From: Streptomyces sp. NBC_00539
GTDB lineage: Bacteria > Actinomycetota > Actinomycetes > Streptomycetales > Streptomycetaceae
Reading direction: 5' to 3'
Length of the DNA: 64,000 nt
NCBI RefSeq assembly: GCF_036346105.1
Contig: NZ_CP107811.1
Location: 1,922,001 to 1,986,000 of the forward strand
Of the stretch, positions 1-64,000 are shown one piece after another (position 1 is the first letter of the stretch; the number at the start of each line of letters is the position of its first letter). The position numbers and the translations under genes were made by a program. The notes beneath the pieces were generated by a model that saw nothing but the letters and a program-made list of their open reading frames with translations, was not told the origin of the DNA and did no database searches.

Positions 1-1639
1 CCAGGGCCGCCCGGAAGTCCTCAGGCGAGGCGGCCGTCGTCAGGTCCAGCGGCGCCAGCGGCCGCAGCCCTTCCGTCAGGCAGGCGTCGTACGTGAGCAC
101 CCCCAGCGACTCGGAGTTTCCGAGGATCGCCACCCTCGGCCCGGCCGGCAGCGGCTGTCCGGCCAGCAGCAGGCCGACGTCGACCAGCTCGGTGACCGTG
201 TCGACCCGGATGACGCCCGCCTGCCGCAGCAGCGCCGAGACCGTCGCCTCGGGCAGCCGGGTCCCGGGTACGACGTGCCCGGCCGGGGTGTGGCGGCCGC
301 CGCGGGCCACGACCACCGGCTTGACGGCTGCCGTCCGCCGGGCGAGACGGGTGAACTTGCGCGGGTTGCCCAGGGTTTCGAGGTACATCAGCGCCACATC
401 GGTGGCTTCGTCGTCGTACCAGTACTGGAGGATGTCGTTGCCCGAGACGTCCGCGCGGTTGCCCGCCGAGACGAACGAGGACAGCCCCGCGCCCCGCCGC
501 AGCAGCCCCGACAGCAGGGCGATGCCGATCGCGCCGGACTGGGTGAACAGGCCGATCCGGCCCCGCTCGGTGGCCGGTGCCGGGGCCAGCGAGGCGTTGA
601 GCTCGATGTCGGGCGCGGTGTTGATCACCCCGAAGGCGTTCGGTCCGATCAGCCGCATCCCGTAGGACCGCACCTGCCTCAGCAGGTCGCGCTGGCGCTC
701 CTGTCCCGCCGGCCCGCTCTCCCCGTATCCGGCGGAGAGCACCACCAGTCCCTGTACGCCGTGCTCCCCGCACGCCGCGACCGCGTCCGGCACCCGCTGC
801 GCCGGGACGGCGATCACCGCGAGGTCGACCGGGGCCGTGATGCCGGCGAGCGAGCGGTAGGCCCGTACGCCGTCCAGCAGGTCGGTGTCGGTCGCCTCGT
901 TGACCGCGTAGAGGTGCCCGTGGAAGCCGGCGTCCCGCAGGTTGCGCAAGACCGTCGCGCCGACGCCCGCGCCGGAGCGGCTGACTCCGATCACCGCCAC
1001 GGAGCCGGGTGCCAGCAGCCGCTGGACGGAGCGGGCCTCGGCGCGCTGTTCACGGGCGCGCTGCACGGCGAGCGACTCGGCGGTGGGTTCGAGGTCGAGG
1101 GTGAGGTGGACGGACCCGTCCTCGAAGCTGCGCTTCTGCTGGTAGCCGGCGTCCGTGAACACCTTGATCATCTTGCTGTTGGCGGGCAGCACTTCGGCGG
1201 CGAACCTCCGGATGCCGCGCTCGCGGGCCACCGCGCCGATGTGTTCGAGGAGCGCGGAGGCCACCCCGCGGCCCTGGTGGGCGTCCTGGACCAGGAAGGC
1301 GACCTCGGCCTCGTCTGCGGGGGCGGACGCGGGCCGGCCGTCGGGGCCGATCCGGTCGTAGCGGACGGTGGCGATGAACTCTCCGCCGATGGTCGCGGCG
1401 AGGCCGACCCGGTCCACGTAGTCGTGGTGCGTGAAGCGGCGCACGTCGCGGTCGGAGAGCCGGGGGTACGGCGCGAAGAAGCGGTAGTACTTCGACTCGT
1501 CGGAGACCTGTTCGTAGAAGCTGACCAGCCGTCCCGCGTCATCGGTGGTGATGGGCCGGATCCGGGCGGTGCCGCCGTCGCGCAGGACGACGTCCGCTTC
1601 CCAGTGGGCCGGGTACGAGAGGTCCGACTCGGTGGTCAT
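1..1639 (-). CDS. GNAT acetyltransferase / acyl-CoA synthetase-like fusion (Pat), C-terminus cut by window
   Basis: The visible 546 residues show two parts. Residues about 20-175 are a GNAT fold with the acetyl-CoA loop QGRGVA at 122-127. From about residue 217 a CoA-binding Rossmann domain begins (PGSVAVIGVSRSG), followed by an NDP-forming acyl-CoA synthetase-like region (GLFTQSGAIG). This is the Pat/PatA architecture, in which the GNAT domain acetylates lysines of metabolic enzymes such as acetyl-CoA synthetase and the synthetase-like part is usually regulatory. Here the GNAT domain is N-terminal. The start is the ATG at 1639; the stop lies left of the window. It is transcribed away from ptsH. 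A protein-acetylation enzyme fits a region rich in acetate and carboxylate genes, but that link is inference. Which proteins it acetylates cannot be read from the sequence. Confidence 0.88.
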   Translation of the reverse strand, partial: MTTESDLSYPAHWEADVVLRDGGTARIRPITTDDAGRLVSFYEQVSDESKYYRFFAPYPRLSDRDVRRFTHHDYVDRVGLAATIGGEFIATVRYDRIGPDGRPASAPADEAEVAFLVQDAHQGRGVASALLEHIGAVARERGIRRFAAEVLPANSKMIKVFTDAGYQQKRSFEDGSVHLTLDLEPTAESLAVQRAREQRAEARSVQRLLAPGSVAVIGVSRSGAGVGATVLRNLRDAGFHGHLYAVNEATDTDLLDGVRAYRSLAGITAPVDLAVIAVPAQRVPDAVAACGEHGVQGLVVLSAGYGESGPAGQERQRDLLRQVRSYGMRLIGPNAFGVINTAPDIELNASLAPAPATERGRIGLFTQSGAIGIALLSGLLRRGAGLSSFVSAGNRADVSGNDILQYWYDDEATDVALMYLETLGNPRKFTRLARRTAAVKPVVVARGGRHTPAGHVVPGTRLPEATVSALLRQAGVIRVDTVTELVDVGLLLAGQPLPAGPRVAILGNSESLGVLTYDACLTEGLRPLAPLDLTTAASPEDFRAAL

Positions 1640-1784
1640 GGGCACACCCTAAGGGGCGCATCCCCCTGTCGGCGCGTGCGCGGCGCATGAGGCACATCAG
1701 GGCGAACCGGTGCAAGCTGGGGAAGGTCGAGCGGCGGTGGATACGGGACGAAGGTCGGTCCGAGCATTCCGGGTGTCGTGAGAG

Positions 1785-1800
1785 ACTGGTCTAGACAACC
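1785..1800. promoter_or_regulatory. DasR-responsive element (dre) upstream of ptsH
   Basis: The 16-mer ACTGGTCTAGACAACC matches the dre consensus ACTGGTCTAGACCACT at 13 positions, including the whole left half and centre. It lies 23 bp before the ptsH start. DasR is the GntR/HutC regulator that controls N-acetylglucosamine PTS genes in Streptomyces. The dasR gene itself is not in this window. Confidence 0.85.
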
Positions 1801-1823
1801 GAAAGAACCTGAAGGGCATCACC

Positions 1824-2105
1824 ATGGCAGAGCGCCGCGTCAACGTCGGCTGGGCCGAGGGCCTGCACGCTCGTCCCGCCTCGATCTTCGTCCGCGCGAC
1901 GACCGCTTCCGGCGTCCCGGTGACCATCGCGAAGGCGGGCGGCGACCCCGTCAACGCCGCTTCCATGCTGGCGGTTCTGGGCCTGGGCGCCCAGGGCGGC
2001 GAGGAGATCGTCCTCACGTCCGAGGCCGAGGGCGCCGAAGCCGCGCTGGACCGCCTGGCGAAGCTCGTCGCCGAGGGCCTCGAGGAGCTCCCGGAGACGG
2101 TCTGA
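1824..2105 (+). CDS. ptsH: HPr phosphocarrier protein of the PTS
   Basis: This 93-residue protein carries phosphate from Enzyme I to sugar-specific EIIA in the phosphoenolpyruvate phosphotransferase system. The active-site motif GLHARPAS places the phospho-histidine at His15. Length and fold pattern are standard for HPr. The region corresponding to the Firmicute regulatory Ser46 reads NAASMLAVL, with Ser47 present; no HPr kinase is known to act in streptomycetes, so that serine is probably not a regulatory site. The ATG at 1824 follows a GAAGGG ribosome-binding site. The gene stands alone, with a dre operator upstream and a strong hairpin downstream, so it is probably monocistronic and induced through DasR by aminosugar metabolites. 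Confidence 0.96.
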   Translation: MAERRVNVGWAEGLHARPASIFVRATTASGVPVTIAKAGGDPVNAASMLAVLGLGAQGGEEIVLTSEAEGAEAALDRLAKLVAEGLEELPETV

Positions 2106-2140
2106 CCCCGTCCCCGGCCCTTCGGGTCGTCCTGCGCGGT

Positions 2141-2178
2141 GGAGCCGCGGCCCCCGGACCACCGGGCGCCGCGGCTCC
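2141..2178 (+). terminator. Hairpin terminator after ptsH
   Basis: Perfect 11-bp arms GGAGCCGCGGC and GCCGCGGCTCC enclose a 16-nt loop, 36 nt after the ptsH stop. There is no long T tract, which is normal for Streptomyces hairpins. Confidence 0.7.
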
Positions 2179-2341
2179 GCTGCTTTCCGGCCGCAATTCC
2201 CGCGCGTCCTTCGGCCCGCATTTCAGCCACGGGAAATAACCGGCCACTCGCGCATTCACGTCACCGGGGCAGGGAAATTCCCATTCCGCGCAGCCGGGGC
2301 CGGGGCCGAGAATGACCGGATACCTTTGTATACGGCCACTG

Positions 2342-3016
2342 TTAATGTCGGCCGCTCCCCGTGTTTACGGCAGGTTGCGAAGTCCTCACGCGCGTATCGC
2401 GCAGCCGGTAGCATCCGGCCGCACGTTCCACGTGCAGCCCGGTCAGCGTCCGGGCGCGCTCGGCGTCGCCCCGCACCACCGCGTCCACGATCGCGCCGTG
2501 CTCCGCCCAGGAGTCGGCCGGCCGGGCCGGGGGCCGCACCACGTACATCCAGGCGATCTTGTGCCGGGTCTGGGTCAGCACGGAGATCAGCCCGGGGCTG
2601 GCCGAGGCCTGCGCGAGCGTTTCGTGGAACCAGCCGCCCAGGGCGCGCAGGTCCTCTCCCCGCCCGTTCCTGGCCCGTTCGCGGCCCAGCCGGACCAGCC
2701 CGCGCAGCACCTTGAGGTGCCCTTCGGTCCGTCTGCGGGCGGCCCTCGCCGCGGCGAGCGGTTCCAGCAGCGCCCGCAGCTCCAGCAGGTCCGCCGCCTC
2801 CTGCTCGGTCGGCTCGGCGACACAGGCTCCCGCGTGCCGGCGGGTGGTGACGAACCCCTCCGCCTCCAGGGTGCGCAGCGCCTCGCGGACGGGGACGCGC
2901 GAGACTCCGTACCGGCGGGCGAGGACCTCCTCGGTCAGCCTGCCGCCCGGTTCGAAGACCCCGGAGACGATGTCGTCACGAATTGCGGTGCATACCGCGT
3001 GCGCGGGAATACGCAA
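2342..3016 (-). CDS. GntR-family regulator, FCD (FadR) type
   Basis: This 224-residue protein has an N-terminal winged helix (about residues 10-70; GVSRVPVREALRTLEAEG is the classic GntR recognition-helix stretch) followed by an all-helical FCD ligand-binding domain. FCD-type GntR proteins usually bind small organic acids or sugar acids and repress a nearby catabolic or transport gene. None is adjacent here, so the ligand and target are unknown. The start codon is read as TTG at 3016, because GGAG sits 8 nt upstream and no ATG or GTG with a good site lies in frame nearby. It is a separate transcription unit between ptsH and the M23 peptidase. It is not DasR, which has a UTRA domain instead. 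Confidence 0.85.
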   Translation of the reverse strand: MRIPAHAVCTAIRDDIVSGVFEPGGRLTEEVLARRYGVSRVPVREALRTLEAEGFVTTRRHAGACVAEPTEQEAADLLELRALLEPLAAARAARRRTEGHLKVLRGLVRLGRERARNGRGEDLRALGGWFHETLAQASASPGLISVLTQTRHKIAWMYVVRPPARPADSWAEHGAIVDAVVRGDAERARTLTGLHVERAAGCYRLRDTRVRTSQPAVNTGSGRH

Positions 3017-3191
3017 GACCGGACTCCGCTCTCATTCCGACTGCCGGCTACCGGCGTTACCGCCACGACCGTACTGCGACTCTATTGCAACACACGACGA
3101 TTTCCGAGAACGGCCGGAAATACGAAACATTTGCCGGGCGGCCGGAGAAGCGGGGCAGGAGGCGCAGGACGCGCGAGGCGGTGAGACGCGC

Positions 3192-3220
3192 AAGGCCCCG
3201 GCTCGGTGAGCCGGGGCCTT
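3192..3220 (-). terminator. Hairpin terminator after the M23 peptidase gene
   Basis: Arms AAGGCCCCGGCTC and its near-complement flank a short loop about 33 nt past the peptidase stop. The terminal TT/AA pairs make it look like a rho-independent terminator that may work in both directions. Confidence 0.75.
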
Positions 3221-3252
3221 GGACGGAAGCGGTGCGGTGCGGTGCGGTGCGG

Positions 3253-4050
3253 TCAGACGCTGACGCCGTGCGAGCGCAGGTACGCCACCGGGTCGATGTC
3301 CGTGCCGTACGTGGCACCGGTACGGGCCTCGAAGTGCAGGTGCGGGCCGCTGGAGTTGCCCGTGGAGCCCGAGAGGCCGATCTGCTGACCGGGGGTGACC
3401 TGCTCGCCGACGGAGACGCTCAGCGAGGACATGTGTCCGTACTGGGTGTAGGTGCCGTCGTTGTGCTTGATGACCACGTTGTTGCCGTAGGCGCCACCCC
3501 AGCCGGCCTCGACGACGGTGCCCGCGCCCACGGCGTGGACGGTAGTGCCGGAGGCGGCGTGGAAGTCGATGCCCGTGTGGCTGCCGGAGGACCACATGCC
3601 GCCGCCCGCCTTGTACTGCGTGCTGACGTACGAGCCGTCGACCGGGGCCACGAAGGTGTTGAGGCGCTTGCGCTCCTCCTCGCGGGCCGCCCGCTCGGCG
3701 GCGTCACGCTCGGCCTTGGCCTTGGCCTCGGCGAGGCGCTTGGCCTCGGCGGCGCGGGTCTTGGCCTCGGCTTCGGCCTGCGCCTTGGCGGCGGCGACCT
3801 CGGCGGCACGGTTCTGGGACTCGGCCTGGGTGTGGATCTCGTTCTGGAGGTCCTCGGCGACGACCACGGCACCGAGGCCGGTGTCCTCGATCGAGGGGGC
3901 CACGGCCTTGTCCGCGGCGAACGCGGGACCGGCCAGGGTGCCGACGACGCCAGTGGTGGCGAGGGCGGCTATGCCGGCGTAACCGGCGGTCTTGCGGCTC
4001 AGACGACTGGAACCACGGTGCTTACCGGCGGCACGACTGCCAAACGCCAT
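3253..4050 (-). CDS. Secreted M23-family peptidoglycan endopeptidase
   Basis: This 265-residue protein begins with a basic segment and a hydrophobic signal (AALATTGVVGTLAGPAFA, cleavage likely after AFA near residue 45). An Ala/Glu/Lys-rich coiled coil follows at about 70-135. The C-terminal domain is a LytM/M23 zinc metallopeptidase with the metal ligands HTGID and HLHF. Such enzymes cut peptide cross-links in peptidoglycan during growth, sporulation or germination; the coiled coil may hold the enzyme inactive or bind a partner at the wall. The gene is monocistronic, preceded by a long leader carrying a c-di-AMP riboswitch and followed by a hairpin. All catalytic ligands are present, so an active enzyme is expected. 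Confidence 0.93.
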   Translation of the reverse strand: MAFGSRAAGKHRGSSRLSRKTAGYAGIAALATTGVVGTLAGPAFAADKAVAPSIEDTGLGAVVVAEDLQNEIHTQAESQNRAAEVAAAKAQAEAEAKTRAAEAKRLAEAKAKAERDAAERAAREEERKRLNTFVAPVDGSYVSTQYKAGGGMWSSGSHTGIDFHAASGTTVHAVGAGTVVEAGWGGAYGNNVVIKHNDGTYTQYGHMSSLSVSVGEQVTPGQQIGLSGSTGNSSGPHLHFEARTGATYGTDIDPVAYLRSHGVSV

Positions 4051-4079
4051 GAAGGGTTTGATCCTTTCCTTCCCTCTCG

Positions 4080-4240
4080 CCTACCGGGTTAGCTGACGGG
4101 TTCGGAGCAGGAAGGTCTCCTACGGGCCCCTCTTGCGAGGTGGTCCGATTCACCCCAGGGACGCATGTGGGTCCCCGGCTCCCCAGGCTCGCGCCTGACG
4201 GGGACTCGGCGATCGCTGTCCGGTGCCGCGGGTGCGGCGG
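4080..4240 (-). promoter_or_regulatory. Cyclic di-AMP riboswitch (ydaO-yuaA type)
   Basis: On the minus strand the leader of the M23 gene contains the conserved blocks of this class in the right order: GAGCCGGGGACCCAC, then GGGGTGAATCGG, then CCGAACCCGTCAGCTAACCC followed by GGTAGGC. The start ATG follows about 30 nt after the last block. In Streptomyces this riboswitch class is known upstream of cell-wall hydrolase genes such as rpfA and turns expression down when c-di-AMP is high. The boundaries given are approximate. Confidence 0.9.
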
Positions 4241-4360
4241 GCACAACTGACGGACAGCACGGCCGACGCTAGGCGGATCCTCAGTCAATCTCCAAACAGA
4301 CACGCCTTTTTGTTACCTACGCCACACCACATTCGATCAACCACACCACCAAACAGACAA

Positions 4361-4394
4361 AAAGGGACTCCGGCGGACAAGCCGCCGGAGTCCC
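4361..4394 (-). terminator. Rho-independent terminator of the M16 peptidase operon
   Basis: Perfect 13-bp arms GGGACTCCGGCGG and its complement surround a short loop. In the minus direction they are followed by a U run (AAAAA on the plus strand). It lies 26 nt after the stop of the downstream M16 gene. Confidence 0.88.
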
Positions 4395-4420
4395 CTGCAC
4401 CAATCGGGCACGTGCTCCCG

Positions 4421-5812
4421 TCAGTTGGTGACGACGGTGACCTCACCGATCCCGAGGGCCCGGACGGACTCCTCGATCTGCGCCGCGTCACCGACCAGGA
4501 CCGTGACCAGCCGCTCCACCGGGAACGCGGCGACGGCCGCCGAGGTCGCCTCCACCGTGCCGGTCGCGGCGAGCTGCGCGTACAACCGCGCCTGGTAGTC
4601 GTCCGGGAGCTCCTGCTCGACCTGGTCGGCCAGGGTTCCCGCGACCGAGGCCGCCGTCTCGAACTTCAACGGGGCCACCCCCACCAGGTTCTGCACCGCG
4701 ACGTCCCGTTCGGCGTCGGTCAGGCCGCCCTCCGCGAGGGTGCGCAGCACCGTCCAGAGGTCGTCCAGCGCCGGGCCGGTGTTGGGCGTGTCCACCGAGC
4801 CGCTGATGGCGAGCATCGAGGCGCCCTTGCCGTCGGCGGTCGAACGCAGCACCTGGGCGAAGGCGCGCACGCCGTAGGTGTACCCCTTCTCCTCGCGCAG
4901 CACCTTGTCCAGGCGGGAGGTGAGGGTGCCGCCCAGGCAGTACGTGCCGAGCACCTGGGCCGCCCAGACGCGGTCGTGCCGGTCCGGGCCGATGCGGCCG
5001 ATGAGCAGCTGCGTCTGGACCGCGCCGGGCCGGTCCACGATGACCACGCGGCCGGTGTCGTCGGCGGTCACCGGGGGCACGGGCAGCGGCGCGGCGCTGT
5101 CGCCGGTCCAGCCGCCCAGGGTGTCCGCGAGGACCGCGTCGAGGTCGATGCCGGTCAGGTCGCCGACGACCACCGCGGTGGCGGTGGAGGGGCGCACGTG
5201 GGCCTCGTAGAAGGCGCGTACGGCCGCGGAGTCGATCCGGGCCACCGTCTCCTCGGTGCCCTGGCGGGGCCGGGACATCCGCAGGGCAGCCGGGAAGAGC
5301 TCCTTGGAGAGCTCCTTCGCGGCGCGGCGCTGCGGGTTGGCCAGCTCGTGCGGGATCTCGTCGAGCCGGTTGCGCACCAGCCGGTCGACCTCGCCGTCCG
5401 CGAAGGCGGGGGCGCGCAGCGCCTCGGCGACCAGGCCGAGGGCCTTGGCCAGGCGGGAGGCCGGGACCTCCAGGGAGACCCGGATGCCCGGGTGGTCGGC
5501 GTGTGCGTCGAGCGTGGCGCCGCAGCGCTCCAGCTCGGCGGCGAACTCCTCGGCGGAGTGCTTGTCGGTGCCCTCCGACAGGGCGCGGGCCATGATGGTG
5601 GCCACGCCGTCCAGGCCCTCGGGCTCCGCGTCCAGCGGGGCGGCGAGGTTGATCTCGACGGCGATCACCTGCTGGCCCGGGCGGTGGCACCGCAGCAGGG
5701 TCAGGCCGTTGGGCAGCGAACCGCGCTCGGGGGCCGGGAAGGCCCAGGGCTTGGCCTCGCCGGCCTGCGGCTGCGGGTGGAGGGTCATCGTGACGGCTGC
5801 GGTGTCGCTCAC
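4421..5812 (-). CDS. M16 peptidase, non-catalytic partner subunit
   Basis: This 463-residue protein has the two-domain M16 (insulinase/MPP) fold. The HxxEH zinc motif is absent: the matching stretch reads ARALSEGTDKHSAEEFA. The C-terminal R/Y pair typical of substrate-holding subunits is present in EEKGYTYGVRAF. It therefore resembles the alpha subunit of mitochondrial processing peptidase, which pairs with an active subunit. The GTG start at 5812 overlaps the stop of the upstream M16 gene (GTGA, 4-nt overlap), which indicates translational coupling and a 1:1 complex. A downstream ATG (MTLHPQ) is a less likely start. The substrate is unknown; bacterial pairs of this kind process peptides or precursor proteins. 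Confidence 0.92.
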   Translation of the reverse strand: MSDTAAVTMTLHPQPQAGEAKPWAFPAPERGSLPNGLTLLRCHRPGQQVIAVEINLAAPLDAEPEGLDGVATIMARALSEGTDKHSAEEFAAELERCGATLDAHADHPGIRVSLEVPASRLAKALGLVAEALRAPAFADGEVDRLVRNRLDEIPHELANPQRRAAKELSKELFPAALRMSRPRQGTEETVARIDSAAVRAFYEAHVRPSTATAVVVGDLTGIDLDAVLADTLGGWTGDSAAPLPVPPVTADDTGRVVIVDRPGAVQTQLLIGRIGPDRHDRVWAAQVLGTYCLGGTLTSRLDKVLREEKGYTYGVRAFAQVLRSTADGKGASMLAISGSVDTPNTGPALDDLWTVLRTLAEGGLTDAERDVAVQNLVGVAPLKFETAASVAGTLADQVEQELPDDYQARLYAQLAATGTVEATSAAVAAFPVERLVTVLVGDAAQIEESVRALGIGEVTVVTN

Positions 5813-7161
5813 TGCTCCGCCCCTTCGTTCTCGGTCTCGTCGGTCTCGTCGGACTCCGCAGAGAGCGGCTCGTACACGAGCACCGCGCGGTTGTCGGGGC
5901 GCAGCCGGGCCGCGGCCACGGCCTGTACTTCCTCGGCGGTGACGTCGAGGACGCGCTGGACGGCGGTCAGGGCGAGCTGCGGGTCGCCGAACAGGACCGC
6001 GTAGCGGCACAGTTCGTCGGCGCGGCCGGCCACCGTGCTCAGCCGGTCCAGCCACTCGCGCTCCAGCTGCGCCTGTGCGCGCTCCATCTCCTCGGCCGTC
6101 GGGCCCTCGGCGGCGAACCGCGCGAGTTCCTCGTCGACCGCCGCCTCGATGGCGGGCACCTCGATCCCGCTGGAGGTCTTCACGTCCAGCCAGCCCAGGG
6201 AGGGCGCGCCCGCGAGCCGCAGCAGGCCGAAGCCGGCCGCGACGGCGCTCTGGTCGCGCCGGACCAGGCGGTTGTGGAGGCGGGAGGACTCGCCGCCGCC
6301 CAGGATGGTCAGCGCCACGTCGGCGGCGTCGCACTCGCGGGAGCCGTCGTGCGGGAGCCGGTAGGCGGCCATCAGCGCGCGGGCCGGGACCTCCTCGACG
6401 ATCTCCTCGCGGAGCTGGCCGCCCATGACCTCGGGCAGCGCGCCGTCGCGCGGCGGCTGCTTGCCGTCGTGCGCGGGAATGGTGCCGAAGTACTTCTCGA
6501 TCCAGGCGAGCGTCTGCTCGGGGTCGATGTCGCCGACCACCGACAGGACGGCGTTGTTGGGCGCGTAGTACGTGCGGAAGAAGGTGCGGGCGTCCTCGAG
6601 GGAGGCCGCGTCCAGGTCGGCCATCGAGCCGATGGGCGTGTGGTGGTAGGGGTGGCCCTCCGGGTAGGCGAGGGCGGTCAGCTTCTCGAACGCGGTGCCG
6701 TAGGGGACGTTGTCGTACCGCTGGCGGCGCTCGTTCTTGACGACGTCGCGCTGGTTCTCCATGGACTCCTCGTCCAGGGCGGCCAGCAGCGAGCCCATGC
6801 GGTCCGCCTCCAGCCACAGCGCGAGCTCCAGCTGGTGGGCGGGCATCGTCTCGAAGTAGTTGGTGCGCTCGAAGCTGGTGGTGCCGTTGAGCGAACCGCC
6901 GGCGCCCTGGACGAGCTCGAAGTGCCCGTTGCCCGGTACGCTCGCCGAGCCCTGGAACATCAGGTGCTCGAAGAGGTGAGCCAGACCGGTCCGCCCCTTG
7001 ACTTCGTGGCGGGAGCCGACGTCGTACCAGAGGCAGACGGCGGCGACCGGAGTCAGGTGATCCTCGGAAAGCACCACGCGCAGGCCGTTGGCCAGCCGGT
7101 GCTCGGTCGCTGTCAGGCCGCCGGAGCCGGCCTGAGCTGTGGCCGTGTGACCCATGGGCAT
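5809..7161 (-). CDS. M16 peptidase, catalytic subunit
   Basis: This 450-residue zinc metallopeptidase has the inverted zinc motif HLFEH at residues 62-66 (the active HxxEH form) and a distal glutamate region ENQRDVVKNERRQRY. It is the catalytic partner of the downstream inactive M16 protein, with which it is translationally coupled. No signal peptide is visible, so the complex is probably cytoplasmic. The start ATG at 7161 (MPMGHTATAQ) could also be read from the second Met. An intergenic region of 327 bp separates it from the divergent parC gene. Homologs include MPP-beta and PqqF-like peptidases; no cofactor or lantibiotic genes lie nearby, so a general peptide-processing role is the safest reading. 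Confidence 0.92.
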   Translation of the reverse strand: MPMGHTATAQAGSGGLTATEHRLANGLRVVLSEDHLTPVAAVCLWYDVGSRHEVKGRTGLAHLFEHLMFQGSASVPGNGHFELVQGAGGSLNGTTSFERTNYFETMPAHQLELALWLEADRMGSLLAALDEESMENQRDVVKNERRQRYDNVPYGTAFEKLTALAYPEGHPYHHTPIGSMADLDAASLEDARTFFRTYYAPNNAVLSVVGDIDPEQTLAWIEKYFGTIPAHDGKQPPRDGALPEVMGGQLREEIVEEVPARALMAAYRLPHDGSRECDAADVALTILGGGESSRLHNRLVRRDQSAVAAGFGLLRLAGAPSLGWLDVKTSSGIEVPAIEAAVDEELARFAAEGPTAEEMERAQAQLEREWLDRLSTVAGRADELCRYAVLFGDPQLALTAVQRVLDVTAEEVQAVAAARLRPDNRAVLVYEPLSAESDETDETENEGAEQ

Positions 7162-7488
7162 GTGGTCCCTTCGATCGCGATGCAGAGATTTCTGTCAGAC
7201 CTGCCACTGTATGCAAGCGCGTCGGCAACCGGAGAAGTTCCCGGGTTCCCCCGCCCGGGGCTCCGTCCGGGGGGACCCCAGGGCCGGAGTCGGCGTTGTC
7301 GGTGCCACGGGCCACAATGGTCCGCGTCGACGTCGACACCGGGCGAAACCGGTCGGATCCCCGGCCGGAGCGTCGGCCGGACCGGCAGACTCCGTACGAA
7401 CCCGCCAGACCAGACCGCCTGACCTACCCGCCAGACCAGACCGCCAGACCCCGAGTACACCCTTTCTTGGTTAAGGAGCCGCGCAGCG
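7162..7488. other. Divergent intergenic region, M16 operon / parC
   Basis: This 327-bp promoter region serves two divergent units. It carries direct repeats near its right end, listed separately. The parC ribosome-binding site AAGGAG lies at about 7474, 10 nt before the ATG. I could not assign -35/-10 boxes with confidence. Confidence 0.6.
7401..7445. repeat. Two 19-bp direct repeats upstream of parC
   Basis: CCCGCCAGACCAGACCGCC occurs at 7401-7419 and again at 7427-7445, a spacing of 26 bp start to start. A partial CAGACC follows. The repeats end 43 bp before the parC start codon, so they probably lie in the 5' UTR or promoter. Confidence 0.85.
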
Positions 7489-9945
7489 ATGGCCCGCCGC
7501 AGCACGAAGACCCCGCCGCCGGAGGATTTCGAGGAGAAGATCCTCGACATCGACGTCGTCGACGAAATGCAGGGCTCCTTCCTCGAGTACGCGTACTCGG
7601 TGATCTACTCCCGTGCCCTGCCGGACGCCCGCGACGGCATGAAGCCGGTGCACCGGCGCATCGTCTACCAGATGAACGAGATGGGCCTGCGCCCCGACCG
7701 CGGGTACGTCAAGTGCGCCCGCGTCGTCGGCGAGGTCATGGGCAAGCTGCACCCGCACGGCGACGCGTCGATCTACGACGCCCTCGTACGCATGGCGCAG
7801 CCCTTCTCGATGCGGCTGCCGCTCGTGGACGGCCACGGCAACTTCGGTTCGCTCGGCAACGACGACCCGCCGGCCGCCATGCGTTACACCGAGTGCAAGA
7901 TGGCCGACGCCACGTCACTGATGACGGAGTCGATCGACGAGAACACCGTCGACTTCGCCGCCAACTACGACGGCCAGGAGCGCGAGCCGGTGGCGCTGCC
8001 CGCCGCCTACCCGAACCTGCTGGTCAACGGCGCCTCCGGGATCGCGGTCGGCATGGCCACCAACATGCCGCCGCACAACCTCGGCGAGGTCATCGCCGCC
8101 GCCCGGCACTTGATCCGGTACCCGCAGGCGGACCTGGAGGCGCTGATGCGCTTCGTGCCGGGCCCCGACCTGCCGACCGGCGGACGGATCGTGGGACTGT
8201 CCGGCATCAAGGACGCCTACGAGAACGGCCGCGGGACGTTCAAGATCCGCGCGACGGTGGCCGTGGAGAACGTGACCGCCCGCCGCAAGGGCCTGGTCGT
8301 CACCGAACTGCCCTTCACGGTCGGCCCCGAGAAGGTCATCGCGAAGATCAAGGACCTCGTCGGTTCGAAGAAGCTCCAGGGCATCGCCGACGTCAAGGAC
8401 CTCACCGACCGCTCGCACGGCCTGCGCCTGGTCATCGAGATCAAGAACGGCTTCCACCCGGAGGCCGTACTGGAGCAGCTCTACAAGCTGACGCCGATGG
8501 AGGAGTCCTTCGGCATCAACAACGTCGCGCTGGTCGACGGACAGCCGCTGACGCTGGGCCTCAAGGAGCTGCTGGAGGTCTACCTCGACCACCGCTTCGA
8601 GGTCGTACGGCGGCGCAGCGAGTTCCGCCGGGGCAAGCGGCGCGACCGCCTGCACCTGGTCGAGGGCCTGCTGGTGGCCCTCATCGACATCGACGAGGTC
8701 ATCCGGATCATCCGGGACAGCGACAACTCGGCTCAGGCCAAGGAACGGCTGATCGAGCGGTTCTCCCTGAGCGAGATCCAGACCCAGTACATCCTGGACA
8801 CCCCGCTGCGCCGGCTCACCCGCTTCGACCGGATCGAGCTGGAGTCCGAGCGCGACCGGCTGACGGGCGAGATCGACGAGCTGACCGGGATCCTGGAGTC
8901 CGACAGCGAGCTGCGCAAGCTGGTCTCCTCCGAACTGGCCGCCGTCGCGAAGAAGTTCTCCACCGAACGGCGTACGGTCCTGCTGGAGTCGGGTGCCGCG
9001 CCGGTCGGGGCGGTTCCGCTGGAGGTCGCGGACGACCCCTGCCGGGTGCTGCTGTCCTCGACGGGGCTGCTGGCGCGTACGGTGACCGCCGAACCGCTGC
9101 CGTTGGAGGAGGGCGGCCCCCGCGCCAAGCACGACCTGATCGTCTCGCAGGTCACCGCCACGGCCCGGGCCGAGGTCGGCGTGGTCACCTCCTACGGGCG
9201 GCTGCTGCGGCTGTCGGTGATCGACCTGCCGCAGCTGCCGGACACCCACACCGCGCCCAACCTGGCGGGGGGCGCCCCGGTCGCCGAGTTCCTGTCGGGC
9301 CTGGAGGCGGACGAGCAGGTGATCTGCCTGCTCTCGCTGGACGAGTCCTCGCAGGGCCTGGCGCTGGGCACCGAACAGGGCGTGGTCAAGCGGGTCGTGC
9401 CGGACTACCCGGCGAACAAGGACGAGCTGGAGGTCATCACCCTCAAGGAGGGTGACCGGATCGTCGGCGCGGTCGAGCTGAGCACGGGTGAGGAGGACCT
9501 CGTCTTCATCACCGACGACGCCCAGCTGCTGCGCTACCCGGCGGGTCAGGTGCGTCCGCAGGGCCGCCCGGCGGGCGGTATGGCCGGCATCAAGCTCTCC
9601 GAGGGCGCCAAGGTGATCCACTTCTCGGCGGTGGACCCGGGACGCGAAGCCATGGTGTTCACGGTGGCGGGCTCCCACGGGACGCTGGACGACTCGGTGC
9701 TGTCCGGGAAGCTGACCCCGTTCGACCAGTACCCGCGCAAGGGCAGGGCCACCGGCGGCGTGCGCTGCCAGCGGTTCCTCAAGGGTGAGGACGTGCTGAC
9801 GCTGGCCTGGGCGGGCAACGCTCCCGTCCGTGCGGCGGCGGCCGGTGGGGCCCCGGCCGAGCTGCCGGCGGTCGACCCGCGCCGGGACGGCTCGGGCACG
9901 TCTCTGCCGGCCGTCGTCGCGGCGTTGGCGGGTGGCGCGCTGTAG
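7489..9945 (+). CDS. parC: DNA topoisomerase IV subunit A
   Basis: This 818-residue protein is a type IIA topoisomerase A subunit that cuts and rejoins DNA. It has the breakage-reunion domain with the catalytic tyrosine at 133 ([10 protein letters not shown]), the conserved [16 protein letters not shown] block and the QRDR stretch [17 protein letters not shown]. The residue equivalent to E. coli GyrA Ser83 is Ala93, as is usual in actinobacteria. The C-terminal region is a beta-pinwheel DNA-wrapping domain without a full GyrA box, which favours ParC over GyrA. The separate parE at 20.7-22.8 kb supports this. Together they decatenate daughter chromosomes, needed at sporulation septation. A strong RBS precedes the ATG and a hairpin follows the gene. 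Confidence 0.94.
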
Positions 9946-9955
9946 GACGCAGGAC

Positions 9956-9999
9956 GGCATTCGGGTGGTGCGACCCTGGGGACGTACCACCCGAATGCC
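9956..9999 (+). terminator. Terminator after parC
   Basis: Long arms built on GGCATTCGGGTGGT and the complementary ACCACCCGAATGCC are followed by ACTAGTGTTTT, about 10 nt past the parC stop. Confidence 0.88.
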
Positions 10000-10044
10000 G
10001 ACTAGTGTTTTCCCTTCGGGTGCGGGTGGGGGGAGCTACAGCTG

Positions 10045-12168
10045 ATGAGCCGTCGAGCGAGCAGCGGACTGATCGGGGTCTGGGCGGAGGCGCAGCGCCA
10101 GCAGCAGCGCAGTCAGGTGATCCGGCAACGCGAGGCCGAGCGCCGGCAGCGGGCCTACGAACGCGAGGCCGCCCGGGGTCAGCGGGAGCAGCAGGCCGCC
10201 TACAAGCAGCGCCGTGAGGCCGAGGCGCGACGCCTGACCGAGGCCCTCGACGCGCAAGTGGCCTCCCTGCAAGGGCTACTGGCCGCCGGCTGCCGCGCAC
10301 CGGCGTTCCGTATGGCCGCCCTGGTACGCCCGGAGCAGCTCGAACCCTTCAATCCGGGCGCGCTGGCGCAGCCCCTGCCGATGCCGCAGCTCCAGCAGTT
10401 CCAGCACCAGAGCAGCGGATGGACGCTCGGCTCGGGCCGCCGCGCACAGGCGGAACGTGAGGCACACGACCGGTACACCCAGGCGTGGCAGGCCGCGCAC
10501 GCTGCGGAGCAGCAGCGGCAGCGGCAACTGGCCGCTTACCGGCAGCAGTACGACCAGTGGGCGGCCGCGCAGCTCGCCGGCATCCGCGCGCACAACAACG
10601 GCCTCGGTGAACTGGCCACCGCCCTGCGGGCCGGGGACGCCGAAGCGGCGGTCGAGTACTTCTCGGCCGCGCTGTACGCCTCCTCGGCCTGGCCGGAGAA
10701 CCTGCCGCGGCAGGTGTCCGCCGCGTACGACCGGGCTGCCCGGCAGTTGGTGCTGGACTGGGAGCTGCCGCGCTTCGAGGTGGTGCCGCAGACCAAGGCG
10801 GTCCGCTACGTGCCCAGCACGGACCTGGACAAGGAGACCGCCCGCCCCGTCACGCAGCGCCGGACGCTGTACCGGGACCTGCTGGCCCAGTGCGTGCTGC
10901 TGGTGCTGCGCGAGCTGTACGCGGCGGACGAGTTCGGCGCGCTGGACTCGGTGGTCGTCAACGGGTTCGTGGACGACCACGATCCGGTGACGGGGCAGGA
11001 AGCGCAGATGGTCCTGGCCACCGTGCGAGCCGATCGCGAGGCCTTCGCCGGGCTGCGCCTGGAGCAGGTGAGCGCGGTGGACTGCCTGCTCGACGGGCTG
11101 GGCGGACAGCTGTCGGCCCGGCCGGACCAGTCGGCGGCGGTGCGGCCCGGGCGCCGGCCCGGCGAGGTCGGTGGCGTCGTCAGCCACGGCGGGCACGCGG
11201 GCGGCGGCGAGGAGGAGCCCGACCTGTTCACGATGGACCCCATCGCCTTCGAGAACCTGGTCGCCGAGCTGTTCCGGGCGATGGGCATGGAAGCGGTGAC
11301 CACGCAGCGGTCGGGTGACGGCGGCGTCGACGTGGAGGCACTGGACCCGGCGCCGATCCGGGGCGGGCGGATCGTCGTCCAGGTCAAGCGCTACCGCAAC
11401 ACGGTCCCGCCGACGGCGGTGCGGGACCTGTACGGCACGGTCCAGGACAGGGGGGCGAACAAGGGGGTGCTGGTCACCACCGCGTCCTTCGGGCCGGGGT
11501 CGTACACCTTTGCCAACGGCAAGCCCCTGGAGTTGGTTCCCGGGACCGAACTGGTGGCGCTGCTGCACCAGCACGGGCTCCGGGGACGCCTCGGCGACGG
11601 CGGCCGCCCGGCGGCGGCGCGCGCTGCGGCGCCGGCGCCCACGCCCACGACCACGCCGGCATCCCCGCCCGCGACGGACCCGGCCTCGTACAACGTGCTC
11701 GGCATGTCGTGGTCGGGCAGCGTCGCTCTGGACGTCTGCGCGCTGGTCTGCGAGGGCAGCCGGGTGCTGAGCGAGGACCACTTCGTCTTCTTCAACAACC
11801 TCCGGACACCGGACGGTTCCGTGCGGTCCGGGACGCACACGGCGCCCGACAAGGCGGCCGTGGAGGTGGACTTCGACGCCCTGCCCGAGCGTGCCGACCG
11901 CCTGGTGCTCGTGGCCGCCATCGATCCGGAGGTCAATCCGGACGCCGATCTCGCGGGCTTCACCGAAGCCCGGATCCGGCTCCTCGACTCCGCCGGGCAG
12001 GAACTCGACCAGCTGGAGGTCTCCGACGGACGGCACGGCGAGACGGCGCTGGTGCTCGGCTCCTTCCGTCGCCGCCCGGGCGGCGACTGGAAGTTCGTGA
12101 TCGGCGGCAAGGGCTACCGCGGAGGTCTGGGGGACCTCCTCGGCGACTTCGGCATCGAGGTCGCCTGA
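10045..12168 (+). CDS. Coiled-coil / Mrr-type nuclease / TerD fusion protein
   Basis: This 707-residue protein has three parts. Residues 1-200 are very rich in Gln, Arg, Glu and Ala and should form long coiled coils. Residues about 393-510 look like a PD-(D/E)XK restriction-type nuclease of the Mrr family: DPIAFENLVAELFRAMGME, then SGDGGVDV with the metal Asp, then VQVKRYRN with the Q-x-K pair, then GVLVTTASF. After a Pro/Ala/Thr linker (about 515-545), residues 547-707 form a TerD domain (YNVLGMSWSG, FVFFNNLRTPDGSV), a calcium-binding fold of tellurite and stress-resistance clusters. The GGGGAG-type RBS lies just before the ATG. No methylase or ter genes are adjacent. A stress- or invasion-triggered nuclease is a reasonable inference, not proven. 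Confidence 0.85.
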   Translation: MSRRASSGLIGVWAEAQRQQQRSQVIRQREAERRQRAYEREAARGQREQQAAYKQRREAEARRLTEALDAQVASLQGLLAAGCRAPAFRMAALVRPEQLEPFNPGALAQPLPMPQLQQFQHQSSGWTLGSGRRAQAEREAHDRYTQAWQAAHAAEQQRQRQLAAYRQQYDQWAAAQLAGIRAHNNGLGELATALRAGDAEAAVEYFSAALYASSAWPENLPRQVSAAYDRAARQLVLDWELPRFEVVPQTKAVRYVPSTDLDKETARPVTQRRTLYRDLLAQCVLLVLRELYAADEFGALDSVVVNGFVDDHDPVTGQEAQMVLATVRADREAFAGLRLEQVSAVDCLLDGLGGQLSARPDQSAAVRPGRRPGEVGGVVSHGGHAGGGEEEPDLFTMDPIAFENLVAELFRAMGMEAVTTQRSGDGGVDVEALDPAPIRGGRIVVQVKRYRNTVPPTAVRDLYGTVQDRGANKGVLVTTASFGPGSYTFANGKPLELVPGTELVALLHQHGLRGRLGDGGRPAAARAAAPAPTPTTTPASPPATDPASYNVLGMSWSGSVALDVCALVCEGSRVLSEDHFVFFNNLRTPDGSVRSGTHTAPDKAAVEVDFDALPERADRLVLVAAIDPEVNPDADLAGFTEARIRLLDSAGQELDQLEVSDGRHGETALVLGSFRRRPGGDWKFVIGGKGYRGGLGDLLGDFGIEVA

Positions 12169-12175
12169 GCCCCGG

Positions 12176-13312
12176 CTAGGTCTGCTCCGGCTCGTCGAGC
12201 GAGGTGTCGTCGGGCGCGGCTTCCTCTTCCCGGACGGGCCGGGCGAGGTACCGCAGCACGCCCCACATGCTCTCGGGGCTCACCTGACGCGGCTGCGGCT
12301 CGCGGCAGGCCTCCAGTTCGCGCAGCAGACCGGCGCCTTCCATGGCGGAGCCGATCAGGACCAGCTGCGTCAGCCGTGCCTCGCCCCGCCCCCAGGGGGC
12401 GGTGGCGAAGCGGAGGAAGCGGCCCACCGCCTGGACCTCGTAGCGTTCCTCGTGCCCGGGGACGCCGAAGTAGACGTAGCCCTTGATCCGGTAGAGACCG
12501 GCCGGCCGGCGGTCGAGGAAGTCGATGAACCGGCGCGGGTGCATCGCCTGCTCCGATACGAATTCCACGCTTTCGTACCCGGTGTGGACGTGCCCGGCGT
12601 GGCCCTCCTCGCCGTCCGCGGCCTCCCCGGCCAGCAGGTCCTCGAAGGACAGCTGGCCCTGTGGCTGGGTCCAGGGCCGGCGGTCGAAGAGCAGTTCGGG
12701 GTCGACCCGCCCGTGGTCGACGGCCACCACCGGCGTGCCGGGCGCGCACAGTGCGGCGATTTCCGCCTCGGTGCGGGCCCGCTCGGCGGCGTCGATCCGG
12801 TCGGTCTTGTTCAGGACCACCAGGTCGGCGACCGCAAGATGGCGGTCGGTCTCCGGGTGCTTGGCCCGCGTCGCGTCGAACTCCGCGGCGTCCACGACCT
12901 CCACCGTCCCGCCGTACCGGATCGCGGGGTTCTCGCTGGCCATCAGCATCCGGATCAGTTCCTGCGGTTCGGCCAGGCCGCTCGCCTCGATGACGATGAC
13001 GTCGATCCGGTGCGCGGGGGCGGAGAGCTTCTCCAGGTACGCGTCGAGTTCGCTTCCGTCGACCGCGCAGCACAGGCAGCCCCCGCCGAGCGAGACCATC
13101 GAGTCGCCGAGCTGCCCGGCCACCGCCATCGCGTCGATCTCGATCGCGCCGAAGTCGTTGACGACGACTCCGATGCGCGTGCCGCCGCGGTGGGCGAGGA
13201 GGTGGTTGAGCAGGGTGGTCTTACCGGATCCGAGGAACCCGGCGAGGACCACGACGGGGATGGTGCGAGCGCTCCGGTCGGGCTGCCTGGGGGTGGGTGA
13301 TGTCGGGTGCAC
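12176..13312 (-). CDS. CobW/COG0523 family metal-related GTPase
   Basis: This 378-residue protein has the G1 loop GFLGSGKTT (residues 25-33), the COG0523 metal-binding motif CLCC at 79-82, and the NKTD guanine-specificity motif. A CobW C-terminal domain follows. COG0523 proteins deliver zinc or another metal to client enzymes using GTP. The GTG start at 13312 is chosen because it lies 14 nt after the upstream citrate synthase stop; longer readings run back into that gene. It is probably cotranscribed with the citrate synthase, which is unusual company for a CobW protein and gives no clear metal. No Zur box or cobalamin riboswitch is visible. It converges with the nuclease-TerD gene with a 7-bp gap. 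Confidence 0.88.
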   Translation of the reverse strand: MHPTSPTPRQPDRSARTIPVVVLAGFLGSGKTTLLNHLLAHRGGTRIGVVVNDFGAIEIDAMAVAGQLGDSMVSLGGGCLCCAVDGSELDAYLEKLSAPAHRIDVIVIEASGLAEPQELIRMLMASENPAIRYGGTVEVVDAAEFDATRAKHPETDRHLAVADLVVLNKTDRIDAAERARTEAEIAALCAPGTPVVAVDHGRVDPELLFDRRPWTQPQGQLSFEDLLAGEAADGEEGHAGHVHTGYESVEFVSEQAMHPRRFIDFLDRRPAGLYRIKGYVYFGVPGHEERYEVQAVGRFLRFATAPWGRGEARLTQLVLIGSAMEGAGLLRELEACREPQPRQVSPESMWGVLRYLARPVREEEAAPDDTSLDEPEQT

Positions 13313-13326
13313 CCGGCCGATCGTAG

Positions 13327-14478
13327 TCAGCCGAGCGCGGGAACCGGCTGGGGCGGGGTGGGGCCGCTGTAGCGGGCGGCGGGGCGGATGATCTTCGAGT
13401 CGGCGGCCTGTTCCAGGATGTTGGCGCTCCAGCCGACCACGCGGGCCGCGCAGAACGTCGGGGTGAACATCTCGCGCGGCAGTCCGCACAGCTCCATGAC
13501 GACGCCGGCGTAGAACTCCACGTTGGTGTGCAGCTCACGGTGCGGTTTGAGCTCGGCGAGGATTTCCTCGACGTGCTGTTCGACCTCGACCGCGAAGTCC
13601 ACCAGCGGGCCGCCGAACTGCCGGGCGACGTCGCGCAGCATCCGCGAGCGCGGGTCCTCGGTGCGGTAGACGGGGTGGCCGAAGCCCATGATCCGGTCGC
13701 CGGCGAGCACGCGTTCGCGGATCCACGCGTCGATCCGGTCCGCCGTGCCGATCGCGTCGAGGGTGTCCAGGGCCCGGCTCGGGGCGCCTCCGTGCAGCGG
13801 CCCGGAAAGTGCCCCGATCGCCCCGGTCAGACAGGCGGCGATGTCGGCACCGGTGGAGGCGATGACGCGGGCGGTGAAGGTGGAGGCGTTGAAGCCGTGG
13901 TCGATCGTGGAGATCAGGTACTGCTCGACCGCGCGGGCCTTGGCCGGCTCGGGCTCCTGACCGGTCAGCATGTACAGGTAGTTGGCGGCGTACGGAAGGT
14001 CGTCGCGCGGGTCCACCGGTTCCAGGCCCTGCCCGAGCCGGTGCAGCGCGGTGAGCAGGGTCGGCACGGCGGCGCAGGCGGCGAGCGCGTCGGCCGCCCG
14101 GCGGTCGGGGCTCAGGTCGTAGACGGGGCGGAAGCCGGCGGATGCGCCGAGCAGGGACAGCGCCGTGCGCAGACCGGCGAGCGGGCCGGACAGGGAGGTG
14201 GCCCGGGCGAGGGCCGGCAGGGCGTCGCGCACCTCGGCGGGCAGGTGGCGCAGCGGCACGGTCTCGGCGGTGAAGGCGGCTCGCTCGGCTGCGTCCACGG
14301 GCAGGGCGCCCCGGAACATCAGCTGCCACACGTCCTCGAAGCTGCGGCTCGCTGCGAGCTCGACGGCCGAGTACTGGCGGTAGTGGTAGAAGCCTTCGCG
14401 GCCCCGTACGTCCCCGAGTTGCGTCTCGGTGACCACGACGCCCGCGAGTCCGCGGGGTACTTCGACGGTGAGGTTCAT
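13327..14478 (-). CDS. Citrate synthase / 2-methylcitrate synthase family protein
   Basis: This 383-residue protein condenses acetyl- or propionyl-CoA with oxaloacetate by family membership. Visible active-site regions are STIDHGFNASTF, the MGFGHPVYRTEDPRS histidine block, and the FTPTFCAARVVGWSANILEQ end segment. Its length is typical of the short bacterial class. The start at 14478 (MNLTVEVP) gives the normal N-terminus; ATGs up to 14496 are possible but would run into the palindromic operator. It is divergent from a second citrate synthase fused to a DNA-binding domain, with a nested palindrome between them, so that protein probably controls this gene. CobW follows in the same operon. The preferred acyl-CoA cannot be told from the sequence. 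Confidence 0.9.
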   Translation of the reverse strand: MNLTVEVPRGLAGVVVTETQLGDVRGREGFYHYRQYSAVELAASRSFEDVWQLMFRGALPVDAAERAAFTAETVPLRHLPAEVRDALPALARATSLSGPLAGLRTALSLLGASAGFRPVYDLSPDRRAADALAACAAVPTLLTALHRLGQGLEPVDPRDDLPYAANYLYMLTGQEPEPAKARAVEQYLISTIDHGFNASTFTARVIASTGADIAACLTGAIGALSGPLHGGAPSRALDTLDAIGTADRIDAWIRERVLAGDRIMGFGHPVYRTEDPRSRMLRDVARQFGGPLVDFAVEVEQHVEEILAELKPHRELHTNVEFYAGVVMELCGLPREMFTPTFCAARVVGWSANILEQAADSKIIRPAARYSGPTPPQPVPALG

Positions 14479-14494
14479 GGATCGACCATCCATC

Positions 14495-14530
14495 ATGGAT
14501 TCAATCCTTGTCAATATTGATTGAATCCAT
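14495..14530. promoter_or_regulatory. Nested palindromic operator between the divergent citrate synthase genes
   Basis: Arms ATGGATTCAAT (14495-14505) and ATTGAATCCAT (14520-14530) are exact reverse complements. Inside them lies a second perfect palindrome, TCAATATTGA (14511-14520). The AT-rich block is striking in this GC-rich DNA. It lies 16 bp from one start codon and 18 bp from the other. Confidence 0.88.
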
Positions 14531-14548
14531 CTATGTAGGGTGGTGGTC

Positions 14549-15796
14549 ATGAACGAGCAGGCGGATGGCCGGCGGCGGCTCACCACCCGGCAAGCGGCGG
14601 AAGCGCTCGGAGTGAAGCCCGCGACCGTGTACGCGTACGTGAGCCGCGGGCAGCTCACCAGCCGGCGGGACCCGGTCGGGCGCGGCAGCAGCTTCGACGC
14701 GCACGAAGTCGAGGCACTGGCCCGGCGCAACCGGCGCGAGGCGGCCGGTCCGGCGGCCGCCTCGGGAGAACTTTCGGTCCGGACCTCCCTCACCCTGATC
14801 GAGGACGACCGGTACTACTTCCGCGGCGTGGACGCGGTCGAGCTGGCCTCGCGGCACCGCTACGAGGAGGTCGCCGAGTGGCTCTGGACCGGGAAGCCGG
14901 CTCCCGGCGCCCGGTTCACCGCGCCGCCGGAGCCCCTTGCCGCCGCGCGCCGTTCGGTGGCGGCGCTGCCCGAGCACAGCGGCCCCGTCGACCGGCTCCG
15001 GGTGGCGGTCGCGGCGGCTGCCGTGGCGGATCCGCTGCGGTTCGACCTGTCCGAGACCGCCGTACTGGGCTCCGCGCGCTGCCTGATCCCGACGCTGGTC
15101 GGCGCGCTGCCCGAGGTGGGTCCCGCCCAATGGGGCGGTGACGTCCGACTGGCCCGGCGGCTGTGGTCCCGGCTCACGCCGCAGGAGCCGGACCCGGACG
15201 CCCTGGCCGTGCTGGACCTCGCCCTGGCCCTCCTGGCCGACCACGACCTGGCCGCCTCCACCCTGGCCGTCCGCGTGGCGGCGTCGGCGCGGGCCCACCC
15301 GTACGCGGCCGTCTCGGCCGGACTCGGGGCCCTCGAAGGGCCACTCCACGGAGCCGCCGGGCGACTGGCGCACACGATGCTGGTGGAGGTCCTGGAGCGG
15401 GGCGCGGCCGCGCCGGTGGTGGCGGAGTACCTGCGGGCGGGACGCCGGGTGCCGGGGCTCGGCCACCGGCTCTACCGGGGGCAGGACCCGCGCGCCGGGG
15501 CGCTGTTCGCCCGGCTGGAACAGTTGCCGCAGGCCTCCCGGGCGCTGGGGGCGGCCCGGGACGTGGCCGAGGTGATGGCCCGCCACGGCGGCGGCCTCTA
15601 CCCCAACGTCGACTTGGCGGTGGCGGTGCTGACGGTGTCGTACGCCATGCCGGCCGAGGCGGGCGAGACGGTGTTCGCGGTGTCCCGGACGGCGGGCTGG
15701 ATCGCCCACGCCCTGGAGGAGTACCAGGAGCGCCCCCTCCGCATGCGCCCCAGCGGCCACTACACCGGCCCCCGCCCACCGCAGCCCCTCCCCTGA
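14549..15796 (+). CDS. Helix-turn-helix / citrate synthase fusion protein
   Basis: In this 415-residue protein, residues about 8-60 form a MerR/excisionase-type DNA-binding domain (TTRQAAEALGVKPATVYAYV, followed by GRGSSFDAHEVEAL). The rest is a citrate synthase fold with recognisable blocks: ADHDLAASTLAVRVAAS, GPLHGAA, the GLGHRLYRGQDPRAG histidine region and RTAGWIAHALEEYQE. The ATG at 14549 is preferred over the GTG at 14540 because AGGG sits 8 nt before it. The gene diverges from an ordinary citrate synthase across a strong palindrome. The simplest reading is a regulator that uses a citrate-synthase body to sense acyl-CoA, oxaloacetate or citrate, perhaps still enzymatic. No separate regulator for the pair is visible. 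Function is inference from architecture. Confidence 0.88.
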   Translation: MNEQADGRRRLTTRQAAEALGVKPATVYAYVSRGQLTSRRDPVGRGSSFDAHEVEALARRNRREAAGPAAASGELSVRTSLTLIEDDRYYFRGVDAVELASRHRYEEVAEWLWTGKPAPGARFTAPPEPLAAARRSVAALPEHSGPVDRLRVAVAAAAVADPLRFDLSETAVLGSARCLIPTLVGALPEVGPAQWGGDVRLARRLWSRLTPQEPDPDALAVLDLALALLADHDLAASTLAVRVAASARAHPYAAVSAGLGALEGPLHGAAGRLAHTMLVEVLERGAAAPVVAEYLRAGRRVPGLGHRLYRGQDPRAGALFARLEQLPQASRALGAARDVAEVMARHGGGLYPNVDLAVAVLTVSYAMPAEAGETVFAVSRTAGWIAHALEEYQERPLRMRPSGHYTGPRPPQPLP

Positions 15797-16076
15797 CGGC
15801 TCGGCCCGGCTCCGGGGCCGGCGGAGTGCGACCTCCCTCACTCCGGCCGGCTCGGTGGGAGCAGAGGGACCAGCCCGCGGGCCGGCCCGCACCCCTGGTG
15901 GGCCGGCAGGCCCTGCGCCCCGCCGGGGGCCTCCAGTTCCCGCCCCCGCCCGGTGCAGCGGGCGACGCGACCCCCGCGGCAGCGGCGTCCGCAGGGGCGC
16001 CTGCCCACCCCGGGCGGCCCGCCCGCGGCGTGGACCGGGATTCCGCTTGTGCCGAAGCCGACCTACGGTGCTACCC

Positions 16077-17693
16077 ATGCGGTTCCTCCTCACCAGCGCT
16101 CGGCGCCTCGGGCTGCCCAGACGGGCCGTCTCCCAGATCCTGCTGACGCAGCTGGCCATCGCGGCCGGGGTCGCGGTTCTGGCCACCGGGCTGTTCCTGG
16201 CGCCGCTCAGCTCGCAGCTCGACGACCAGGCCATGCGGCGGGCCCTCGCGATCGCCCAGAGCGCGGCGGCCGACCCGGCGCTGGCCACCGGCCTGCTGGA
16301 CTCCGCCCCCGTCCCGGACAGCCCGGTGCAGGCGGCTGCCGAGCGGATCCGCCGGGCGACGGGTGCCGAGTACGTGGTCGTCGTGGACCTGAACGGGATC
16401 CGCCGCTCCCACCCCAGCCCCGACCGCATCGGAAAGCCGGTCTCCACCGACCCGGGCGACGCCCTTGCCGGCCGCGAGGTGATGGAGATCGACGAGGGCA
16501 CCCTGGGCCGCTCGGCCCGCGGCAAGGTCCCGCTGCTGGCCGCCGACGGGGAGATCGTCGGCGCCGTTTCGGTCGGCATCGCCTACGACAGCGTCCGGGA
16601 CCGGCTGATCGGGGCCGTCCCGGGCCTGCTCGCCTACGCGGGCGGCGCCCTGGCAGCCGGGGCGCTCGCCGCGTACCTGCTCTCGCGCAGGATCCAGCGG
16701 CAGACCCGCGACCTGGCCTTCTCGGACATCTCCGCCCTGCTCGCGGAGCGGGAGGCGATGCTGCACTCCATCCGCGAAGGCGTGATCGCCCTCGACCGCG
16801 GCGGGCGCGTCCGCCTGGTCAACGACGAAGCCGCCCGGCTGCTGGGCCTCGCGCCGCACTCCGCCGACGCGCTCGCGGGGCGCGCGCTGGACGACGTACT
16901 CGGCGCGGGCCGCACCGCCGACGTCCTCTCGGGCCGCGTAACCGGCCGCGACCTGCTGACCGTCCAGGGCGCCCGGGTACTGGTGGCCAACCGGATGCCG
17001 ACCGAGGACGGCGGCGCCGTCGCCACCCTGCGCGACCGCACCGAGCTGGAGCGCCTGGCCCGGGAGCTGGACTCCACCCGCGGTCTGATCGAGGCCCTGC
17101 GCGCCCAGGACCACGAGCACGCCAACCGGCTCCACACCCTCCTCGGCCTCTTGGAGCTCGGTCTCCACGACGAGGCGGCGGAGTTCGTGACCGAGGTCGC
17201 CGGAGTGCACCGCAGCACCGCCGAGCAGGTCACCGAGAAGGTGCGCGACCCGCTGCTGGCCGCTCTCCTCGTGGGCAAGGGCGCGGTCGCCGCGGAGCGG
17301 GGCGTCTGCCTGCGCCTCGCCGACCGGACCCTGCTCCCGGACGGCCTCGTCGATCCGGGCGGCCTCGTGACCATCACGGGCAACCTGGTGGACAACGCCC
17401 TGGACGCGGCCGCGGCCTCGGCGGCGCCGTGGGTCGAAGTGGAGCTCCGCGCCGAAGGGCGCTCGGCGCTGCTCCACGTCCGGGACAGCGGCCCGGGCAT
17501 CCCCGCCGGCCGGAGCGAGGAGATCTTCACCGAGGGCTGGTCGACCAAGCAGCCCTCGGCCCACCGCGAGCGCGGGCTGGGGCTCGCTCTGGTGCGCCGT
17601 CTGGCCGAGCGGCAGGGCGGTACGGTCCGGGCCGGTGGGACAGCGGACGGAGGGGCGGAGTTCTCCGTCGTACTCCCGGAGGCCCTGCGATGA
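16077..17693 (+). CDS. CitA/DcuS-type sensor histidine kinase
   Basis: This 538-residue kinase has TM1 at about residues 22-44, an external sensor region of about 135 residues and TM2 near 183-205. A cytoplasmic PAS-like domain (REGVIALDRGGRVRLVNDEAARLLG) follows. The SpoB-type kinase core has the phospho-His in DHEHANRLHTLLGLLE (His346), the N box GNLVDNALDAA, and the ATP-lid motifs DSGPGIPAG and RGLGLALVRRLAE. This is the CitA/DcuS class, which senses citrate or C4-dicarboxylates outside the cell. The ATG at 16077 has no clear Shine-Dalgarno sequence, so a leaderless transcript is possible. The stop overlaps the response-regulator start by 4 nt. The 280-bp gap before it is GC-rich with small inverted repeats and no gene. 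Confidence 0.9.
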   Translation: MRFLLTSARRLGLPRRAVSQILLTQLAIAAGVAVLATGLFLAPLSSQLDDQAMRRALAIAQSAAADPALATGLLDSAPVPDSPVQAAAERIRRATGAEYVVVVDLNGIRRSHPSPDRIGKPVSTDPGDALAGREVMEIDEGTLGRSARGKVPLLAADGEIVGAVSVGIAYDSVRDRLIGAVPGLLAYAGGALAAGALAAYLLSRRIQRQTRDLAFSDISALLAEREAMLHSIREGVIALDRGGRVRLVNDEAARLLGLAPHSADALAGRALDDVLGAGRTADVLSGRVTGRDLLTVQGARVLVANRMPTEDGGAVATLRDRTELERLARELDSTRGLIEALRAQDHEHANRLHTLLGLLELGLHDEAAEFVTEVAGVHRSTAEQVTEKVRDPLLAALLVGKGAVAAERGVCLRLADRTLLPDGLVDPGGLVTITGNLVDNALDAAAASAAPWVEVELRAEGRSALLHVRDSGPGIPAGRSEEIFTEGWSTKQPSAHRERGLGLALVRRLAERQGGTVRAGGTADGGAEFSVVLPEALR

Positions 17694-18394
17694 ACGAGAC
17701 CCCGATACACGTATTGGTCGTCGACGACGACATGCGTGTTGCCCGGATCAACGCGGCGTACGTGGCGAAGGTTCCCGGCTTCCGGGTTTCCGCCGAAGTC
17801 CATTCGGCGGCCGCGGCCATGGAGTTCCTGGAGTCCCATCCGGTCGACCTGATCCTCCTGGACCACTACCTCCCCGACGAGAACGGCCTGGACCTGGTGC
17901 GCCGCCTGCGCCAGAACGGCCACCGCACCGACGTCATCATGGTCACCGCAGCCCGGGACCTCACCACCGTCCAGGCCGCCATGCGCCTCGGCGCCCTCCA
18001 GTACCTCGTCAAGCCGTTCACCTTCACCGGGCTCCGCACCCGGCTGGAGGCCTACCGGACCCTGCGGCACGCCCTGGAAGCCGGCGGCGAGGCCGAACAG
18101 GCGGAGGTGGACCGCCTGTTCGGTGCACTGGCGGCGGCCGAAAGCCCCAACGACCTGCCCAAGGGCCACTCGCCGACCACCGCCGAACTCGTCCGCCAGG
18201 TCCTGCGCACCGCAGCCGGGCCCCTGTCGACCCAGCAGATCGCCGACCTCGCGGGCATCAGCCGCCAGACCGCCCAGCGCTACCTCAAGCTGCTGGACCG
18301 CTCCGGCCGGGTCACGCTCGCCCTGCGCTACGGCGAGACCGGCCGCCCGGAACACCGCTACAGCTGGCGGCCCCAGGACCACGGCCCGGCGTAG
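17690..18394 (+). CDS. CitB/DcuR-type response regulator
   Basis: This 234-residue protein has a receiver domain with the acidic pocket VVDDD, the phospho-acceptor Asp in LILLDHYLPDENG, and the KPF lysine loop. The C-terminal half holds a helix-turn-helix (LSTQQIADLAGISRQTAQRYLKLL in the range 175-205) typical of CitB/DcuR regulators. It is translationally coupled to the kinase through an ATGA overlap. It converges with the ActP-like symporter gene, whose transcription it may activate; this is an inference from position and from the usual link of this class to carboxylate transporters. Confidence 0.92.
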   Translation: MNETPIHVLVVDDDMRVARINAAYVAKVPGFRVSAEVHSAAAAMEFLESHPVDLILLDHYLPDENGLDLVRRLRQNGHRTDVIMVTAARDLTTVQAAMRLGALQYLVKPFTFTGLRTRLEAYRTLRHALEAGGEAEQAEVDRLFGALAAAESPNDLPKGHSPTTAELVRQVLRTAAGPLSTQQIADLAGISRQTAQRYLKLLDRSGRVTLALRYGETGRPEHRYSWRPQDHGPA

Positions 18395-18421
18395 CCCCTG
18401 TCCGGGCGCCGGAGAAGAGCG

Positions 18422-18510
18422 CCCGGCCAGGGACCCGCCGCGTCACACCGCACCCGTCCCGGCCAGGGACCGGCCGCGTCCCAGCGAGCCCCGCGTCACA
18501 CCGCGCCCGC
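18422..18510. repeat. Imperfect tandem repeats copying the 3' end of the symporter gene
   Basis: Two degenerate copies lie at about 18422-18457 and 18458-18510. Each contains CCCGGCCAGGGAC and/or CCGCGTCACACCGC, and the second runs across the symporter stop codon (TCA at 18496). A third start of the unit (CCCGGTCAGCGACC) lies inside the gene. Read on the minus strand, each unit repeats the last codons and the stop of the gene. Confidence 0.75.
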
Positions 18511-20088
18511 CCCGGTCAGCGACCGGACCTCCGTCTCCGCGTGCTTCGCCGCGTCCGGTTCCTCGGCCGAGGTGAGCGTGCCGAGCCAGCCCGCGAGGAA
18601 CCCGAGCGGGATCGACACGATCCCGGGGTTCTGGAGCGGGAAGTACTGGAAGTCCACTCCCGGGAACAGGGACTCCGGGCTGCCGGAAACCACCGGGGAC
18701 AGCACGACCAGCACCACCGCCGGCACCAGCCCCCCGTACACGGCCCAGACCGCCCCCCGCGTGGTGAACTCCCGCCAGAACAGCGAGTACAGCAGCACGG
18801 GCAGGTTCGCCGAAGCGGCTACCGCGAAGGCCAGTCCGACCAGGAACGCCACGTTGAGGTCCTGGGCCAGCAGCCCCAGGGCGATCGCCACCGCTCCGAT
18901 CCCGACGGCCGCCGTCTTGGCCACGGCAACCTCGCTGCGCTGCCGGCCGTGACGGCGCCCCAGCGACGCGTACAGGTCGTGCGCGACGGAGGCCGAGGAC
19001 GCGAGGGTGATCCCGGCGACCACCGCGAGGATGGTCGCGAAGGCGATGGCGGCGACGAAGGCGAACAGCACCGCGCCCCCGGTGGAATCGATGCCCCCGC
19101 CCAGGAAGCCCGCGAGCAGCGGAACCGCCGTGTTCCCGGAGGCGTTGGACGCCCGTACCTCGTCGGGCCCGAGCAGCGCGGCCGCTCCGAACCCGAGCAC
19201 GATGGTCATCAGGTAGAACCCGCCGATCAGCGCGATGGCCCAGACGACGGACCGGCGAGCCGCGCGCGCCGTCGGCACGGTGTAGAAGCGGGACAGGATG
19301 TGCGGGAGGCCGGCCGTGCCCAGGACGAGGGCGAGGCCCAGGCTGATGAAGTCGAAGCGAGCGGTCCAGTCGGCCCCGTACTTGAGGCCGGGGCTCAGGA
19401 ACCGGGCTCCGTGTCCGCTGCGCTCGGCGGCGCTGGTCAGAAGCTGGTTGACGTCGCCGTGGAAGCGCAGCAGCACCAGTACGGTCAGGGTGACCGCGCC
19501 GCCCATCAGCAGCACGGCCTTGACGATCTGGATCCAGGTGGTGGCCCGCATGCCGCCGAACGACACGTAGACCACCATGAGCGCGCCGACCCCGATCACG
19601 GTCAGGGTCTTGGCGCCGGTGCCCGAACCGCCGATCAGCAGCCCGACCAGGCTGCCCGCGCCGACCATCTGCGCGACGAGGTACAGCACGGAGACCACGA
19701 CCGAGGAGGTGCCGGCGGCGATCCTGACCGGCCGCTGGCTCATCCGGGCCGCGACCACGTCGGCGAGGGTGAACCGGCCGCAGTTGCGGACCAGTTCGGC
19801 GACGAGGAAGAGGACCACCAGCCACGCGACGAGGAAACCCACCGAATACAGCATGCCGTCGTAGCCGAAGAGGGCGATGAGGCCGGAGATGCCGAGGAAG
19901 GAGGCGGCCGACATGTAGTCGCCGGCGATGGCGAACCCGTTCTCCAGCGGGGAGAAGAGGCGGCCGCCGGCGTAGAACTCCTCTGCCGAGCCGTGCCGGT
20001 TGCGGCTCACCCATGTGGTGATGCCCAGGGTGATCGCGATGAAGACGCTGAACAGGACCAGCGCGAGGGCTTGGTGCTCGGTGCTCAA
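18496..20088 (-). CDS. Sodium:solute symporter, ActP/MctC-like acetate/monocarboxylate permease
   Basis: This 530-residue protein has 13-14 hydrophobic segments of the SSS family. Conserved blocks are EEFYAGGRLFSPLENGFAIAGDYMSAASFLG and the GTAGLPHILSRFYTVP segment typical of ActP-type carriers. It should import acetate, pyruvate, propionate or related acids with a cation. The start is TTG at 20088, overlapping the DUF485 stop (TTGA) behind the strong site GGGAGGAGG, so the two are translationally coupled, as yjcH-actP are in other bacteria. The C-terminal codons and stop are partly duplicated downstream. The neighbouring CitA/CitB-type system and citrate synthases suggest coordinated use of external carboxylates. 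Confidence 0.92.
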   Translation of the reverse strand: MSTEHQALALVLFSVFIAITLGITTWVSRNRHGSAEEFYAGGRLFSPLENGFAIAGDYMSAASFLGISGLIALFGYDGMLYSVGFLVAWLVVLFLVAELVRNCGRFTLADVVAARMSQRPVRIAAGTSSVVVSVLYLVAQMVGAGSLVGLLIGGSGTGAKTLTVIGVGALMVVYVSFGGMRATTWIQIVKAVLLMGGAVTLTVLVLLRFHGDVNQLLTSAAERSGHGARFLSPGLKYGADWTARFDFISLGLALVLGTAGLPHILSRFYTVPTARAARRSVVWAIALIGGFYLMTIVLGFGAAALLGPDEVRASNASGNTAVPLLAGFLGGGIDSTGGAVLFAFVAAIAFATILAVVAGITLASSASVAHDLYASLGRRHGRQRSEVAVAKTAAVGIGAVAIALGLLAQDLNVAFLVGLAFAVAASANLPVLLYSLFWREFTTRGAVWAVYGGLVPAVVLVVLSPVVSGSPESLFPGVDFQYFPLQNPGIVSIPLGFLAGWLGTLTSAEEPDAAKHAETEVRSLTGAGAV

Positions 20089-20570
20089 CGGCCCTCCTCC
20101 CGGGCCTGTTCCCGCTGCCGGCCCCGTTCCTGTTCGAAGACCGTCCAGCGCAGGTCGAGCGCCGGCCGGTCGCGGCGCAGCCGCGCGTGCCGGGCGTAGG
20201 CCCAGGTCAGGAGGAAAGTGGTGAGGAACTGGCCGAGGCCCGCGAGCAGGGCCACGTTGACCGCGCCCACGACGGGCCGGGCCATCAGACCGGGCGCCGC
20301 GGTCGCGGCGATCACGTAGGCGACGTACCAGAGGAAGAAGCCGGCGGTCGCGGGGATGACGAACCCGCGGTAGCGGCTCCGCACTTCCCGGAAGGCCTCG
20401 CTGCGCTGCACTTCGAGGTAGATCTCGGACGCGCCGGGTGCGGGCCGGCCGTCGGCCTCCGGGCCCGCGGGATCCGTCGCGGCGCCCTCACCCCAGCCGA
20501 CTGCCGGCGCGTCGTACCAGGGGTCGTCCAGCCGGATCGTTCCGGCATCACGACCTTCGTGCTTGTCCAC
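20085..20570 (-). CDS. DUF485 membrane protein, partner of the symporter
   Basis: In this 161-residue protein, residues about 55-140 form the DUF485 domain with two membrane helices (FVIPATAGFFLWYVAYVIAA and LAGLGQFLTTFLLTWAYA). The first 50 residues are acidic and disordered-looking. DUF485 proteins are almost always encoded just before ActP-type permeases and are thought to aid their assembly or activity. The GTG start at 20570 has GGAGAG upstream. Its stop codon overlaps the TTG start of the symporter. Confidence 0.88.
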   Translation of the reverse strand: MDKHEGRDAGTIRLDDPWYDAPAVGWGEGAATDPAGPEADGRPAPGASEIYLEVQRSEAFREVRSRYRGFVIPATAGFFLWYVAYVIAATAAPGLMARPVVGAVNVALLAGLGQFLTTFLLTWAYARHARLRRDRPALDLRWTVFEQERGRQREQAREEGR

Positions 20571-20727
20571 CGAACTCTCCTTGTCCGCGACCGCATTGGC
20601 CGCGCGCCACAAGGATGGGGCAATGGGGTCTTTCCGGACGGCCGTACCGGCGCTCTTCACCCGTTCAGGTGAGGGAAGGAGAGGGAGGAGCGCCGGCGTG
20701 CCGAGATCCGCCGGGAGCCGGGCCGGC

Positions 20728-22848
20728 TCAGGCGTCGATGCGCGAGCGGTCCAGGGTCGCGGCGGAGCCGGTGATGAACTCCTTGCGGGGAGCCACCTCG
20801 TTGCCCATGAGGAGGTCGAAGACCGACTCGGCGGAGTCCAGGTCGCCGATGTTGATCCGGCGCAGCGTCCGGTGGCGCGGGTCCATGGTGGTCTCCGCGA
20901 GCTGGTCGGCGTCCATCTCGCCCAGGCCCTTGTAGCGCTGGATGGCGTCCTTGTAGCGGATGTTCTTGCGCTGGTACTCGAGCAGCGTCTGGCGCAGCTC
21001 GTTGTCCGAGTACGTGTAGACGTACTTGTCCTGGCCCTTCTTCGGCTGGACGAGTTCGATCCGGTGCAGCGGCGGCACGGCGGCGAAGACCCGGCCCGCC
21101 TCGACCATCGGCCGCATGTACCGCTGGAAGAGCGTGAGCAGCAGACACCTGATGTGCGCGCCGTCCACATCGGCGTCGACGAGCAGGACGATCTTGCCGT
21201 AGCGGGCGGCGTCGAGGTCGAAGGTCCGGCCCGAGCCGGCTCCTATGACCTGGATGATCGCGCCGCACTCGGCGTTCTTGAGCATGTCCGAGACCGAGGA
21301 CTTCTGAACGTTGAGGATCTTGCCGCGGATCGGCAGCAGCGCCTGGAACTCGGAGTTCCGGGCGAGCTTCGCCGTACCGAGCGCCGAGTCGCCCTCGACG
21401 ATGAAGAGCTCGCTGCGCTCCACGTCGTCGCTGCGGCAGTCGGCCAGCTTGGCGGGCAGCGAGGAGGTCTCCAGCGCGGTCTTGCGGCGCTGGGCCTCCT
21501 TGTGCTGGCGGGCCGCGATACGGGTCCGGGCGGCCGCGACGATCTTCTCCATCACGGCGCGGGCCTGCTGCTTGTCGTCGCGCTTGGTGGAGGTCAGGAA
21601 CGCCTTGAGCTCCTTGGCGACCACTGCGGCGACGATGCGGGTGGCCGCGGAGGTCCCGAGGACCTCCTTGGTCTGGCCTTCGAACTGCGGCTCGGCGAGA
21701 CGGACGGTGACCACCGCCGTCATGCCCTCCATCGCGTCGTCCTTGACCACGTCGTCCTCGGCGACGCGCAGCAGCTTCGCCGAGCGCAGCACCTCGTTGA
21801 CGGTCTTGGCGACCGAACGCTCGAAGCCGGAGACGTGGGTGCCGCCCTTGGGCGTGGCGATGATGTTCACGAAGGACTTGACGTTGGTCTCGTACCCCGT
21901 GCCCCAGCGCAGGGCGATGTCGACGCCGAGCTCGCGCGTGACCTCGGTGGGGGTCATGTGACCGCGCTCGTCCAGGACGGGGACGGTCTCCTTGAAGGTC
22001 CCGGTGCCGCTCAGCCGCAGCACGTCACAGACGGCCTTGTCCTGGGCGAGGTACTCGCAGAACTCGCTGATGCCCCCGTCGAAGCGGAAGACCTCCTCGG
22101 TCTTGCCGGCGCCGTCCACGGCCCGCTCGTCGCGGACGACGAGCGTCAGCCCGGGGACGAGGAAGGCCGTCTGGCGGGCGCGCTGGTAGAGCGTCTCCAG
22201 ATTGAGCCGGGCGTCCTTGAGGAAGATCTGGCGGTCGGCCCAGTAACGGATCCGGGTGCCCGTCTTGCCCTTGGCGATCCGCTTGGTCTTGCGCAGGCCG
22301 TTGGCGGGGTCGAAGGGACTGTCGGGGCCCTGCTCGGTGAACATCCCGGGCACGCCGCGCCGGAAGCTGATGGCGTGCGTCGAGCTGCCGCGGTCGACCT
22401 CGACGTCGAGCCGGGCGGAGAGCGCGTTGACGACGGAGGCGCCGACGCCGTGCAGGCCGCCGGAGGCCGCGTAGGAGCCGCCGCCGAACTTGCCGCCGGC
22501 GTGCAGCTTGGTCATGACGACCTCGACGCCGGAGAGGCCGGTCTTGGGCTCGACGTCGACGGGGATGCCGCGGCCGTTGTCGCGGACCTCGACGGAGGAG
22601 TCCTCGTGGAGGATCACCTCGATGTGGTCGCAGTAGCCGCCCAGGGCCTCGTCGACGGAATTGTCGATGATCTCCCAGAGGCAGTGCATCAGGCCCCGGC
22701 TGTCGGTCGAGCCGATATACATGCCGGGGCGCTTGCGGACGGCCTCAAGACCTTCGAGGACGAGCAGGTGCCGCGCGGTGTAGTTGGAACCGTCCCGGTC
22801 TGCTCCGGACAGCAGCGCGCTGGAAGGCACGGACGTGTCGGCGGTCAC
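20728..22848 (-). CDS. parE: DNA topoisomerase IV subunit B
   Basis: This 706-residue protein has a GHKL ATPase domain (EIIDNSVDEALGG, DNGRGIP, GGLHGVGASVVNALS) followed by a transducer. A TOPRIM domain carries EGDSALGTAKLARN and the metal-binding DADVDGAH. It supplies ATP hydrolysis and part of the DNA gate for ParC, encoded 13 kb away. Several TOPRIM residues differ from canonical GyrB (EGDSAGG is EGDSALG here), consistent with the second, ParE-type paralog of actinomycetes. The GTG at 22848 is chosen because GAGGAG lies 8 nt upstream; longer readings enter a low-coding intergenic region. Confidence 0.94.
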   Translation of the reverse strand: MTADTSVPSSALLSGADRDGSNYTARHLLVLEGLEAVRKRPGMYIGSTDSRGLMHCLWEIIDNSVDEALGGYCDHIEVILHEDSSVEVRDNGRGIPVDVEPKTGLSGVEVVMTKLHAGGKFGGGSYAASGGLHGVGASVVNALSARLDVEVDRGSSTHAISFRRGVPGMFTEQGPDSPFDPANGLRKTKRIAKGKTGTRIRYWADRQIFLKDARLNLETLYQRARQTAFLVPGLTLVVRDERAVDGAGKTEEVFRFDGGISEFCEYLAQDKAVCDVLRLSGTGTFKETVPVLDERGHMTPTEVTRELGVDIALRWGTGYETNVKSFVNIIATPKGGTHVSGFERSVAKTVNEVLRSAKLLRVAEDDVVKDDAMEGMTAVVTVRLAEPQFEGQTKEVLGTSAATRIVAAVVAKELKAFLTSTKRDDKQQARAVMEKIVAAARTRIAARQHKEAQRRKTALETSSLPAKLADCRSDDVERSELFIVEGDSALGTAKLARNSEFQALLPIRGKILNVQKSSVSDMLKNAECGAIIQVIGAGSGRTFDLDAARYGKIVLLVDADVDGAHIRCLLLTLFQRYMRPMVEAGRVFAAVPPLHRIELVQPKKGQDKYVYTYSDNELRQTLLEYQRKNIRYKDAIQRYKGLGEMDADQLAETTMDPRHRTLRRINIGDLDSAESVFDLLMGNEVAPRKEFITGSAATLDRSRIDA

Positions 22849-23294
22849 GCAGTTCGCTCCTCGCTGAATTTCTTTTCTGGCCCGGTTGGGCGCAGGGGTG
22901 GCTCGGTCGCCCGTCAGAGGGTACCGAGGCCTGGTAGAGCGGATGCAACGCCACCCTCGTCGCTTCCCCAGCCTAGTGCAGATCCGCACGGATGTTCGAT
23001 CCCCCGTGGGGGTGACGCAAACATCACGTTCCCTTCGACGCATGAACCATTTAGGGTTCGGGCACGTCCTCATGAACAACCGGCGCTCATGCCGGCGAGG
23101 ACGGAACTGCAACAAGCGAACGACTGACAACGCGAAACCGTAAAGCAACGCAATACGGCTCCTTCGCCGCCAACCGGCAACAGCCGGCCAGCTTCGGAAG
23201 GAAGTTTCGAAAGAAAGCCGCGAGCGGGAACGTTTTCGGCCTGGTTGGATGTTGACCCTGGTACGACAGCTCGTCGAGCTAGAGAAGAGGCGAC
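22849..23294. other. Intergenic region, parE / zinc-ribbon gene
   Basis: This is 446 bp between divergent genes. It has lower GC than its surroundings, lacks convincing codon structure, and should hold both promoters. A TTGACC at 23252 is a possible -35 box for the plus-strand gene, but I found no -10 at normal spacing. Small inverted repeats such as CCCCCGTGGGGG (about 23001) are present. Confidence 0.6.
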
Positions 23295-23531
23295 GTGACT
23301 ACTGTTCTGACACCCGCGACCCCGCTGACGGCCGCTGACCGATGCGACCGTTGCGGCGCCCAGGCATATCTGCGCGTCGTCCTGCTGAGCGGTGGTGAAC
23401 TGCTCTTCTGCGCCCACCACGGGCGTAAGTTCGAGCCGGAACTCAAGAAGATCGCCGCGGAAATACAGGATGAGACCGAGCGGCTCACGTCCGCTCCGGC
23501 TGCCAATGCCGCCGACACCGAGGACCGCTGA
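23295..23531 (+). CDS. Small zinc-ribbon-like protein (DUF7455-like)
   Basis: This 78-residue protein carries CDRCG at residues 16-20 and CAHHG near 38-42, four likely zinc ligands in a compact CxxC...CxxH arrangement. Between them lies a beta-rich stretch (AYLRVVLLSGGELLF); a charged helix follows (FEPELKKIAAEIQDE). I recognise it as the small protein widely conserved in actinobacteria near hrdB, currently a domain of unknown function. The GTG at 23295 follows GAAGAGG. It is monocistronic, ending at a strong hairpin. A role in RNA or protein binding is possible but not shown. Confidence 0.85.
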   Translation: MTTVLTPATPLTAADRCDRCGAQAYLRVVLLSGGELLFCAHHGRKFEPELKKIAAEIQDETERLTSAPAANAADTEDR

Positions 23532-23579
23532 CACAGGCCTACCCTCGCATCCGACGAGCCAGGACCGGCCAGGCCGGTC

Positions 23580-23620
23580 GACGGGCGGCTCCCCCTGTGA
23601 CCCAGGAGGAGCCGCCCGTC
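23580..23620 (+). terminator. Hairpin terminator between convergent genes
   Basis: Arms GACGGGCGGCTCC and GGAGCCGCCCGTC are perfect 13-bp complements. It lies 49 nt after the zinc-ribbon gene stop and may also stop transcription from the protease gene. Confidence 0.85.
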
Positions 23621-23660
23621 CTCATTTCCGCCGGTACGCCCAGGGACCGGAGTGCAGGCC

Positions 23661-24578
23661 CTACAGCCCTTCGAGAGGGGCTGGACGGCGCGCTGAGCCC
23701 CTCGGGGCGCCCGCTGTGGGCAGCGGCCGGTCGGCCCGCTGCACGGCCCTCTCGGGGCTGCTCACGAAGCCGGACATCGCGGAGATCCGGGTGTACACCC
23801 CCGGGCTGTCGGGGCGCCCGCAGCCCCGCCCCCAGGACACCAGGCCGATGAGCCGCCCCTGGGCGACGAGCGGACCGCCGCTGTCGCCCTGGCAGGCGTC
23901 CTTGCCGCCCTCCTGCTCCCCCGCGCACACCATGGACTCCGGCAGGTACTGCCCGTCCGAGTCGCCCGGGTACGCCTTCGCGCAGACCTCGTCCGACAGC
24001 ACCGTGACGTGCGCGGCGCGCAGCCCGTACGCGTAGTCGCCGAACCCGCTCGTGTCGCCCCAGCCGTACACCGCGGCCTGTGTGCCGGGCTCGTAGGCCG
24101 GGTGCCCGGCACCGGCCATGGGCAGGACGTACTGGGCCGGGACGGCCTCGGCGAGTTCCAGCACCGCGATGTCCCCCGCGTTGCTCTTGGGGTCGTACTC
24201 CGGGTTCACCCGGGCCGAGCGCACCGCGATCTCGCGCCCGTCGGACGCCCGCAGCTCCGTACGCCCCGTGATCACCCGCAGGTCGGGCACCGCCTCGACC
24301 GGGCCGCCCAGCACCTGCCGCCCCAGGCAGTGCGCGGCGGTCACCACCTTGGCGGGGGCCACGAGGACGCCTCCGCAGAACTGGCCGCCCCGCGTACCTC
24401 CGAACCGGTCACGGCTGGCCAGGGCCACGACCCACGGACTGTCCGCCACCTTCACGGGCTGGCCGCCGATCACCACCCCGTCCGCGGCCGCCCGGGGCAG
24501 CTGGGCCGGATGCGCCGCGGCCGCTCCCGCCACCAGCGTCAGCACGCCCGCCAGGGCACGGGCAAAGAAACGACGCAT
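23661..24578 (-). CDS. Secreted trypsin-like serine protease (S1 family)
   Basis: This 305-residue protein starts with a signal peptide (FARALAGVLTLVAGAAAAHPA) and then a short pro-region, with maturation likely before VIGGQPV. The catalytic triad is visible: His in VVTAAHC, Asp in NAGDIAVLEL, Ser in CQGDSGGPLV. Cysteine pairs fit the S1 fold. The C-terminal 40 residues are a Pro/Ala/Arg-rich tail beyond the protease domain. The ATG at 24578 has an AGGAGG ribosome-binding site. It is exported, so it degrades or processes proteins outside the cell; the residue before the SWG loop (CQGDSGG) suggests trypsin-like cleavage after Arg or Lys. It is a separate unit downstream of hrdB. Confidence 0.92.
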   Translation of the reverse strand: MRRFFARALAGVLTLVAGAAAAHPAQLPRAAADGVVIGGQPVKVADSPWVVALASRDRFGGTRGGQFCGGVLVAPAKVVTAAHCLGRQVLGGPVEAVPDLRVITGRTELRASDGREIAVRSARVNPEYDPKSNAGDIAVLELAEAVPAQYVLPMAGAGHPAYEPGTQAAVYGWGDTSGFGDYAYGLRAAHVTVLSDEVCAKAYPGDSDGQYLPESMVCAGEQEGGKDACQGDSGGPLVAQGRLIGLVSWGRGCGRPDSPGVYTRISAMSGFVSSPERAVQRADRPLPTAGAPRGSARRPAPLEGL

Positions 24579-24690
24579 GAGGCCTCCTGACTCTGGGTGT
24601 GCATGACTCCACCCAGAGTGGGATGCCCGGTGGCCGTGCGCACCCGCGCGGCCACCGGCGCCGCCCTGCCGCCATCTGTGGGCGGGCCGG

Positions 24691-26259
24691 TCAGTCGAGG
24701 TAGTCGCGCAGGACCTGCGAACGCGACGGGTGGCGCAGCTTCGACATGGTCTTGGACTCGATCTGGCGGATCCGCTCGCGGGTGACCCCGTAGACCTTGC
24801 CGATCTCGTCCAGCGTCTTGGGCTGCCCGTCGGTCAGGCCGAAGCGCATCGACACCACGCCCGCCTCGCGCTCGCTGAGCGTGTCGAGCACCGAGTGCAG
24901 CTGCTCCTGCAGGAGCGTGAAGCTGACGGCGTCGGCCGGGACCACGGCCTCGGAGTCCTCGATGAGGTCACCGAACTCGCTGTCGCCGTCCTCGCCGAGC
25001 GGGGTGTGCAGGGAGATCGGCTCCCGGCCGTACTTCTGGACCTCGATGACCTTCTCGGGGGTCATGTCGAGTTCCTTGGCCAGCTCCTCCGGGGTGGGCT
25101 CGCGGCCCAAGTCCTGGAGCATCTGGCGCTGCACACGCGCCAGCTTGTTGATCACTTCGACCATGTGCACGGGGATGCGGATGGTGCGGGCCTGGTCGGC
25201 CATGGCGCGGGTGATCGCCTGCCGGATCCACCAGGTCGCGTAGGTGGAGAACTTGTAACCCTTGGTGTAGTCGAACTTCTCGACGGCACGGATCAGGCCC
25301 AGGTTCCCCTCCTGGATCAGGTCCAGGAAGAGCATGCCGCGACCGGTGTAGCGCTTGGCGAGCGAGACCACGAGACGGAGGTTGGCCTCCAGCAGGTGGT
25401 TCTTGGCCCGGCGGCCGTCCTCCGCGATGATCTCCAGCTCGCGCTTGAGCTTGGGCGCCAGCTTGTCGGAGTTGGCCAGCTTGTCCTCGGCGAAGAGGCC
25501 TGCCTCGATCCGCTTGGCGAGCTCGACCTCCTGCTCGGCGTTGAGGAGGGGGACCTTGCCGATCTGCTTGAGGTAGTCCTTGACGGGGTCGGCGGTGGCG
25601 CCGGCCACGGCGACCTGCTGGGCCGGGGCGTCGTCCTCGTCGTCGGAGATGACGAAGCCCTTGTTCTCGCCGCCGTCCTCTTCCTCCTCCGACTCGGCCT
25701 TGACGGCGGGCCCCTCCTCGGGGGTCTCCTCGTCGGCTTCGTCCGCGTCCTTCTTGGCCGCGGTCTTCTTCGCCGCCGTCTTCTTGGCGGTGGCCTTCTT
25801 GGCAGGCGCGGTCTTCTTGGCCGCCGCCTTCTTCGCCGCGGTCTTCTTCGCGACGGGTTCGGTTCCGGGCTCCTCCACCAGGGCGTCGGCGGCGTCCGGC
25901 TCCGCCGTCGCGGGCTCCGGTGCCGCGGGCTCGGCGGCCGGCGCGGCCTCCGTCTTCGCCGCCACGGTCTTGGTCGCCGTCCGCTTGGCCGGGCTCTTCG
26001 CTGCGACGCTCTTGCGGGGGGTGCGCTTGGGCGACTCCGCGGCACTGACCATCAGCGTCACACCCTCTTCCTCGAGGATCTGGTTGAGGCTGCGCAGAAC
26101 ATTCTTCCACTGGGTCGCAGGAATCTGGTCAGCCTCGAAGGCCCGACGCACGTCATCGCCGGCGATCTGCCCCTCGGCCTTGCCCCGCTCGATGAGCGCC
26201 ATCACAGACTCGGAATCGGCGATCTCCGGCGGGAGCGTACGGGATGTGCTGGCCGACAC
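24691..26259 (-). CDS. hrdB: Principal (housekeeping) RNA polymerase sigma factor
   Basis: This 522-residue sigma-70 group 1 factor directs most vegetative transcription. The N-terminus is region 1.1-like ([22 protein letters not shown]). About residues 95-200 are an unusual Lys/Ala/Glu-rich linker with AAKKTA-type repeats and then acidic stretches, typical of streptomycete HrdB. Regions 1.2-4 follow: [14 protein letters not shown], the region 2 core ([16 protein letters not shown]), region 3 and the region 4 helix-turn-helix ([20 protein letters not shown]). The GTG at 26259 gives the expected N-terminus. Length is close to the S. coelicolor protein; the Lys/Ala linker is where homologs vary. 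Confidence 0.97.
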
Positions 26260-26682
26260 GAACAACCTCTCGGAACGATGGGAACGGCTTCCGACCCCGG
26301 CCTGGTGGTGCTGGACCGTGGCCGACGACCACCGACTGGGAATGGGCCGGGGGCGCGGGCAGGGGCCGGGGAGCTGCACAGCACCCGCAAGGGGCTGTCT
26401 TCCCTCCGTCGGCCATCACCTCTTGAGTCATCGCGTGACGTCGCGGAGCGTTACGCCCAATCTTCGTGGCCCGAGTCACACCACTTTTCCGCCAATGCCG
26501 GTCATACGGTCATACGCGCACTTCGTGAGGCTGTTCGTCAGGTTGCGCGGACCCCCCACACCGGTGTCGCCGGGTCCCAAGGGGGCCCGGCGACACGTGG
26601 TGGAACCCCGCGTGGTGAAAGCCGCCCGGTGCACCCCCGGCGCGCCCGCGGGTCGGCCTCCCAGTGCTCGCGCGTCGGCCTC
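26260..26682. other. Intergenic region upstream of hrdB
   Basis: This is 423 bp containing the whiH terminator (26564-26596) and the hrdB promoter region. A tandem 8-mer CGGTCATA lies at 26499-26514. The stretch nearest hrdB is very GC-rich. No open frame there has convincing codon use. I could not fix promoter elements by eye. Confidence 0.6.
26564..26596 (-). terminator. Hairpin terminator after whiH
   Basis: Arms GTGTCGCCGGGTCC and GGCCCGGCGACAC pair over 13 positions with one G-U, 86 nt past the whiH stop. Confidence 0.7.
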
Positions 26683-27570
26683 TCAGTGCTCGCGCGGGGC
26701 CGGGACCACGCGCTCGACCTCCGGGTGCACGGTGAGCAGCTGACGCATGGCGTTCTCGGCGCCGACCGCGTCCCCGGCCGCGAGCGCCTCGACCATGCGG
26801 GCGTGGTGCGCGACGCAGGTCTCGCTGGGACGGTCGCAGGCAGTGACCGGGCTGCCGGAGACCTGGAGGGCGGCGCCGACGATGCCGGAGAGGTGCTCCA
26901 GCATGCGGTTGCCCGCGACCTGGATGAGCAGCGCGTGGAACTCGTTGTCGGCGCGGGCGAAGGTGATCGCGTCCCCCTGGCCGAGGGCGTGGCCCATGAT
27001 CTCGACCATGTCGGCGAGCCGCTGCTGGATGTCGGGGCGGCCGTGACCGGCGGCGAGGCGGGCGGCCAGCGGTTCGATGGTCCAGCGGAGCTCGTTGAGC
27101 TCGCGGCGCTGGTCGTCGCGCTGGGGGCCGAACGCCCGCCACTCGATGATGTCGGGGTCGAGCAGGTTCCAGTCGGCGACCGGGCGGACCCGGGTACCCA
27201 CGTTCGGGCGGGCGCTGACGAGGCCCTTGGCCTCCAGGACGCGCAGTGACTCGCGGACGACCGTCCGCGAGACCTCGAAACGCTGGCCGATCTCCTCGGG
27301 GACCAGGGGACGGTCCGCTCCGAGGTCGCCGGAGACGATCATCTGGCCGAGCTGCTGGACGAGTTGGCCGTGCAGTCCGCGGCCCCGGCTGCCTGCCGCT
27401 CGGCGGCCGACGCGGCTCAACTCGACGTCGGCGCCGTCCCAGTGGGGTGGCCCGACCCGGTCGGACCCGGGGGTCTCCGCGAAGGGGTAGCGGTCGAGTT
27501 CGCCCGGGCCTGCGAGACCGGAGTCGGCGTGGCGGGCGGCGGTCATCATGGTGTGCGCAAGGGTACTCAC
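26683..27570 (-). CDS. whiH: GntR/FadR-family sporulation regulator WhiH
   Basis: This 295-residue protein has a 55-residue N-terminal segment, a GntR winged helix (about residues 65-130; FEVSRTVVRESLRVLEAKG) and an FCD effector domain (DNEFHALLIQVAGNRMLEHL). WhiH is needed for orderly septation in aerial hyphae and is transcribed by the WhiG sigma factor in S. coelicolor. Identification rests on the family, the N-terminal segment and the position directly next to hrdB, where whiH lies in known genomes. The GTG at 27570 (VSTLAHTMMTAARHAD) is preferred; the Met codons at 27549-27546 are alternatives. I saw no exact WhiG promoter match (TAAA-N15-GCCGATAA) upstream. FCD ligands are often carboxylates bound through a metal, but WhiH's ligand is unknown. 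Confidence 0.82.
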   Translation of the reverse strand: MSTLAHTMMTAARHADSGLAGPGELDRYPFAETPGSDRVGPPHWDGADVELSRVGRRAAGSRGRGLHGQLVQQLGQMIVSGDLGADRPLVPEEIGQRFEVSRTVVRESLRVLEAKGLVSARPNVGTRVRPVADWNLLDPDIIEWRAFGPQRDDQRRELNELRWTIEPLAARLAAGHGRPDIQQRLADMVEIMGHALGQGDAITFARADNEFHALLIQVAGNRMLEHLSGIVGAALQVSGSPVTACDRPSETCVAHHARMVEALAAGDAVGAENAMRQLLTVHPEVERVVPAPREH

Positions 27571-27774
27571 GAATCCTTTGTCGGCTGTGCCCCCACCACC
27601 CTTGAGGTCTTTGGTGAAAAGCACACGAAAGGGTGATCGGTGCCACCTACTCAATTGACGACTTATCGTAAAGAACCGGGCCTATTGCGGGGAGTTGCGA
27701 TCCCTTTCGCGTGATGCGGACTCCAACGATCCCGATCGCGCCCGTCCCGCTCCGGAACGGTCAGCATCGGTCTC

Positions 27775-29754
27775 TCACCAGCGCACTCGGCCACGCAGTC
27801 CTGTGAACCCATAGGCGCACAACAGGACGATCAACGACAACACCAGAGCCGTCCCGACGGGTTGGGCCATCATCCGCAGGACGCCCAGTACCAGACGGTC
27901 CGCCTCGGGGGGCCAGTGCGCCGCGGACATCCCCCGCAGCCGCGGGACGATCCCGTCCGCCGGGTACGCGGACGGCCCGGCCAGCACCTTGCGCACCAGG
28001 GGGACGACCGCCACCGGCACTGCGAGCACCGCGGCCAGGCCGGCCGCCGTGGAACGGAAGACGGCGGAGGCCAGGACCCCGGCCCAGGCGCAGCCCGTGA
28101 GCAGGCCGGCCCAGCTCACGGCCGGGATGATCCACTGCGCCGGCGAGCGCAGGGGGGCCGCTCCGAAGACCAGCTGGACGGCGCAGGCGTCGGCGAGGAG
28201 GGCGAGGGCGCCGATCAGGAGGGCGAGGGCGGAGCAGACGCCGAGTTTCGCGGTGAGCAGCCCCAGCCTGCGCGGCACGGTGCCCCGGGCCGCCGCCAGC
28301 GCGGGGTAGCGGTACTCCTCGCCGAAGGCCAGGGCGCCGAGGAGTCCCGCGCCGAGGGCGGCGGGCGGCAGCGGAAGCAGCTCGGGCCAGGCAGCGAGCA
28401 TCCGGTCGCGGGGGGCGGCGCCGGTCCGGGCGAGCAGTACGGCGGTGATCACGGAGGCGGCGATCACCACGGCCGCGGTGAGCCAGGGGGTGGCGGTGCC
28501 GAAGACGCGGAGCAGCTCGTAGCGCAGGGGACGCAGCGGGCCGCCGACCCTGCGGACCGCCGAAACCACGAGATCTGCGCCGCGGGTGCGTTCCAGGGCG
28601 GCCGGGACGTCCGGGAGCGCGGCATGAGCATCGCCGCCGTCCTGGGCGGGCCCGGTCGCAGACCAGCTGCCGGCCCAGGATTCGGCGGGCAGTCCGGGGC
28701 CGCCGGGGAAGCCCGACACGGCGTGCACGTCGGGGGTGACCTGAGACCCGGCCTGATGCCCGGTCTCCCCTCGCGTCTCCGCACAGGCGTCGATGCGCAC
28801 CTCGGCGCGGGCGTCGGTGGCGCGGGCCTCGGTGCGGGCCTGCGGGACGGGCCGGGTGGGTGTCCCCGCGTCGCCCGCATCACCGGCGTCCCCGGTTTCG
28901 TCGGCGAGCTGGTGGACCAGGACCCCGTTGCGGAAGGCCGCTTCGCCGACCTCCGCGCAGTTGCTGCCGTACACGGACAGGCGGGTACCGCTCTCCGCGA
29001 CGATCTCGACGGCGCGCTGGGCCGCCCGGGCCTCGCGCCCCAGTACGTCGGCCAGCCGGGCCGCGTGCGGGGTGCGTACGGCGACCCTCGGCCGGAGCCG
29101 GGTCCGGGCGAAGTCGGCGGCGTCCTGGTCGGCGACGAGCCGGCCCGCCTCGATGGAGACGACCCGGTCGGCGCCTCGCGCGGCTTCCTTGGCGTCGTCG
29201 GTGGTGAAGAGCACCGCGCCACCGAGGGAGGCGTGTCTGCGCAACAGCCCGTACAGCCAGCTGCGTTCGCGTGGGGACAGGTCGGCGGCGGGCTCGTCGA
29301 GCAGTAGTGTGCAGGGGTCGGCGAGGAGCGCCGCGGCGAGTGCGAACCGGCGCTCCATCGCGCGCGAGAGGGAGCCGAGCCGGTGGTCGCGCAGGCCGGC
29401 GATGCCGACGACCTCCAGCATGGTGTCGGCCCGGGCGGCCGGCACACCGGCGGCCGCGCAGAGCATCCGCAGCTGGTTGCGCACGGTACGCGACGGGTTG
29501 CCGGGCACGTCCCCGAGCAGGACTCCGACCTCACGGCCGGGCTGCGGGACCTGGTGCAGCGGGCGGCCCCGGAAGTAGGTGACGCCGCGGCCCGGTTCGA
29601 GTTCGAGCATGAGCCGCAGGGCGGTGGTCTTGCCCGAACCCGGCTCGCCGAGCAGGGCGGTCACGCACCCGGGGCGGGCCTCGAAGGTGAGGTCGTCCAC
29701 GGCGGGCGGAAGGTCTCGGCGGGGTGTGCTGGTGAGTCCGATGGCCTGGAGCAT
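27775..29754 (-). CDS. ABC transporter: ATPase and permease in one polypeptide
   Basis: In this 659-residue protein, residues 1-270 are an ABC ATPase with Walker A GEPGSGKTT and Walker B TLLLDEP. The signature is degenerate (GSLSRAMERR in place of LSGGQ). Residues about 270-390 are a Pro/Gly/Ala/Glu-rich linker containing ETGDAGDAGDAG. The C-terminal 260 residues have six hydrophobic segments like an ABC-2 type permease, starting near LTAAVVIAASVITAVLLA. A full ABC-2 transporter with ATPase first is an export type; one gene can form a homodimer. The ATG at 29754 follows a weak GAGAGAAG site. No substrate-binding protein or resistance gene is adjacent, so the cargo is unknown. Confidence 0.82.
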   Translation of the reverse strand: MLQAIGLTSTPRRDLPPAVDDLTFEARPGCVTALLGEPGSGKTTALRLMLELEPGRGVTYFRGRPLHQVPQPGREVGVLLGDVPGNPSRTVRNQLRMLCAAAGVPAARADTMLEVVGIAGLRDHRLGSLSRAMERRFALAAALLADPCTLLLDEPAADLSPRERSWLYGLLRRHASLGGAVLFTTDDAKEAARGADRVVSIEAGRLVADQDAADFARTRLRPRVAVRTPHAARLADVLGREARAAQRAVEIVAESGTRLSVYGSNCAEVGEAAFRNGVLVHQLADETGDAGDAGDAGTPTRPVPQARTEARATDARAEVRIDACAETRGETGHQAGSQVTPDVHAVSGFPGGPGLPAESWAGSWSATGPAQDGGDAHAALPDVPAALERTRGADLVVSAVRRVGGPLRPLRYELLRVFGTATPWLTAAVVIAASVITAVLLARTGAAPRDRMLAAWPELLPLPPAALGAGLLGALAFGEEYRYPALAAARGTVPRRLGLLTAKLGVCSALALLIGALALLADACAVQLVFGAAPLRSPAQWIIPAVSWAGLLTGCAWAGVLASAVFRSTAAGLAAVLAVPVAVVPLVRKVLAGPSAYPADGIVPRLRGMSAAHWPPEADRLVLGVLRMMAQPVGTALVLSLIVLLCAYGFTGLRGRVRW

Positions 29755-29942
29755 CGCTTCTCTCGCGGGGGGTGAGACCGCTCTGCGGCAGGATGAGTAC
29801 CGCAAGCAAGATAACGCGATATGTCCGATTTTCGGGGCAGGCGAGCCGTGGACTCGGCCGTGTCGCCCCGCGAGCACGCCCCGTCGGGGGTGAGCCCGGC
29901 GATCCGGGGTGGGGCGGTGGCTCGCCCCGGAAGGGGCCGGGT

Positions 29943-30010
29943 CGGGAGGAGCCGGGCCGGGAGGAGCCGGGCCGGGGTCGCGGGGCGTCAGACCTCGGGG
30001 CGTCAGACCT
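29943..30010. repeat. Short tandem duplications at the 3' end of the NUDIX gene
   Basis: The 15-mer CGGGAGGAGCCGGGC is repeated in tandem at 29943-29972. A second 15-mer, CGGGGCGTCAGACCT, is repeated at 29981-30010. The TCA stop of the NUDIX gene (30003) is inside the second copy and an extra in-frame stop is in the first. Confidence 0.88.
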
Positions 30011-30749
30011 CGGGGCGCAGCATCGGCGGGTTGAGCAAGGTGGCCCCGCCGGCCCGGAACAGCTGGGCGGGGCGACCCCCCTGACGGGTCGTGGTCCCTC
30101 CGGCCGGCACCAGGAACCCGGGGGTCCCGGTGACCTTGCGGTGGAAGTTGCGCGGGTCGAGCGCCACGCCCCACACGGCTTCGTAGACCCGCCGCAGTTC
30201 ACCGACCGTGAATTCCGGCGGGCAGAAGGCCGTGGCCAGGGAGGAGTACTCGATCTTGGAGCGGGCCCGCTCCACACCGTCCGCGAGGATCCGCTCGTGG
30301 TCGAAGGCCAGCCCCGCGGAGGCCTGTTCCCCGGCCGCGAGGAGTTCGTCGACGGGAGCCCAGCGCGCGCTGTTGGCGTCACCGCCCGCCCTGGGCGCCG
30401 GCAGGTCCGGCGCGAGGACCAGGTGCGCCACGCTGACCACCCGCATCCGGGGGTCCCGCTTCGGGTCTCCGTAGGTGGCGAGCTGTTCGAGGTGAGCGCC
30501 GTTGCCCACGCCCGGAACCTCCGGATCGTGCGCGCACAGGCCGGTCTCCTCGGAGAGTTCCCTGGCCGCGGCTGCCGCCAGATCCTCCTCGTCGCGCACG
30601 AAGCCGCCGGGCAGGGCCCAGCGTCCCTGGAACGGCTGCTCACCTCGCCGGACGACCAGCGCGCAGAGCGCGTGGCGCCGTACGGTGAGCACGACCAGGT
30701 CGACGGTGACGGCGAAGGGCGGAAAGGCCGACGGGTCGTAGGGCGACAT
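30003..30749 (-). CDS. NUDIX-domain protein with winged-helix C-terminus (NrtR-like)
   Basis: In this 248-residue protein, residues about 12-150 are a NUDIX hydrolase fold with the full motif GGFVRDEEDL...ARELSEETGL. Residues about 165-248 match the winged-helix tail of NrtR-type proteins (FTVGELRRVYEAVWG, then RNFHRKVTGTPGFL). NrtR proteins sense ADP-ribose or NAD intermediates with the NUDIX part and repress NAD genes. Here the catalytic glutamates remain, so it could also hydrolyse a nucleotide-sugar. An inverted repeat lies just upstream of the ATG at 30749, which suggests autoregulation. No NAD biosynthesis gene is adjacent, and the next gene upstream is a glycogen-debranching-like protein. 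Confidence 0.85.
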   Translation of the reverse strand: MSPYDPSAFPPFAVTVDLVVLTVRRHALCALVVRRGEQPFQGRWALPGGFVRDEEDLAAAAARELSEETGLCAHDPEVPGVGNGAHLEQLATYGDPKRDPRMRVVSVAHLVLAPDLPAPRAGGDANSARWAPVDELLAAGEQASAGLAFDHERILADGVERARSKIEYSSLATAFCPPEFTVGELRRVYEAVWGVALDPRNFHRKVTGTPGFLVPAGGTTTRQGGRPAQLFRAGGATLLNPPMLRPEV

Positions 30750-30758
30750 GCCGCGATC

Positions 30759-30780
30759 ATAGTCGTCTGCCTGACGATAA
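30759..30780. promoter_or_regulatory. Candidate operator of the NUDIX regulator
   Basis: The imperfect inverted repeat ATAGTCGTC-N5-GACGATAA lies 9 bp before the start codon. The central TCGTC/GACGA arms are perfect. It is AT-richer than its surroundings. Regulation by the encoded protein is inferred from position. Confidence 0.5.
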
Positions 30781-30818
30781 ACAGAGCTTTGGTGAGCCCG
30801 GAGACGGTGATCCGGAGC

Positions 30819-32783
30819 TCAGCCTCCAAGTTGCAGCGCATCGGCCGCCTCCTCCACCATGCCGAGCCCCAGACGGCTGACGCGTACGGCGAAGGGTTCC
30901 CCGGCCACCCGCAGCCCCGAAAGCCGCAGGGCGCCGAGCGGGGCGCCCGCGAGCGGTGCGAGCGCGACCGTTCCGGCCGGGGCGTCCGGGCGGATCCCGG
31001 CGAGCGCCGTCAGGACGTGGATGCCGGCCGCTGCCGCGACCGCGGCGGGGCGGCAGGCCGCGGGGTGCGGGAAGGGGGCGCTGCCCGCGGTGCGCTGCTC
31101 CGCCGCGTACATCTCCGGCAGCCGGTACCCGAACCTCTCCGCCGCGTCGAGCAGGCCCCTCAGCAGCCCGGCGGCCTCCTTCTCGAAGCCGGCCTGGGCC
31201 AGGGCCGCCACCGCGACCGCGCTCTCGTGTGCCCGCACCGCGCCGGAGCGGTGGCCGAAGGGATTGTGGCCCGGTTCGCGGGCGGCCATGCTCCGCAGGC
31301 CCCAGCCGCAGTCCATGGCGGGGGCTCCGAGCAGCCGGGCGAGCTGTTCGGTACGTACCCGGTCGAGCAGGCCGGGGGCGAGCCGCGCGCCGCCCAGCAG
31401 TCCGGTGTCCAGCAGGTGGGCGGCGGCGCCCGTCAGCCGGGGCAGCGGCCGCCCGTCGGGGTGCAGGGCCGCGGCCGGGCGCCCGCCGTCGGGGCCGTCG
31501 ACCCAGAACGCGGTCCGGAACCTGGCCCGCAGTTCGCCCGCCCACTCCCGCCACTCCCCGGCCCCGTCCCGCCCGAACCCGGCGAGCAGGTCGGCCCCGA
31601 GCAACGCGGCCCGGTGCGCGTGGGCCTGGGTTTCGCAGCGCCGGGGTCCCGGGTCGGGGTCGGGCAGGAAGCCGTCTTCGCCCATGGCACCGCGCAACCA
31701 CCCGAGGCAGCGCTCGGCGGCCGGCAACAGCCGGGCCACCTCCGCCTCGGGCAGCCCCCAGCGCCACGCTTCGGCCAGCACCGCCGGGAAGGCGAGGGTG
31801 GCCTCCGTACCGGTGCAGCCCGGCGGCAGCTGCGGACCGGCCCCGCGCAGCGGCCCGGGGATCTTCCCCGCGTCGGGCCCCCGTCCGGTCTGGGTCCGGG
31901 CCAGGATGCGCAGGGTGGCTCCGGCCAGGCCGGTGCCGAGCGGCAGCGCCATCCGGGCGGCCCACAGCGATTCCGCCGGGGCGAGGCCGAGCCGCCAGGG
32001 CACCCCGGCCGCGGCGAAGGCGTCACCCGGATCGGCGGGGTCCCGCAGGAGCAGGGCGCCCAGATCCTCGGCGCTGGTCCGGAACCAGGCCTGCGCCCTC
32101 GGGTCGTCGCCCTCGGCCCGGGCTCCGGACAGCGGGTTGGCCACCTGCCCGGCCGGGGCCCGCGCGGTGCGGTCCCCGGTGGTGCGCAGCTCGATGGTGC
32201 GGGATGCGCCCGGCCCCAGTTCGAGCTGCCAGCGGAGCAGGCCCGAGGAGGCGAGCACGTCGTCGGGAGCCGGCTCGGCGACGGTGACGGCATGCGCCTC
32301 ACCGGTGCTCCAGCGCAAGCCGGCGGCGTGCACCCCCGCGGGCAGCTCCGCTCCGGCACGGCCGGCCGCCACCGCGGCGAGTTCCGCCAGGTCGGAGCCG
32401 AGCGCGAGCTCCACGGGCAGGCGCACCGGCCGAGCCGCGTAGCTGTGCAGGGTGATCCGTTCGGTGCCGTCCGCGTGGCGGACCCGCTCGACCCCGATGT
32501 CGGGGTCGGGGCCGGACTCGGCTCCGGTGCGGACGGTGGCGGTGAAGGCCGCCCGGTCCGCCCCGAGGCTGCGCCCCTGGACGGCGACCGGATCCCGGCC
32601 GCCGACGCGCAGGACGCACCGGGAGAGCAGCCGGCGCCCCGCGCGGTAGATCCCGTCGAGCCCCCGACCGGTCAGTTGACCGTGCTCGGGCGAGATGACC
32701 AGGCAGGGCGCGGCGACGCAGATGACGGCCCCGTGCACGGGCGGCAACTCGGGCCTGCGGGCCGGGGGTACGGGCTGAGCCAT
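30819..32783 (-). CDS. Glycogen-debranching-like protein with GDE N-terminal domain
   Basis: In this 654-residue protein, residues about 20-220 resemble the N-terminal domain of bacterial glycogen debranching enzymes (SPEHGQLTGRGLDGIYRAGRRLLSR). The C-terminal half is an alpha/alpha toroid-like domain rich in Ala and Leu, with GHNPFGHRSGAVRAHESAVAVAAL and CRPAAVAAAAGIHVL, similar to amylo-alpha-1,6-glucosidase relatives. These act on alpha-glucans such as glycogen or trehalose-linked reserves. Clear catalytic acids of the debranching class cannot be placed with certainty, so activity is not assured. The ATG at 32783 gives the natural N-terminus; upstream sequence is low-complexity. No glg or tre gene is adjacent. 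Confidence 0.82.
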   Translation of the reverse strand: MAQPVPPARRPELPPVHGAVICVAAPCLVISPEHGQLTGRGLDGIYRAGRRLLSRCVLRVGGRDPVAVQGRSLGADRAAFTATVRTGAESGPDPDIGVERVRHADGTERITLHSYAARPVRLPVELALGSDLAELAAVAAGRAGAELPAGVHAAGLRWSTGEAHAVTVAEPAPDDVLASSGLLRWQLELGPGASRTIELRTTGDRTARAPAGQVANPLSGARAEGDDPRAQAWFRTSAEDLGALLLRDPADPGDAFAAAGVPWRLGLAPAESLWAARMALPLGTGLAGATLRILARTQTGRGPDAGKIPGPLRGAGPQLPPGCTGTEATLAFPAVLAEAWRWGLPEAEVARLLPAAERCLGWLRGAMGEDGFLPDPDPGPRRCETQAHAHRAALLGADLLAGFGRDGAGEWREWAGELRARFRTAFWVDGPDGGRPAAALHPDGRPLPRLTGAAAHLLDTGLLGGARLAPGLLDRVRTEQLARLLGAPAMDCGWGLRSMAAREPGHNPFGHRSGAVRAHESAVAVAALAQAGFEKEAAGLLRGLLDAAERFGYRLPEMYAAEQRTAGSAPFPHPAACRPAAVAAAAGIHVLTALAGIRPDAPAGTVALAPLAGAPLGALRLSGLRVAGEPFAVRVSRLGLGMVEEAADALQLGG

Positions 32784-33016
32784 GCGTCGCCTTGTCTGCG
32801 CTCCGGTCGGTTTCGCTGGTCGGCGGGGCCGGTCACCCACCACCCCCCAGCTGAACGTCCCTACCCCTGCCCGGGTCACGGGCCCCGCCGACGCCCGAGC
32901 TTTGCGCCCGTCCGACGAGCCGCCCCCGGCGCTCCCCCACCCGAGCCGTAAGCCGCCCAACGCCAGGTCGATCCCCCGTCCGGCTCGCGAGCAGCCGGGG
33001 GCCCCACGCTGCCGGT

Positions 33017-34279
33017 TCACCGGTCGCTCCCCGCGCCCCGGCGGGAGGGGCGGCGGTCCGTCCTCGGGCGACGGCCGGCCGGGCCGGTGCCGGCGGCGGG
33101 CCGCTTGCGGCGCGGCTCACGGCGCCTGCGTTCCTGCCGCAGGCACTCCCTGAGCCCCTCCGGGTCGATGCCTTCGTTGCAGGCGTGGTGGAGGAGCTGG
33201 GCGAACCTGTAGTCGGCGTCCGCCTGCAGGGCGAGCCCGAGCGCGATCCGTGCGGTCGGCTCGTCCCCGGTGGACCAGGACACCCAGCCCGCCAAGGTCA
33301 GCGGGGCGGCGGCGTGTTCCCCGTACGCCCCGACGCAGCGCCGGGCCAGGGCACGCCACAGCCGCAGGGCCACGCCCGCCTCCTCGTCCTCCATCCATTC
33401 GGCGGCGATGTCGCGGACCTCCCGGTCCTGGAGGCCGATGATCACCGCGGCGGCCTCGTCGTGGCCGAGCAGGGCGTCGTCCCAGCCGTCGGCGCCGGGG
33501 CCTGTCCCGGCGGGCGGCGCGAGGGTCATGCGCCGCATCAGGGTCCGGGCCATCGCGAGGGTCTGCGCCCCGACCTCCTCCCGGCTCGTCCCGTCGAGGA
33601 TCTTCGGGACCAGGGCGACGGCGGCGCGTTCCAAGGCCTTCTCCTGCTCGACGGCTTCCGCCCCTCCGAGAGGTGCCAGGCGGGCCTCGATCTCCTTGAG
33701 GGATCCGCGGACCTGGATCCCGGCGAAGGTGGCTGCGGCGGCCATGACCGAGGTGCCCGGCAGGGCCATCGGGTTGCCTTCCGCCGGACAGCAGCGCTCG
33801 TCGGGACAGGTGTAGGACCAGTAGCGGCCGCCGGAGAGGCACAGGGCTTCCAGGACGGGCACGTCGAGCGCCCCACAGGCGAGCCGCAGCCGGTGGGCGA
33901 GCGGCCGCAGCCGGGTCATCACCCGCTGCGCGCTCTCCCCGGCGAGCGGGTCCCGGCAGAGGAAGACGACGATGCCGTCGGGCTTGCCGCCCCGGCGCTC
34001 GCTGCCCCGGATCAGGGTTTCGGCGGCCTGCCGGGCGGTGTCCTCCCATTCCGGGGGCGCCGCCGGGATGCCCACCCGGAGACGGCCGCCGAAGCGCCCG
34101 CCGTCGCCGTGGACGGCGACCAGTACCAGCGAGTCCGTCGGGTGGAAGCCGAGCATGTAGGGCAGTGCGTCGGCCAGCTCGGCCGGGCTGCGCAAGGTGA
34201 TCTGGGAGGGCGTGGGTGATCCGGACGGGCTGGTGGACCGCCGTCCGGACGGACTGGGTGATTCGTTGTTCTTCGTCAT
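33017..34279 (-). CDS. DUF4192 domain protein
   Basis: This 420-residue protein has a low-complexity Ser/Pro start, then the DUF4192 domain (LRSPAELADALPYMLGFHPTDSLVLVAVHGDGG) and a long helical middle. A Cys-rich loop YTCPDERCCPAEGN (about residues 160-175) may bind metal. The last 35 residues are Arg-rich and probably bind nucleic acid or are disordered. DUF4192 is confined largely to actinobacteria and has no assigned function. The ATG at 34279 lies 103 bp from the divergent RecQ-fusion gene, so shared regulation is possible. Confidence 0.85.
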   Translation of the reverse strand: MTKNNESPSPSGRRSTSPSGSPTPSQITLRSPAELADALPYMLGFHPTDSLVLVAVHGDGGRFGGRLRVGIPAAPPEWEDTARQAAETLIRGSERRGGKPDGIVVFLCRDPLAGESAQRVMTRLRPLAHRLRLACGALDVPVLEALCLSGGRYWSYTCPDERCCPAEGNPMALPGTSVMAAAATFAGIQVRGSLKEIEARLAPLGGAEAVEQEKALERAAVALVPKILDGTSREEVGAQTLAMARTLMRRMTLAPPAGTGPGADGWDDALLGHDEAAAVIIGLQDREVRDIAAEWMEDEEAGVALRLWRALARRCVGAYGEHAAAPLTLAGWVSWSTGDEPTARIALGLALQADADYRFAQLLHHACNEGIDPEGLRECLRQERRRREPRRKRPAAGTGPAGRRPRTDRRPSRRGAGSDR

Positions 34280-34381
34280 GCGTCGACGGTCCCGCGCCTG
34301 ATCATTTCGCGAAAGGCCTGTGGATAACTCCCCGACCCGTTCAGATTTCAACATCCACAGGCCGGGTGCGGCATTGGCGCG

Positions 34382-36571
34382 ATGTCAGAGGCATCGGGTT
34401 GCATGGGGGGCATGAACGCAGACCTGAGGTCCTCGGCCGATTCCGTACTCGCCCGTCTGGTGGGCGACGCCACGGGCACCGCGCGGCTGCGCGAGGACCA
34501 GTGGCGGGCGATCGAAGCCCTCGTCGCGGACAAGCGGCGTGCGCTGGTGGTCCAGCGCACGGGCTGGGGCAAGTCGGCGGTCTACTTCGTCGCCACCTCG
34601 CTGCTGCGGGCGAGCGGAGCCGGTCCGACCGTGATCGTCTCCCCGCTGCTCGCGCTGATGCGCAATCAGGTCGAGGCGGCAGCCCGGGCGGGGATCCACG
34701 CCCGCACCATCAATTCCGCCAATCCCGAGGAGTGGGAAGGGATCCAGGCCGAGGTCGCGGCCGGCGAGGTCGATGTCCTCCTGGTGAGCCCGGAACGGCT
34801 CAACAACCCGGACTTCCGGGACCAGGTGCTTCCCAAGCTGTCCGCCGCCACGGGCCTCCTCGTGGTCGACGAGGCGCACTGCATCTCCGACTGGGGGCAC
34901 GACTTCCGCCCCGATTACCGCCGGCTGCGCACCATGCTGGCCGATCTCCCGCCGGGCGTCCCCGTGCTGGCCACCACCGCCACGGCGAACGCCCGGGTCA
35001 CCGCCGACGTCGCCGAGCAGCTGGGCACCGGCGCCGGAACGGACGCCCTGGTGCTGCGCGGGCCGCTCGACCGGGAGAGCCTGAGCCTGTCGGTACTGTC
35101 CCTTCCCGACGCCGCGCACCGGCTCGCGTGGCTCGCCGACCACCTCGGCGAGCTCCCCGGGTCCGGGATCATCTACACGCTGACCGTGGCGGCCGCCGAG
35201 GAGGTCACCGCCTACCTGCGCCACCGGGGCCACACGGTCTCCTCGTACACGGGCAAGACCGAGAACGCCGACCGGGAGCAGGCCGAGAACGACCTGCAGG
35301 CCAACCGCGTCAAGGCCCTCGTCGCCACGTCCGCCCTCGGCATGGGCTTCGACAAGCCCGACCTGGGTTTCGTGGTGCACCTGGGATCGCCCTCCTCCCC
35401 CATCGCCTATTACCAGCAGGTGGGTCGCGCGGGCCGTGGCGTGGAGCACGCGGAGGTGCTGCTCCTGCCGGGCCGTGAAGACGAGGCCATCTGGCAGTAC
35501 TTCGCCTCCGTGGCCTTCCCGCCGGAGGAGCAGGTGCGCCGGACGCTGGACGTACTGGCCCAGGCGGGGCGGCCGTTGTCGCTCCCCGCGCTGGAGCCGC
35601 TGGTCGACCTGCGGCGCACCCGCCTGGAGACGATGCTCAAGGTCCTGGACGTGGACGGCGCCGTACACCGGGTGAAGGGCGGTTGGACCTCGACGGGTGA
35701 AGCGTGGACCTACGACGCCGAGCGCTACGCGTGGGTGGCCCGGCAGCGGGCGGCCGAACAGCAGGCGATGCGCGACTACGCGTCGACCACCGCGTGCCGG
35801 ATGGAATTCCTGCGCCGCCAGCTCGACGACGAGGAAGCCGTGCCCTGCGGCCGCTGCGACAACTGCGCGGGAGCCCGCTTCACCGCGGAGGTCTCCAGCA
35901 CCGCCCTGGACACCGCCCGAGGTGAACTGGGGCGCCCCGGCGTCGAACTGGAGCCCCGCAAGATGTGGCCGACGGGCCTCACGGCCGTGGGCGTGGACCT
36001 CAAGGGCCGTATCCCGGCCGGGGAGCAGGCTTCCACAGGGCGTGCGCTCGGCCGGCTCTCCGACATCGGCTGGGGCAACCGGCTGCGCCCGATGCTCGCC
36101 CGGCAGTCGCCCGATCAGCCGGTTCCGGACGATGTCGCGCAGGCGGTGGTCGCAGTGCTCGCCGACTGGGCCCGGGGCCCGGGCGGTTGGGCTTCGGGGG
36201 CTCCTGCCGCCCCCGCACGACCGGTCGGGGTCGTCGCGTTGCCCTCGCGCAGCCGTCCGCAGCTGGTCGGCTCCCTGGCGGCGCGGATCGCCGAGGTCGG
36301 GAGGATGCCGCTGCTCGGAGCGCTCTCCTACACGGACGCGGCACCGGAGTTCGGCCTTCCCTCCTCCAACAGCGCCCAGCGCGTCCGAGGGCTCCATCTG
36401 GCCTTGACCGTACCTCCTGCCCTGGCTGCGACACTGGCGCAGGCGGACGGTCCGGTGCTGCTCGTGGATGACCGCGCGGAGAGCGGCTGGACGCTCGCGG
36501 TGGCCGCCCGGCTGCTCCGCCGGGCGGGCGCGAAGGAGGTGTTCCCCCTGGTGCTGGCGCTCCAGCCATAA
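34382..36571 (+). CDS. RecQ-family DNA helicase fused to a phosphoribosyltransferase-like domain
   Basis: In this 729-residue protein, residues about 35-350 are the two helicase lobes with motif I RTGWGKSA, motif II DEAHCISDWGHDFRPDY and motif VI YYQQVGRAGR. A RecQ-type zinc site lies at about 470-500 (C...CGRCDNC). The last 150 residues are not HRDC: they end in LLVDDRAESGWTLAVAARLL, which matches the PRPP-binding loop of type I phosphoribosyltransferases. RecQ unwinds forks and recombination intermediates; the added domain may bind PRPP or a nucleotide and sense precursor supply. The ATG at 34382 is the longest sensible start; ATGs at 34403 and 34412 are alternatives. It is divergent from the DUF4192 gene and followed by a small unknown gene. 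Confidence 0.9.
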   Translation: MSEASGCMGGMNADLRSSADSVLARLVGDATGTARLREDQWRAIEALVADKRRALVVQRTGWGKSAVYFVATSLLRASGAGPTVIVSPLLALMRNQVEAAARAGIHARTINSANPEEWEGIQAEVAAGEVDVLLVSPERLNNPDFRDQVLPKLSAATGLLVVDEAHCISDWGHDFRPDYRRLRTMLADLPPGVPVLATTATANARVTADVAEQLGTGAGTDALVLRGPLDRESLSLSVLSLPDAAHRLAWLADHLGELPGSGIIYTLTVAAAEEVTAYLRHRGHTVSSYTGKTENADREQAENDLQANRVKALVATSALGMGFDKPDLGFVVHLGSPSSPIAYYQQVGRAGRGVEHAEVLLLPGREDEAIWQYFASVAFPPEEQVRRTLDVLAQAGRPLSLPALEPLVDLRRTRLETMLKVLDVDGAVHRVKGGWTSTGEAWTYDAERYAWVARQRAAEQQAMRDYASTTACRMEFLRRQLDDEEAVPCGRCDNCAGARFTAEVSSTALDTARGELGRPGVELEPRKMWPTGLTAVGVDLKGRIPAGEQASTGRALGRLSDIGWGNRLRPMLARQSPDQPVPDDVAQAVVAVLADWARGPGGWASGAPAAPARPVGVVALPSRSRPQLVGSLAARIAEVGRMPLLGALSYTDAAPEFGLPSSNSAQRVRGLHLALTVPPALAATLAQADGPVLLVDDRAESGWTLAVAARLLRRAGAKEVFPLVLALQP

Positions 36572-36785
36572 CGAATGCGTCATGCACGGCGTGGCGGGGC
36601 AAGGATATGAACGGCATACCGGCGAATTCCGGTCGGTGGCCCCAAATGCTCATTGCCCCACGCTCGCGGGCCACGCGAGAATCGGAGAGCTCCCGCTCGG
36701 CTCGTCGGCACTCCCCAGGGCCGTGCCGCGGCGCGCCCACATCCCAGCCGTGCCCGTCCGCGGGCGTGTACCCGAAGGGAGGACC

Positions 36786-37415
36786 GTGACCATCGGATTC
36801 GCCCCGCCCTCGACCACGTCCCTGATCACGGCCACCGGCGGCGCCAGCCGGCACGGCAGACTGCTCGAACCCGCCGAATGGTCGGCGGCGGGGGTGCCCC
36901 TGCTGAGCAATCCGCGCGAGGTCGTCAGCGGGCTGCACTCCAGGCACCACCCCGTACCGTCCACCGCCGTGATCGCCGTGCTCGACCCGGAGGAACGGCT
37001 GGTGGCGAGCGCCTCGTTCGTGCAACGGTCGGCCTCGGCCGACGGCTGGGAGTACCGCAACGCCCTTCTGTCCCGGCTGCGTCGCGTCCTGCCGCACGAC
37101 CTGCGGCGCCGGACCCCCGTGCGCACGGCGGTGCTCTTGTACTGCCGTGAGGGCGACGAGCGGTGGACCGAGGAGGACGGCGCCTGGATGTGGGGGCTGC
37201 GGGACGCGTGCACCCTGCACGGGTTGCGCTGCGGTGCGTACATCACGCTGACGCACGGGGGCTGGCACGTGCTCGGCGAAGGCCGCGGCGGCCGCAGACC
37301 CAGTTCGGACTCCCGCCCCGAGTTCCTCGGCGCCACGTCGGCCGAACCGGCCCGGGCGCCCCTGCGCACCGGCGGCGGCTCGGCCGAGGCGTTGCGTCAC
37401 ACCGCCGCACGCTGA
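36786..37415 (+). CDS. Hypothetical protein with a degenerate RadC/JAB-like pattern
   Basis: This 209-residue protein has an ordered core at about residues 30-165 and a disordered tail after it (GRGGRRPSSDSRPE onward). The beta-strand block AVIAVLDPEERLVASASFV and the helix-strand block LRDACTLHGLRCGAYITL-HGGWHVL line up by eye with the RadC type of JAB fold, but the HxHPSG metal site is missing. The GTG at 36786 follows GGGAGGACC. The position just after the RecQ fusion hints at a DNA-repair setting. I do not recognise a named family; the similarity is a visual judgement. Confidence 0.7.
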   Translation: MTIGFAPPSTTSLITATGGASRHGRLLEPAEWSAAGVPLLSNPREVVSGLHSRHHPVPSTAVIAVLDPEERLVASASFVQRSASADGWEYRNALLSRLRRVLPHDLRRRTPVRTAVLLYCREGDERWTEEDGAWMWGLRDACTLHGLRCGAYITLTHGGWHVLGEGRGGRRPSSDSRPEFLGATSAEPARAPLRTGGGSAEALRHTAAR

Positions 37416-37515
37416 GCCCGTCGCCGGCCCGGTGCGGCTGTAGCACTCCGCCCGGGCCCGGCCCGGCGGCGCGGGGCTGCAGCGGGGCCGACTCCCGGCC
37501 CGCCCCGCTCTCCCC

Positions 37516-37535
37516 GCCCGTACCGGAGTACGGGC
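37516..37535. terminator. Hairpin between convergent genes
   Basis: Perfect 8-bp arms GCCCGTAC and GTACGGGC with a 4-nt loop CGGA lie between the stops of the two convergent genes. Confidence 0.65.
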
Positions 37536-37537
37536 CG

Positions 37538-38200
37538 TCAGACCCCCGCGCCGAGCACGGAGTTGATCTGCTGCGCGTCGCCGCACACGATCAGCAGCGC
37601 ACCAGCCCGGGCGAGCGCGACCGGCAGCGCGCCGGCCACCGCGTCGAGCGGACCGCCGTTGGCCGCGAAGACCACGACCGGACGGCCCGCGGCGCGTTCG
37701 GCCTGCGCCGCGTCCGCGTAGAAGACGTCGTCCCGGGCATCGTGCTGCGCCCAGTACTCGGCCTCGCCGAAGGACAGTTCGTGGGCGGCCCACGGGTGCG
37801 GGTCGCCGGTGGTGAGCACCAGGATGTCACCGGGCGCGCGCCCGGTGTCGAGCAGTAGGTCGACGGCCTCTTCGGCCGCGTCCAGCGCACCCTCGGCCGA
37901 GGCCGGGATCAGCTGGACCTGGGGCACCGCCGCCGAGACGGACGGCGTGGTGGGGGCTGCGGCAACGGGTCCGGGGGTGGTGGCCTGCGCCGCACGCTGC
38001 ACGGGCGGGGCGGGCCTGGGGACGCCTCCCGCGCGGCCGGCCGCTGCGGGGGAGGGACCGGGGCGCCCGGGCCGGGGTACGGCTGCGGGACGCGGACCAG
38101 GTACGGGGCGGGGGGTCTGCGCGGTGCGGCTCGCGGCCGGCGTGACGCGGGGACCCTGGGCACTCTCGTGAATCTGAGGCTCCTCGGGGGTGAGAGGCAT
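37538..38200 (-). CDS. Pro/Ala-rich protein with a stand-alone helicase-C-like domain
   Basis: In this 220-residue protein, residues 1-95 are a Pro/Ala/Arg-rich linker. Residues about 105-220 carry ILVLTTGDPHPW and ALPVALARAGALLIVCGDAQQINSVL, which resemble the end of the second RecA-like domain of UvrD-type helicases (VLVLTT... and the YVALTRARDLLVVVGD element). No Walker A or motif II region exists in the frame, so it cannot be a helicase itself. It may be a remnant or a small module that binds a partner. The ATG at 38200 is chosen for its position and the MPLTPEEP start. It lies just downstream of rnhB on the same strand. Confidence 0.65.
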   Translation of the reverse strand: MPLTPEEPQIHESAQGPRVTPAASRTAQTPRPVPGPRPAAVPRPGRPGPSPAAAGRAGGVPRPAPPVQRAAQATTPGPVAAAPTTPSVSAAVPQVQLIPASAEGALDAAEEAVDLLLDTGRAPGDILVLTTGDPHPWAAHELSFGEAEYWAQHDARDDVFYADAAQAERAAGRPVVVFAANGGPLDAVAGALPVALARAGALLIVCGDAQQINSVLGAGV

Positions 38201-38259
38201 GAGTTGACATCTATCAAACACCGGTACGAAACGTACCGGCGTATGGCACGTGGACGCGA

Positions 38260-38970
38260 TCAGAAATCGAAGCCGAGTTGGCCTCCGTTTTCCAGCTCCG
38301 TCGATTCCTCGCTGCGGCGCACCTTCTTGAGGTGCCGCCACCGGGGCAGCGCGTCGAGGTACGACCACGAGAGCCGGTGGTACGGGGTGGGGCCCAGCTC
38401 CTCCAGGGCCGCCCGGTGCACGGGCGAGGGGTAGCCGGCGTTCGCGCCGAACGCGAACTCCCTTATCGCGTCGACCTGTTCACCGAGTTCGGCCATCATC
38501 CGGTCGCGCCGGACCTTGGCGATCACCGAGGCCGCGGCGACCGCGACACAGGACTGGTCCCCCTTGATCACCGTACGGACCCGCCAGGGCGACCCGAGGT
38601 AGTCGTGCTTGCCGTCGAGGATCACCGCGTCCGGCCGCACCGGCAGGGCCTCCAGGGCGCGCACCGCCGCGAGCCGCAGGGCGGCGGTCATGCCCAGCTC
38701 GTCGATCTCCTCCGGCGAGGCGTGCCCGAGGCCGTGGGCGGTGACCCAGCCCTCCAGGATGTCGAGCATCGCGTCCCGGCGCTTGGGGGTGAGCAGTTTG
38801 GAGTCGGTGAGTCCCGCGGGCGGCCGGCGCAGGCCGGTGATCGCCGCGCACACGGTGACCGGACCGGCCCAGGCCCCTCGTCCGACCTCGTCGACCCCGG
38901 CGATGACCTTGGCGCCGGTGGTGGCACGGAGGGAGCGCTCGACGGTGTGGGTGGGTGCTTCGTACGGCAT
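38260..38970 (-). CDS. rnhB: Ribonuclease HII
   Basis: This 236-residue enzyme removes single ribonucleotides and RNA from RNA:DNA hybrids. The active-site acids are visible: [11 protein letters not shown] (Asp27, Glu28) and the Asp in [11 protein letters not shown], with conserved [12 protein letters not shown] and HRLSWSYLD blocks. Length is typical. The ATG is at 38970. The C-terminal 25 residues end in LGFDF, which resembles a beta-clamp binding peptide (QLGFDF). The preceding TetR gene is on the same strand 80 bp upstream but looks independent. Confidence 0.96.
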
Positions 38971-39051
38971 GGCGCCAGCAAGGGTACGCCGCCCCGCGCC
39001 GCCTGCACACCCCGCCCCGGGACGGGGACACGGGCCGGGTTGCCCGCGGGG

Positions 39052-39654
39052 TCACACCCGGAGCATCGGCACCATCACCTGGTCGATCAGCTGAGCGACG
39101 TCCTGGTCTCCCCATTCGCTTCCGTACATCTTTGCGCGGTACATCAGCATGGCGGGAATGACGTCGACAATGAACGGAATGTTCGCGTCCGCTCGCACTT
39201 CCCCCCGCTCGATGCCGCGCCGCACAAGGGCTTGGATCACTCCCTGGGCGGGTTGGTGCAGCCCGTTCCAGATCACGCCGCGGAACCGGTCCGCATTGTC
39301 GGGGTCGCATTCGTGAAGTACCGCACGCAGGGCAACGCCGGCGCGTGAGCGCATCACGTCACACATCCGCACACACAACCCGTAGAGGTCATCGCGGATC
39401 GACCCGGTGTCCGGGATCCGGCCCAGCGGCGGCAGTCCGGCGCCGAGCACCTCGGCCACGAGCGCGGCCTTCGACGGCCAGCGCCGGTACAGCGCCGCCT
39501 TCCCCGTCCGCGCGGCGGCCGCGACGCCCTCCATCGTGAGCGCGTTCCAGCCAACGGTGCTCAGCTGCTCCAGCGCCGCGTCCAGGATGGCCCGTTCGAG
39601 CTCCGGGCCCCTCCTGCGCCCCGCAGGCGCCTGCGACCAGGGGGAACCCGTCAT
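39052..39654 (-). CDS. TetR-family repressor of the adjacent MFS pump
   Basis: In this 200-residue protein, residues about 20-65 are the TetR helix-turn-helix (TMEGVAAAARTGKAALYRRWPSK), followed by an all-helical ligand domain. It is divergent from an MFS drug-efflux gene, and the 140-bp gap holds two strong palindromes sharing GTGAACG...CGTTCAC. The protein should repress its own gene and the pump until a hydrophobic ligand binds. The ligand is unknown. The ATG at 39654 precedes MTGSPWSQAPAGRRRG. Confidence 0.93.
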   Translation of the reverse strand: MTGSPWSQAPAGRRRGPELERAILDAALEQLSTVGWNALTMEGVAAAARTGKAALYRRWPSKAALVAEVLGAGLPPLGRIPDTGSIRDDLYGLCVRMCDVMRSRAGVALRAVLHECDPDNADRFRGVIWNGLHQPAQGVIQALVRRGIERGEVRADANIPFIVDVIPAMLMYRAKMYGSEWGDQDVAQLIDQVMVPMLRV

Positions 39655-39703
39655 GCTCCATACCTCCGACCGGCCAGCGCGCCCAGCGCACGCATTTTCG
39701 GCC

Positions 39704-39727
39704 TTAGTGAACGCTTGCGTTCACTAA
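39704..39727. promoter_or_regulatory. TetR operator 1
   Basis: TTAGTGAACGC and GCGTTCACTAA are exact complements around a 2-bp centre. It lies 50-73 bp upstream of the TetR start, so it probably covers that promoter. Confidence 0.88.
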
Positions 39728-39751
39728 ATGTAGCTCCTACGGTGGTGCGCG

Positions 39752-39771
39752 AGTGAACGGATGCGTTCACT
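39752..39771. promoter_or_regulatory. TetR operator 2
   Basis: AGTGAACG-GATG-CGTTCACT has perfect 8-bp arms. It lies 24-43 bp before the MFS start codon and shares the GTGAACG half-site with operator 1. Confidence 0.88.
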
Positions 39772-39794
39772 ATTTCACTTCGGGGGGATCCTCA

Positions 39795-41348
39795 GTGACA
39801 AGCGTTCAACTCGACAAGCCGCGGATATCGGGAGCCGCCCGCCACCCGGGCCGACCCGGTGTGGCGCTCGCGGTGATCGCCGCGTGCCAGCTCATGGTCG
39901 TGCTCGACGCGACGATCGTGAACATCGCGCTGCCCCACATCCAGACCGCGCTCGCCTTCTCCACCACCGACCTGTCCTGGGTGCTCAGCTCCTACACCCT
40001 CACGTTCGGCGGCCTGCTCCTGCTCGGCGGCCGGGCCGGCGACATCCTGGGCCGGCGCCGGGTCTTCATGACCGGAATCCTGCTCTTCACCCTTGCCTCC
40101 CTCCTCGGCGGATTCGCCCAGGAACCCTGGCAGCTCCTGGCCGCCCGCGCCCTCCAGGGAGTCGGCGGCGCCATCGCCTCGCCGACCTCGCTGGCGCTGA
40201 TCACCACGACGTTCGCGGAAGGTCCCGAACGCAACCGGGCCTTCGGCGTGTTCGCCGCCGTCTCGGCCGGCGGCGGCGCGATCGGCCTGCTGGCCGGCGG
40301 CATGCTGACCGAATGGCTCGACTGGCGCTGGGTCCTGTTCGTCAACGTGCCGATCGGCGTCCTGATCGCCGTCCTCGCGCCGCTGTTCATCAGCGAGTCG
40401 GAACGCCACCCGGGCCGTTTCGACATCGCCGGGGCGCTCACCTCCACCGGTGGCATGGCCTCGCTGGTCTACGGATTCATCCGCGCGTCCGAGGACGGGT
40501 GGCGCGACTCGCTCACGATCGGCTCCTTCGCCGCCGCGCTGGTGCTGCTCGCGCTGTTCGTCGTCATCGAGTCCAGGGCGCGCGAACCCATCATCCCGCT
40601 GCGGATGTTCGCCGACCGCAACCGCGCCGGCACCTACGTGATCATGCTCGGCCTGGCCGCGGCGATGTTCGGCATGTTCTTCTTCATCGTCCAGTTCGTG
40701 CAGAACGTGCTCGGCTTCTCACCGATCCAGTCCGGTCTCGGCTTCCTGCCCGTGACCGTCGCCATCGTCACGGCCGCCGGGCTCTCGCAGCGGTTCCTGC
40801 CCCGCTTCGGCCCCAAGCCGTTCATGGTCGCCGGGTCCGCGCTCACCGGTTCGGGCCTGGCCTGGCTGAGCTTCATCGAGACGGACAGCTCGTACGTGTC
40901 CGGGGTGCTCGGGCCGATGGTGCTGTTCGGCTTCGGCATGGGCCTGAACTTCGTGACCCTCACCCTCACCGCCGTCTCCGGGGTTGCACCCCGCGAGGCG
41001 GGCGCGGCCTCCGGGCTGCTCAACGCCAGCCAGCAGGTCGGCGGCTCGCTCGGCCTGTCCATCCTGGTCACCGTCTTCGGCACCGCGAGCCGTGACGAGG
41101 CCACCAAGCAGGTCCCGGCCTTCATGGCGAAGGCGGACCCCGGTCAGCTGGCCGCGTTCAAGGAGACCCATCGGCTGCCCGACCCGTGGGGCGACCTCGT
41201 CCTCACGCAGGGCATCTCCACCGCCTTCCTGGCGGCCGTCGCGATGGCGGGGCTCGCCCTGGCGACCGCGCTCCTGGTGATCCGGGTACGCAAGAGCGAC
41301 CTGGAGGCCCTCAGCGGAACCGCCGCCGAGGCCGGTCCGACGGCCTGA
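39795..41348 (+). CDS. MFS drug-efflux transporter, DHA2 (14-TMS) family
   Basis: This 517-residue protein has about 14 hydrophobic segments. Family markers are LDATIVNIALP in TM1 (motif D1), GGRAGDILGRRRVF between TM2 and TM3 (motif A), and GGGAIGLLAGGMLTEW in the motif C region. DHA2 carriers export cationic or amphipathic drugs by proton antiport. The GTG at 39795 is chosen because a G-rich ribosome-binding stretch precedes it and operator 2 overlaps the longer reading. It is controlled by the divergent TetR repressor through the two palindromes. The substrate is not predictable from the sequence. Confidence 0.92.
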   Translation: MTSVQLDKPRISGAARHPGRPGVALAVIAACQLMVVLDATIVNIALPHIQTALAFSTTDLSWVLSSYTLTFGGLLLLGGRAGDILGRRRVFMTGILLFTLASLLGGFAQEPWQLLAARALQGVGGAIASPTSLALITTTFAEGPERNRAFGVFAAVSAGGGAIGLLAGGMLTEWLDWRWVLFVNVPIGVLIAVLAPLFISESERHPGRFDIAGALTSTGGMASLVYGFIRASEDGWRDSLTIGSFAAALVLLALFVVIESRAREPIIPLRMFADRNRAGTYVIMLGLAAAMFGMFFFIVQFVQNVLGFSPIQSGLGFLPVTVAIVTAAGLSQRFLPRFGPKPFMVAGSALTGSGLAWLSFIETDSSYVSGVLGPMVLFGFGMGLNFVTLTLTAVSGVAPREAGAASGLLNASQQVGGSLGLSILVTVFGTASRDEATKQVPAFMAKADPGQLAAFKETHRLPDPWGDLVLTQGISTAFLAAVAMAGLALATALLVIRVRKSDLEALSGTAAEAGPTA

Positions 41349-41367
41349 GGGGGCAAAACCGTACGCA

Positions 41368-41404
41368 GGCCCGGGCGCCCCGGAACATCCGGCGCGCCCG
41401 GGCC
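41368..41404. terminator. Hairpin between convergent MFS and ADP-ribosylglycohydrolase genes
   Basis: Arms GGCCCGGGCG and CGCCCGGGCC pair perfectly, with further partial pairing toward the loop, 20 nt after the MFS stop. Confidence 0.65.
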
Positions 41405-41498
41405 GCATTGCGCGTCGCCGCCTTACCCGCCCGGCCGCGTTGCACGCCCGGGGCTCCTCCTCACGCGTCGCCGCACTATGCGCCGGGCGCCCCGGCCC

Positions 41499-42413
41499 TC
41501 AGCGCGGCGCGTCCGGCAGCCACGCCGGGAGGGGCTCGGTCCGCGCCAGCCACGCCTGCGGCAGCACCGCGTCGCCGCGCGCGCCCAGGACACCGCCGAC
41601 GATGGCGCACGTCGTGTCCACGTCCCCGCCCACCTGTGCGGTGGTCCAGAACGCCCGCTCGTAGTCGTCCAGCGAACGCGCCGCCGACCACAGGGCGAAC
41701 GGCACCGTGTCGTGGGCGCTGGTGCGCCGGCCGCAGCCCAGGACCGCCGCGACCGTGGTGGCGTCGCCGTAGTCCAGCATGTCCCGCGCCCGCCGCAGCC
41801 CCGCGCCCACGGCGCTGCGCGGCACCAGCGCGATCACGCCGTCCAGCAGGTCGGCGGCCTTCGGCGGCCCGGCGTCGTCCGCCGCGAGCGCGGCCGCGGC
41901 GGCTACGGCCATCGCCCCGCACACCGCCTCGCGGTGCTGGTGGGTGGTGTACGCGGAGATCTCCGCCTGGTGCGTGGCCTGCTCGGGATCGTCCGCGTAC
42001 CAGGCGCCGAGCGGTGCGATGCGCATGGCGGCGCCGTTGCCCCAGGAGCCCTGCCCGTTGAAGAGCTCGGCCGCCAGGGTGCGCCAGTCCTCGCCCTCCC
42101 GGATGAGCCGCAGCATCCGGTTGACGGCGGGCCCGTAGCCGCGGTCGAAGTCGTGGTGGTGGGCGAAGGAGGCGGCCAGCGCGTCCTGGTCGATGCGCCC
42201 GTGGTCGGCGAGGACGGCCATCACCGAGCAGGCCATCTCGGTGTCGTCGGTCCACTGCCAGGTCTCGCTGCCCGCGGGCAGCTCGCGCCGCTTGAGCAGT
42301 GGGTAGTTCACGGGGACGAAGTACTGGGAACCCAGGGCGTCCCCCAGGGCCAGCCCGCGAAGGCTGGACATGGCGCGTGCGTAGCGCCTCTCGGGAGTGG
42401 AGTCAGCGGTCAT
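41499..42413 (-). CDS. ADP-ribosylglycohydrolase family protein
   Basis: This 304-residue protein has the all-helical ADP-ribosylglycohydrolase fold (DraG/ARH class). Metal ligands are seen in WTDDTEMA and GGDVDTTCAIVGG. It probably removes ADP-ribose from arginine or another target and so reverses ADP-ribosylation. The ATG at 42413 lies 11 nt after the upstream histidine-phosphatase stop, so the two are cotranscribed. A close pairing with a phosphatase could mean shared nucleotide chemistry, but this is inference. All key acids are present, so an active enzyme is expected. Confidence 0.9.
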   Translation of the reverse strand: MTADSTPERRYARAMSSLRGLALGDALGSQYFVPVNYPLLKRRELPAGSETWQWTDDTEMACSVMAVLADHGRIDQDALAASFAHHHDFDRGYGPAVNRMLRLIREGEDWRTLAAELFNGQGSWGNGAAMRIAPLGAWYADDPEQATHQAEISAYTTHQHREAVCGAMAVAAAAALAADDAGPPKAADLLDGVIALVPRSAVGAGLRRARDMLDYGDATTVAAVLGCGRRTSAHDTVPFALWSAARSLDDYERAFWTTAQVGGDVDTTCAIVGGVLGARGDAVLPQAWLARTEPLPAWLPDAPR

Positions 42414-42424
42414 CGCACGTCACT

Positions 42425-43084
42425 TTAGTCGTCGAGGTCGTAAGGCTCCGGTGTGGTCCACCGCTCAAACGGGCGGTCCAGGCGGTACCGGCCGTCCGGA
42501 CCGAGCACGAGTGTCCTGAATTCACCGTTCCCCGGGTTGCTCAGGGCCTCGAACTCGGCCACCGACCAATGGAACCAGCGCATGCAGAACAGCCGCATCG
42601 TCAGGCCGTGCGTCACAAGCAGCACGTTCTCGGGATGGTCGGGAGCCTCGAAGCTGCGGTACAGGCTCTCCAGGAAGGACCCGACCCGGTCGTACACGTC
42701 GGCGCCCGACTCGCCCTGCGCGAAGCGGTAGAAGAAATGCCCGTACGCGTCCCGGTACGCCTTCTGCAGGCGCACGTCGTCGTGGTCCTGCCAGTTCCCC
42801 CAGTCCTGTTCGCGCAGCCGCGGTTCCTCCCGCATGCGGACCCGCGTCGGGTCCAGCCCCAGTTCGCGGAAGGTCTGCAGGGTCCGGCGGTAGGGGGAGA
42901 CGTAGGCGCTGATGCGCTCGTCTCCGAACAGGTCGCGCAGCCGTGCGCCGGCCTGCCGGGCCTGCTCGCGCCCGGTCGGCGTCAGCCGCAGGGCGTGGTC
43001 GGGCTCCCGCTCGTACACCGTGTCATCGGCATTGCCCTGGGATTCCCCGTGCCGGACGAGGACGATGCGCCGTGGTCGTACCAT
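42425..43084 (-). CDS. Histidine phosphatase family protein
   Basis: This 219-residue protein has the phospho-His motif LVRHGES at residues 9-15, the arginine region SPYRRTLQTF, and the second histidine in LLVTHGLTMRLF. Length and pattern match the phosphoglycerate-mutase-like phosphatase superfamily. The substrate is unknown; members act on phosphosugars, nucleotides and phosphoproteins. The ATG is at 43084. The next gene, an ADP-ribosylglycohydrolase, starts 11 nt after its stop. Confidence 0.92.
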   Translation of the reverse strand: MVRPRRIVLVRHGESQGNADDTVYEREPDHALRLTPTGREQARQAGARLRDLFGDERISAYVSPYRRTLQTFRELGLDPTRVRMREEPRLREQDWGNWQDHDDVRLQKAYRDAYGHFFYRFAQGESGADVYDRVGSFLESLYRSFEAPDHPENVLLVTHGLTMRLFCMRWFHWSVAEFEALSNPGNGEFRTLVLGPDGRYRLDRPFERWTTPEPYDLDD

Positions 43085-43156
43085 TCCACGACCTTATTCG
43101 GCCACCGGCGCGTGATTCGAACGGGCACGCCGGTCAGAGCGCCGCTCGTCCTACGG

Positions 43157-43762
43157 TCATACCGTCCACGAGGGTTCGAGGTCGACGACGTCACCGGTCA
43201 GCGCCTCCACGTCGGCCTCGGTCTGCGCGCGCAACGAGAGCCGCTCGACCCGCTCCTGCCGGTACTTGCCGTGTTCGGCGGCCGCCCGCCACATCGACAG
43301 CACCAGGAACTCCCGCCCCGGGGCTTCCCCGAAGAGGCCGCGGATCATGCCCGGCGACCCTGCCATGGCCGGGTTCCAGACCTTCTCCTGCATCAGTGCG
43401 AAGTGCTCCACCCGCCCCTCACGCACCCGGGTGTGGGCGACCCGGACCACGTCGGCGTCGGAGAAACGCGGCTCGAAACCGGTCTTCACGTCGAAGCGGT
43501 AGTCGAAGAGCGTGACCCGCGCGTCGGTGAAGGTGCCGTTCTGGGAGGCGGCCAGCCGGTCGTGCGACCGTGCCATGAAGGAGTCGTAGAAGGACCGGCT
43601 CTCCCAGAACGCGAAGACGTGCGCCACCCCCTGCCGGCCCCGGCTCCATCCGCCGCCCTGCCCCCGGAATCCGGGCTCGCCCGGCAGCCCCGCCCATTTG
43701 CGCTGCCCACGCTCGAACCCGCGTCGGTCCGTCACCGTGCAGCGAATCCACTTGACCAGCAC
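43157..43762 (-). CDS. DUF4937 domain protein
   Basis: This 201-residue protein begins with WIRCTVTDRRGFERGQRKW, the conserved start of a family annotated DUF4937. Its beta-alpha pattern, with FAFWESRSFYDSFM and a second similar half, resembles a ferredoxin-like dimeric alpha-beta barrel of the antibiotic-monooxygenase type. The start is GTG at 43762. It is on the same strand as the phosphatase, 72 bp upstream of it, and 32 bp downstream of the arylamine N-acetyltransferase gene, so a long operon is possible. Function unknown. Confidence 0.82.
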   Translation of the reverse strand: MLVKWIRCTVTDRRGFERGQRKWAGLPGEPGFRGQGGGWSRGRQGVAHVFAFWESRSFYDSFMARSHDRLAASQNGTFTDARVTLFDYRFDVKTGFEPRFSDADVVRVAHTRVREGRVEHFALMQEKVWNPAMAGSPGMIRGLFGEAPGREFLVLSMWRAAAEHGKYRQERVERLSLRAQTEADVEALTGDVVDLEPSWTV

Positions 43763-43794
43763 CGCGCCATCGTACGGGCCCGGCGCGGCCCGGG

Positions 43795-44643
43795 TCAGTC
43801 CTCGGCGCGGAAGATCCCCACGAGATCAGCCGCGTCCCGCTCGGACAGCCGAAGGCCGAACTCCCGGGCGAGCGAAGGGATCACCTCATCGGCAGTCACG
43901 GTCCGGCTCTCCACCCGCCCGTCCGGGTACCAGCGGGTCAGCTCGCGGCCCAGGAGAGCCACCCGCACGTCCTCGCCGGGCAGTTGGACGATGACCTTGC
44001 CGAGGAAGGCCGAGCGCGGGTGCGAGGAGCTGTAGTGGTTCAGCACCACGTAGTCGACGGGGTGGTAGGGCTGCGGGGTGAAGGCGTAGAGGTCGCGCCA
44101 GGTGCCCTCGCGCAGCCAGCGCAGGACGAGGAGCCCGTCCTCCTCCTGGTGGACGGCGTACGTCCACTCCCCCTGCCGCACTTCGGCACCGGGCCGCCCG
44201 AGCGGGACGGGCTCGAACGGTCCGGGATACCCGTATCCCGCGTCGCACAGCCAGGGTTCACCCTCGACGGTGACGACGAGGACGGCGTGCGTCACCGGCA
44301 GCAGGGTGTCCCCGCGGGCCCTGTTGCGGGCGCCGCGCCCGGCCACCTCGAAGCCGATCCGCTGGAGGGCTGCGGCCAGCAGCGAGTTCTGCTCGTAGCA
44401 GTAGCCGCCGCGGCGGCGGTGCACGAGCTTGTCCTGCAGCGAGGTGACGTCCAGCTCGACGGGGCGGCCGAGCGTGACGTCCAGGCTCTCGAAGGGTATG
44501 GCGGCGGTGTGCGCCCGGTGCACTGCGTACAACGTCTCCAGGTCGGGCCGCAGTTCCCCTCGCGCGCCTTCGCCTTCGCCGCCCTCCCCGATGCCGATCC
44601 GCGCCAGATACGCGTCGAGGTCCAGCTCGTCACCGCTCCACAT
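43795..44643 (-). CDS. Arylamine N-acetyltransferase
   Basis: This 282-residue enzyme moves an acetyl group from acetyl-CoA to arylamines or hydrazines, and in actinomycetes sometimes acts on amide or macrolactam synthesis intermediates. The catalytic triad is visible: Cys82 in RRGGYCYEQN, His119 in VTHAVL, Asp134 in LCDAGYG. It is a normal length and intact. The ATG at 44643 overlaps nothing upstream. The next gene downstream (DUF4937) starts 32 nt after its stop. No biosynthetic cluster that would use it as an amide synthase is adjacent, so detoxification is the safer reading. Confidence 0.93.
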   Translation of the reverse strand: MWSGDELDLDAYLARIGIGEGGEGEGARGELRPDLETLYAVHRAHTAAIPFESLDVTLGRPVELDVTSLQDKLVHRRRGGYCYEQNSLLAAALQRIGFEVAGRGARNRARGDTLLPVTHAVLVVTVEGEPWLCDAGYGYPGPFEPVPLGRPGAEVRQGEWTYAVHQEEDGLLVLRWLREGTWRDLYAFTPQPYHPVDYVVLNHYSSSHPRSAFLGKVIVQLPGEDVRVALLGRELTRWYPDGRVESRTVTADEVIPSLAREFGLRLSERDAADLVGIFRAED

Positions 44644-44788
44644 GGCTCTCCCACTCCCCCGTGTGAAATCCGGGAGCCGCGGCGATCACCACGCCCCCGC
44701 ACCATGATCGTCCCGCGGCCCCGCACCCGCCACCCCCTTCCCCCCGGCCCCGCGCCGCCCTCCGGCCCCCGCGCCCCCGGTCGTGCGC

Positions 44789-45598
44789 TCAGAGGTCGAG
44801 CAACTCCGCGAGGGTGCCGCCGAGGACGCGATCGCGCAGCGCTCCCGGGCTGGTCACTCGTTCCACGGTGGCGCGGGCGAGGAACGGGTCACCATAGGGC
44901 GCGTCCGAACCGAACAGCGTGCGGTCAGGCACCTCGCCGATGGCCAGCCGCACCGCGAAGATGATGTTCGCCGTCGACAGTTCCAGGTACATGTTCGGGG
45001 TGTCCCGGGCCAGCTCGATGGCCGTCAGCCAGTTCGTTCCGCCGAGTTGGCTGATCACCAGGGGAACGCTCGGGTGGCGGCGCGCGAGAGCGGCGAGGGC
45101 GGCCAGGTCTGACGCCGTGGTCGGCGCGAACCCGTGCACGACCACCGGCAGCCCACCGTGATCGGCGGCCGCCCGCAGGACCGGCTCGATCAGACCGGCC
45201 CCGCCCGGTGGCGGAGTCAGCTCACCGACCCCCCGAAAGCCCCGGCCGACGACCTCCCGCTCGACCTCCGCCGCGATCTGCTGAGCCGGCAGCTCCAGGC
45301 GGACCTTCCCGAAGCCGATGAAACGGTCGGGATGCGCCGCGCATGCCGAGGCGTGTTCCTCCCGTGCCGCCTCGTAGCCGTCCGGCCCGTCCGAGCGGCC
45401 GCTGATCGTCTCGTCCAGCACACTCATCTCGTGCCGGAACGAGGCCAGATCGGTGGCCCGCTCCGGATGCGGCCGGGTGCCGAAGAGCACGGCACGGTCG
45501 ACTCCTGCCTCGTCCAGCAGGGCGATGTGGCTGTCCACGGGATCGTGGACGTGGCTGTGCGCATCGATGATCAACGGATGCTCCTGGTCGGGGCCCAT
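44789..45598 (-). CDS. Amidohydrolase-related metal-dependent hydrolase (TIM barrel)
   Basis: This 269-residue protein has the amidohydrolase_2 pattern: the metal motif IDAHSHVHD at residues 10-18, a central His in VVVHGFAPT, and the final Asp in LFGSDAPYGDP. Such enzymes hydrolyse or decarboxylate small ring or carboxylate compounds. The substrate is unknown. The ATG at 45598 faces a MerR regulator 77 bp away, so the MerR protein probably controls this gene. Confidence 0.88.
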   Translation of the reverse strand: MGPDQEHPLIIDAHSHVHDPVDSHIALLDEAGVDRAVLFGTRPHPERATDLASFRHEMSVLDETISGRSDGPDGYEAAREEHASACAAHPDRFIGFGKVRLELPAQQIAAEVEREVVGRGFRGVGELTPPPGGAGLIEPVLRAAADHGGLPVVVHGFAPTTASDLAALAALARRHPSVPLVISQLGGTNWLTAIELARDTPNMYLELSTANIIFAVRLAIGEVPDRTLFGSDAPYGDPFLARATVERVTSPGALRDRVLGGTLAELLDL

Positions 45599-45675
45599 GA
45601 CGGTGACGGAATGCCGCCGCCCGTCCCATCGTTGAAGGCTGACACCATGACAAGGTCAAGCCGGCGGAGATGGCG

Positions 45676-46029
45676 ATGTTGATCGGGCAGTTGGCCAAAC
45701 GGACCGGGACGAGCGAGCGCCTGCTCCGCTACTACGAACGCGTCGGCCTCCTCACCTCGGTTCGCCAGGCCAACGGATACCGCGACTACGACGATGCGGC
45801 CGAGCAGAGGGTCAGGCAGATCCGCTCCCTGCTGGCGGCCGGGCTGCCCACCAGCTTGATCCGGCAGGTGCTGCCCTGTGCACTCGCCGACGGCTCCCTC
45901 CGTCCGTGCCCGGGAGTGCTGGACAAGCTCCGCGCCCAACTCGACCGCCTCGACCAGCGCGCGCAGGACTTGGCACGAGCCCGCCGAACCCTGCACCTGG
46001 CCATTACGGAAGCAGAACGAGCCGCATAG
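45676..46029 (+). CDS. MerR-family transcriptional regulator
   Basis: This 117-residue protein has a MerR winged-helix domain (LIGQLAKRTGTSERLLRYYERVGLL) and then a coiled-coil dimerisation helix. Two cysteines lie in CALADGSLRPC. The ATG at 45676 is preferred because GCGGAG sits 6 nt before it; the ATG at 45670 would overlap that site. It is divergent from the amidohydrolase gene with a 77-bp gap. I did not find a clear MerR-type 19-bp-spaced promoter with dyad symmetry, so the operator is not assigned. Confidence 0.88.
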   Translation: MLIGQLAKRTGTSERLLRYYERVGLLTSVRQANGYRDYDDAAEQRVRQIRSLLAAGLPTSLIRQVLPCALADGSLRPCPGVLDKLRAQLDRLDQRAQDLARARRTLHLAITEAERAA

Positions 46030-46089
46030 CAGCACGGTGCGCCGGGGCAAGGCCGCACTCGGCAGGACAGCCGCGTCGGCAAAACGCAG

Positions 46090-46120
46090 GTGGGGTGTCC
46101 GCGTTGTGCGGACACCCCAC
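46090..46120. terminator. Bidirectional terminator between merR and nrdJ
   Basis: Perfect 13-bp arms GTGGGGTGTCCGC and GCGGACACCCCAC with a 5-nt loop lie between the two convergent genes. Confidence 0.9.
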
Positions 46121-46156
46121 CCGAGCTGCTGATTCACGCCCTACGAGGGCTCACGA

Positions 46157-49057
46157 TCAGCTGCAACCGCTGGTCGAGCCGCAGCCCTCGCAGATGTAGC
46201 AGGAGCCGGCGCGCTGCATCTTCGTACCGCAGGAGAAGCACAGCGGGGCGTCGGCCGAGACGCCGAGCTGCATCTCGACGAGTTCGGCGCTGGAGTGCGC
46301 CGTCTTCGGGGCCGGGACCGTGACCGGGGCGGCAACGGCAGGCTTCGGCTGCTCCGAGGGGACGGCCGCGAGCGGGGCCGACTGGGCCAGCGACTCGGTG
46401 TCCAGTTCCTCCTCGTCCATCGGCTCGTACGAGCCGGTGTCGAGGTGGCGCTGACGCTCTTCGGCGGTGTGGATGCCGAGCGCCGAGCGGGTCTCGAACG
46501 GCAGGAAGTCCAGCGCCAGGCGGCGGAAGATGTAGTCGACGATCGACTGCGCCATCCGCACGTCCGGGTCGTCCGTCATGCCGGCCGGCTCGAAGCGCAT
46601 GTTCGTGAACTTCGAGACGTAGGTCTCCAGCGGCACGCCGTACTGGAGGCCGACGGATACGGCGATCGAGAAGGCGTCCATCATGCCCGCGAGGGTGGAA
46701 CCCTGCTTGGACATCTTGAGGAAGACCTCGCCCAGGCCGTCGTCCGGGTAGGAGTTCGCGGTCATGTAGCCCTCGGCGCCGCCGACCGTGAACGAGGTCG
46801 TGATCCCCGGGCGGCCCTTCGGCAGGCGCTTGCGGACCGGGCGGTACTCGATGACCTTCTCGACCGCTGCCCGGATGGTGTCCTCCGCCTTGGCGGTGAC
46901 CTCCTCCTTCTCCTCTTCCTTCTTCTTGGCGGAGAGGGGCTGGCCGACCTTGCAGTTGTCGCGGTAGATCGCGAGCGCCTTGACGCCCATCTTCCACGCC
47001 TCGAAGTAGATCTCCTCGATCTCCTCGACGGTCGCCGACTCCGGCATGTTGACCGTCTTGGAGATCGCGCCGGAGATCCACGGCTGGATCGCGGCCATCA
47101 TGCGCACGTGGCCCATCGGGGAGATGGAGCGCTCGCCCATGGCGCAGTCGAAGATCGAGTAGTGCTCGGTCTTGAGGCCCGGGGCGTCGACGACCACACC
47201 GTGCTCGGCGATGTGGGAGACGATCGCCTCGATCTGCTCCTCCTGGTAGCCCAGGCGGCGCAGGGCCTGCGGGACGGTGCCGTTGACGATCTGCATCGAG
47301 CCGCCGCCGACGAGCTTCTTGAACTTGACCAGGGCCAGGTCCGGCTCGACACCGGTGGTGTCGCAGGACATCGCCAGACCGATGGTGCCGGTCGGGGCGA
47401 GGACGGAGGCCTGGGAGTTGCGGAAGCCGTTCTTCTCGCCGAGGCGCAGGACGTCCTGCCAGGTCTCGGTGGCCGCCGCCCAGATCGCGTTGTCCAGGTC
47501 GTCGGTGCGCGGTGCGACGGCGTTCGCGTCGGCGTGCTGCTTCATCACGCGCTTGTGCGACTCGGCGTTGCGGGCGTAGCCGTCGTACGGGCCGACGATC
47601 GCGGCCAGCTCGGCGGAGCGCCGGTACGCCGTACCGGTCATCAGCGAGGTGATCGAGGCGGCGAGGGTGCGGCCGCCGTCCGAGTCGTAGGCGTGGCCCG
47701 TGGCCATCAGCAGGGCGCCGAGGTTGGCGTAGCCGATGCCGAGCTGGCGGAAGGCGCGGGTGTTCTCGCCGATCTTCTGCGTCGGGAAGTCCGCGAAGCA
47801 GATCGAGATGTCCATCGCGGTGATGACCAGCTCGACGACCTTGGCGAAGCGCTCCGCGTCGAAGGACTGGTTGCCCTTGCCGTCGTCGTGGAGGAACTTC
47901 ATGAGGTTCAGCGAGGCGAGGTTGCAGGACGTGTTGTCCAGGTGCATGTACTCGCTGCACGGGTTGGACGCGGTGATGCGGCCGGACTCGGGGCAGGTGT
48001 GCCAGTTGTTGATCACACCGTCGTACTGGATGCCCGGGTCGGCACAGGCCCACGCCGCCTCGGCGAGCTTGCGGAAGAGCGCCTTGGCGTCGACCTTCTC
48101 GATGACCTCGCCGGTCATGCGGGCACGCAGGCCGAACTCGGTGCCGTTCTCGACGGCCGTCATGAACTCGTCGTTCACGCGGACGGAGTTGTTGGCGTTC
48201 TGGTACTGGACGGACGTGATGTCGTCGCCGCCCAGGTCCATGTCGAAGCCCGCGTCGCGCAGGGCGCGGATCTTCTCCTCTTCCTTCACCTTGGTGGCGA
48301 TGAAGTCCTCGACGTCCGGGTGGTCGACGTCCAGGACGACCATCTTGGCCGCCCGGCGCGTGGCGCCGCCCGACTTGATCGTTCCTGCGGACGCGTCGGC
48401 GCCCCGCATGAAGGAGACCGGGCCGGAGGCGTTGCCACCGGAGGAGAGGAGCTCCTTGGAGGAGCGGATGCGGGAGAGGTTCAGGCCGGCGCCGGAGCCG
48501 CCCTTGAAGATCATTCCCTCTTCCTTGTACCAGTCGAGGATCGACTCCATGGAGTCGTCGACGGCCAGGATGAAGCAGGCGGAGACCTGCTGCGGCTGGG
48601 GCGTTCCGACGTTGAACCACACCGGGGAGTTGAAGCTGAAGATCTGGTGCAGGAGGGCGTACGTCAGCTCGTGCTCGAAGATCTCGGCATCCGCGGGCGA
48701 GGCGAAGTAGTCGTAGTCCTCGCCGGCCTTCGTGTAGGTCTTCACGATCCGGTCGATGAGCTGCTTCAAACCGGTCTCGCGCTGCGAGGTGCCGACCGCG
48801 CCGCGGAAGTACTTGCTGGTGACGATGTTGACCGCGTTCACCGACCAGAAGTCGGGGAACTCGACGCCACGCTGCTCGAAGTTGACCGAGCCGTCGCGCC
48901 AGTTGGTCATGACGACGTCACGGCGCTCCCAGCTCACCTCGTCATACGGGTGCACGCCCGGGGTGGTGTGGATGCGCTCGATCCGCAGGCCGCTCTTGGC
49001 AGCCTTGGTTCCCTTGGCGCGGGAACCTCGTGCCGAGCCGCTCGCCGTCTCTGTCAT
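46157..49057 (-). CDS. nrdJ: Vitamin B12-dependent (class II) ribonucleotide reductase
   Basis: This 966-residue enzyme makes deoxyribonucleotides with adenosylcobalamin and needs no oxygen. Conserved barrel blocks include SFNSPVWFNVG, GSGAGLNLS, NPCSEYMHLD and the CNLASLNL cysteine. The C-terminal tail carries the redox cysteines (FSCGTKM, CYICEGCGS). A Lys/Glu-rich stretch near residue 710 (AKKKEEEKEEV) marks an insertion. The ATG at 49057 follows GGGAGGCGGC. It lies 135 bp after nrdR on the same strand, matching the nrdRJ operon of streptomycetes. No cobalamin riboswitch is present, as expected because in Streptomyces that element is on the class I operon. Confidence 0.97.
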   Translation of the reverse strand: MTETASGSARGSRAKGTKAAKSGLRIERIHTTPGVHPYDEVSWERRDVVMTNWRDGSVNFEQRGVEFPDFWSVNAVNIVTSKYFRGAVGTSQRETGLKQLIDRIVKTYTKAGEDYDYFASPADAEIFEHELTYALLHQIFSFNSPVWFNVGTPQPQQVSACFILAVDDSMESILDWYKEEGMIFKGGSGAGLNLSRIRSSKELLSSGGNASGPVSFMRGADASAGTIKSGGATRRAAKMVVLDVDHPDVEDFIATKVKEEEKIRALRDAGFDMDLGGDDITSVQYQNANNSVRVNDEFMTAVENGTEFGLRARMTGEVIEKVDAKALFRKLAEAAWACADPGIQYDGVINNWHTCPESGRITASNPCSEYMHLDNTSCNLASLNLMKFLHDDGKGNQSFDAERFAKVVELVITAMDISICFADFPTQKIGENTRAFRQLGIGYANLGALLMATGHAYDSDGGRTLAASITSLMTGTAYRRSAELAAIVGPYDGYARNAESHKRVMKQHADANAVAPRTDDLDNAIWAAATETWQDVLRLGEKNGFRNSQASVLAPTGTIGLAMSCDTTGVEPDLALVKFKKLVGGGSMQIVNGTVPQALRRLGYQEEQIEAIVSHIAEHGVVVDAPGLKTEHYSIFDCAMGERSISPMGHVRMMAAIQPWISGAISKTVNMPESATVEEIEEIYFEAWKMGVKALAIYRDNCKVGQPLSAKKKEEEKEEVTAKAEDTIRAAVEKVIEYRPVRKRLPKGRPGITTSFTVGGAEGYMTANSYPDDGLGEVFLKMSKQGSTLAGMMDAFSIAVSVGLQYGVPLETYVSKFTNMRFEPAGMTDDPDVRMAQSIVDYIFRRLALDFLPFETRSALGIHTAEERQRHLDTGSYEPMDEEELDTESLAQSAPLAAVPSEQPKPAVAAPVTVPAPKTAHSSAELVEMQLGVSADAPLCFSCGTKMQRAGSCYICEGCGSTSGCS

Positions 49058-49192
49058 GCCGCCTCCCATATGCGGGCAAAAACGCCCTGATGTGCCAGCG
49101 ATATTCCGCAGCACGGTGCCGTGTGTCTGTATCTACGTATCTACGAATCTCGCCTGACCGACCGGGCCGGGGCCGCGCTGCGGCCCGTCCGG

Positions 49193-49708
49193 TCAGTCGG
49201 CGGCGGAGGCGGGCACGGGGACGACCGCGGGGGTCCCCCCCGGCTCGCACTCATGGGGATGAGACTGCCGTTCACGGAGCTCCGCGATGGCGGTCTCGAA
49301 GTCTTCAAGGGTGTCGAACGCTTTGTACACGGACGCGAACCGCAGGTACGCGACCAGATCGAGCTCCTGCAGCGGGCCGAGTATGGCCAGGCCCACGTCG
49401 TGCGTGGTCAGCTCGGCACTCCCGGTGGCGCGCAGCGCCTCCTCGACCCGCTGGCCGAGCTTGGCGAGGGCGTCCTCGGTGACCGGGCGCCCCTGGCACG
49501 CCTTGCGGACGCCGGAGATGACCTTGGAGCGACTGAAGGGTTCGGTCACACCGCTGCGCTTGATCACCATCAGCGAGGCCGTTTCCACCGTGGTGAAACG
49601 ACGGGAGCAGTCGGGGCACTGACGGCGTCGGCGGATCGACGTGCCGTCATCGGTGGTGCGGCTGTCGACGACCCGGCTGTCGGGGTGCCTGCAGAAGGGG
49701 CAGTGCAT
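49193..49708 (-). CDS. nrdR: Transcriptional repressor of ribonucleotide reductase genes
   Basis: This 171-residue protein has a zinc ribbon at Cys3, Cys6, Cys31 and Cys34, a basic patch ([13 protein letters not shown]), and an ATP-cone at about residues 46-136 that senses ATP and dATP. NrdR represses both class I and class II reductase operons when dATP is high. The ATG at 49708 (MHCPFC) is preferred over the longer reading because this is the family's invariant start and GAGGGTGAGGG lies before it. It is the first gene of nrdR-nrdJ. Two candidate NrdR boxes lie 135-182 bp upstream. Confidence 0.96.
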
Positions 49709-49842
49709 GGTTCCCTCACCCTCCCTCTTAGGCACGACTGATCACCCCACCGGGCCCCTGAGCGGCAAGGAACGAGGCTCTGCCGGGGGCTGGTGAAGCA
49801 GCCACCAGCATATGCGATGCCGGGAGCCCGAGCGGACCCGGG

Positions 49843-49890
49843 ACCACAACTTCTGGGTGGCAGCGCTCATCCAACCACTAGATCTTGGGT
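49843..49890. promoter_or_regulatory. Pair of candidate NrdR boxes
   Basis: CCACTAGATCTTGGGT at 49875-49890 matches the NrdR consensus ACACWATATATWGTGT at most positions. ACCACAACTTCTGGGT at 49843-49858 is a weaker match. Their centres are about 31 bp apart, three helical turns, as in known NrdR box pairs. Autoregulation of nrdRJ is therefore likely. Confidence 0.6.
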
Positions 49891-50100
49891 TGTGGTGGAT
49901 TTACTGCCCGCCGCGTGTCGCGGGCTCCGATGCAGGGTTCCCGGGGCCGGCGGTGCCACACTGGGCGCGGCCCGCCCGGTGACGATCCGACCCGGAAGGG
50001 TACCGTAGGCGGCATGGGAGCGGCCGAACCCGCGTTCGGTCTGACTGTCGGTCCATACACCTCTCGATGTGCTCCAGGTGGACGATCTGCGATATTTCAC

Positions 50101-50116
50101 TCGAACGTGTGTTTGG
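50101..50116. promoter_or_regulatory. LexA (SOS) box upstream of lexA
   Basis: TCGAACGTGTGTTTGG fits the actinobacterial SOS box TCGAAC-N4-GTTCGA with a perfect left arm and two mismatches in the right. It ends 62 bp before the lexA start. The imperfect right arm suggests moderate autoregulation. Confidence 0.75.
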
Positions 50117-50178
50117 CGCAACCTTTCGAAAGCAACTACCGTTGTCCAGCTAGGGAGAACATTTCGAGAGGGGCCGAC

Positions 50179-50970
50179 GTGACCACGACCGCAGACAGTG
50201 CCACCATCACTGCCCAGAACCGCTCCCAGAGCCGACTTGAGCCGGTGCATGCCATGAACGACGCACGTCAGAACCCGGAGGCGGAGTCCGTGCGCCCCGC
50301 ACGCTCGCTGCCAGGGCGACCTCCAGGCATTCGCGCCGACAGCTCCGGGCTCACGGACCGGCAGCGCAGGGTCATCGAGGTCATTCGCGATTCGGTGCAG
50401 CGCCGGGGCTACCCGCCGTCGATGCGCGAGATCGGCCAGGCGGTCGGCCTGTCGAGCACGTCGTCGGTCGCCCACCAGCTGATGGCCCTCGAGCGCAAGG
50501 GGTTCCTGCGGCGCGACCCGCACCGCCCGCGGGCCTACGAGGTGCGCGGCTCGGACCAGCCCAGCTCGCAGCCCACCGACACCACCGGCAAGCCCGCCGC
50601 CTCCTACGTTCCCCTGGTCGGACGGATCGCCGCCGGCGGCCCGATCCTCGCCGAGGAGTCGGTGGAGGACGTCTTCCCGCTCCCCCGCCAGCTGGTCGGC
50701 GACGGCGAACTCTTCGTCCTCAAGGTCGTCGGTGACTCGATGATCGAGGCGGCCATCTGCGACGGCGACTGGGTCACCGTCCGCCGTCAGCCCGTCGCGG
50801 AGAACGGCGACATCGTCGCCGCGATGCTGGACGGCGAGGCCACCGTCAAGCGGTTCAAGCGCGAGGACGGCCACGTCTGGCTGCTTCCGCACAACGCCGC
50901 GTACCAGCCCATCCCCGGCGACGAAGCCACCATCCTCGGCAAGGTCGTCGCCGTTCTGCGCCGGGTCTGA
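50179..50970 (+). CDS. lexA: SOS response repressor LexA
   Basis: This 263-residue protein has a winged-helix DNA-binding domain at about 58-120 ([19 protein letters not shown]). The self-cleavage site is Ala152-Gly153 in GRIAAGGP. The catalytic dyad is Ser187 (GDSM) and Lys224 (ATVKRFKRE). Activated RecA triggers self-cleavage, which frees SOS genes. The GTG at 50179 is used because GAGAGGGG lies just upstream; the protein has a long polar N-terminal extension of about 55 residues typical of streptomycete LexA. The intergenic region from 49709 to 50178 carries the NrdR boxes and the LexA box. nrdRJ is divergent. Confidence 0.96.
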
Positions 50971-50988
50971 CACCCGTCGCCCCCATCC

Positions 50989-51020
50989 AGCTCCGGGACC
51001 TCTGCGCCGGTCCCGGAGCT
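50989..51020. terminator. Hairpin between lexA and the DinG-like helicase gene
   Basis: Perfect 12-bp arms AGCTCCGGGACC and GGTCCCGGAGCT with an 8-nt loop, 18 nt after the lexA stop. Confidence 0.78.
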
Positions 51021-51117
51021 GCTTCGTGCCGTGAGGCCGGGGGCCGCCGGCCGTCGGGCTGCCTATCGTGCCCGTCGAACTGCTTCGGGACCGCCGAACC
51101 CCTTCATGCCCGTCGGA

Positions 51118-53088
51118 CTACTTGCCGTCCGCCTGCGCCGAAGCGTCGATCGCGGCCAGCGAGCGGCGGACCTGGTTGCGGTCCGTGGTGTACCAGAAGT
51201 CCGGCAGGGTGGCGCGCAGGAAGGTTCCGTAGCGAGCCGTGGCCAACCGCGGGTCGAGGACCGCGACGACACCCCGGTCCCCGGTAGCCCGTACGAGCCG
51301 GCCCGCGCCCTGGGCCATCAGCAGGGCGGCATGCGTGGCCGCGACCGCCATGAAGCCGTTGCCCCCGTGCTCCTCGACCGATTTCTGCCGGGCGCTCATC
51401 AGCGGGTCGTCGGGACGGGGGAACGGGATCCGGTCCATGATCACCAGCTGGCAGCTGGGCCCGGGCACGTCCACTCCCTGCCACAGCGACAGCGTGCCGA
51501 ACAGACAGGTCTTCGGATCCGCGGCGAACGCCTTGATCAGCTCACCGAGCGTCTCCTCCCCCTGGAGGAGGATCGGGTTCGACAGCCGTCCGCGCAGCTC
51601 CTCGGCGGCCGCCTTGGCGCCGCGCATGGAGGAGAACAGCCCGAGGGTCCGGCCACCGGCCGCCTCGATCAGCTCCGCCAGCTCGTCCATCATGTCGCCG
51701 CGGGTTCCCTCGCGGCCGGGGGTGGCCAGGTGCTTGGCGACGTAGAGGATGCCCTGCTTGGGGTAGTCGAAGGGTGAGCCGACATCCAGCCCCTTCCAGA
51801 CGGGCACGTCGTCGCCGCCCACGCCTTCCGGCGACAGGCCGAGCGAGCCGGCGACGCCGTTGAAGTCGCCGCCGAGTTTGAGCGTGGCGGAGGTGAGGAC
51901 CACCGACCGCTCTTCGAACAGCTTCTCGCGCAGCAGGCCGGACACCGAGAGGGGAGCGACCCGCAGGGTGGCCCCGAAACGGTCATGGCGTTCGTACCAG
52001 ACGACGTCGTACTCCGAGCCGAGGACGATCCGCTCCGCCACCGCGTGGACGCTTTCCACCGCGGCCAGGGCCTGCTTGCGGACGGCGTCCTCGTCCTGGA
52101 CGGACTTGTCGCGGGTGGAACCGATCGCGGAGATCACGTTGCGCGCGGCGTCGCGCAGGGACATCAGCGCGTACGCGAGGTCTTCGGGAATCTGCTCCAG
52201 CCGGCCGGGCAGGGCCAGCTCCATGACGCGTTCGAAGGACTCCGATGCGGTCTGCAGGGAGTCGGCGGTCTTCTCGTCGACGAGCTTGGCCGCGCGCTTG
52301 ACGGCCCGGTTCACCTGGCCCGGGGTGAGCTCACCGGTGGCGACGCCGGTGACGCGGGAGACGAGTTCATGGGCCTCGTCCACGATCAGCACCTCGTGCG
52401 GGGGCAGCACGGGGGCGCCCTCGATGGCATCGATCGCGAGGAGGGCGTGGTTGGTGACGACGACGTCCGCGAGCTTCGCCCGCTCGCGGGCGGCCTCGGC
52501 GAAGCACTCGGCTCCGTAGGCGCACTTCGTCGCGCCCAGGCACTCACGGGACGAGACGGAGATCTGCGCCCACGCCTTGTCGGACACGCCGGGCGTCAGG
52601 TCGTCGCGGTCGCCGGTCTCGGTTTCGTCCGCCCAGTCCCGCAGGCGCAGCAGGTCCTGGCCCAGCTTGCTGGTGGGAGCGGCCGCTTCGAACTGGTCGA
52701 AGAGGCCCTCCTCCTCGTCCTGCGGCGCACCCTCATGGAGCCGGTGCAGACACAGGTAGTTGGAACGTCCCTTGAGCATGGCGAACTGCGGCCGGCGGCG
52801 GAGCTGGGGATGCAGCGCCTCCACCGTCCGGGGCAGGTCGCGCTCGACGAGCTGCCGCTGGAGGGCCAGCGTCGCCGTGGCGACGACGACGCGCTCGCCG
52901 TGCGCGAGGGCCGGCACCAGGTAGCCGAGGGACTTACCGGTGCCGGTGCCGGCCTGGATCAGCCGGTGGGAGTTCTCGTCGATCGCTTCGGCGACGGCTT
53001 CGGCCATGGCCACCTGGCCGGGCCGCTCCGTGCCGCCGACGGCGGAGACGGCGGCGTGCAGCAGGTCGGGGAGGGAGGGCTTCGTCAT
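51118..53088 (-). CDS. DinG/XPD-type ATP-dependent DNA helicase
   Basis: This 656-residue superfamily 2 helicase has motif I AGTGTGKS, motif II VDEAHEL and motif VI QGAGRLVR. An Fe-S cluster type cysteine set is visible in NYLC plus SSRECLGATKCAYGAECF. It should unwind DNA 5'-3' at damaged or structured forks, as DinG does. The ATG at 53088 (MTKPSLPDLLHAAV) has only a weak ribosome-binding site, so an upstream start is possible. It converges with lexA, and the neighbour context suggests SOS-linked function, although no LexA box is visible at its own promoter. Confidence 0.92.
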   Translation of the reverse strand: MTKPSLPDLLHAAVSAVGGTERPGQVAMAEAVAEAIDENSHRLIQAGTGTGKSLGYLVPALAHGERVVVATATLALQRQLVERDLPRTVEALHPQLRRRPQFAMLKGRSNYLCLHRLHEGAPQDEEEGLFDQFEAAAPTSKLGQDLLRLRDWADETETGDRDDLTPGVSDKAWAQISVSSRECLGATKCAYGAECFAEAARERAKLADVVVTNHALLAIDAIEGAPVLPPHEVLIVDEAHELVSRVTGVATGELTPGQVNRAVKRAAKLVDEKTADSLQTASESFERVMELALPGRLEQIPEDLAYALMSLRDAARNVISAIGSTRDKSVQDEDAVRKQALAAVESVHAVAERIVLGSEYDVVWYERHDRFGATLRVAPLSVSGLLREKLFEERSVVLTSATLKLGGDFNGVAGSLGLSPEGVGGDDVPVWKGLDVGSPFDYPKQGILYVAKHLATPGREGTRGDMMDELAELIEAAGGRTLGLFSSMRGAKAAAEELRGRLSNPILLQGEETLGELIKAFAADPKTCLFGTLSLWQGVDVPGPSCQLVIMDRIPFPRPDDPLMSARQKSVEEHGGNGFMAVAATHAALLMAQGAGRLVRATGDRGVVAVLDPRLATARYGTFLRATLPDFWYTTDRNQVRRSLAAIDASAQADGK

Positions 53089-53152
53089 AGCAATGCCAAC
53101 CCTACGGGGCCGCACTGACAGCAGCCGCATCGCAGACGTCCCCGCCGTCGGT

Positions 53153-55051
53153 TCACGGCCGGTGGAGGGGGTTGGGAACGGTCCCGTGGGTGACCGCGTG
53201 CGGGCGGTCCGGGCGGTCGCGGTAGCCGTCCTCGTGCAGCCGGTTCCGGTTGAGGCACAGCCGGTCGATCCGCTCCGTGAGCAGGTCGAAGAGCTCGTAG
53301 CGGTCCTTGAGCTCGGGGAAACGGGCCTGGTGGCGGAGGATCTCCGCCCGTACGAGGGACCAGAACTCGCTCTCGGGCACTCCCATCCGGTCCTCGCAGA
53401 TCGCGGACAGGTAGCGGAAGACGCCGACGAACAGTCCGGAGTGGATGAACTGCGTCAGGTAGGCGGGCGGCTCCGTCAGCAGCGCGGCACGCACCTGGGC
53501 GGGCATCGCCTCGTGCTCGGGCAGCGGCTCCCGGCTGATGTTGACGTCGTCCACGAAGTCCTTGACCGCGAGCCGGACGGGGACGTCACCCTCGTCGAAG
53601 ATCACGATGGTGTTCTCGCCGTGGGGCGAGAAGACGGTGCCGTACCGGTAGAGGAAGTGGAGCAGCGGGGGCAGCAGGGCGGCGAAGAGCCTCTGGAGCC
53701 AGACGGTGGGGGACAGTCCCGAGCGGGCGACGAGCTCGGCGGTGAAGGAGCGTCCGCGCGGGTCGGTGTGCAGGAGGGAGGCGAGGGTGCGGGCCCGCTC
53801 GCCGGGGGCGAGCCGGCCGGTCAGGGGCTCGCGCCAGATCGCGCCGAGAAGTTCCTTGTACTGGTACGGGACCTCGGGGAGCCGGTCGTAGACGGGATGC
53901 CGGACGGTCACGGAGGCCACCTCGCCGAGGAGGAGGACCCGGCACTCGTCGCGCAGGAACGGGTCCTCGTCGCGCAGGGAGTGGATCCAGGCGGTGACTG
54001 CGGGCGCGGCGAGGGTCAGGTCGCAGGGCAGCCCGCGCCAGACCATGGTGTTCAGGACGGAGAGCGGCAGCTTGACGCTGTGCCGATCGGGACGGGTCAG
54101 GTTGAGGAAGGTACGGATCGACTGCTGGGGCAGTCGTACGTCGGGATCCGCGGGCAGCGGTACCAGCGCGCCCGAGGCGAGGGCGGGCGCGAAGAGCGGG
54201 AGCACTATCTCGTCCCACTGCCAGGGGTGCACCGGGAGGTAGAGGTAACCGCGGGGGTCGAGGCCGCGGTCGCGCAGCGTCCGGTCGAAGGCGGCGCGGG
54301 TGACGGCGTCGAGCTCCGCGGAGTACAGGCGCGCGGGGTCCTCCATCGCGCCGGTTCCCCGGTACTCGGCCAGGGAGGTGTGGGCGGCGAGCCAGGGCAG
54401 CCGTTGGCGGGTGCGGGATTCGGGGGCCCAGGCGGCGGTGTCGGCCGCGGACATCCCGACGCGGCCCTTGTTGAGCACGAGCCAGGGGTGGCCGGTCTGG
54501 TGCCCTTCGAGCGCGGCGTAGTCGAGGTCTGCGAGGACGTCGGCGGTGAGGGCGTGGTGGTCGAGGCGGGCGTCGGCGGAGAGGGTGGCGCTGAGCTCGC
54601 GGACGAGGTGGCCGAGGGTGCCGCCGTCGAGACCGAGGAGGGTACGGGCGCGGACCAGGAACTCGAACGGGTCCCCGAAGGGGGTCGGGGGCTGGGGGGT
54701 CGGGGGCTCTAACGAAGGGGGCTGTGGGGAAAGCGGCGGTGGGGTGAGGGTGATGGTGCCGGCGTTGACGTCCCAGCTGCCGTAGGAGCGGCGGCGGGCG
54801 CGGAAGCCGAGGGTGCTGCCGTCGTCCAGGGCGAGGCTCCAGGCGTCGCCTGCTGCGGCGGGGGCCGGAACGGGACTGATGATCTCCTCGTACGCGAATT
54901 CCCCGAGCATCTTGGCGAGCAGCCGGCGGGTGGCGGTTTCCCAGGTCACGCCGTTGATCTCGGGTGGTGTGCTCGGGTGCTGGGGCGACGGTGCCACCGC
55001 CTCCGGGAAGTGGGGGCCGGTGGAACCTGACGCGGCGGAGAAATTCGACAC
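53153..55051 (-). CDS. IucA/IucC-family NRPS-independent siderophore synthetase (second)
   Basis: This 632-residue protein has the NIS synthetase pattern: LEGHQTGHPWLVLNKGRVG, LYLPVHPWQW, VKLPLSVLNTMVWRGLP, the ATP-grip region SPHGENTIVIF and VKDFVDDVNI. NIS synthetases use ATP to join citrate or succinate units to amines or hydroxylamines. The GTG at 55051 is chosen because GAGGAG sits 5 nt before it and longer readings reach into noncoding sequence. The first 40 residues are Pro/Ser-rich. It is the last gene of a four-gene operon (aminotransferase, synthetase, acetyltransferase, this gene). Confidence 0.9.
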   Translation of the reverse strand: MSNFSAASGSTGPHFPEAVAPSPQHPSTPPEINGVTWETATRRLLAKMLGEFAYEEIISPVPAPAAAGDAWSLALDDGSTLGFRARRRSYGSWDVNAGTITLTPPPLSPQPPSLEPPTPQPPTPFGDPFEFLVRARTLLGLDGGTLGHLVRELSATLSADARLDHHALTADVLADLDYAALEGHQTGHPWLVLNKGRVGMSAADTAAWAPESRTRQRLPWLAAHTSLAEYRGTGAMEDPARLYSAELDAVTRAAFDRTLRDRGLDPRGYLYLPVHPWQWDEIVLPLFAPALASGALVPLPADPDVRLPQQSIRTFLNLTRPDRHSVKLPLSVLNTMVWRGLPCDLTLAAPAVTAWIHSLRDEDPFLRDECRVLLLGEVASVTVRHPVYDRLPEVPYQYKELLGAIWREPLTGRLAPGERARTLASLLHTDPRGRSFTAELVARSGLSPTVWLQRLFAALLPPLLHFLYRYGTVFSPHGENTIVIFDEGDVPVRLAVKDFVDDVNISREPLPEHEAMPAQVRAALLTEPPAYLTQFIHSGLFVGVFRYLSAICEDRMGVPESEFWSLVRAEILRHQARFPELKDRYELFDLLTERIDRLCLNRNRLHEDGYRDRPDRPHAVTHGTVPNPLHRP

Positions 55052-55110
55052 GGGACTCCTCGGGTATCGGGAACTTCGGTCCACGGCGCGGAGTTTTCAA
55101 TTGCAGACGC

Positions 55111-55148
55111 GTTGAGTGCGAGGTGTTGAGTGCACACGCGTTGAATGC
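55111..55148. repeat. Three spaced copies of GTTGAGTGC
   Basis: GTTGAGTGC occurs at 55111 and 55125, and the variant GTTGAATGC at 55140, a 14-15-bp period. They lie in the leader of the second NIS synthetase gene, 60 bp upstream of its start. Confidence 0.75.
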
Positions 55149-55191
55149 AGAAGCGTCGAGCGATGACGGTGCGAGGACTGCGGGGCGGCAT

Positions 55192-55881
55192 TCAGAGGAG
55201 ATTGCGCAGCGCCCGTTCCCGGATCATCAGCGCGGCACGCTTCTCGGGGAGGTCGATTTCCGCGGAACAGCGGAAACCGGAATTCAGGAAGGCTGATACG
55301 GAGGGGGTGTTACGGATGTCCGGTTCGGCGATCACGCGAGCACAGCGTGGCCGGTTGTCGAACACCAGGTCTGCGACCGCGCGGAGCAGGGTGGTGCCCA
55401 GACCCCGGCCGCGGTTCGTGCCGTCACCGATCAGCAGGTGGATACCCGTGTCGTGGGGGCGCGCCGGGTAGTGCCGGGCGAGCGGGTCGAGGTCGGCCCG
55501 GTAGAGCTCCCAGTAGCTCATCGGTGTGCCGTCGAGCAGACCCAGGCAGGGGATGCTGCGGCCGTCGCTGTCCAGCTGTGCCCTTAGGTGGGCGGCCGTG
55601 ACGGTTGCGGGGCCGGCGAGTTCCCAATAGGTGGCCACGTCGGGGTCGTTCATCCAGCGGGTGAGGAGTTCCAGGTCGTGGCGCGGTCGTACGGGTTCCA
55701 GGCGGAACGCCCCGACCGGGGTGGCGACGGCGCTCCATGCGGCCGGTGAGTCGAGCAGGTCTGCCTCGGCGAGCAACGGCAACCGTTGGGCGTTGAGCCG
55801 TGGTGAGGCGGGTTCCCCGATGACCGAGGCGGTGGCGGCGGCCGTGCGGGTGGGACCGATGGGGGTGCGGGTGGAAGGCAT
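55192..55881 (-). CDS. GNAT acetyltransferase of siderophore biosynthesis (IucB-like)
   Basis: This 229-residue protein has a disordered first 50 residues and then an IucB/RhbD-like acyltransferase domain: the substrate loop ELLTRWMNDPDVATYWELAG, SYWELYRA, and the CoA loop RGRGLGTTLLRAV. IucB-type enzymes acetylate a hydroxylamine or amine of the siderophore precursor before NIS assembly. The ATG at 55881 follows GGAGAAGAG. It lies between the two NIS synthetases on the same strand. Confidence 0.9.
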   Translation of the reverse strand: MPSTRTPIGPTRTAAATASVIGEPASPRLNAQRLPLLAEADLLDSPAAWSAVATPVGAFRLEPVRPRHDLELLTRWMNDPDVATYWELAGPATVTAAHLRAQLDSDGRSIPCLGLLDGTPMSYWELYRADLDPLARHYPARPHDTGIHLLIGDGTNRGRGLGTTLLRAVADLVFDNRPRCARVIAEPDIRNTPSVSAFLNSGFRCSAEIDLPEKRAALMIRERALRNLL

Positions 55882-55906
55882 CGGCTCTTCTCCGGGTCGA
55901 TGGGGC

Positions 55907-56004
55907 GCGTCGGTCGGTCAGTCGGTCGGTCGTCGAGTCGCTGGGTCGTCGTGCGGTCAGCCGCTGCGCCGTCGAGTCGTCGGGTCGTTGGGTCGTTCGC
56001 TCGT
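55907..56004. repeat. GTCG-rich simple repeat region
   Basis: About 100 bp between the first NIS synthetase and the acetyltransferase is built from GTCGGTCG, GGTCGTCG, GAGTCG and GGGTCGTT units. It contains no gene and separates two cotranscribed genes. Confidence 0.8.
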
Positions 56005-58857
56005 TCAGTCGTGAAGGGGGTTGGTGATGGTGACGTAGACGGACTGGGTGTCGACCGGGCCGACGAGTTCGTCCAGGCCGCCCAGGCGGGTGAGCAGATT
56101 CGCCTTGCAGCGGAGGGTGGGCGAATCGAGCAGCAGCGCGGGGAGCGGACCGAGGCGGGAGGCTTTGCCCAGGAACCGGCGGAAGGCGGCGAGCAGGACG
56201 CGTTCATCCGCGAGGTGCTGCGATCCGAAGGCTCCGATCAGCCCGAAGACGTTGTTGATGCCGAGGTAGTAGGCGAAGCGTTCGTCGGTGACGGCGTCGG
56301 CGACGAAGGTGTCGCTGGTGGTGCCGATGCCGGGCAGCCTGGCTTCGAGTTCCGCGCGGTGGGAGTCGCGGAAGTAGTAGCCCTGGTTGTCGCGGTAGCG
56401 GCCACCGATGGGCCAGCCGGCCGGGTCGAGGAGCACCAGGGTGTTCTGCTGGTGGGCTTCGAGGGCGATGCCTGCGAGCGCGTCGAAGGCGAGGACCGGG
56501 AGGACGACGTGGTCGAGGTAGCGCAGGAACCACTCGGCGGCTACCGCCGGGGTGGGCCGGCCGGTGGACGCGGCGAGCCGGGAGACCGTCTCGGCGAGCC
56601 GTGAGCGCATCGTGGTCCGGCCGGGCCAGGGGCGGGGAGCGGTGAGTGCGGCGATGCAGACGGCGTCGTCACCGGAGCGGAAGGGGTTGTGGCGTAGCAA
56701 GGCGTCGAGTCCTTGGACGGGTGTGCCGTCGGGGGTGTCGACGGCGACCCAGGCGGGGTCGCGGACGATGTCGAAGCCGGGGTGGGCCGCCTGCCACTGA
56801 TCGGCGAGGCCGGTGCGCAGCAGCCGGTGCACCTCGACTCCGCGGTGGAGTTCCTTGCGGAGGTTCTCGCGGCGGGAGTTGGTGATGCGAAGGCCTAGGG
56901 ACAGCTTGAGCATCGCGGGGGCGCCGGGGCGGTGGACGGTCCGGACGGAGGAGGTGGGGTACCACGGGTCGCCGTACGGGCCCAGGTCGGTCAGGAGTCC
57001 CGCGTCGCGGAGGGCGGCGACGGCGGGGCGGGCCAGCAGGTCGCGGGCCTGCCAGGGGTGGAGGGGCAAGGGGGTGGTTCCGGCAGGCGTCGCCAGCCCG
57101 GGGGCGAGTCGGGAGAGGAGCTGGGCGGCGGGGACGAGCCGGCCGCGTTCGGTCCAGGCGGAGTCGGTGGCGAGCACGGAGGGGTCGATGGCGAACCAGT
57201 GGAGGGGGAAGGAGCCGTGGAGTTCGGGTGAGTAGTGGCGTACATCGGCTTCGGAGAGTCCCTCCCGGCTCTTGGGGTCGGGCTGGAGGGGGTGACCGAG
57301 GAGGAGGGACTGTTCGGCGGTGAGGAAGCGGTCCGCGGCGATGGGGGCCGGTGGGGTGGGTCGTTGACGCCGGTCGGCGATGAACTCGGCGGTGCGGCGC
57401 ACCGAGTCGGCTACCCGTCCGACGAGGTCGGCGGCGCGGCCGGTGCCCTCGCGGGCGATCAGGGCGGCAAGGGTGACTGCGTCCAGGGCGGGGGCGTCGG
57501 CGGGGGCGCCTTCGAGCCGGGCGGGGGCGAAGCGGTGCCAGCCCGACGGGGACCAGTGCCGGACGGCGACGAGCAGCGCCACGCCGGATGCGGGGAGGGG
57601 GATGCGCAGCAGGGTGCCGACGGGCCCGTCGGGGCGGCCGATGCCGCTTTCGCGGACCCAGCACCGCAGCAGGTTCTCCACCGTCGCGGCCTCGGCGGCG
57701 ATCCCGGGGTCGGGGTGGTCCAGCAGATCGGGCAGCGCCGTCGGATCGGGGCCGAGGAGCCCGGCCCCCGCCGGCCGGGGCCGCATGGTCGGCCGCTTCT
57801 GCCTCGGCACGCCGACCGCCGCGGGGGCAGCGGGCCGGCCCCGCTCACCCGGCAGCGCCTCGTGGGCGCCCGTGGTGGGCCCGGCCTCAGACGTGCCGCC
57901 TGCGTGGACGTGCCCGGCTTCGGGTCCCGGGGGCGGGGTGGCACCGCCGGGGCTGGGGTGGTGCGCCGCGGCTCCGCCGGAGGGCGGTGCGCCCACCGGG
58001 TCGTGCCCGAGGCTTTCCACACCCGCCTGGGCGGTCCCGAAGGCCGGGGCCGGGTCGACCGCCTCGGCCCCGGGTGCCGGGTCACCGCCCAGACTCCGGC
58101 TCGGGGCAGCGCCCTGCACCGCGGCCGGGCCGGACGGTGGCGCCGCGTGGGCGCCGACGGCTCCCTCGGCGCCGGGTGCCGGGGACGGGCCGACGGCCTG
58201 CCCCGGGCCGGGGTGGTGGGGCTCGGCCCTGCCGCCGGGGGGCGGGGTCCCGACCGGGTCGTTTCCGGGGGCTGGCAGGCCCGCCTGGGCGGTGCCAGTG
58301 CCGAGGGCCGGGTCCGCCGGCCCGGTCCCGAAGTCCGGGCCACCGCCCGGCCCCGGTCCCGCACCCTGACCCGGAGCAACGTCCCGGCCGGGGCCAACGC
58401 CGAGTCCTCGGGCGGTACCGGGGGACGCGGCGGACGCGGCCCCGGGGGGTGGGGCCCCGCCCGAGATTGGCTCGCCGCACGGGGCGTCGGCCTGACCTGA
58501 TGCAGCGTCCCGGCCGCGGCCAATGCTGAGCCCTCGGGCGGTGCCGGGGCCCGCAACGAACACGGCCCCGGGGGCTGGGTCACCGCCCAGGGGCGGGCTG
58601 CCGCACGGCATGCCGACCTGACCCGGAGCAACGTCCTGGCCAGGGGCAACGCCGAGCCCTCGGGCGGTAGCGGCCAACGCGGCAGGCCCGGCCCCCGGGG
58701 TCGGGGCCCCGCCCGGGGAGGGACTGCCGCACGGGGTGCCGGCGTGGCCTGGGGCAGCGTCCTGGTTTCGGGGAGTGCCCGGGGTGTGGGCGGGGTCCGG
58801 GGTGGGTGCCGGGGGTGTGGTCGCGGTGGGGGTGGGGTCTGGGGGTGGCGTGGGCAT
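56005..58857 (-). CDS. IucA/IucC-family NIS synthetase (first), with repeat-rich N-terminal extension
   Basis: The last 593 residues of this 950-residue protein are a normal NIS synthetase: GHPLQPDPKSREGLSE, LPLHPWQARDLL, KLSLGLRITNSRRENL, EAHQQNTLVLL and YRDNQGYYFRDSHR. The preceding 357 residues are a Pro/Gly/Ala-rich extension with degenerate repeats, including TARGLGVxPGxDxAxGQ followed by PCGxPxxGG about every 37 residues. The ATG at 58857 has AAGGA 7 nt upstream and is 20 nt after the aminotransferase stop, so the extension is probably translated. If not, the ATG at 57786 gives a normal 593-residue enzyme. Codon use in the extension is looser (CGA, GTT, CCA appear) than in the core. Confidence 0.85.
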   Translation of the reverse strand: MPTPPPDPTPTATTPPAPTPDPAHTPGTPRNQDAAPGHAGTPCGSPSPGGAPTPGAGPAALAATARGLGVAPGQDVAPGQVGMPCGSPPLGGDPAPGAVFVAGPGTARGLSIGRGRDAASGQADAPCGEPISGGAPPPGAASAASPGTARGLGVGPGRDVAPGQGAGPGPGGGPDFGTGPADPALGTGTAQAGLPAPGNDPVGTPPPGGRAEPHHPGPGQAVGPSPAPGAEGAVGAHAAPPSGPAAVQGAAPSRSLGGDPAPGAEAVDPAPAFGTAQAGVESLGHDPVGAPPSGGAAAHHPSPGGATPPPGPEAGHVHAGGTSEAGPTTGAHEALPGERGRPAAPAAVGVPRQKRPTMRPRPAGAGLLGPDPTALPDLLDHPDPGIAAEAATVENLLRCWVRESGIGRPDGPVGTLLRIPLPASGVALLVAVRHWSPSGWHRFAPARLEGAPADAPALDAVTLAALIAREGTGRAADLVGRVADSVRRTAEFIADRRQRPTPPAPIAADRFLTAEQSLLLGHPLQPDPKSREGLSEADVRHYSPELHGSFPLHWFAIDPSVLATDSAWTERGRLVPAAQLLSRLAPGLATPAGTTPLPLHPWQARDLLARPAVAALRDAGLLTDLGPYGDPWYPTSSVRTVHRPGAPAMLKLSLGLRITNSRRENLRKELHRGVEVHRLLRTGLADQWQAAHPGFDIVRDPAWVAVDTPDGTPVQGLDALLRHNPFRSGDDAVCIAALTAPRPWPGRTTMRSRLAETVSRLAASTGRPTPAVAAEWFLRYLDHVVLPVLAFDALAGIALEAHQQNTLVLLDPAGWPIGGRYRDNQGYYFRDSHRAELEARLPGIGTTSDTFVADAVTDERFAYYLGINNVFGLIGAFGSQHLADERVLLAAFRRFLGKASRLGPLPALLLDSPTLRCKANLLTRLGGLDELVGPVDTQSVYVTITNPLHD
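57787..58857 (-). repeat. Degenerate repeat array inside the NIS synthetase gene
   Basis: This region encodes several 37-residue-like units (motifs ARGLG, PGQDVAPGQ, PCGSPxxGG) followed by two copies of a second unit (GTAQAG, DPVGxPPxGG, HHPxPG). At DNA level the units share GC-rich blocks with many substitutions, so they are old. It remains one open frame for 357 codons. Confidence 0.8.
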
Positions 58858-58877
58858 GGGGGGTCCTTGGGGTTCGG

Positions 58878-60296
58878 TCAGTGGGGCCGGCGGGCGGCGG
58901 GGACGGCGTCGGTCAGCCGGTCGAGGACGGCTCCGGCCTGCTCGTCGGTCAGCGTCAGCGGCGGCAGGAGGCGCACGACGCTGGAGTGACGGCCGCCGAG
59001 TTCGACGATCAGGCCCCGGTCCAGGCACTCCTGGCGGACGGCGGCCGCCAGCTCGGGGGCGGCGGCTCCGGTGTCGGGGTCGACGACTTCGACGCCGATC
59101 ATCAGACCGCGGCCCCGCACGTCCCCGATGCAGGGGTGGTCGGCGGCGAATCCCCGCAACGCCGTCAGCATCCGCTCCCCCAGCACGGCGGCCCGCTCCG
59201 CAAGACGGTTCTGCCGGACGTAGGCCAAGGTGGCGGTTCCCGCCGCCATGGCCAGCTGGTTGCCGCGGAAGGTACCGGCGTGGGCACCGGGCGCCCAGAC
59301 GTCCAGCTCCGCCCGGTACACGATCACGGCCAGCGGCAGGCTGCCCCCGATCGCCTTGGACAGGACCATCACGTCGGGCACGACCCCGGCGTGGTCGACT
59401 CCCCAGAAGGCGCCGGTGCGCCCCACACCCGTCTGCACCTCGTCCGCGATCAGCGGGATGCCCCGTTCGGCGGTGATCTCCCGCATCCGGCGCAGCCACG
59501 CGTCCGGCGCCGGGTGGACTCCGCCCTCACCCTGGACCGGCTCCACGATCATCCCGGCCGGCGCCGGCACCCCGCTCTTGGGGTCGTCCAGCAGGCTCTC
59601 GGTCCACCGCGCCGCCAGCCGCTCCCCGTCGGCACCGGCGACCCCGAACGGAGGGCGGTGGTCCTGGGGGAACGGCAGCCGGGTGACCCGTACGGCTTCG
59701 GCGCCGCCCGAGGCCTCCAGCGCCCCGGCCGTCATGCCGTGGTACGCCCCGGTGAAGGCCAGCAGCCCCGAGCGCCCGGTGGCGGTACGGACCAGCTTGA
59801 GCGCGGCTTCGACCGCGTCCGTCCCGGCGGGCCCGCAGAACTGGACCCGGGCGTCCGCCGCCAGCGCGGGCGGCAGGTTCGCGAACAGCTCGGTGGTGAA
59901 CGCGTCCTTGACCGGGGTCGCCAGGTCCAGCACGTGCAGCGGAGCACCCGAGTCGAGCACCCCCCGGACGGCTTCGAGCACCACGGGGTGGTTGTGTCCC
60001 AGCGCGAGCGTGCCCGCGCCGGAGAGGCAGTCGAGGTAGCGCCGCCCGTCGGCGCCCTCGATCGTCAGCCCCCGGGCCCGTACCGGGACGATGGGCAGGG
60101 AGCGCGCGTACGTCCGTGCGGCGGATTCCCGTAACGCCTGCCTGCGCAGGATGCCCTCGGCCGCGACCGGCGCCCTGTTGCCCTGCTGCGGCACCTGTTC
60201 CGCCGCCGCAGGGCCGGCCGGCCCTTGGGCCACCGCCGTGTTCTGCGCCTCGCCCTCGGCTGCGGCCGGCTCGGTCAAAGGCTCGCTCCACGCCAC
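58878..60296 (-). CDS. Diaminobutyrate-type aminotransferase of the siderophore operon
   Basis: This 472-residue class III PLP aminotransferase resembles 2,4-diaminobutyrate:2-oxoglutarate aminotransferase. Blocks include [18 protein letters not shown], the PLP lysine region [17 protein letters not shown] (Lys in LSKAI), [14 protein letters not shown] and [13 protein letters not shown]. It would make L-2,4-diaminobutyrate from aspartate semialdehyde, the precursor of rhizobactin- or schizokinen-type chains. The GTG at 60296 is used because GGGAGG precedes it; the start is uncertain because other in-frame starts to 60578 exist. No decarboxylase or monooxygenase gene is in the visible operon, so chain length and hydroxylation of the product are unknown. 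Confidence 0.86.
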
Positions 60297-60594
60297 GACT
60301 GTCGGTCCTCCCGCCCGGATCTCTCTTCCGGATTGCGTCTCGAACAGGAACGCTGCTGCCCCATCCCCCGTACGTACCAACGACGGTGACGGCGGCGGAT
60401 CACGGGTGACCGGAAGATCCTTGCCCTCGGCGGACCCCGCAGGGACCCGGCGGAGGGTGAAGGAACCGCGGCCCCGGCCTGTGTCGTCCTCAGCCGCAGC
60501 GGCATAGTGGGGTGCTGCGCCCGGCGCGCGCGAATGGCGAGCCGGCCGCACCGCACCCCGTTCAACGCCTCGAACCACCAGGGGGACTTACGAC

Positions 60595-61773
60595 ATGCGA
60601 CCGAACCGACCGGTCACCGCGGCCCTGTGCGCGGCCGCGCTCGCGCTGACCGCCGCGGCCTGCGGACCCGGCGACGGTGAGGCCGGCGGCGACGCCAAGC
60701 CGACCGTGGCGGCCAGCCTGCCGTCCGGCGCCACCGACGGGATCAAGATCCCGGACGACATCAAGGAAAAGCTGAAGCAGCACGGCATAGACATGGAGAA
60801 GTGGAAGGGGGGTGCGTGGAAGAACTGGAAGCGGGAGGACTGGCTCCGCGAGGCGGGCGACTACATCAACCCGATCATCGAGGGCCTTTGGGACCCGGAC
60901 CGGATGCGTGACGCCGACAAGACGCCGCAGCCCCCGGCCGTGGACCCGGACGCCGGCAAGGACCAGGGCGTCACCGACCCCACTCCCGCGCCGGTTTCCG
61001 CGAAGCAGGCGGCCGCGCCGTACCACGCCAACGTCCCGGCGTCCGGCAAGGTCTTCTTCGACGGGCCCGAGGGCTCGATGGTCTGCTCGGCCACGGTCGT
61101 CAAGGACCCGGCCCACCCCGGCAAGTCCAACCTGGTCTGGACGGCGGGCCACTGCGTGCACGCCGGCAAGGCCGGCGGCTGGTACCGCAACATCGCCTTC
61201 GTCCCGTCCTACAACAACGCGGGCAAGACGGCGCCGGAGCTCAAGGGCGCCCCTCGCGACCAGGTGGCCCCGTACGGCGTGTGGTGGAGCGACTGGGCAC
61301 AGACCTCGGACCAGTGGATCGCGACCGGCGGCCCGACGGGCGGGGCGGGTGCTCCGTACGACTTCGCGGTGCTGCACGTGACCCCGGAGAAGGGCTCGGG
61401 CAAGTCCCTGGAGGAGACGGTCGGTTCGGCGCTCCCGGTGGAGTTCGCCGCCCCGGCGGTGCAGAAGGTCGCGAGCATCACGGCGACGGGCTACCCGGCT
61501 GCGGCGCCGTTCGACGGCCAGCGGGCGTTCCAGTGCACGGACAAGCCCGGCCGGCTGTCGCTGACCGCGGCCTCCCCGGTGATGTACCGCATCGGCTGCA
61601 CCATGACCGGCGGTTCCTCGGGTGGCGGCTGGATCGCGGCGGGCGCCGACGGCAAGCCCGCGCTGGTGTCGAACACGTCGATCGGTCCGGCGAAGGCGGG
61701 CTGGCTGGCCGGCCCGCGGCTGGGCCCGGAGGCCAAGGGCGTTTACACCGCGGTGAGCAACAAGTTCAAGTAG
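60595..61773 (+). CDS. Lipoprotein trypsin-like serine protease
   Basis: This 392-residue protein has a signal peptide with lipobox LTAAAC (Cys23), so it is probably anchored outside the membrane. A charged helical pro-region covers about 40-125 (DIKEKLKQHGIDMEKWKGG). The S1 protease domain has His in VWTAGHC (about 188), Asp in YDFAVLHV (about 256) and Ser in TGGSSGGGW (about 342). The serine motif GGSSGG, instead of GDSGG, is typical of the V8/glutamyl-type or HtrA-like extracellular branch. The ATG at 60595 follows GGGGGA. It diverges from the siderophore operon. Confidence 0.88.
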   Translation: MRPNRPVTAALCAAALALTAAACGPGDGEAGGDAKPTVAASLPSGATDGIKIPDDIKEKLKQHGIDMEKWKGGAWKNWKREDWLREAGDYINPIIEGLWDPDRMRDADKTPQPPAVDPDAGKDQGVTDPTPAPVSAKQAAAPYHANVPASGKVFFDGPEGSMVCSATVVKDPAHPGKSNLVWTAGHCVHAGKAGGWYRNIAFVPSYNNAGKTAPELKGAPRDQVAPYGVWWSDWAQTSDQWIATGGPTGGAGAPYDFAVLHVTPEKGSGKSLEETVGSALPVEFAAPAVQKVASITATGYPAAAPFDGQRAFQCTDKPGRLSLTAASPVMYRIGCTMTGGSSGGGWIAAGADGKPALVSNTSIGPAKAGWLAGPRLGPEAKGVYTAVSNKFK

Positions 61774-61805
61774 CAGCGGCGACGCGGCACTTGCGGGAGT
61801 GACAC

Positions 61806-61842
61806 GAAGGAGGGCCCCCGCCCGAGGCGGGGGCCCTCCTTC
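61806..61842. terminator. Bidirectional terminator between the lipoprotein protease and hflX
   Basis: Perfect 17-bp arms starting GAAGGAGGGCCCCCGCC with a 3-nt loop lie between the two convergent stop codons. Confidence 0.92.
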
Positions 61843-61857
61843 ACACGGCGCGGCCGG

Positions 61858-63363
61858 TCAGTGCTTCGCGGGCACGTACGGTGCCAGGTCCGCGGCCAGT
61901 TCCTGGTGGACGCGCGCCTTGAGCAGGGTGCCCTCCGGGGTGTGCTCCTCGGAGATGACCTCGCCCTCGGCGTGCGCCCGGGCGATCAGCGAGCCGCGGG
62001 TGTACGGCACCAGTGCCTCCACCTCGACCTCCGGCCGGGGCAGCTCGGTGTCGATGAGCGCGAGGAGCTCCTCGATGCCCATGCCGGTCCGGGCGGAGAC
62101 GGCGATGGAGTGCCGCTCGATGCGCAGCAGGCGCTGGAGGACCAGCGGGTCCGCCGCGTCCGCCTTGTTGATCACCACGATCTCGGGCACGTTGACCGCG
62201 CCGACCTCGCGGATGACCTCGCGGACCGCCGCCAGCTGCTCCTCCGGGGCCGGGTGCGAGCCGTCCACGATGTGCAGGATGAGGTCGGAGTCGCCGACCT
62301 CCTCCATCGTGGAGCGGAACGCCTCGACCAGGTGGTGGGGCAGGTGCCGGACGAAGCCGACGGTGTCGGCCAGGGTGTAGACGCGGCCGGAGGGGGTCTC
62401 GGCCCGGCGCACGGTCGGGTCGAGGGTGGCGAACAAGGCGTTCTCCACCAGGACGCCCGCACCGGTGAGGCGGTTGAGGAGCGAGGACTTGCCGGCGTTG
62501 GTGTAGCCGGCGATGGCGACCGAGGGCACCTTGTTGCGGCGCCGTTCCTGCCGCTTGATGTCGCGGCCGGTCTTCATCTCCGCGATCTCCCGGCGCATCT
62601 TCGCCATCTTCTCGCGGATCCGTCGCCGGTCGGTCTCGATCTTGGTCTCACCGGGGCCTCGGGTGGCCATTCCGCCACCGCCGCCGCCGCCCATCTGCCG
62701 GGACAGCGACGCGCCCCAGCCGCGCAGTCGCGGCAGCATGTACTGCATCTGCGCGAGCGCGACCTGTGCCTTGCCCTCTCGGGACTTGGCGTGCTGGGCG
62801 AAGATGTCGAGGATGAGGGCGGTCCGGTCGACCACCTTCACCTTGACGACGTCTTCGAGGGCGATGAGCTGGCCGGGGCTGAGCTCGCCGTCGCACACGA
62901 CGGTGTCGGCGCCGCTCTCCATGACGATGTCGCGCAGTTCACGTGCCTTGCCGGAACCGATGAAGGTGGCCGGGTCGGGCTTGTCGCGGCGCTGGATCAC
63001 GCCGTCGAGCACGAGAGCACCTGCCGTCTCGGCGAGGGCCGCGAGCTCCGCGAGGGAGTTCTCGGCGTCGTCCACGGTGCCGGAGGTCCACACACCGACG
63101 AGTACGACGCGCTCCAGGCGGAGCTGTCGGTACTCGACCTCGGTGACGTCCTCGAGCTCGGTGGAGAGGCCGGCGACGCGGCGCAGCGCCGCGCGCTCGG
63201 AGCGCTCGAACTGTTCGCCGTCGCGGTCCCCGTCGATTTCGTGGCTCCAGGCGACGTCCTCTTCCATCAGGGCATCGGCCCGAAGGCTCTCGGTGAAGCT
63301 CGGCGAGTCCTGCACGTCCTGTGCGTCCCGCGCGTCCTGGGAAGGGGAAGAGGAGGAGGTCAT
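61858..63363 (-). CDS. hflX: GTPase HflX
   Basis: This 501-residue GTPase splits or rescues stalled ribosomes under stress. It has the HflX N-terminal domain (ATFIGSGKARELRD), a Gly-rich linker GGGGGGGMATRGPGE, then the G domain with G1 GYTNAGKSSLLN, G3 DTVGF and G4 NKAD. The first 60 residues are acidic and Ser-rich, longer than in E. coli. The ATG at 63363 has AAGGATCC upstream. It is followed by a strong terminator and is probably monocistronic. Confidence 0.95.
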   Translation of the reverse strand: MTSSSSPSQDARDAQDVQDSPSFTESLRADALMEEDVAWSHEIDGDRDGEQFERSERAALRRVAGLSTELEDVTEVEYRQLRLERVVLVGVWTSGTVDDAENSLAELAALAETAGALVLDGVIQRRDKPDPATFIGSGKARELRDIVMESGADTVVCDGELSPGQLIALEDVVKVKVVDRTALILDIFAQHAKSREGKAQVALAQMQYMLPRLRGWGASLSRQMGGGGGGGMATRGPGETKIETDRRRIREKMAKMRREIAEMKTGRDIKRQERRRNKVPSVAIAGYTNAGKSSLLNRLTGAGVLVENALFATLDPTVRRAETPSGRVYTLADTVGFVRHLPHHLVEAFRSTMEEVGDSDLILHIVDGSHPAPEEQLAAVREVIREVGAVNVPEIVVINKADAADPLVLQRLLRIERHSIAVSARTGMGIEELLALIDTELPRPEVEVEALVPYTRGSLIARAHAEGEVISEEHTPEGTLLKARVHQELAADLAPYVPAKH

Positions 63364-63607
63364 TGGATCCTTACGTCGATTCGAATGCGTCCGCGCCCGA
63401 CCGCTGCCGAGGCTGCCGCCGTGCGTGACATGACACGGTCGTGACATAGCACTGCAATGTCCAACGTGTCACACCGCCCGGAGATTCCCGGACCCGGGGG
63501 CCCACGGCCGGGCGGACCGGCCTGTCGATGGTGACATGCCCGTTCGGCGCCCGTCACACGCTTTTCGCACGGGCGCCGCCCGGATCGGGCCGGGCGCCCG
63601 CGCGGTC
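63364..63607. other. Intergenic region upstream of hflX
   Basis: This 244-bp stretch holds the hflX promoter and the end of the M1 peptidase transcript. A GC-rich inverted repeat built on GGGCGC/GCGCCC lies near 63571-63599 but has imperfect arms. No gene is seen. Confidence 0.5.
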
Positions 63608-64000
63608 TCAGGCCTTCTTCGGGGTCGCCCTGGGCGCGGGGGCCGCGTTCGGCGCGGCCTTGGGGGCGGGGGTCGCCTTGGGCTGCGCGCTCCATTCGGG
63701 GTGTCCCGGCATCGGCGGAGTCGTCGCGCCGTACAGCCACGGCTTGAGGAAGGGTTCCAGGTCCCGTCCCGCCTCCCGGGAGGCGAGGCGCACGAAGTCC
63801 GCCGTGCCCGCGGTGGAGTCCGCGTGCTCGGCCACCCAGCGCCGCTCGACCCGGTCGAAGGCGGCTGCGCCGATCTCCTGGCGCAGGGCGTAGAGGATGA
63901 GCGCGGACCCGTCGTAGACCACCGGCCGGAACAGTCCGATCTTCTCCCCGGGCGGGGCCGGCTTGGGCGCCGCCGGCGGGCCGCCCGCCGCCCGCCACTG
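63608..64000 (-). CDS. M1-family aminopeptidase, C-terminal fragment (N-terminus beyond window)
   Basis: Only the last 130 residues are visible. The stretch VVYDGSALILYALRQEIG, then RRWVAEHADSTAGTADFVRLASREAGRDL and the C-terminal LKPWLYGATTPPMPGHP match the end of the M1 catalytic domain (gluzincin class). The tail after it is Ala/Pro/Lys-rich. The zinc motif HExxH lies outside the window, so activity cannot be judged. M1 enzymes trim N-terminal residues from peptides, and some in streptomycetes are secreted. Confidence 0.82.
   Translation of the reverse strand, partial: QWRAAGGPPAAPKPAPPGEKIGLFRPVVYDGSALILYALRQEIGAAAFDRVERRWVAEHADSTAGTADFVRLASREAGRDLEPFLKPWLYGATTPPMPGHPEWSAQPKATPAPKAAPNAAPAPRATPKKA

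Follow-up and report, generated by a model that had tools for sequence, protein, structure and literature searches.

The window, a 64,000-nucleotide stretch of Streptomyces sp. NBC_00539 (assembly GCF_036346105.1, contig NZ_CP107811.1, positions 1,922,001 to 1,986,000), contains two divergently oriented genes that flank a short promoter region (Table 1). The rightward gene encodes a 415-residue protein, here called HTH-CS, in which Pfam detects a helix-turn-helix (HTH) head (HTH_17, 29.5 bits vs a cut-off of 27) and a citrate synthase (CS) fold (Citrate_synt, PF00285, 216.7 bits vs a cut-off of 27), confirming the DNA-binding head joined to a citrate synthase fold that had been described in an earlier note on this DNA. 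This architecture is visible to the databases because Pfam itself detects both domains, and homologues are named there citrate synthase, citrate/2-methylcitrate synthase, or citrate synthase family protein. HTH-CS falls far short of the thresholds for named CS subfamilies (TIGR01800, 163.4 vs 421.3 bits; PRK12350, 156.6 vs 332 bits), and it scores below the curated cut-off of the MerR HTH model (22.4 vs 28.2 bits), which places it outside MerR membership, and below that of the excisionase model. Its HTH is of one kind with those of MerR/excisionase (HTH_17) proteins, to which HTH-CS adds a full CS body. With a DNA-binding domain and an enzyme fold in one chain, HTH-CS has the architecture of a one-component regulator. 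In the GabR/MocR proteins, an aminotransferase fold is fused to a GntR winged helix; by description they are like HTH-CS in being one-component regulators with an enzyme fold of retained active site as the ligand sensor, and unlike it in their HTH family, their operator, and their enzyme, which is PLP-dependent and not of the CS fold.

Table 1. Features of the divergent gene pair and its promoter region, numbered from the first base of the window.
Feature	Position	Strand	Remarks
Plain CS gene, PRK12350 subfamily	13327..14478	-	NCBIfam over cut-off; ATG at 14478
Putative -10 of plain CS, GATGGT	14485..14490	-	18 nt from -35; predicted role
36-bp palindrome	14495..14530		Present; 12/12 arms in this species only among 81 loci
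Putative -35 of plain CS, TTGACA	14509..14514	-	Overlaps operator; in 80/81 loci; predicted role
Inner palindrome, TCAATATTGA	14511..14520		Kept across phyla as TCAAYNTTGA
Conserved operator, TCAATATTGATTGAATCCA	14511..14529	+	Three half-sites; relatives' consensus TCAAYRTTGATYNRATCAA
Putative -10 of HTH-CS, TAGGGT	14536..14541	+	7 nt ahead of ATG; predicted role
HTH-CS gene	14549..15796	+	ATG at 14549 taken as start, stop ending at 15796; HTH_17 head at residues 11-61, citrate synthase body at residues 73-401 (Pfam, NCBIfam)

The leftward gene encodes a plain CS, which the earlier note had called an ordinary citrate synthase divergent from HTH-CS; the divergent arrangement stands, whereas "ordinary" does not, as the catalytic Asp of this partner is a Glu. 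All 149 partner CS rows that can be read at this position have Glu (one further row has a gap), and the substitution is constant from Agrobacterium to Streptomyces. The best PDB match of the plain CS, Bacillus subtilis CitA (2c6x), likewise has Glu, whereas the next, 1iom, has Asp. The B. subtilis citA gene has a divergent dedicated regulator, CitR, a LysR protein and so of another family than HTH-CS. A CobW-family GTPase gene (12176-13312, minus strand) follows the plain CS gene in the window. Downstream of HTH-CS lie genes for a sensor kinase resembling DcuS/MalK and a response regulator resembling DcuR (16077-18394, plus strand; both below named cut-offs), a pair that suggests a C4-dicarboxylate theme for the locus, and a gene for an MctC-type monocarboxylic acid transporter (NCBIfam equivalog over cut-off) is found at 18496-20088 on the minus strand.

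The 36-bp palindrome with a second palindrome inside it, as claimed in the earlier note, is exact in the window. It consists of two perfect 12-bp arms separated by 12 nt; among 20,000 first-order Markov simulations of the 70-nt intergenic stretch, only 9 produced perfect arms of that length with a spacing of 12 nt or less. Its conservation was assessed against the best 80 of 371 related loci (79 from Streptomyces and L057 from Actinobacteria bacterium), and did not hold: 67 of the 81 loci have 7-10 of 12 arm matches, and the 36-bp palindrome was rejected as the operator because none of the other 80 has 12/12 arms. The conserved element is instead the inner palindrome plus a third half-site, and its consensus TCAAYRTTGATYNRATCAA is present with no mismatch in 72 of the 81 loci and with one mismatch in the other 9. 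The third half-site is altered in this species, reading AATCCA instead of the usual AATCAA. A divergent CS is present at 79 of the 80 nearest relatives; L052 is without the CS yet retains the operator, and by eye a CobW-GTPase-like sequence lies upstream of its HTH-CS gene.

The left half-site of the operator belongs to TGTCAA, the complement of the TTGACA taken as the plain CS -35 (80/81 loci). At a fixed spacing of 18 nt stands a -10-like hexamer with A at position 2 in 79/81 loci and T at position 6 in 78/81. On the other side, TA...T followed after 7 nt by (A/G)TG precedes HTH-CS in 75/81 loci, and the HTH-CS transcript is therefore probably leaderless. Distances from the operator to this second -10 fall mainly into clusters of 6, 16-17, 27-30, and 37-39 nt, about a helical turn apart. 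The interpretation in the earlier note thus finds partial sequence support, in a conserved operator placed on the promoters of both HTH-CS and its divergent CS. These positions bear on the direction of control. Activation of the plain CS promoter by HTH-CS is a serious though less probable alternative to its repression: the operator keeps a fixed 18-nt distance to the CS -10, arithmetic puts its centre near -42 of the predicted CS start, the position of a class II activator, and the clustering by helical turn on the HTH-CS side would fit as well. Against activation, the consensus TTGACA overlaps the left half-site, which suits occlusion, and the phasing test of the operator to -10 distances is weak (p about 0.01, with related loci). 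Repression relieved by a ligand is favoured over activation, with moderate confidence.

Homologues were drawn from two samples of 296 genomes each, one by phylum and one by class, and from 18 plasmid records picked by organism and annotation from the matched ones (79 and 74). For the phylum and class loci, each search contributed its best matches, 30 at most, with L096 and L113-L115 left out as having no HTH region; three genomes occur twice (L089/L229, L092/L228, and L135/L223), and L121/L124 and L102/L105 are near-copies. All 18 plasmid-record proteins start with an HTH of the HTH-CS kind. Counted as an exact match no more than 260 nt ahead of the recognition-helix codons, the core TCAAYNTTGA occurs at HTH-CS in 40 of 50 non-Streptomyces loci from three phyla, with Deinococcota represented by one locus (17/19 phylum loci, 2/2 actinobacterial and 15/16 other plasmid-record loci, and 6/13 class loci). 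The background is 5 of 6524 windows, and 10,000 Markov simulations gave 10. Variants include L105, with one mismatch in the core, L122 and L227, with the core and an inexact third half-site, and one actinobacterial genus (L207-L213), in which by eye the TTGAT-spacer-RTCAA part alone is recognisable; the 260-nt upstream search found no operator site near HTH-CS in L110 and L132.

The divergent neighbour of HTH-CS changes across these loci. It is a plain CS in Agrobacterium and Chelatococcus, a CoA-transferase in Comamonas antarctica, Ewingella, and Azospirillum, an MFS transporter followed by a 2-hydroxyacid dehydrogenase in Caballeronia, Thioclava, and Paraburkholderia largidicola, a 2-hydroxyacid dehydrogenase in Comamonas endophytica and one further Comamonadaceae, a DUF2332 protein in Roseomonas and Pseudoroseomonas, and a pyruvate carboxyltransferase in Deinococcus. 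The P. sprentiae HTH-CS has neither a divergent neighbour nor an operator site at its locus. The constant partner of the operator across changing neighbours is HTH-CS. Recognition-helix residues are kept in 93-100% of the 45 non-Streptomyces HTH-CS rows, and across phyla some of the best conserved positions of the protein lie in the HTH. In G321, the plain CS lies on a 408-kb contig that carries no HTH-CS (L221), and its upstream region retains GACTGTCCATG and is free of the operator.

The S. coelicolor genes SCO5831/SCO5832 (citA3/citA4) and the S. albus genes slnwt_1428/slnwt_1427 are most likely the same divergent pair. In the available portions of the published reports, an MtrA site lies between sco5831 and sco5832 and is bound in EMSA (PMC12323332), and RspA1 binds the slnwt_1427/1428 promoters, likewise in EMSA (PMC7411085). 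SCO5831 is termed citrate synthase-like (PMC9739823) and slnwt_1428 distinctive among CS (PMC7411085); the same portions treat both pairs as enzymes, with an HTH or a regulator role unmentioned (PMC12323332, PMC7411085, PMC9739823). The binding of MtrA and RspA1 to the intergenic region would fit a box owned by another regulator, of MtrA or RspA1/GlnR type, with HTH-CS a bystander enzyme carrying a vestigial HTH. We consider this highly improbable, since the operator recurs by HTH-CS in Proteobacteria and Deinococcus despite different neighbours, and the HTH is among the best conserved parts of the protein. MtrA in particular was rejected as the owner, because the best matches to its reported site (2 mismatches, in loci other than that of S. 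coelicolor) fall beside the operator, on the CS side of the box and over the plain CS -10.

In a genus sample of 121 Streptomyces genomes, HTH-CS is present in 77, the plain CS in 75, and both in 73; neither G391, whose HTH-CS is a fragment at the end of a contig, nor G400, with a CS near a contig end and no HTH-CS, was counted as a loss. Three genomes (G023, G193, and G398) have HTH-CS and lack both the CS partner and the local operator. A pattern scan found a related operator site elsewhere in these three and in other genomes, and in 11 of twelve such regions (L230-L240), which are syntenic, the site precedes a family III CoA-transferase gene (PF02515). Regions L230-L241 had been selected by site match; the association was then calculated on CoA-transferase matches with or without a site. 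Such matches were found in 73 of the 121 genomes and 72 start regions were examined, with G351 left out (its match starts at residue 175) and one of the two G358 copies used. The strict site TTGAYYNRRTCAAY stands at the CoA-transferase in 18 of 44 genomes with HTH-CS vs 0 of 28 without it (Fisher p = 4e-5), and, where the CoA-transferase is at least 73% identical to the query, in 18 of 27 vs 0 of 12 (p = 8e-5), in tests that treat related genomes as independent. Seventeen of the 18 strict sites lie at an identical distance from the CoA-transferase ATG, and G023, G193, and G398 all have one. With TTGAYYNRRTCAA and one mismatch allowed, the counts are 21 of 44 vs 3 of 28 (p = 0.002), and 23 of the 44 genomes with HTH-CS and a CoA-transferase match have no site there even at one mismatch. 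The sites in genomes without HTH-CS are those of G128 (0 mismatches), G316, and G356 (1 each), which the strict form excludes by adding a pyrimidine.

Scanned with the 19-base operator pattern (at most 3 mismatches), the window's own genome has a single match, the one described here, and the backwards control also matches once. This had suggested a single-target regulator, an idea overturned by the CoA-transferase site of the genus scan. The own genome has no CoA-transferase match at E<=1e-100, so the second target rests on other Streptomyces. The CoA-transferase is 41% and 40% identical, in the aligned part, to the divergent neighbours of HTH-CS in Comamonas and Azospirillum, respectively, and the one beside HTH-CS in Ewingella shares its Pfam family. 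The co-occurrence of fusion and palindrome that the earlier note had proposed to check is therefore borne out in a sharper form: from phylum to phylum the operator accompanies HTH-CS, and an unlinked gene has a related site. HTH-CS thus also has the second mark of a one-component regulator, a specific conserved operator at candidate target promoters, from which its regulation of these genes is predicted.

Residues of the CS body were compared in 173 aligned HTH-CS rows, some of which share a genome (L003 residues were disregarded). The catalytic H267 and D355 and the arginines R315, R380, and R400 (window numbering) are found in 173/173 rows, and H232 and H306 in 170/173 each. We take the invariant positions to be equivalent to His274, Arg329, Asp375, Arg401, and Arg421' of pig CS and the near-invariant ones to His238 and His320; with roles assigned by this numbering, HTH-CS retains the catalytic and oxaloacetate residues. 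The position after GHxxY and the Asn two before the catalytic Asp are presumably CoA contacts. At the former, all 149 readable plain CS rows have Arg or Lys, but of 104 Streptomyces HTH-CS rows compared (out of 128) only 20 do, Pro being commonest; at the latter, Asn is found in 26 of 45 non-Streptomyces HTH-CS. From these residues we infer that the HTH-CS pocket binds an oxaloacetate-like ligand, whereas CoA binding appears doubtful. The acyl-CoA sensing put forward in the earlier note is likewise doubtful because relaxation affects the presumed CoA contacts and spares the oxaloacetate and catalytic residues. The invariance of the catalytic Asp argues that the acyl site has not been lost altogether.

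The invariant catalytic His and Asp would equally fit an active citrate or alkylcitrate synthase with an added regulatory role, a trigger enzyme reporting the flux of oxaloacetate and acyl-CoA. This is unlikely, as the presumed CoA contacts, invariant in the partner CS, vary in HTH-CS, and a Caulobacter protein, CitC, which we guess to be an HTH-CS, points the same way. CitB is reported to replace GltA, whereas CitC, encoded beside CitB, fails to complement E. coli gltA (PMC7083601). In a 92-row maximum-likelihood tree of CS bodies, the 51 HTH-CS fall on one side of a single branch (100/100), with 36 partner CS and 5 other CS making up the remainder and long branches flagged. A recent fusion of HTH and CS was rejected on this basis, the HTH-trimmed bodies of HTH-CS forming one clade.

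Together, the computed architecture, operator conservation, cis and trans association of the operator with HTH-CS, residue conservation, and single clade indicate that HTH-CS is very probably a one-component transcription factor with a CS-fold sensor, a gene switch whose operator is kept beside the gene in three phyla and, in some Streptomyces, matched by a site at the CoA-transferase. In the proposed mechanism, a dimeric CS body would carry two winged helices of the MerR/excisionase type, predicted to read TTGAY/RTCAA half-sites. In the window, the operator overlaps the putative -35 of the plain CS and the -35/spacer region of the probably leaderless HTH-CS promoter, and in other Streptomyces the related site overlaps the promoter of the family III CoA-transferase. 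The CS pocket would most likely bind oxaloacetate or a related di- or tricarboxylate, altering binding to the operator.

More broadly, HTH-CS may belong to an ancient, cross-phylum class of CS-fold factors that sense oxaloacetate, or a running acyl-CoA condensation, through a complete pocket and control a small acyl-CoA/2-oxoacid regulon, a tentative reading that we find nearly as probable as its contrary. That regulon would comprise the Glu-type citrate synthase, the family III CoA-transferase, and the 2-hydroxyacid dehydrogenase with transporters. If this is true, proteins annotated as citrate synthase become transcription factors with a predicted operator and, in Streptomyces, two predicted targets; bacteria would have a direct gene switch for the oxaloacetate/acyl-CoA node, and a fold of central metabolism would join the enzyme folds that have evolved into sensor domains, the aminotransferase fold of GabR among them. 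We know of no dedicated oxaloacetate sensor, and an exact-phrase literature search for one found no paper. By title and start of abstract, none of the matches listed in a literature search that mostly excluded subscription papers describes HTH-CS as a regulator.

Two Streptomyces, G182 (L087, L225) and G591 (L201), have the plain CS gene interrupted at an identical codon (about residue 35, after TACCGCCAG). In G182, the remainder of the gene is on the same contig at a distance of about 160 kb, and an open reading frame in L225 resembles a tyrosine integrase by eye; an integrative element may use the plain CS gene as an attachment site. In G307 (L223, L224), whose genome is a single contig, the break in the plain CS falls elsewhere in the gene, and the two parts lie about 4.5 Mb apart.
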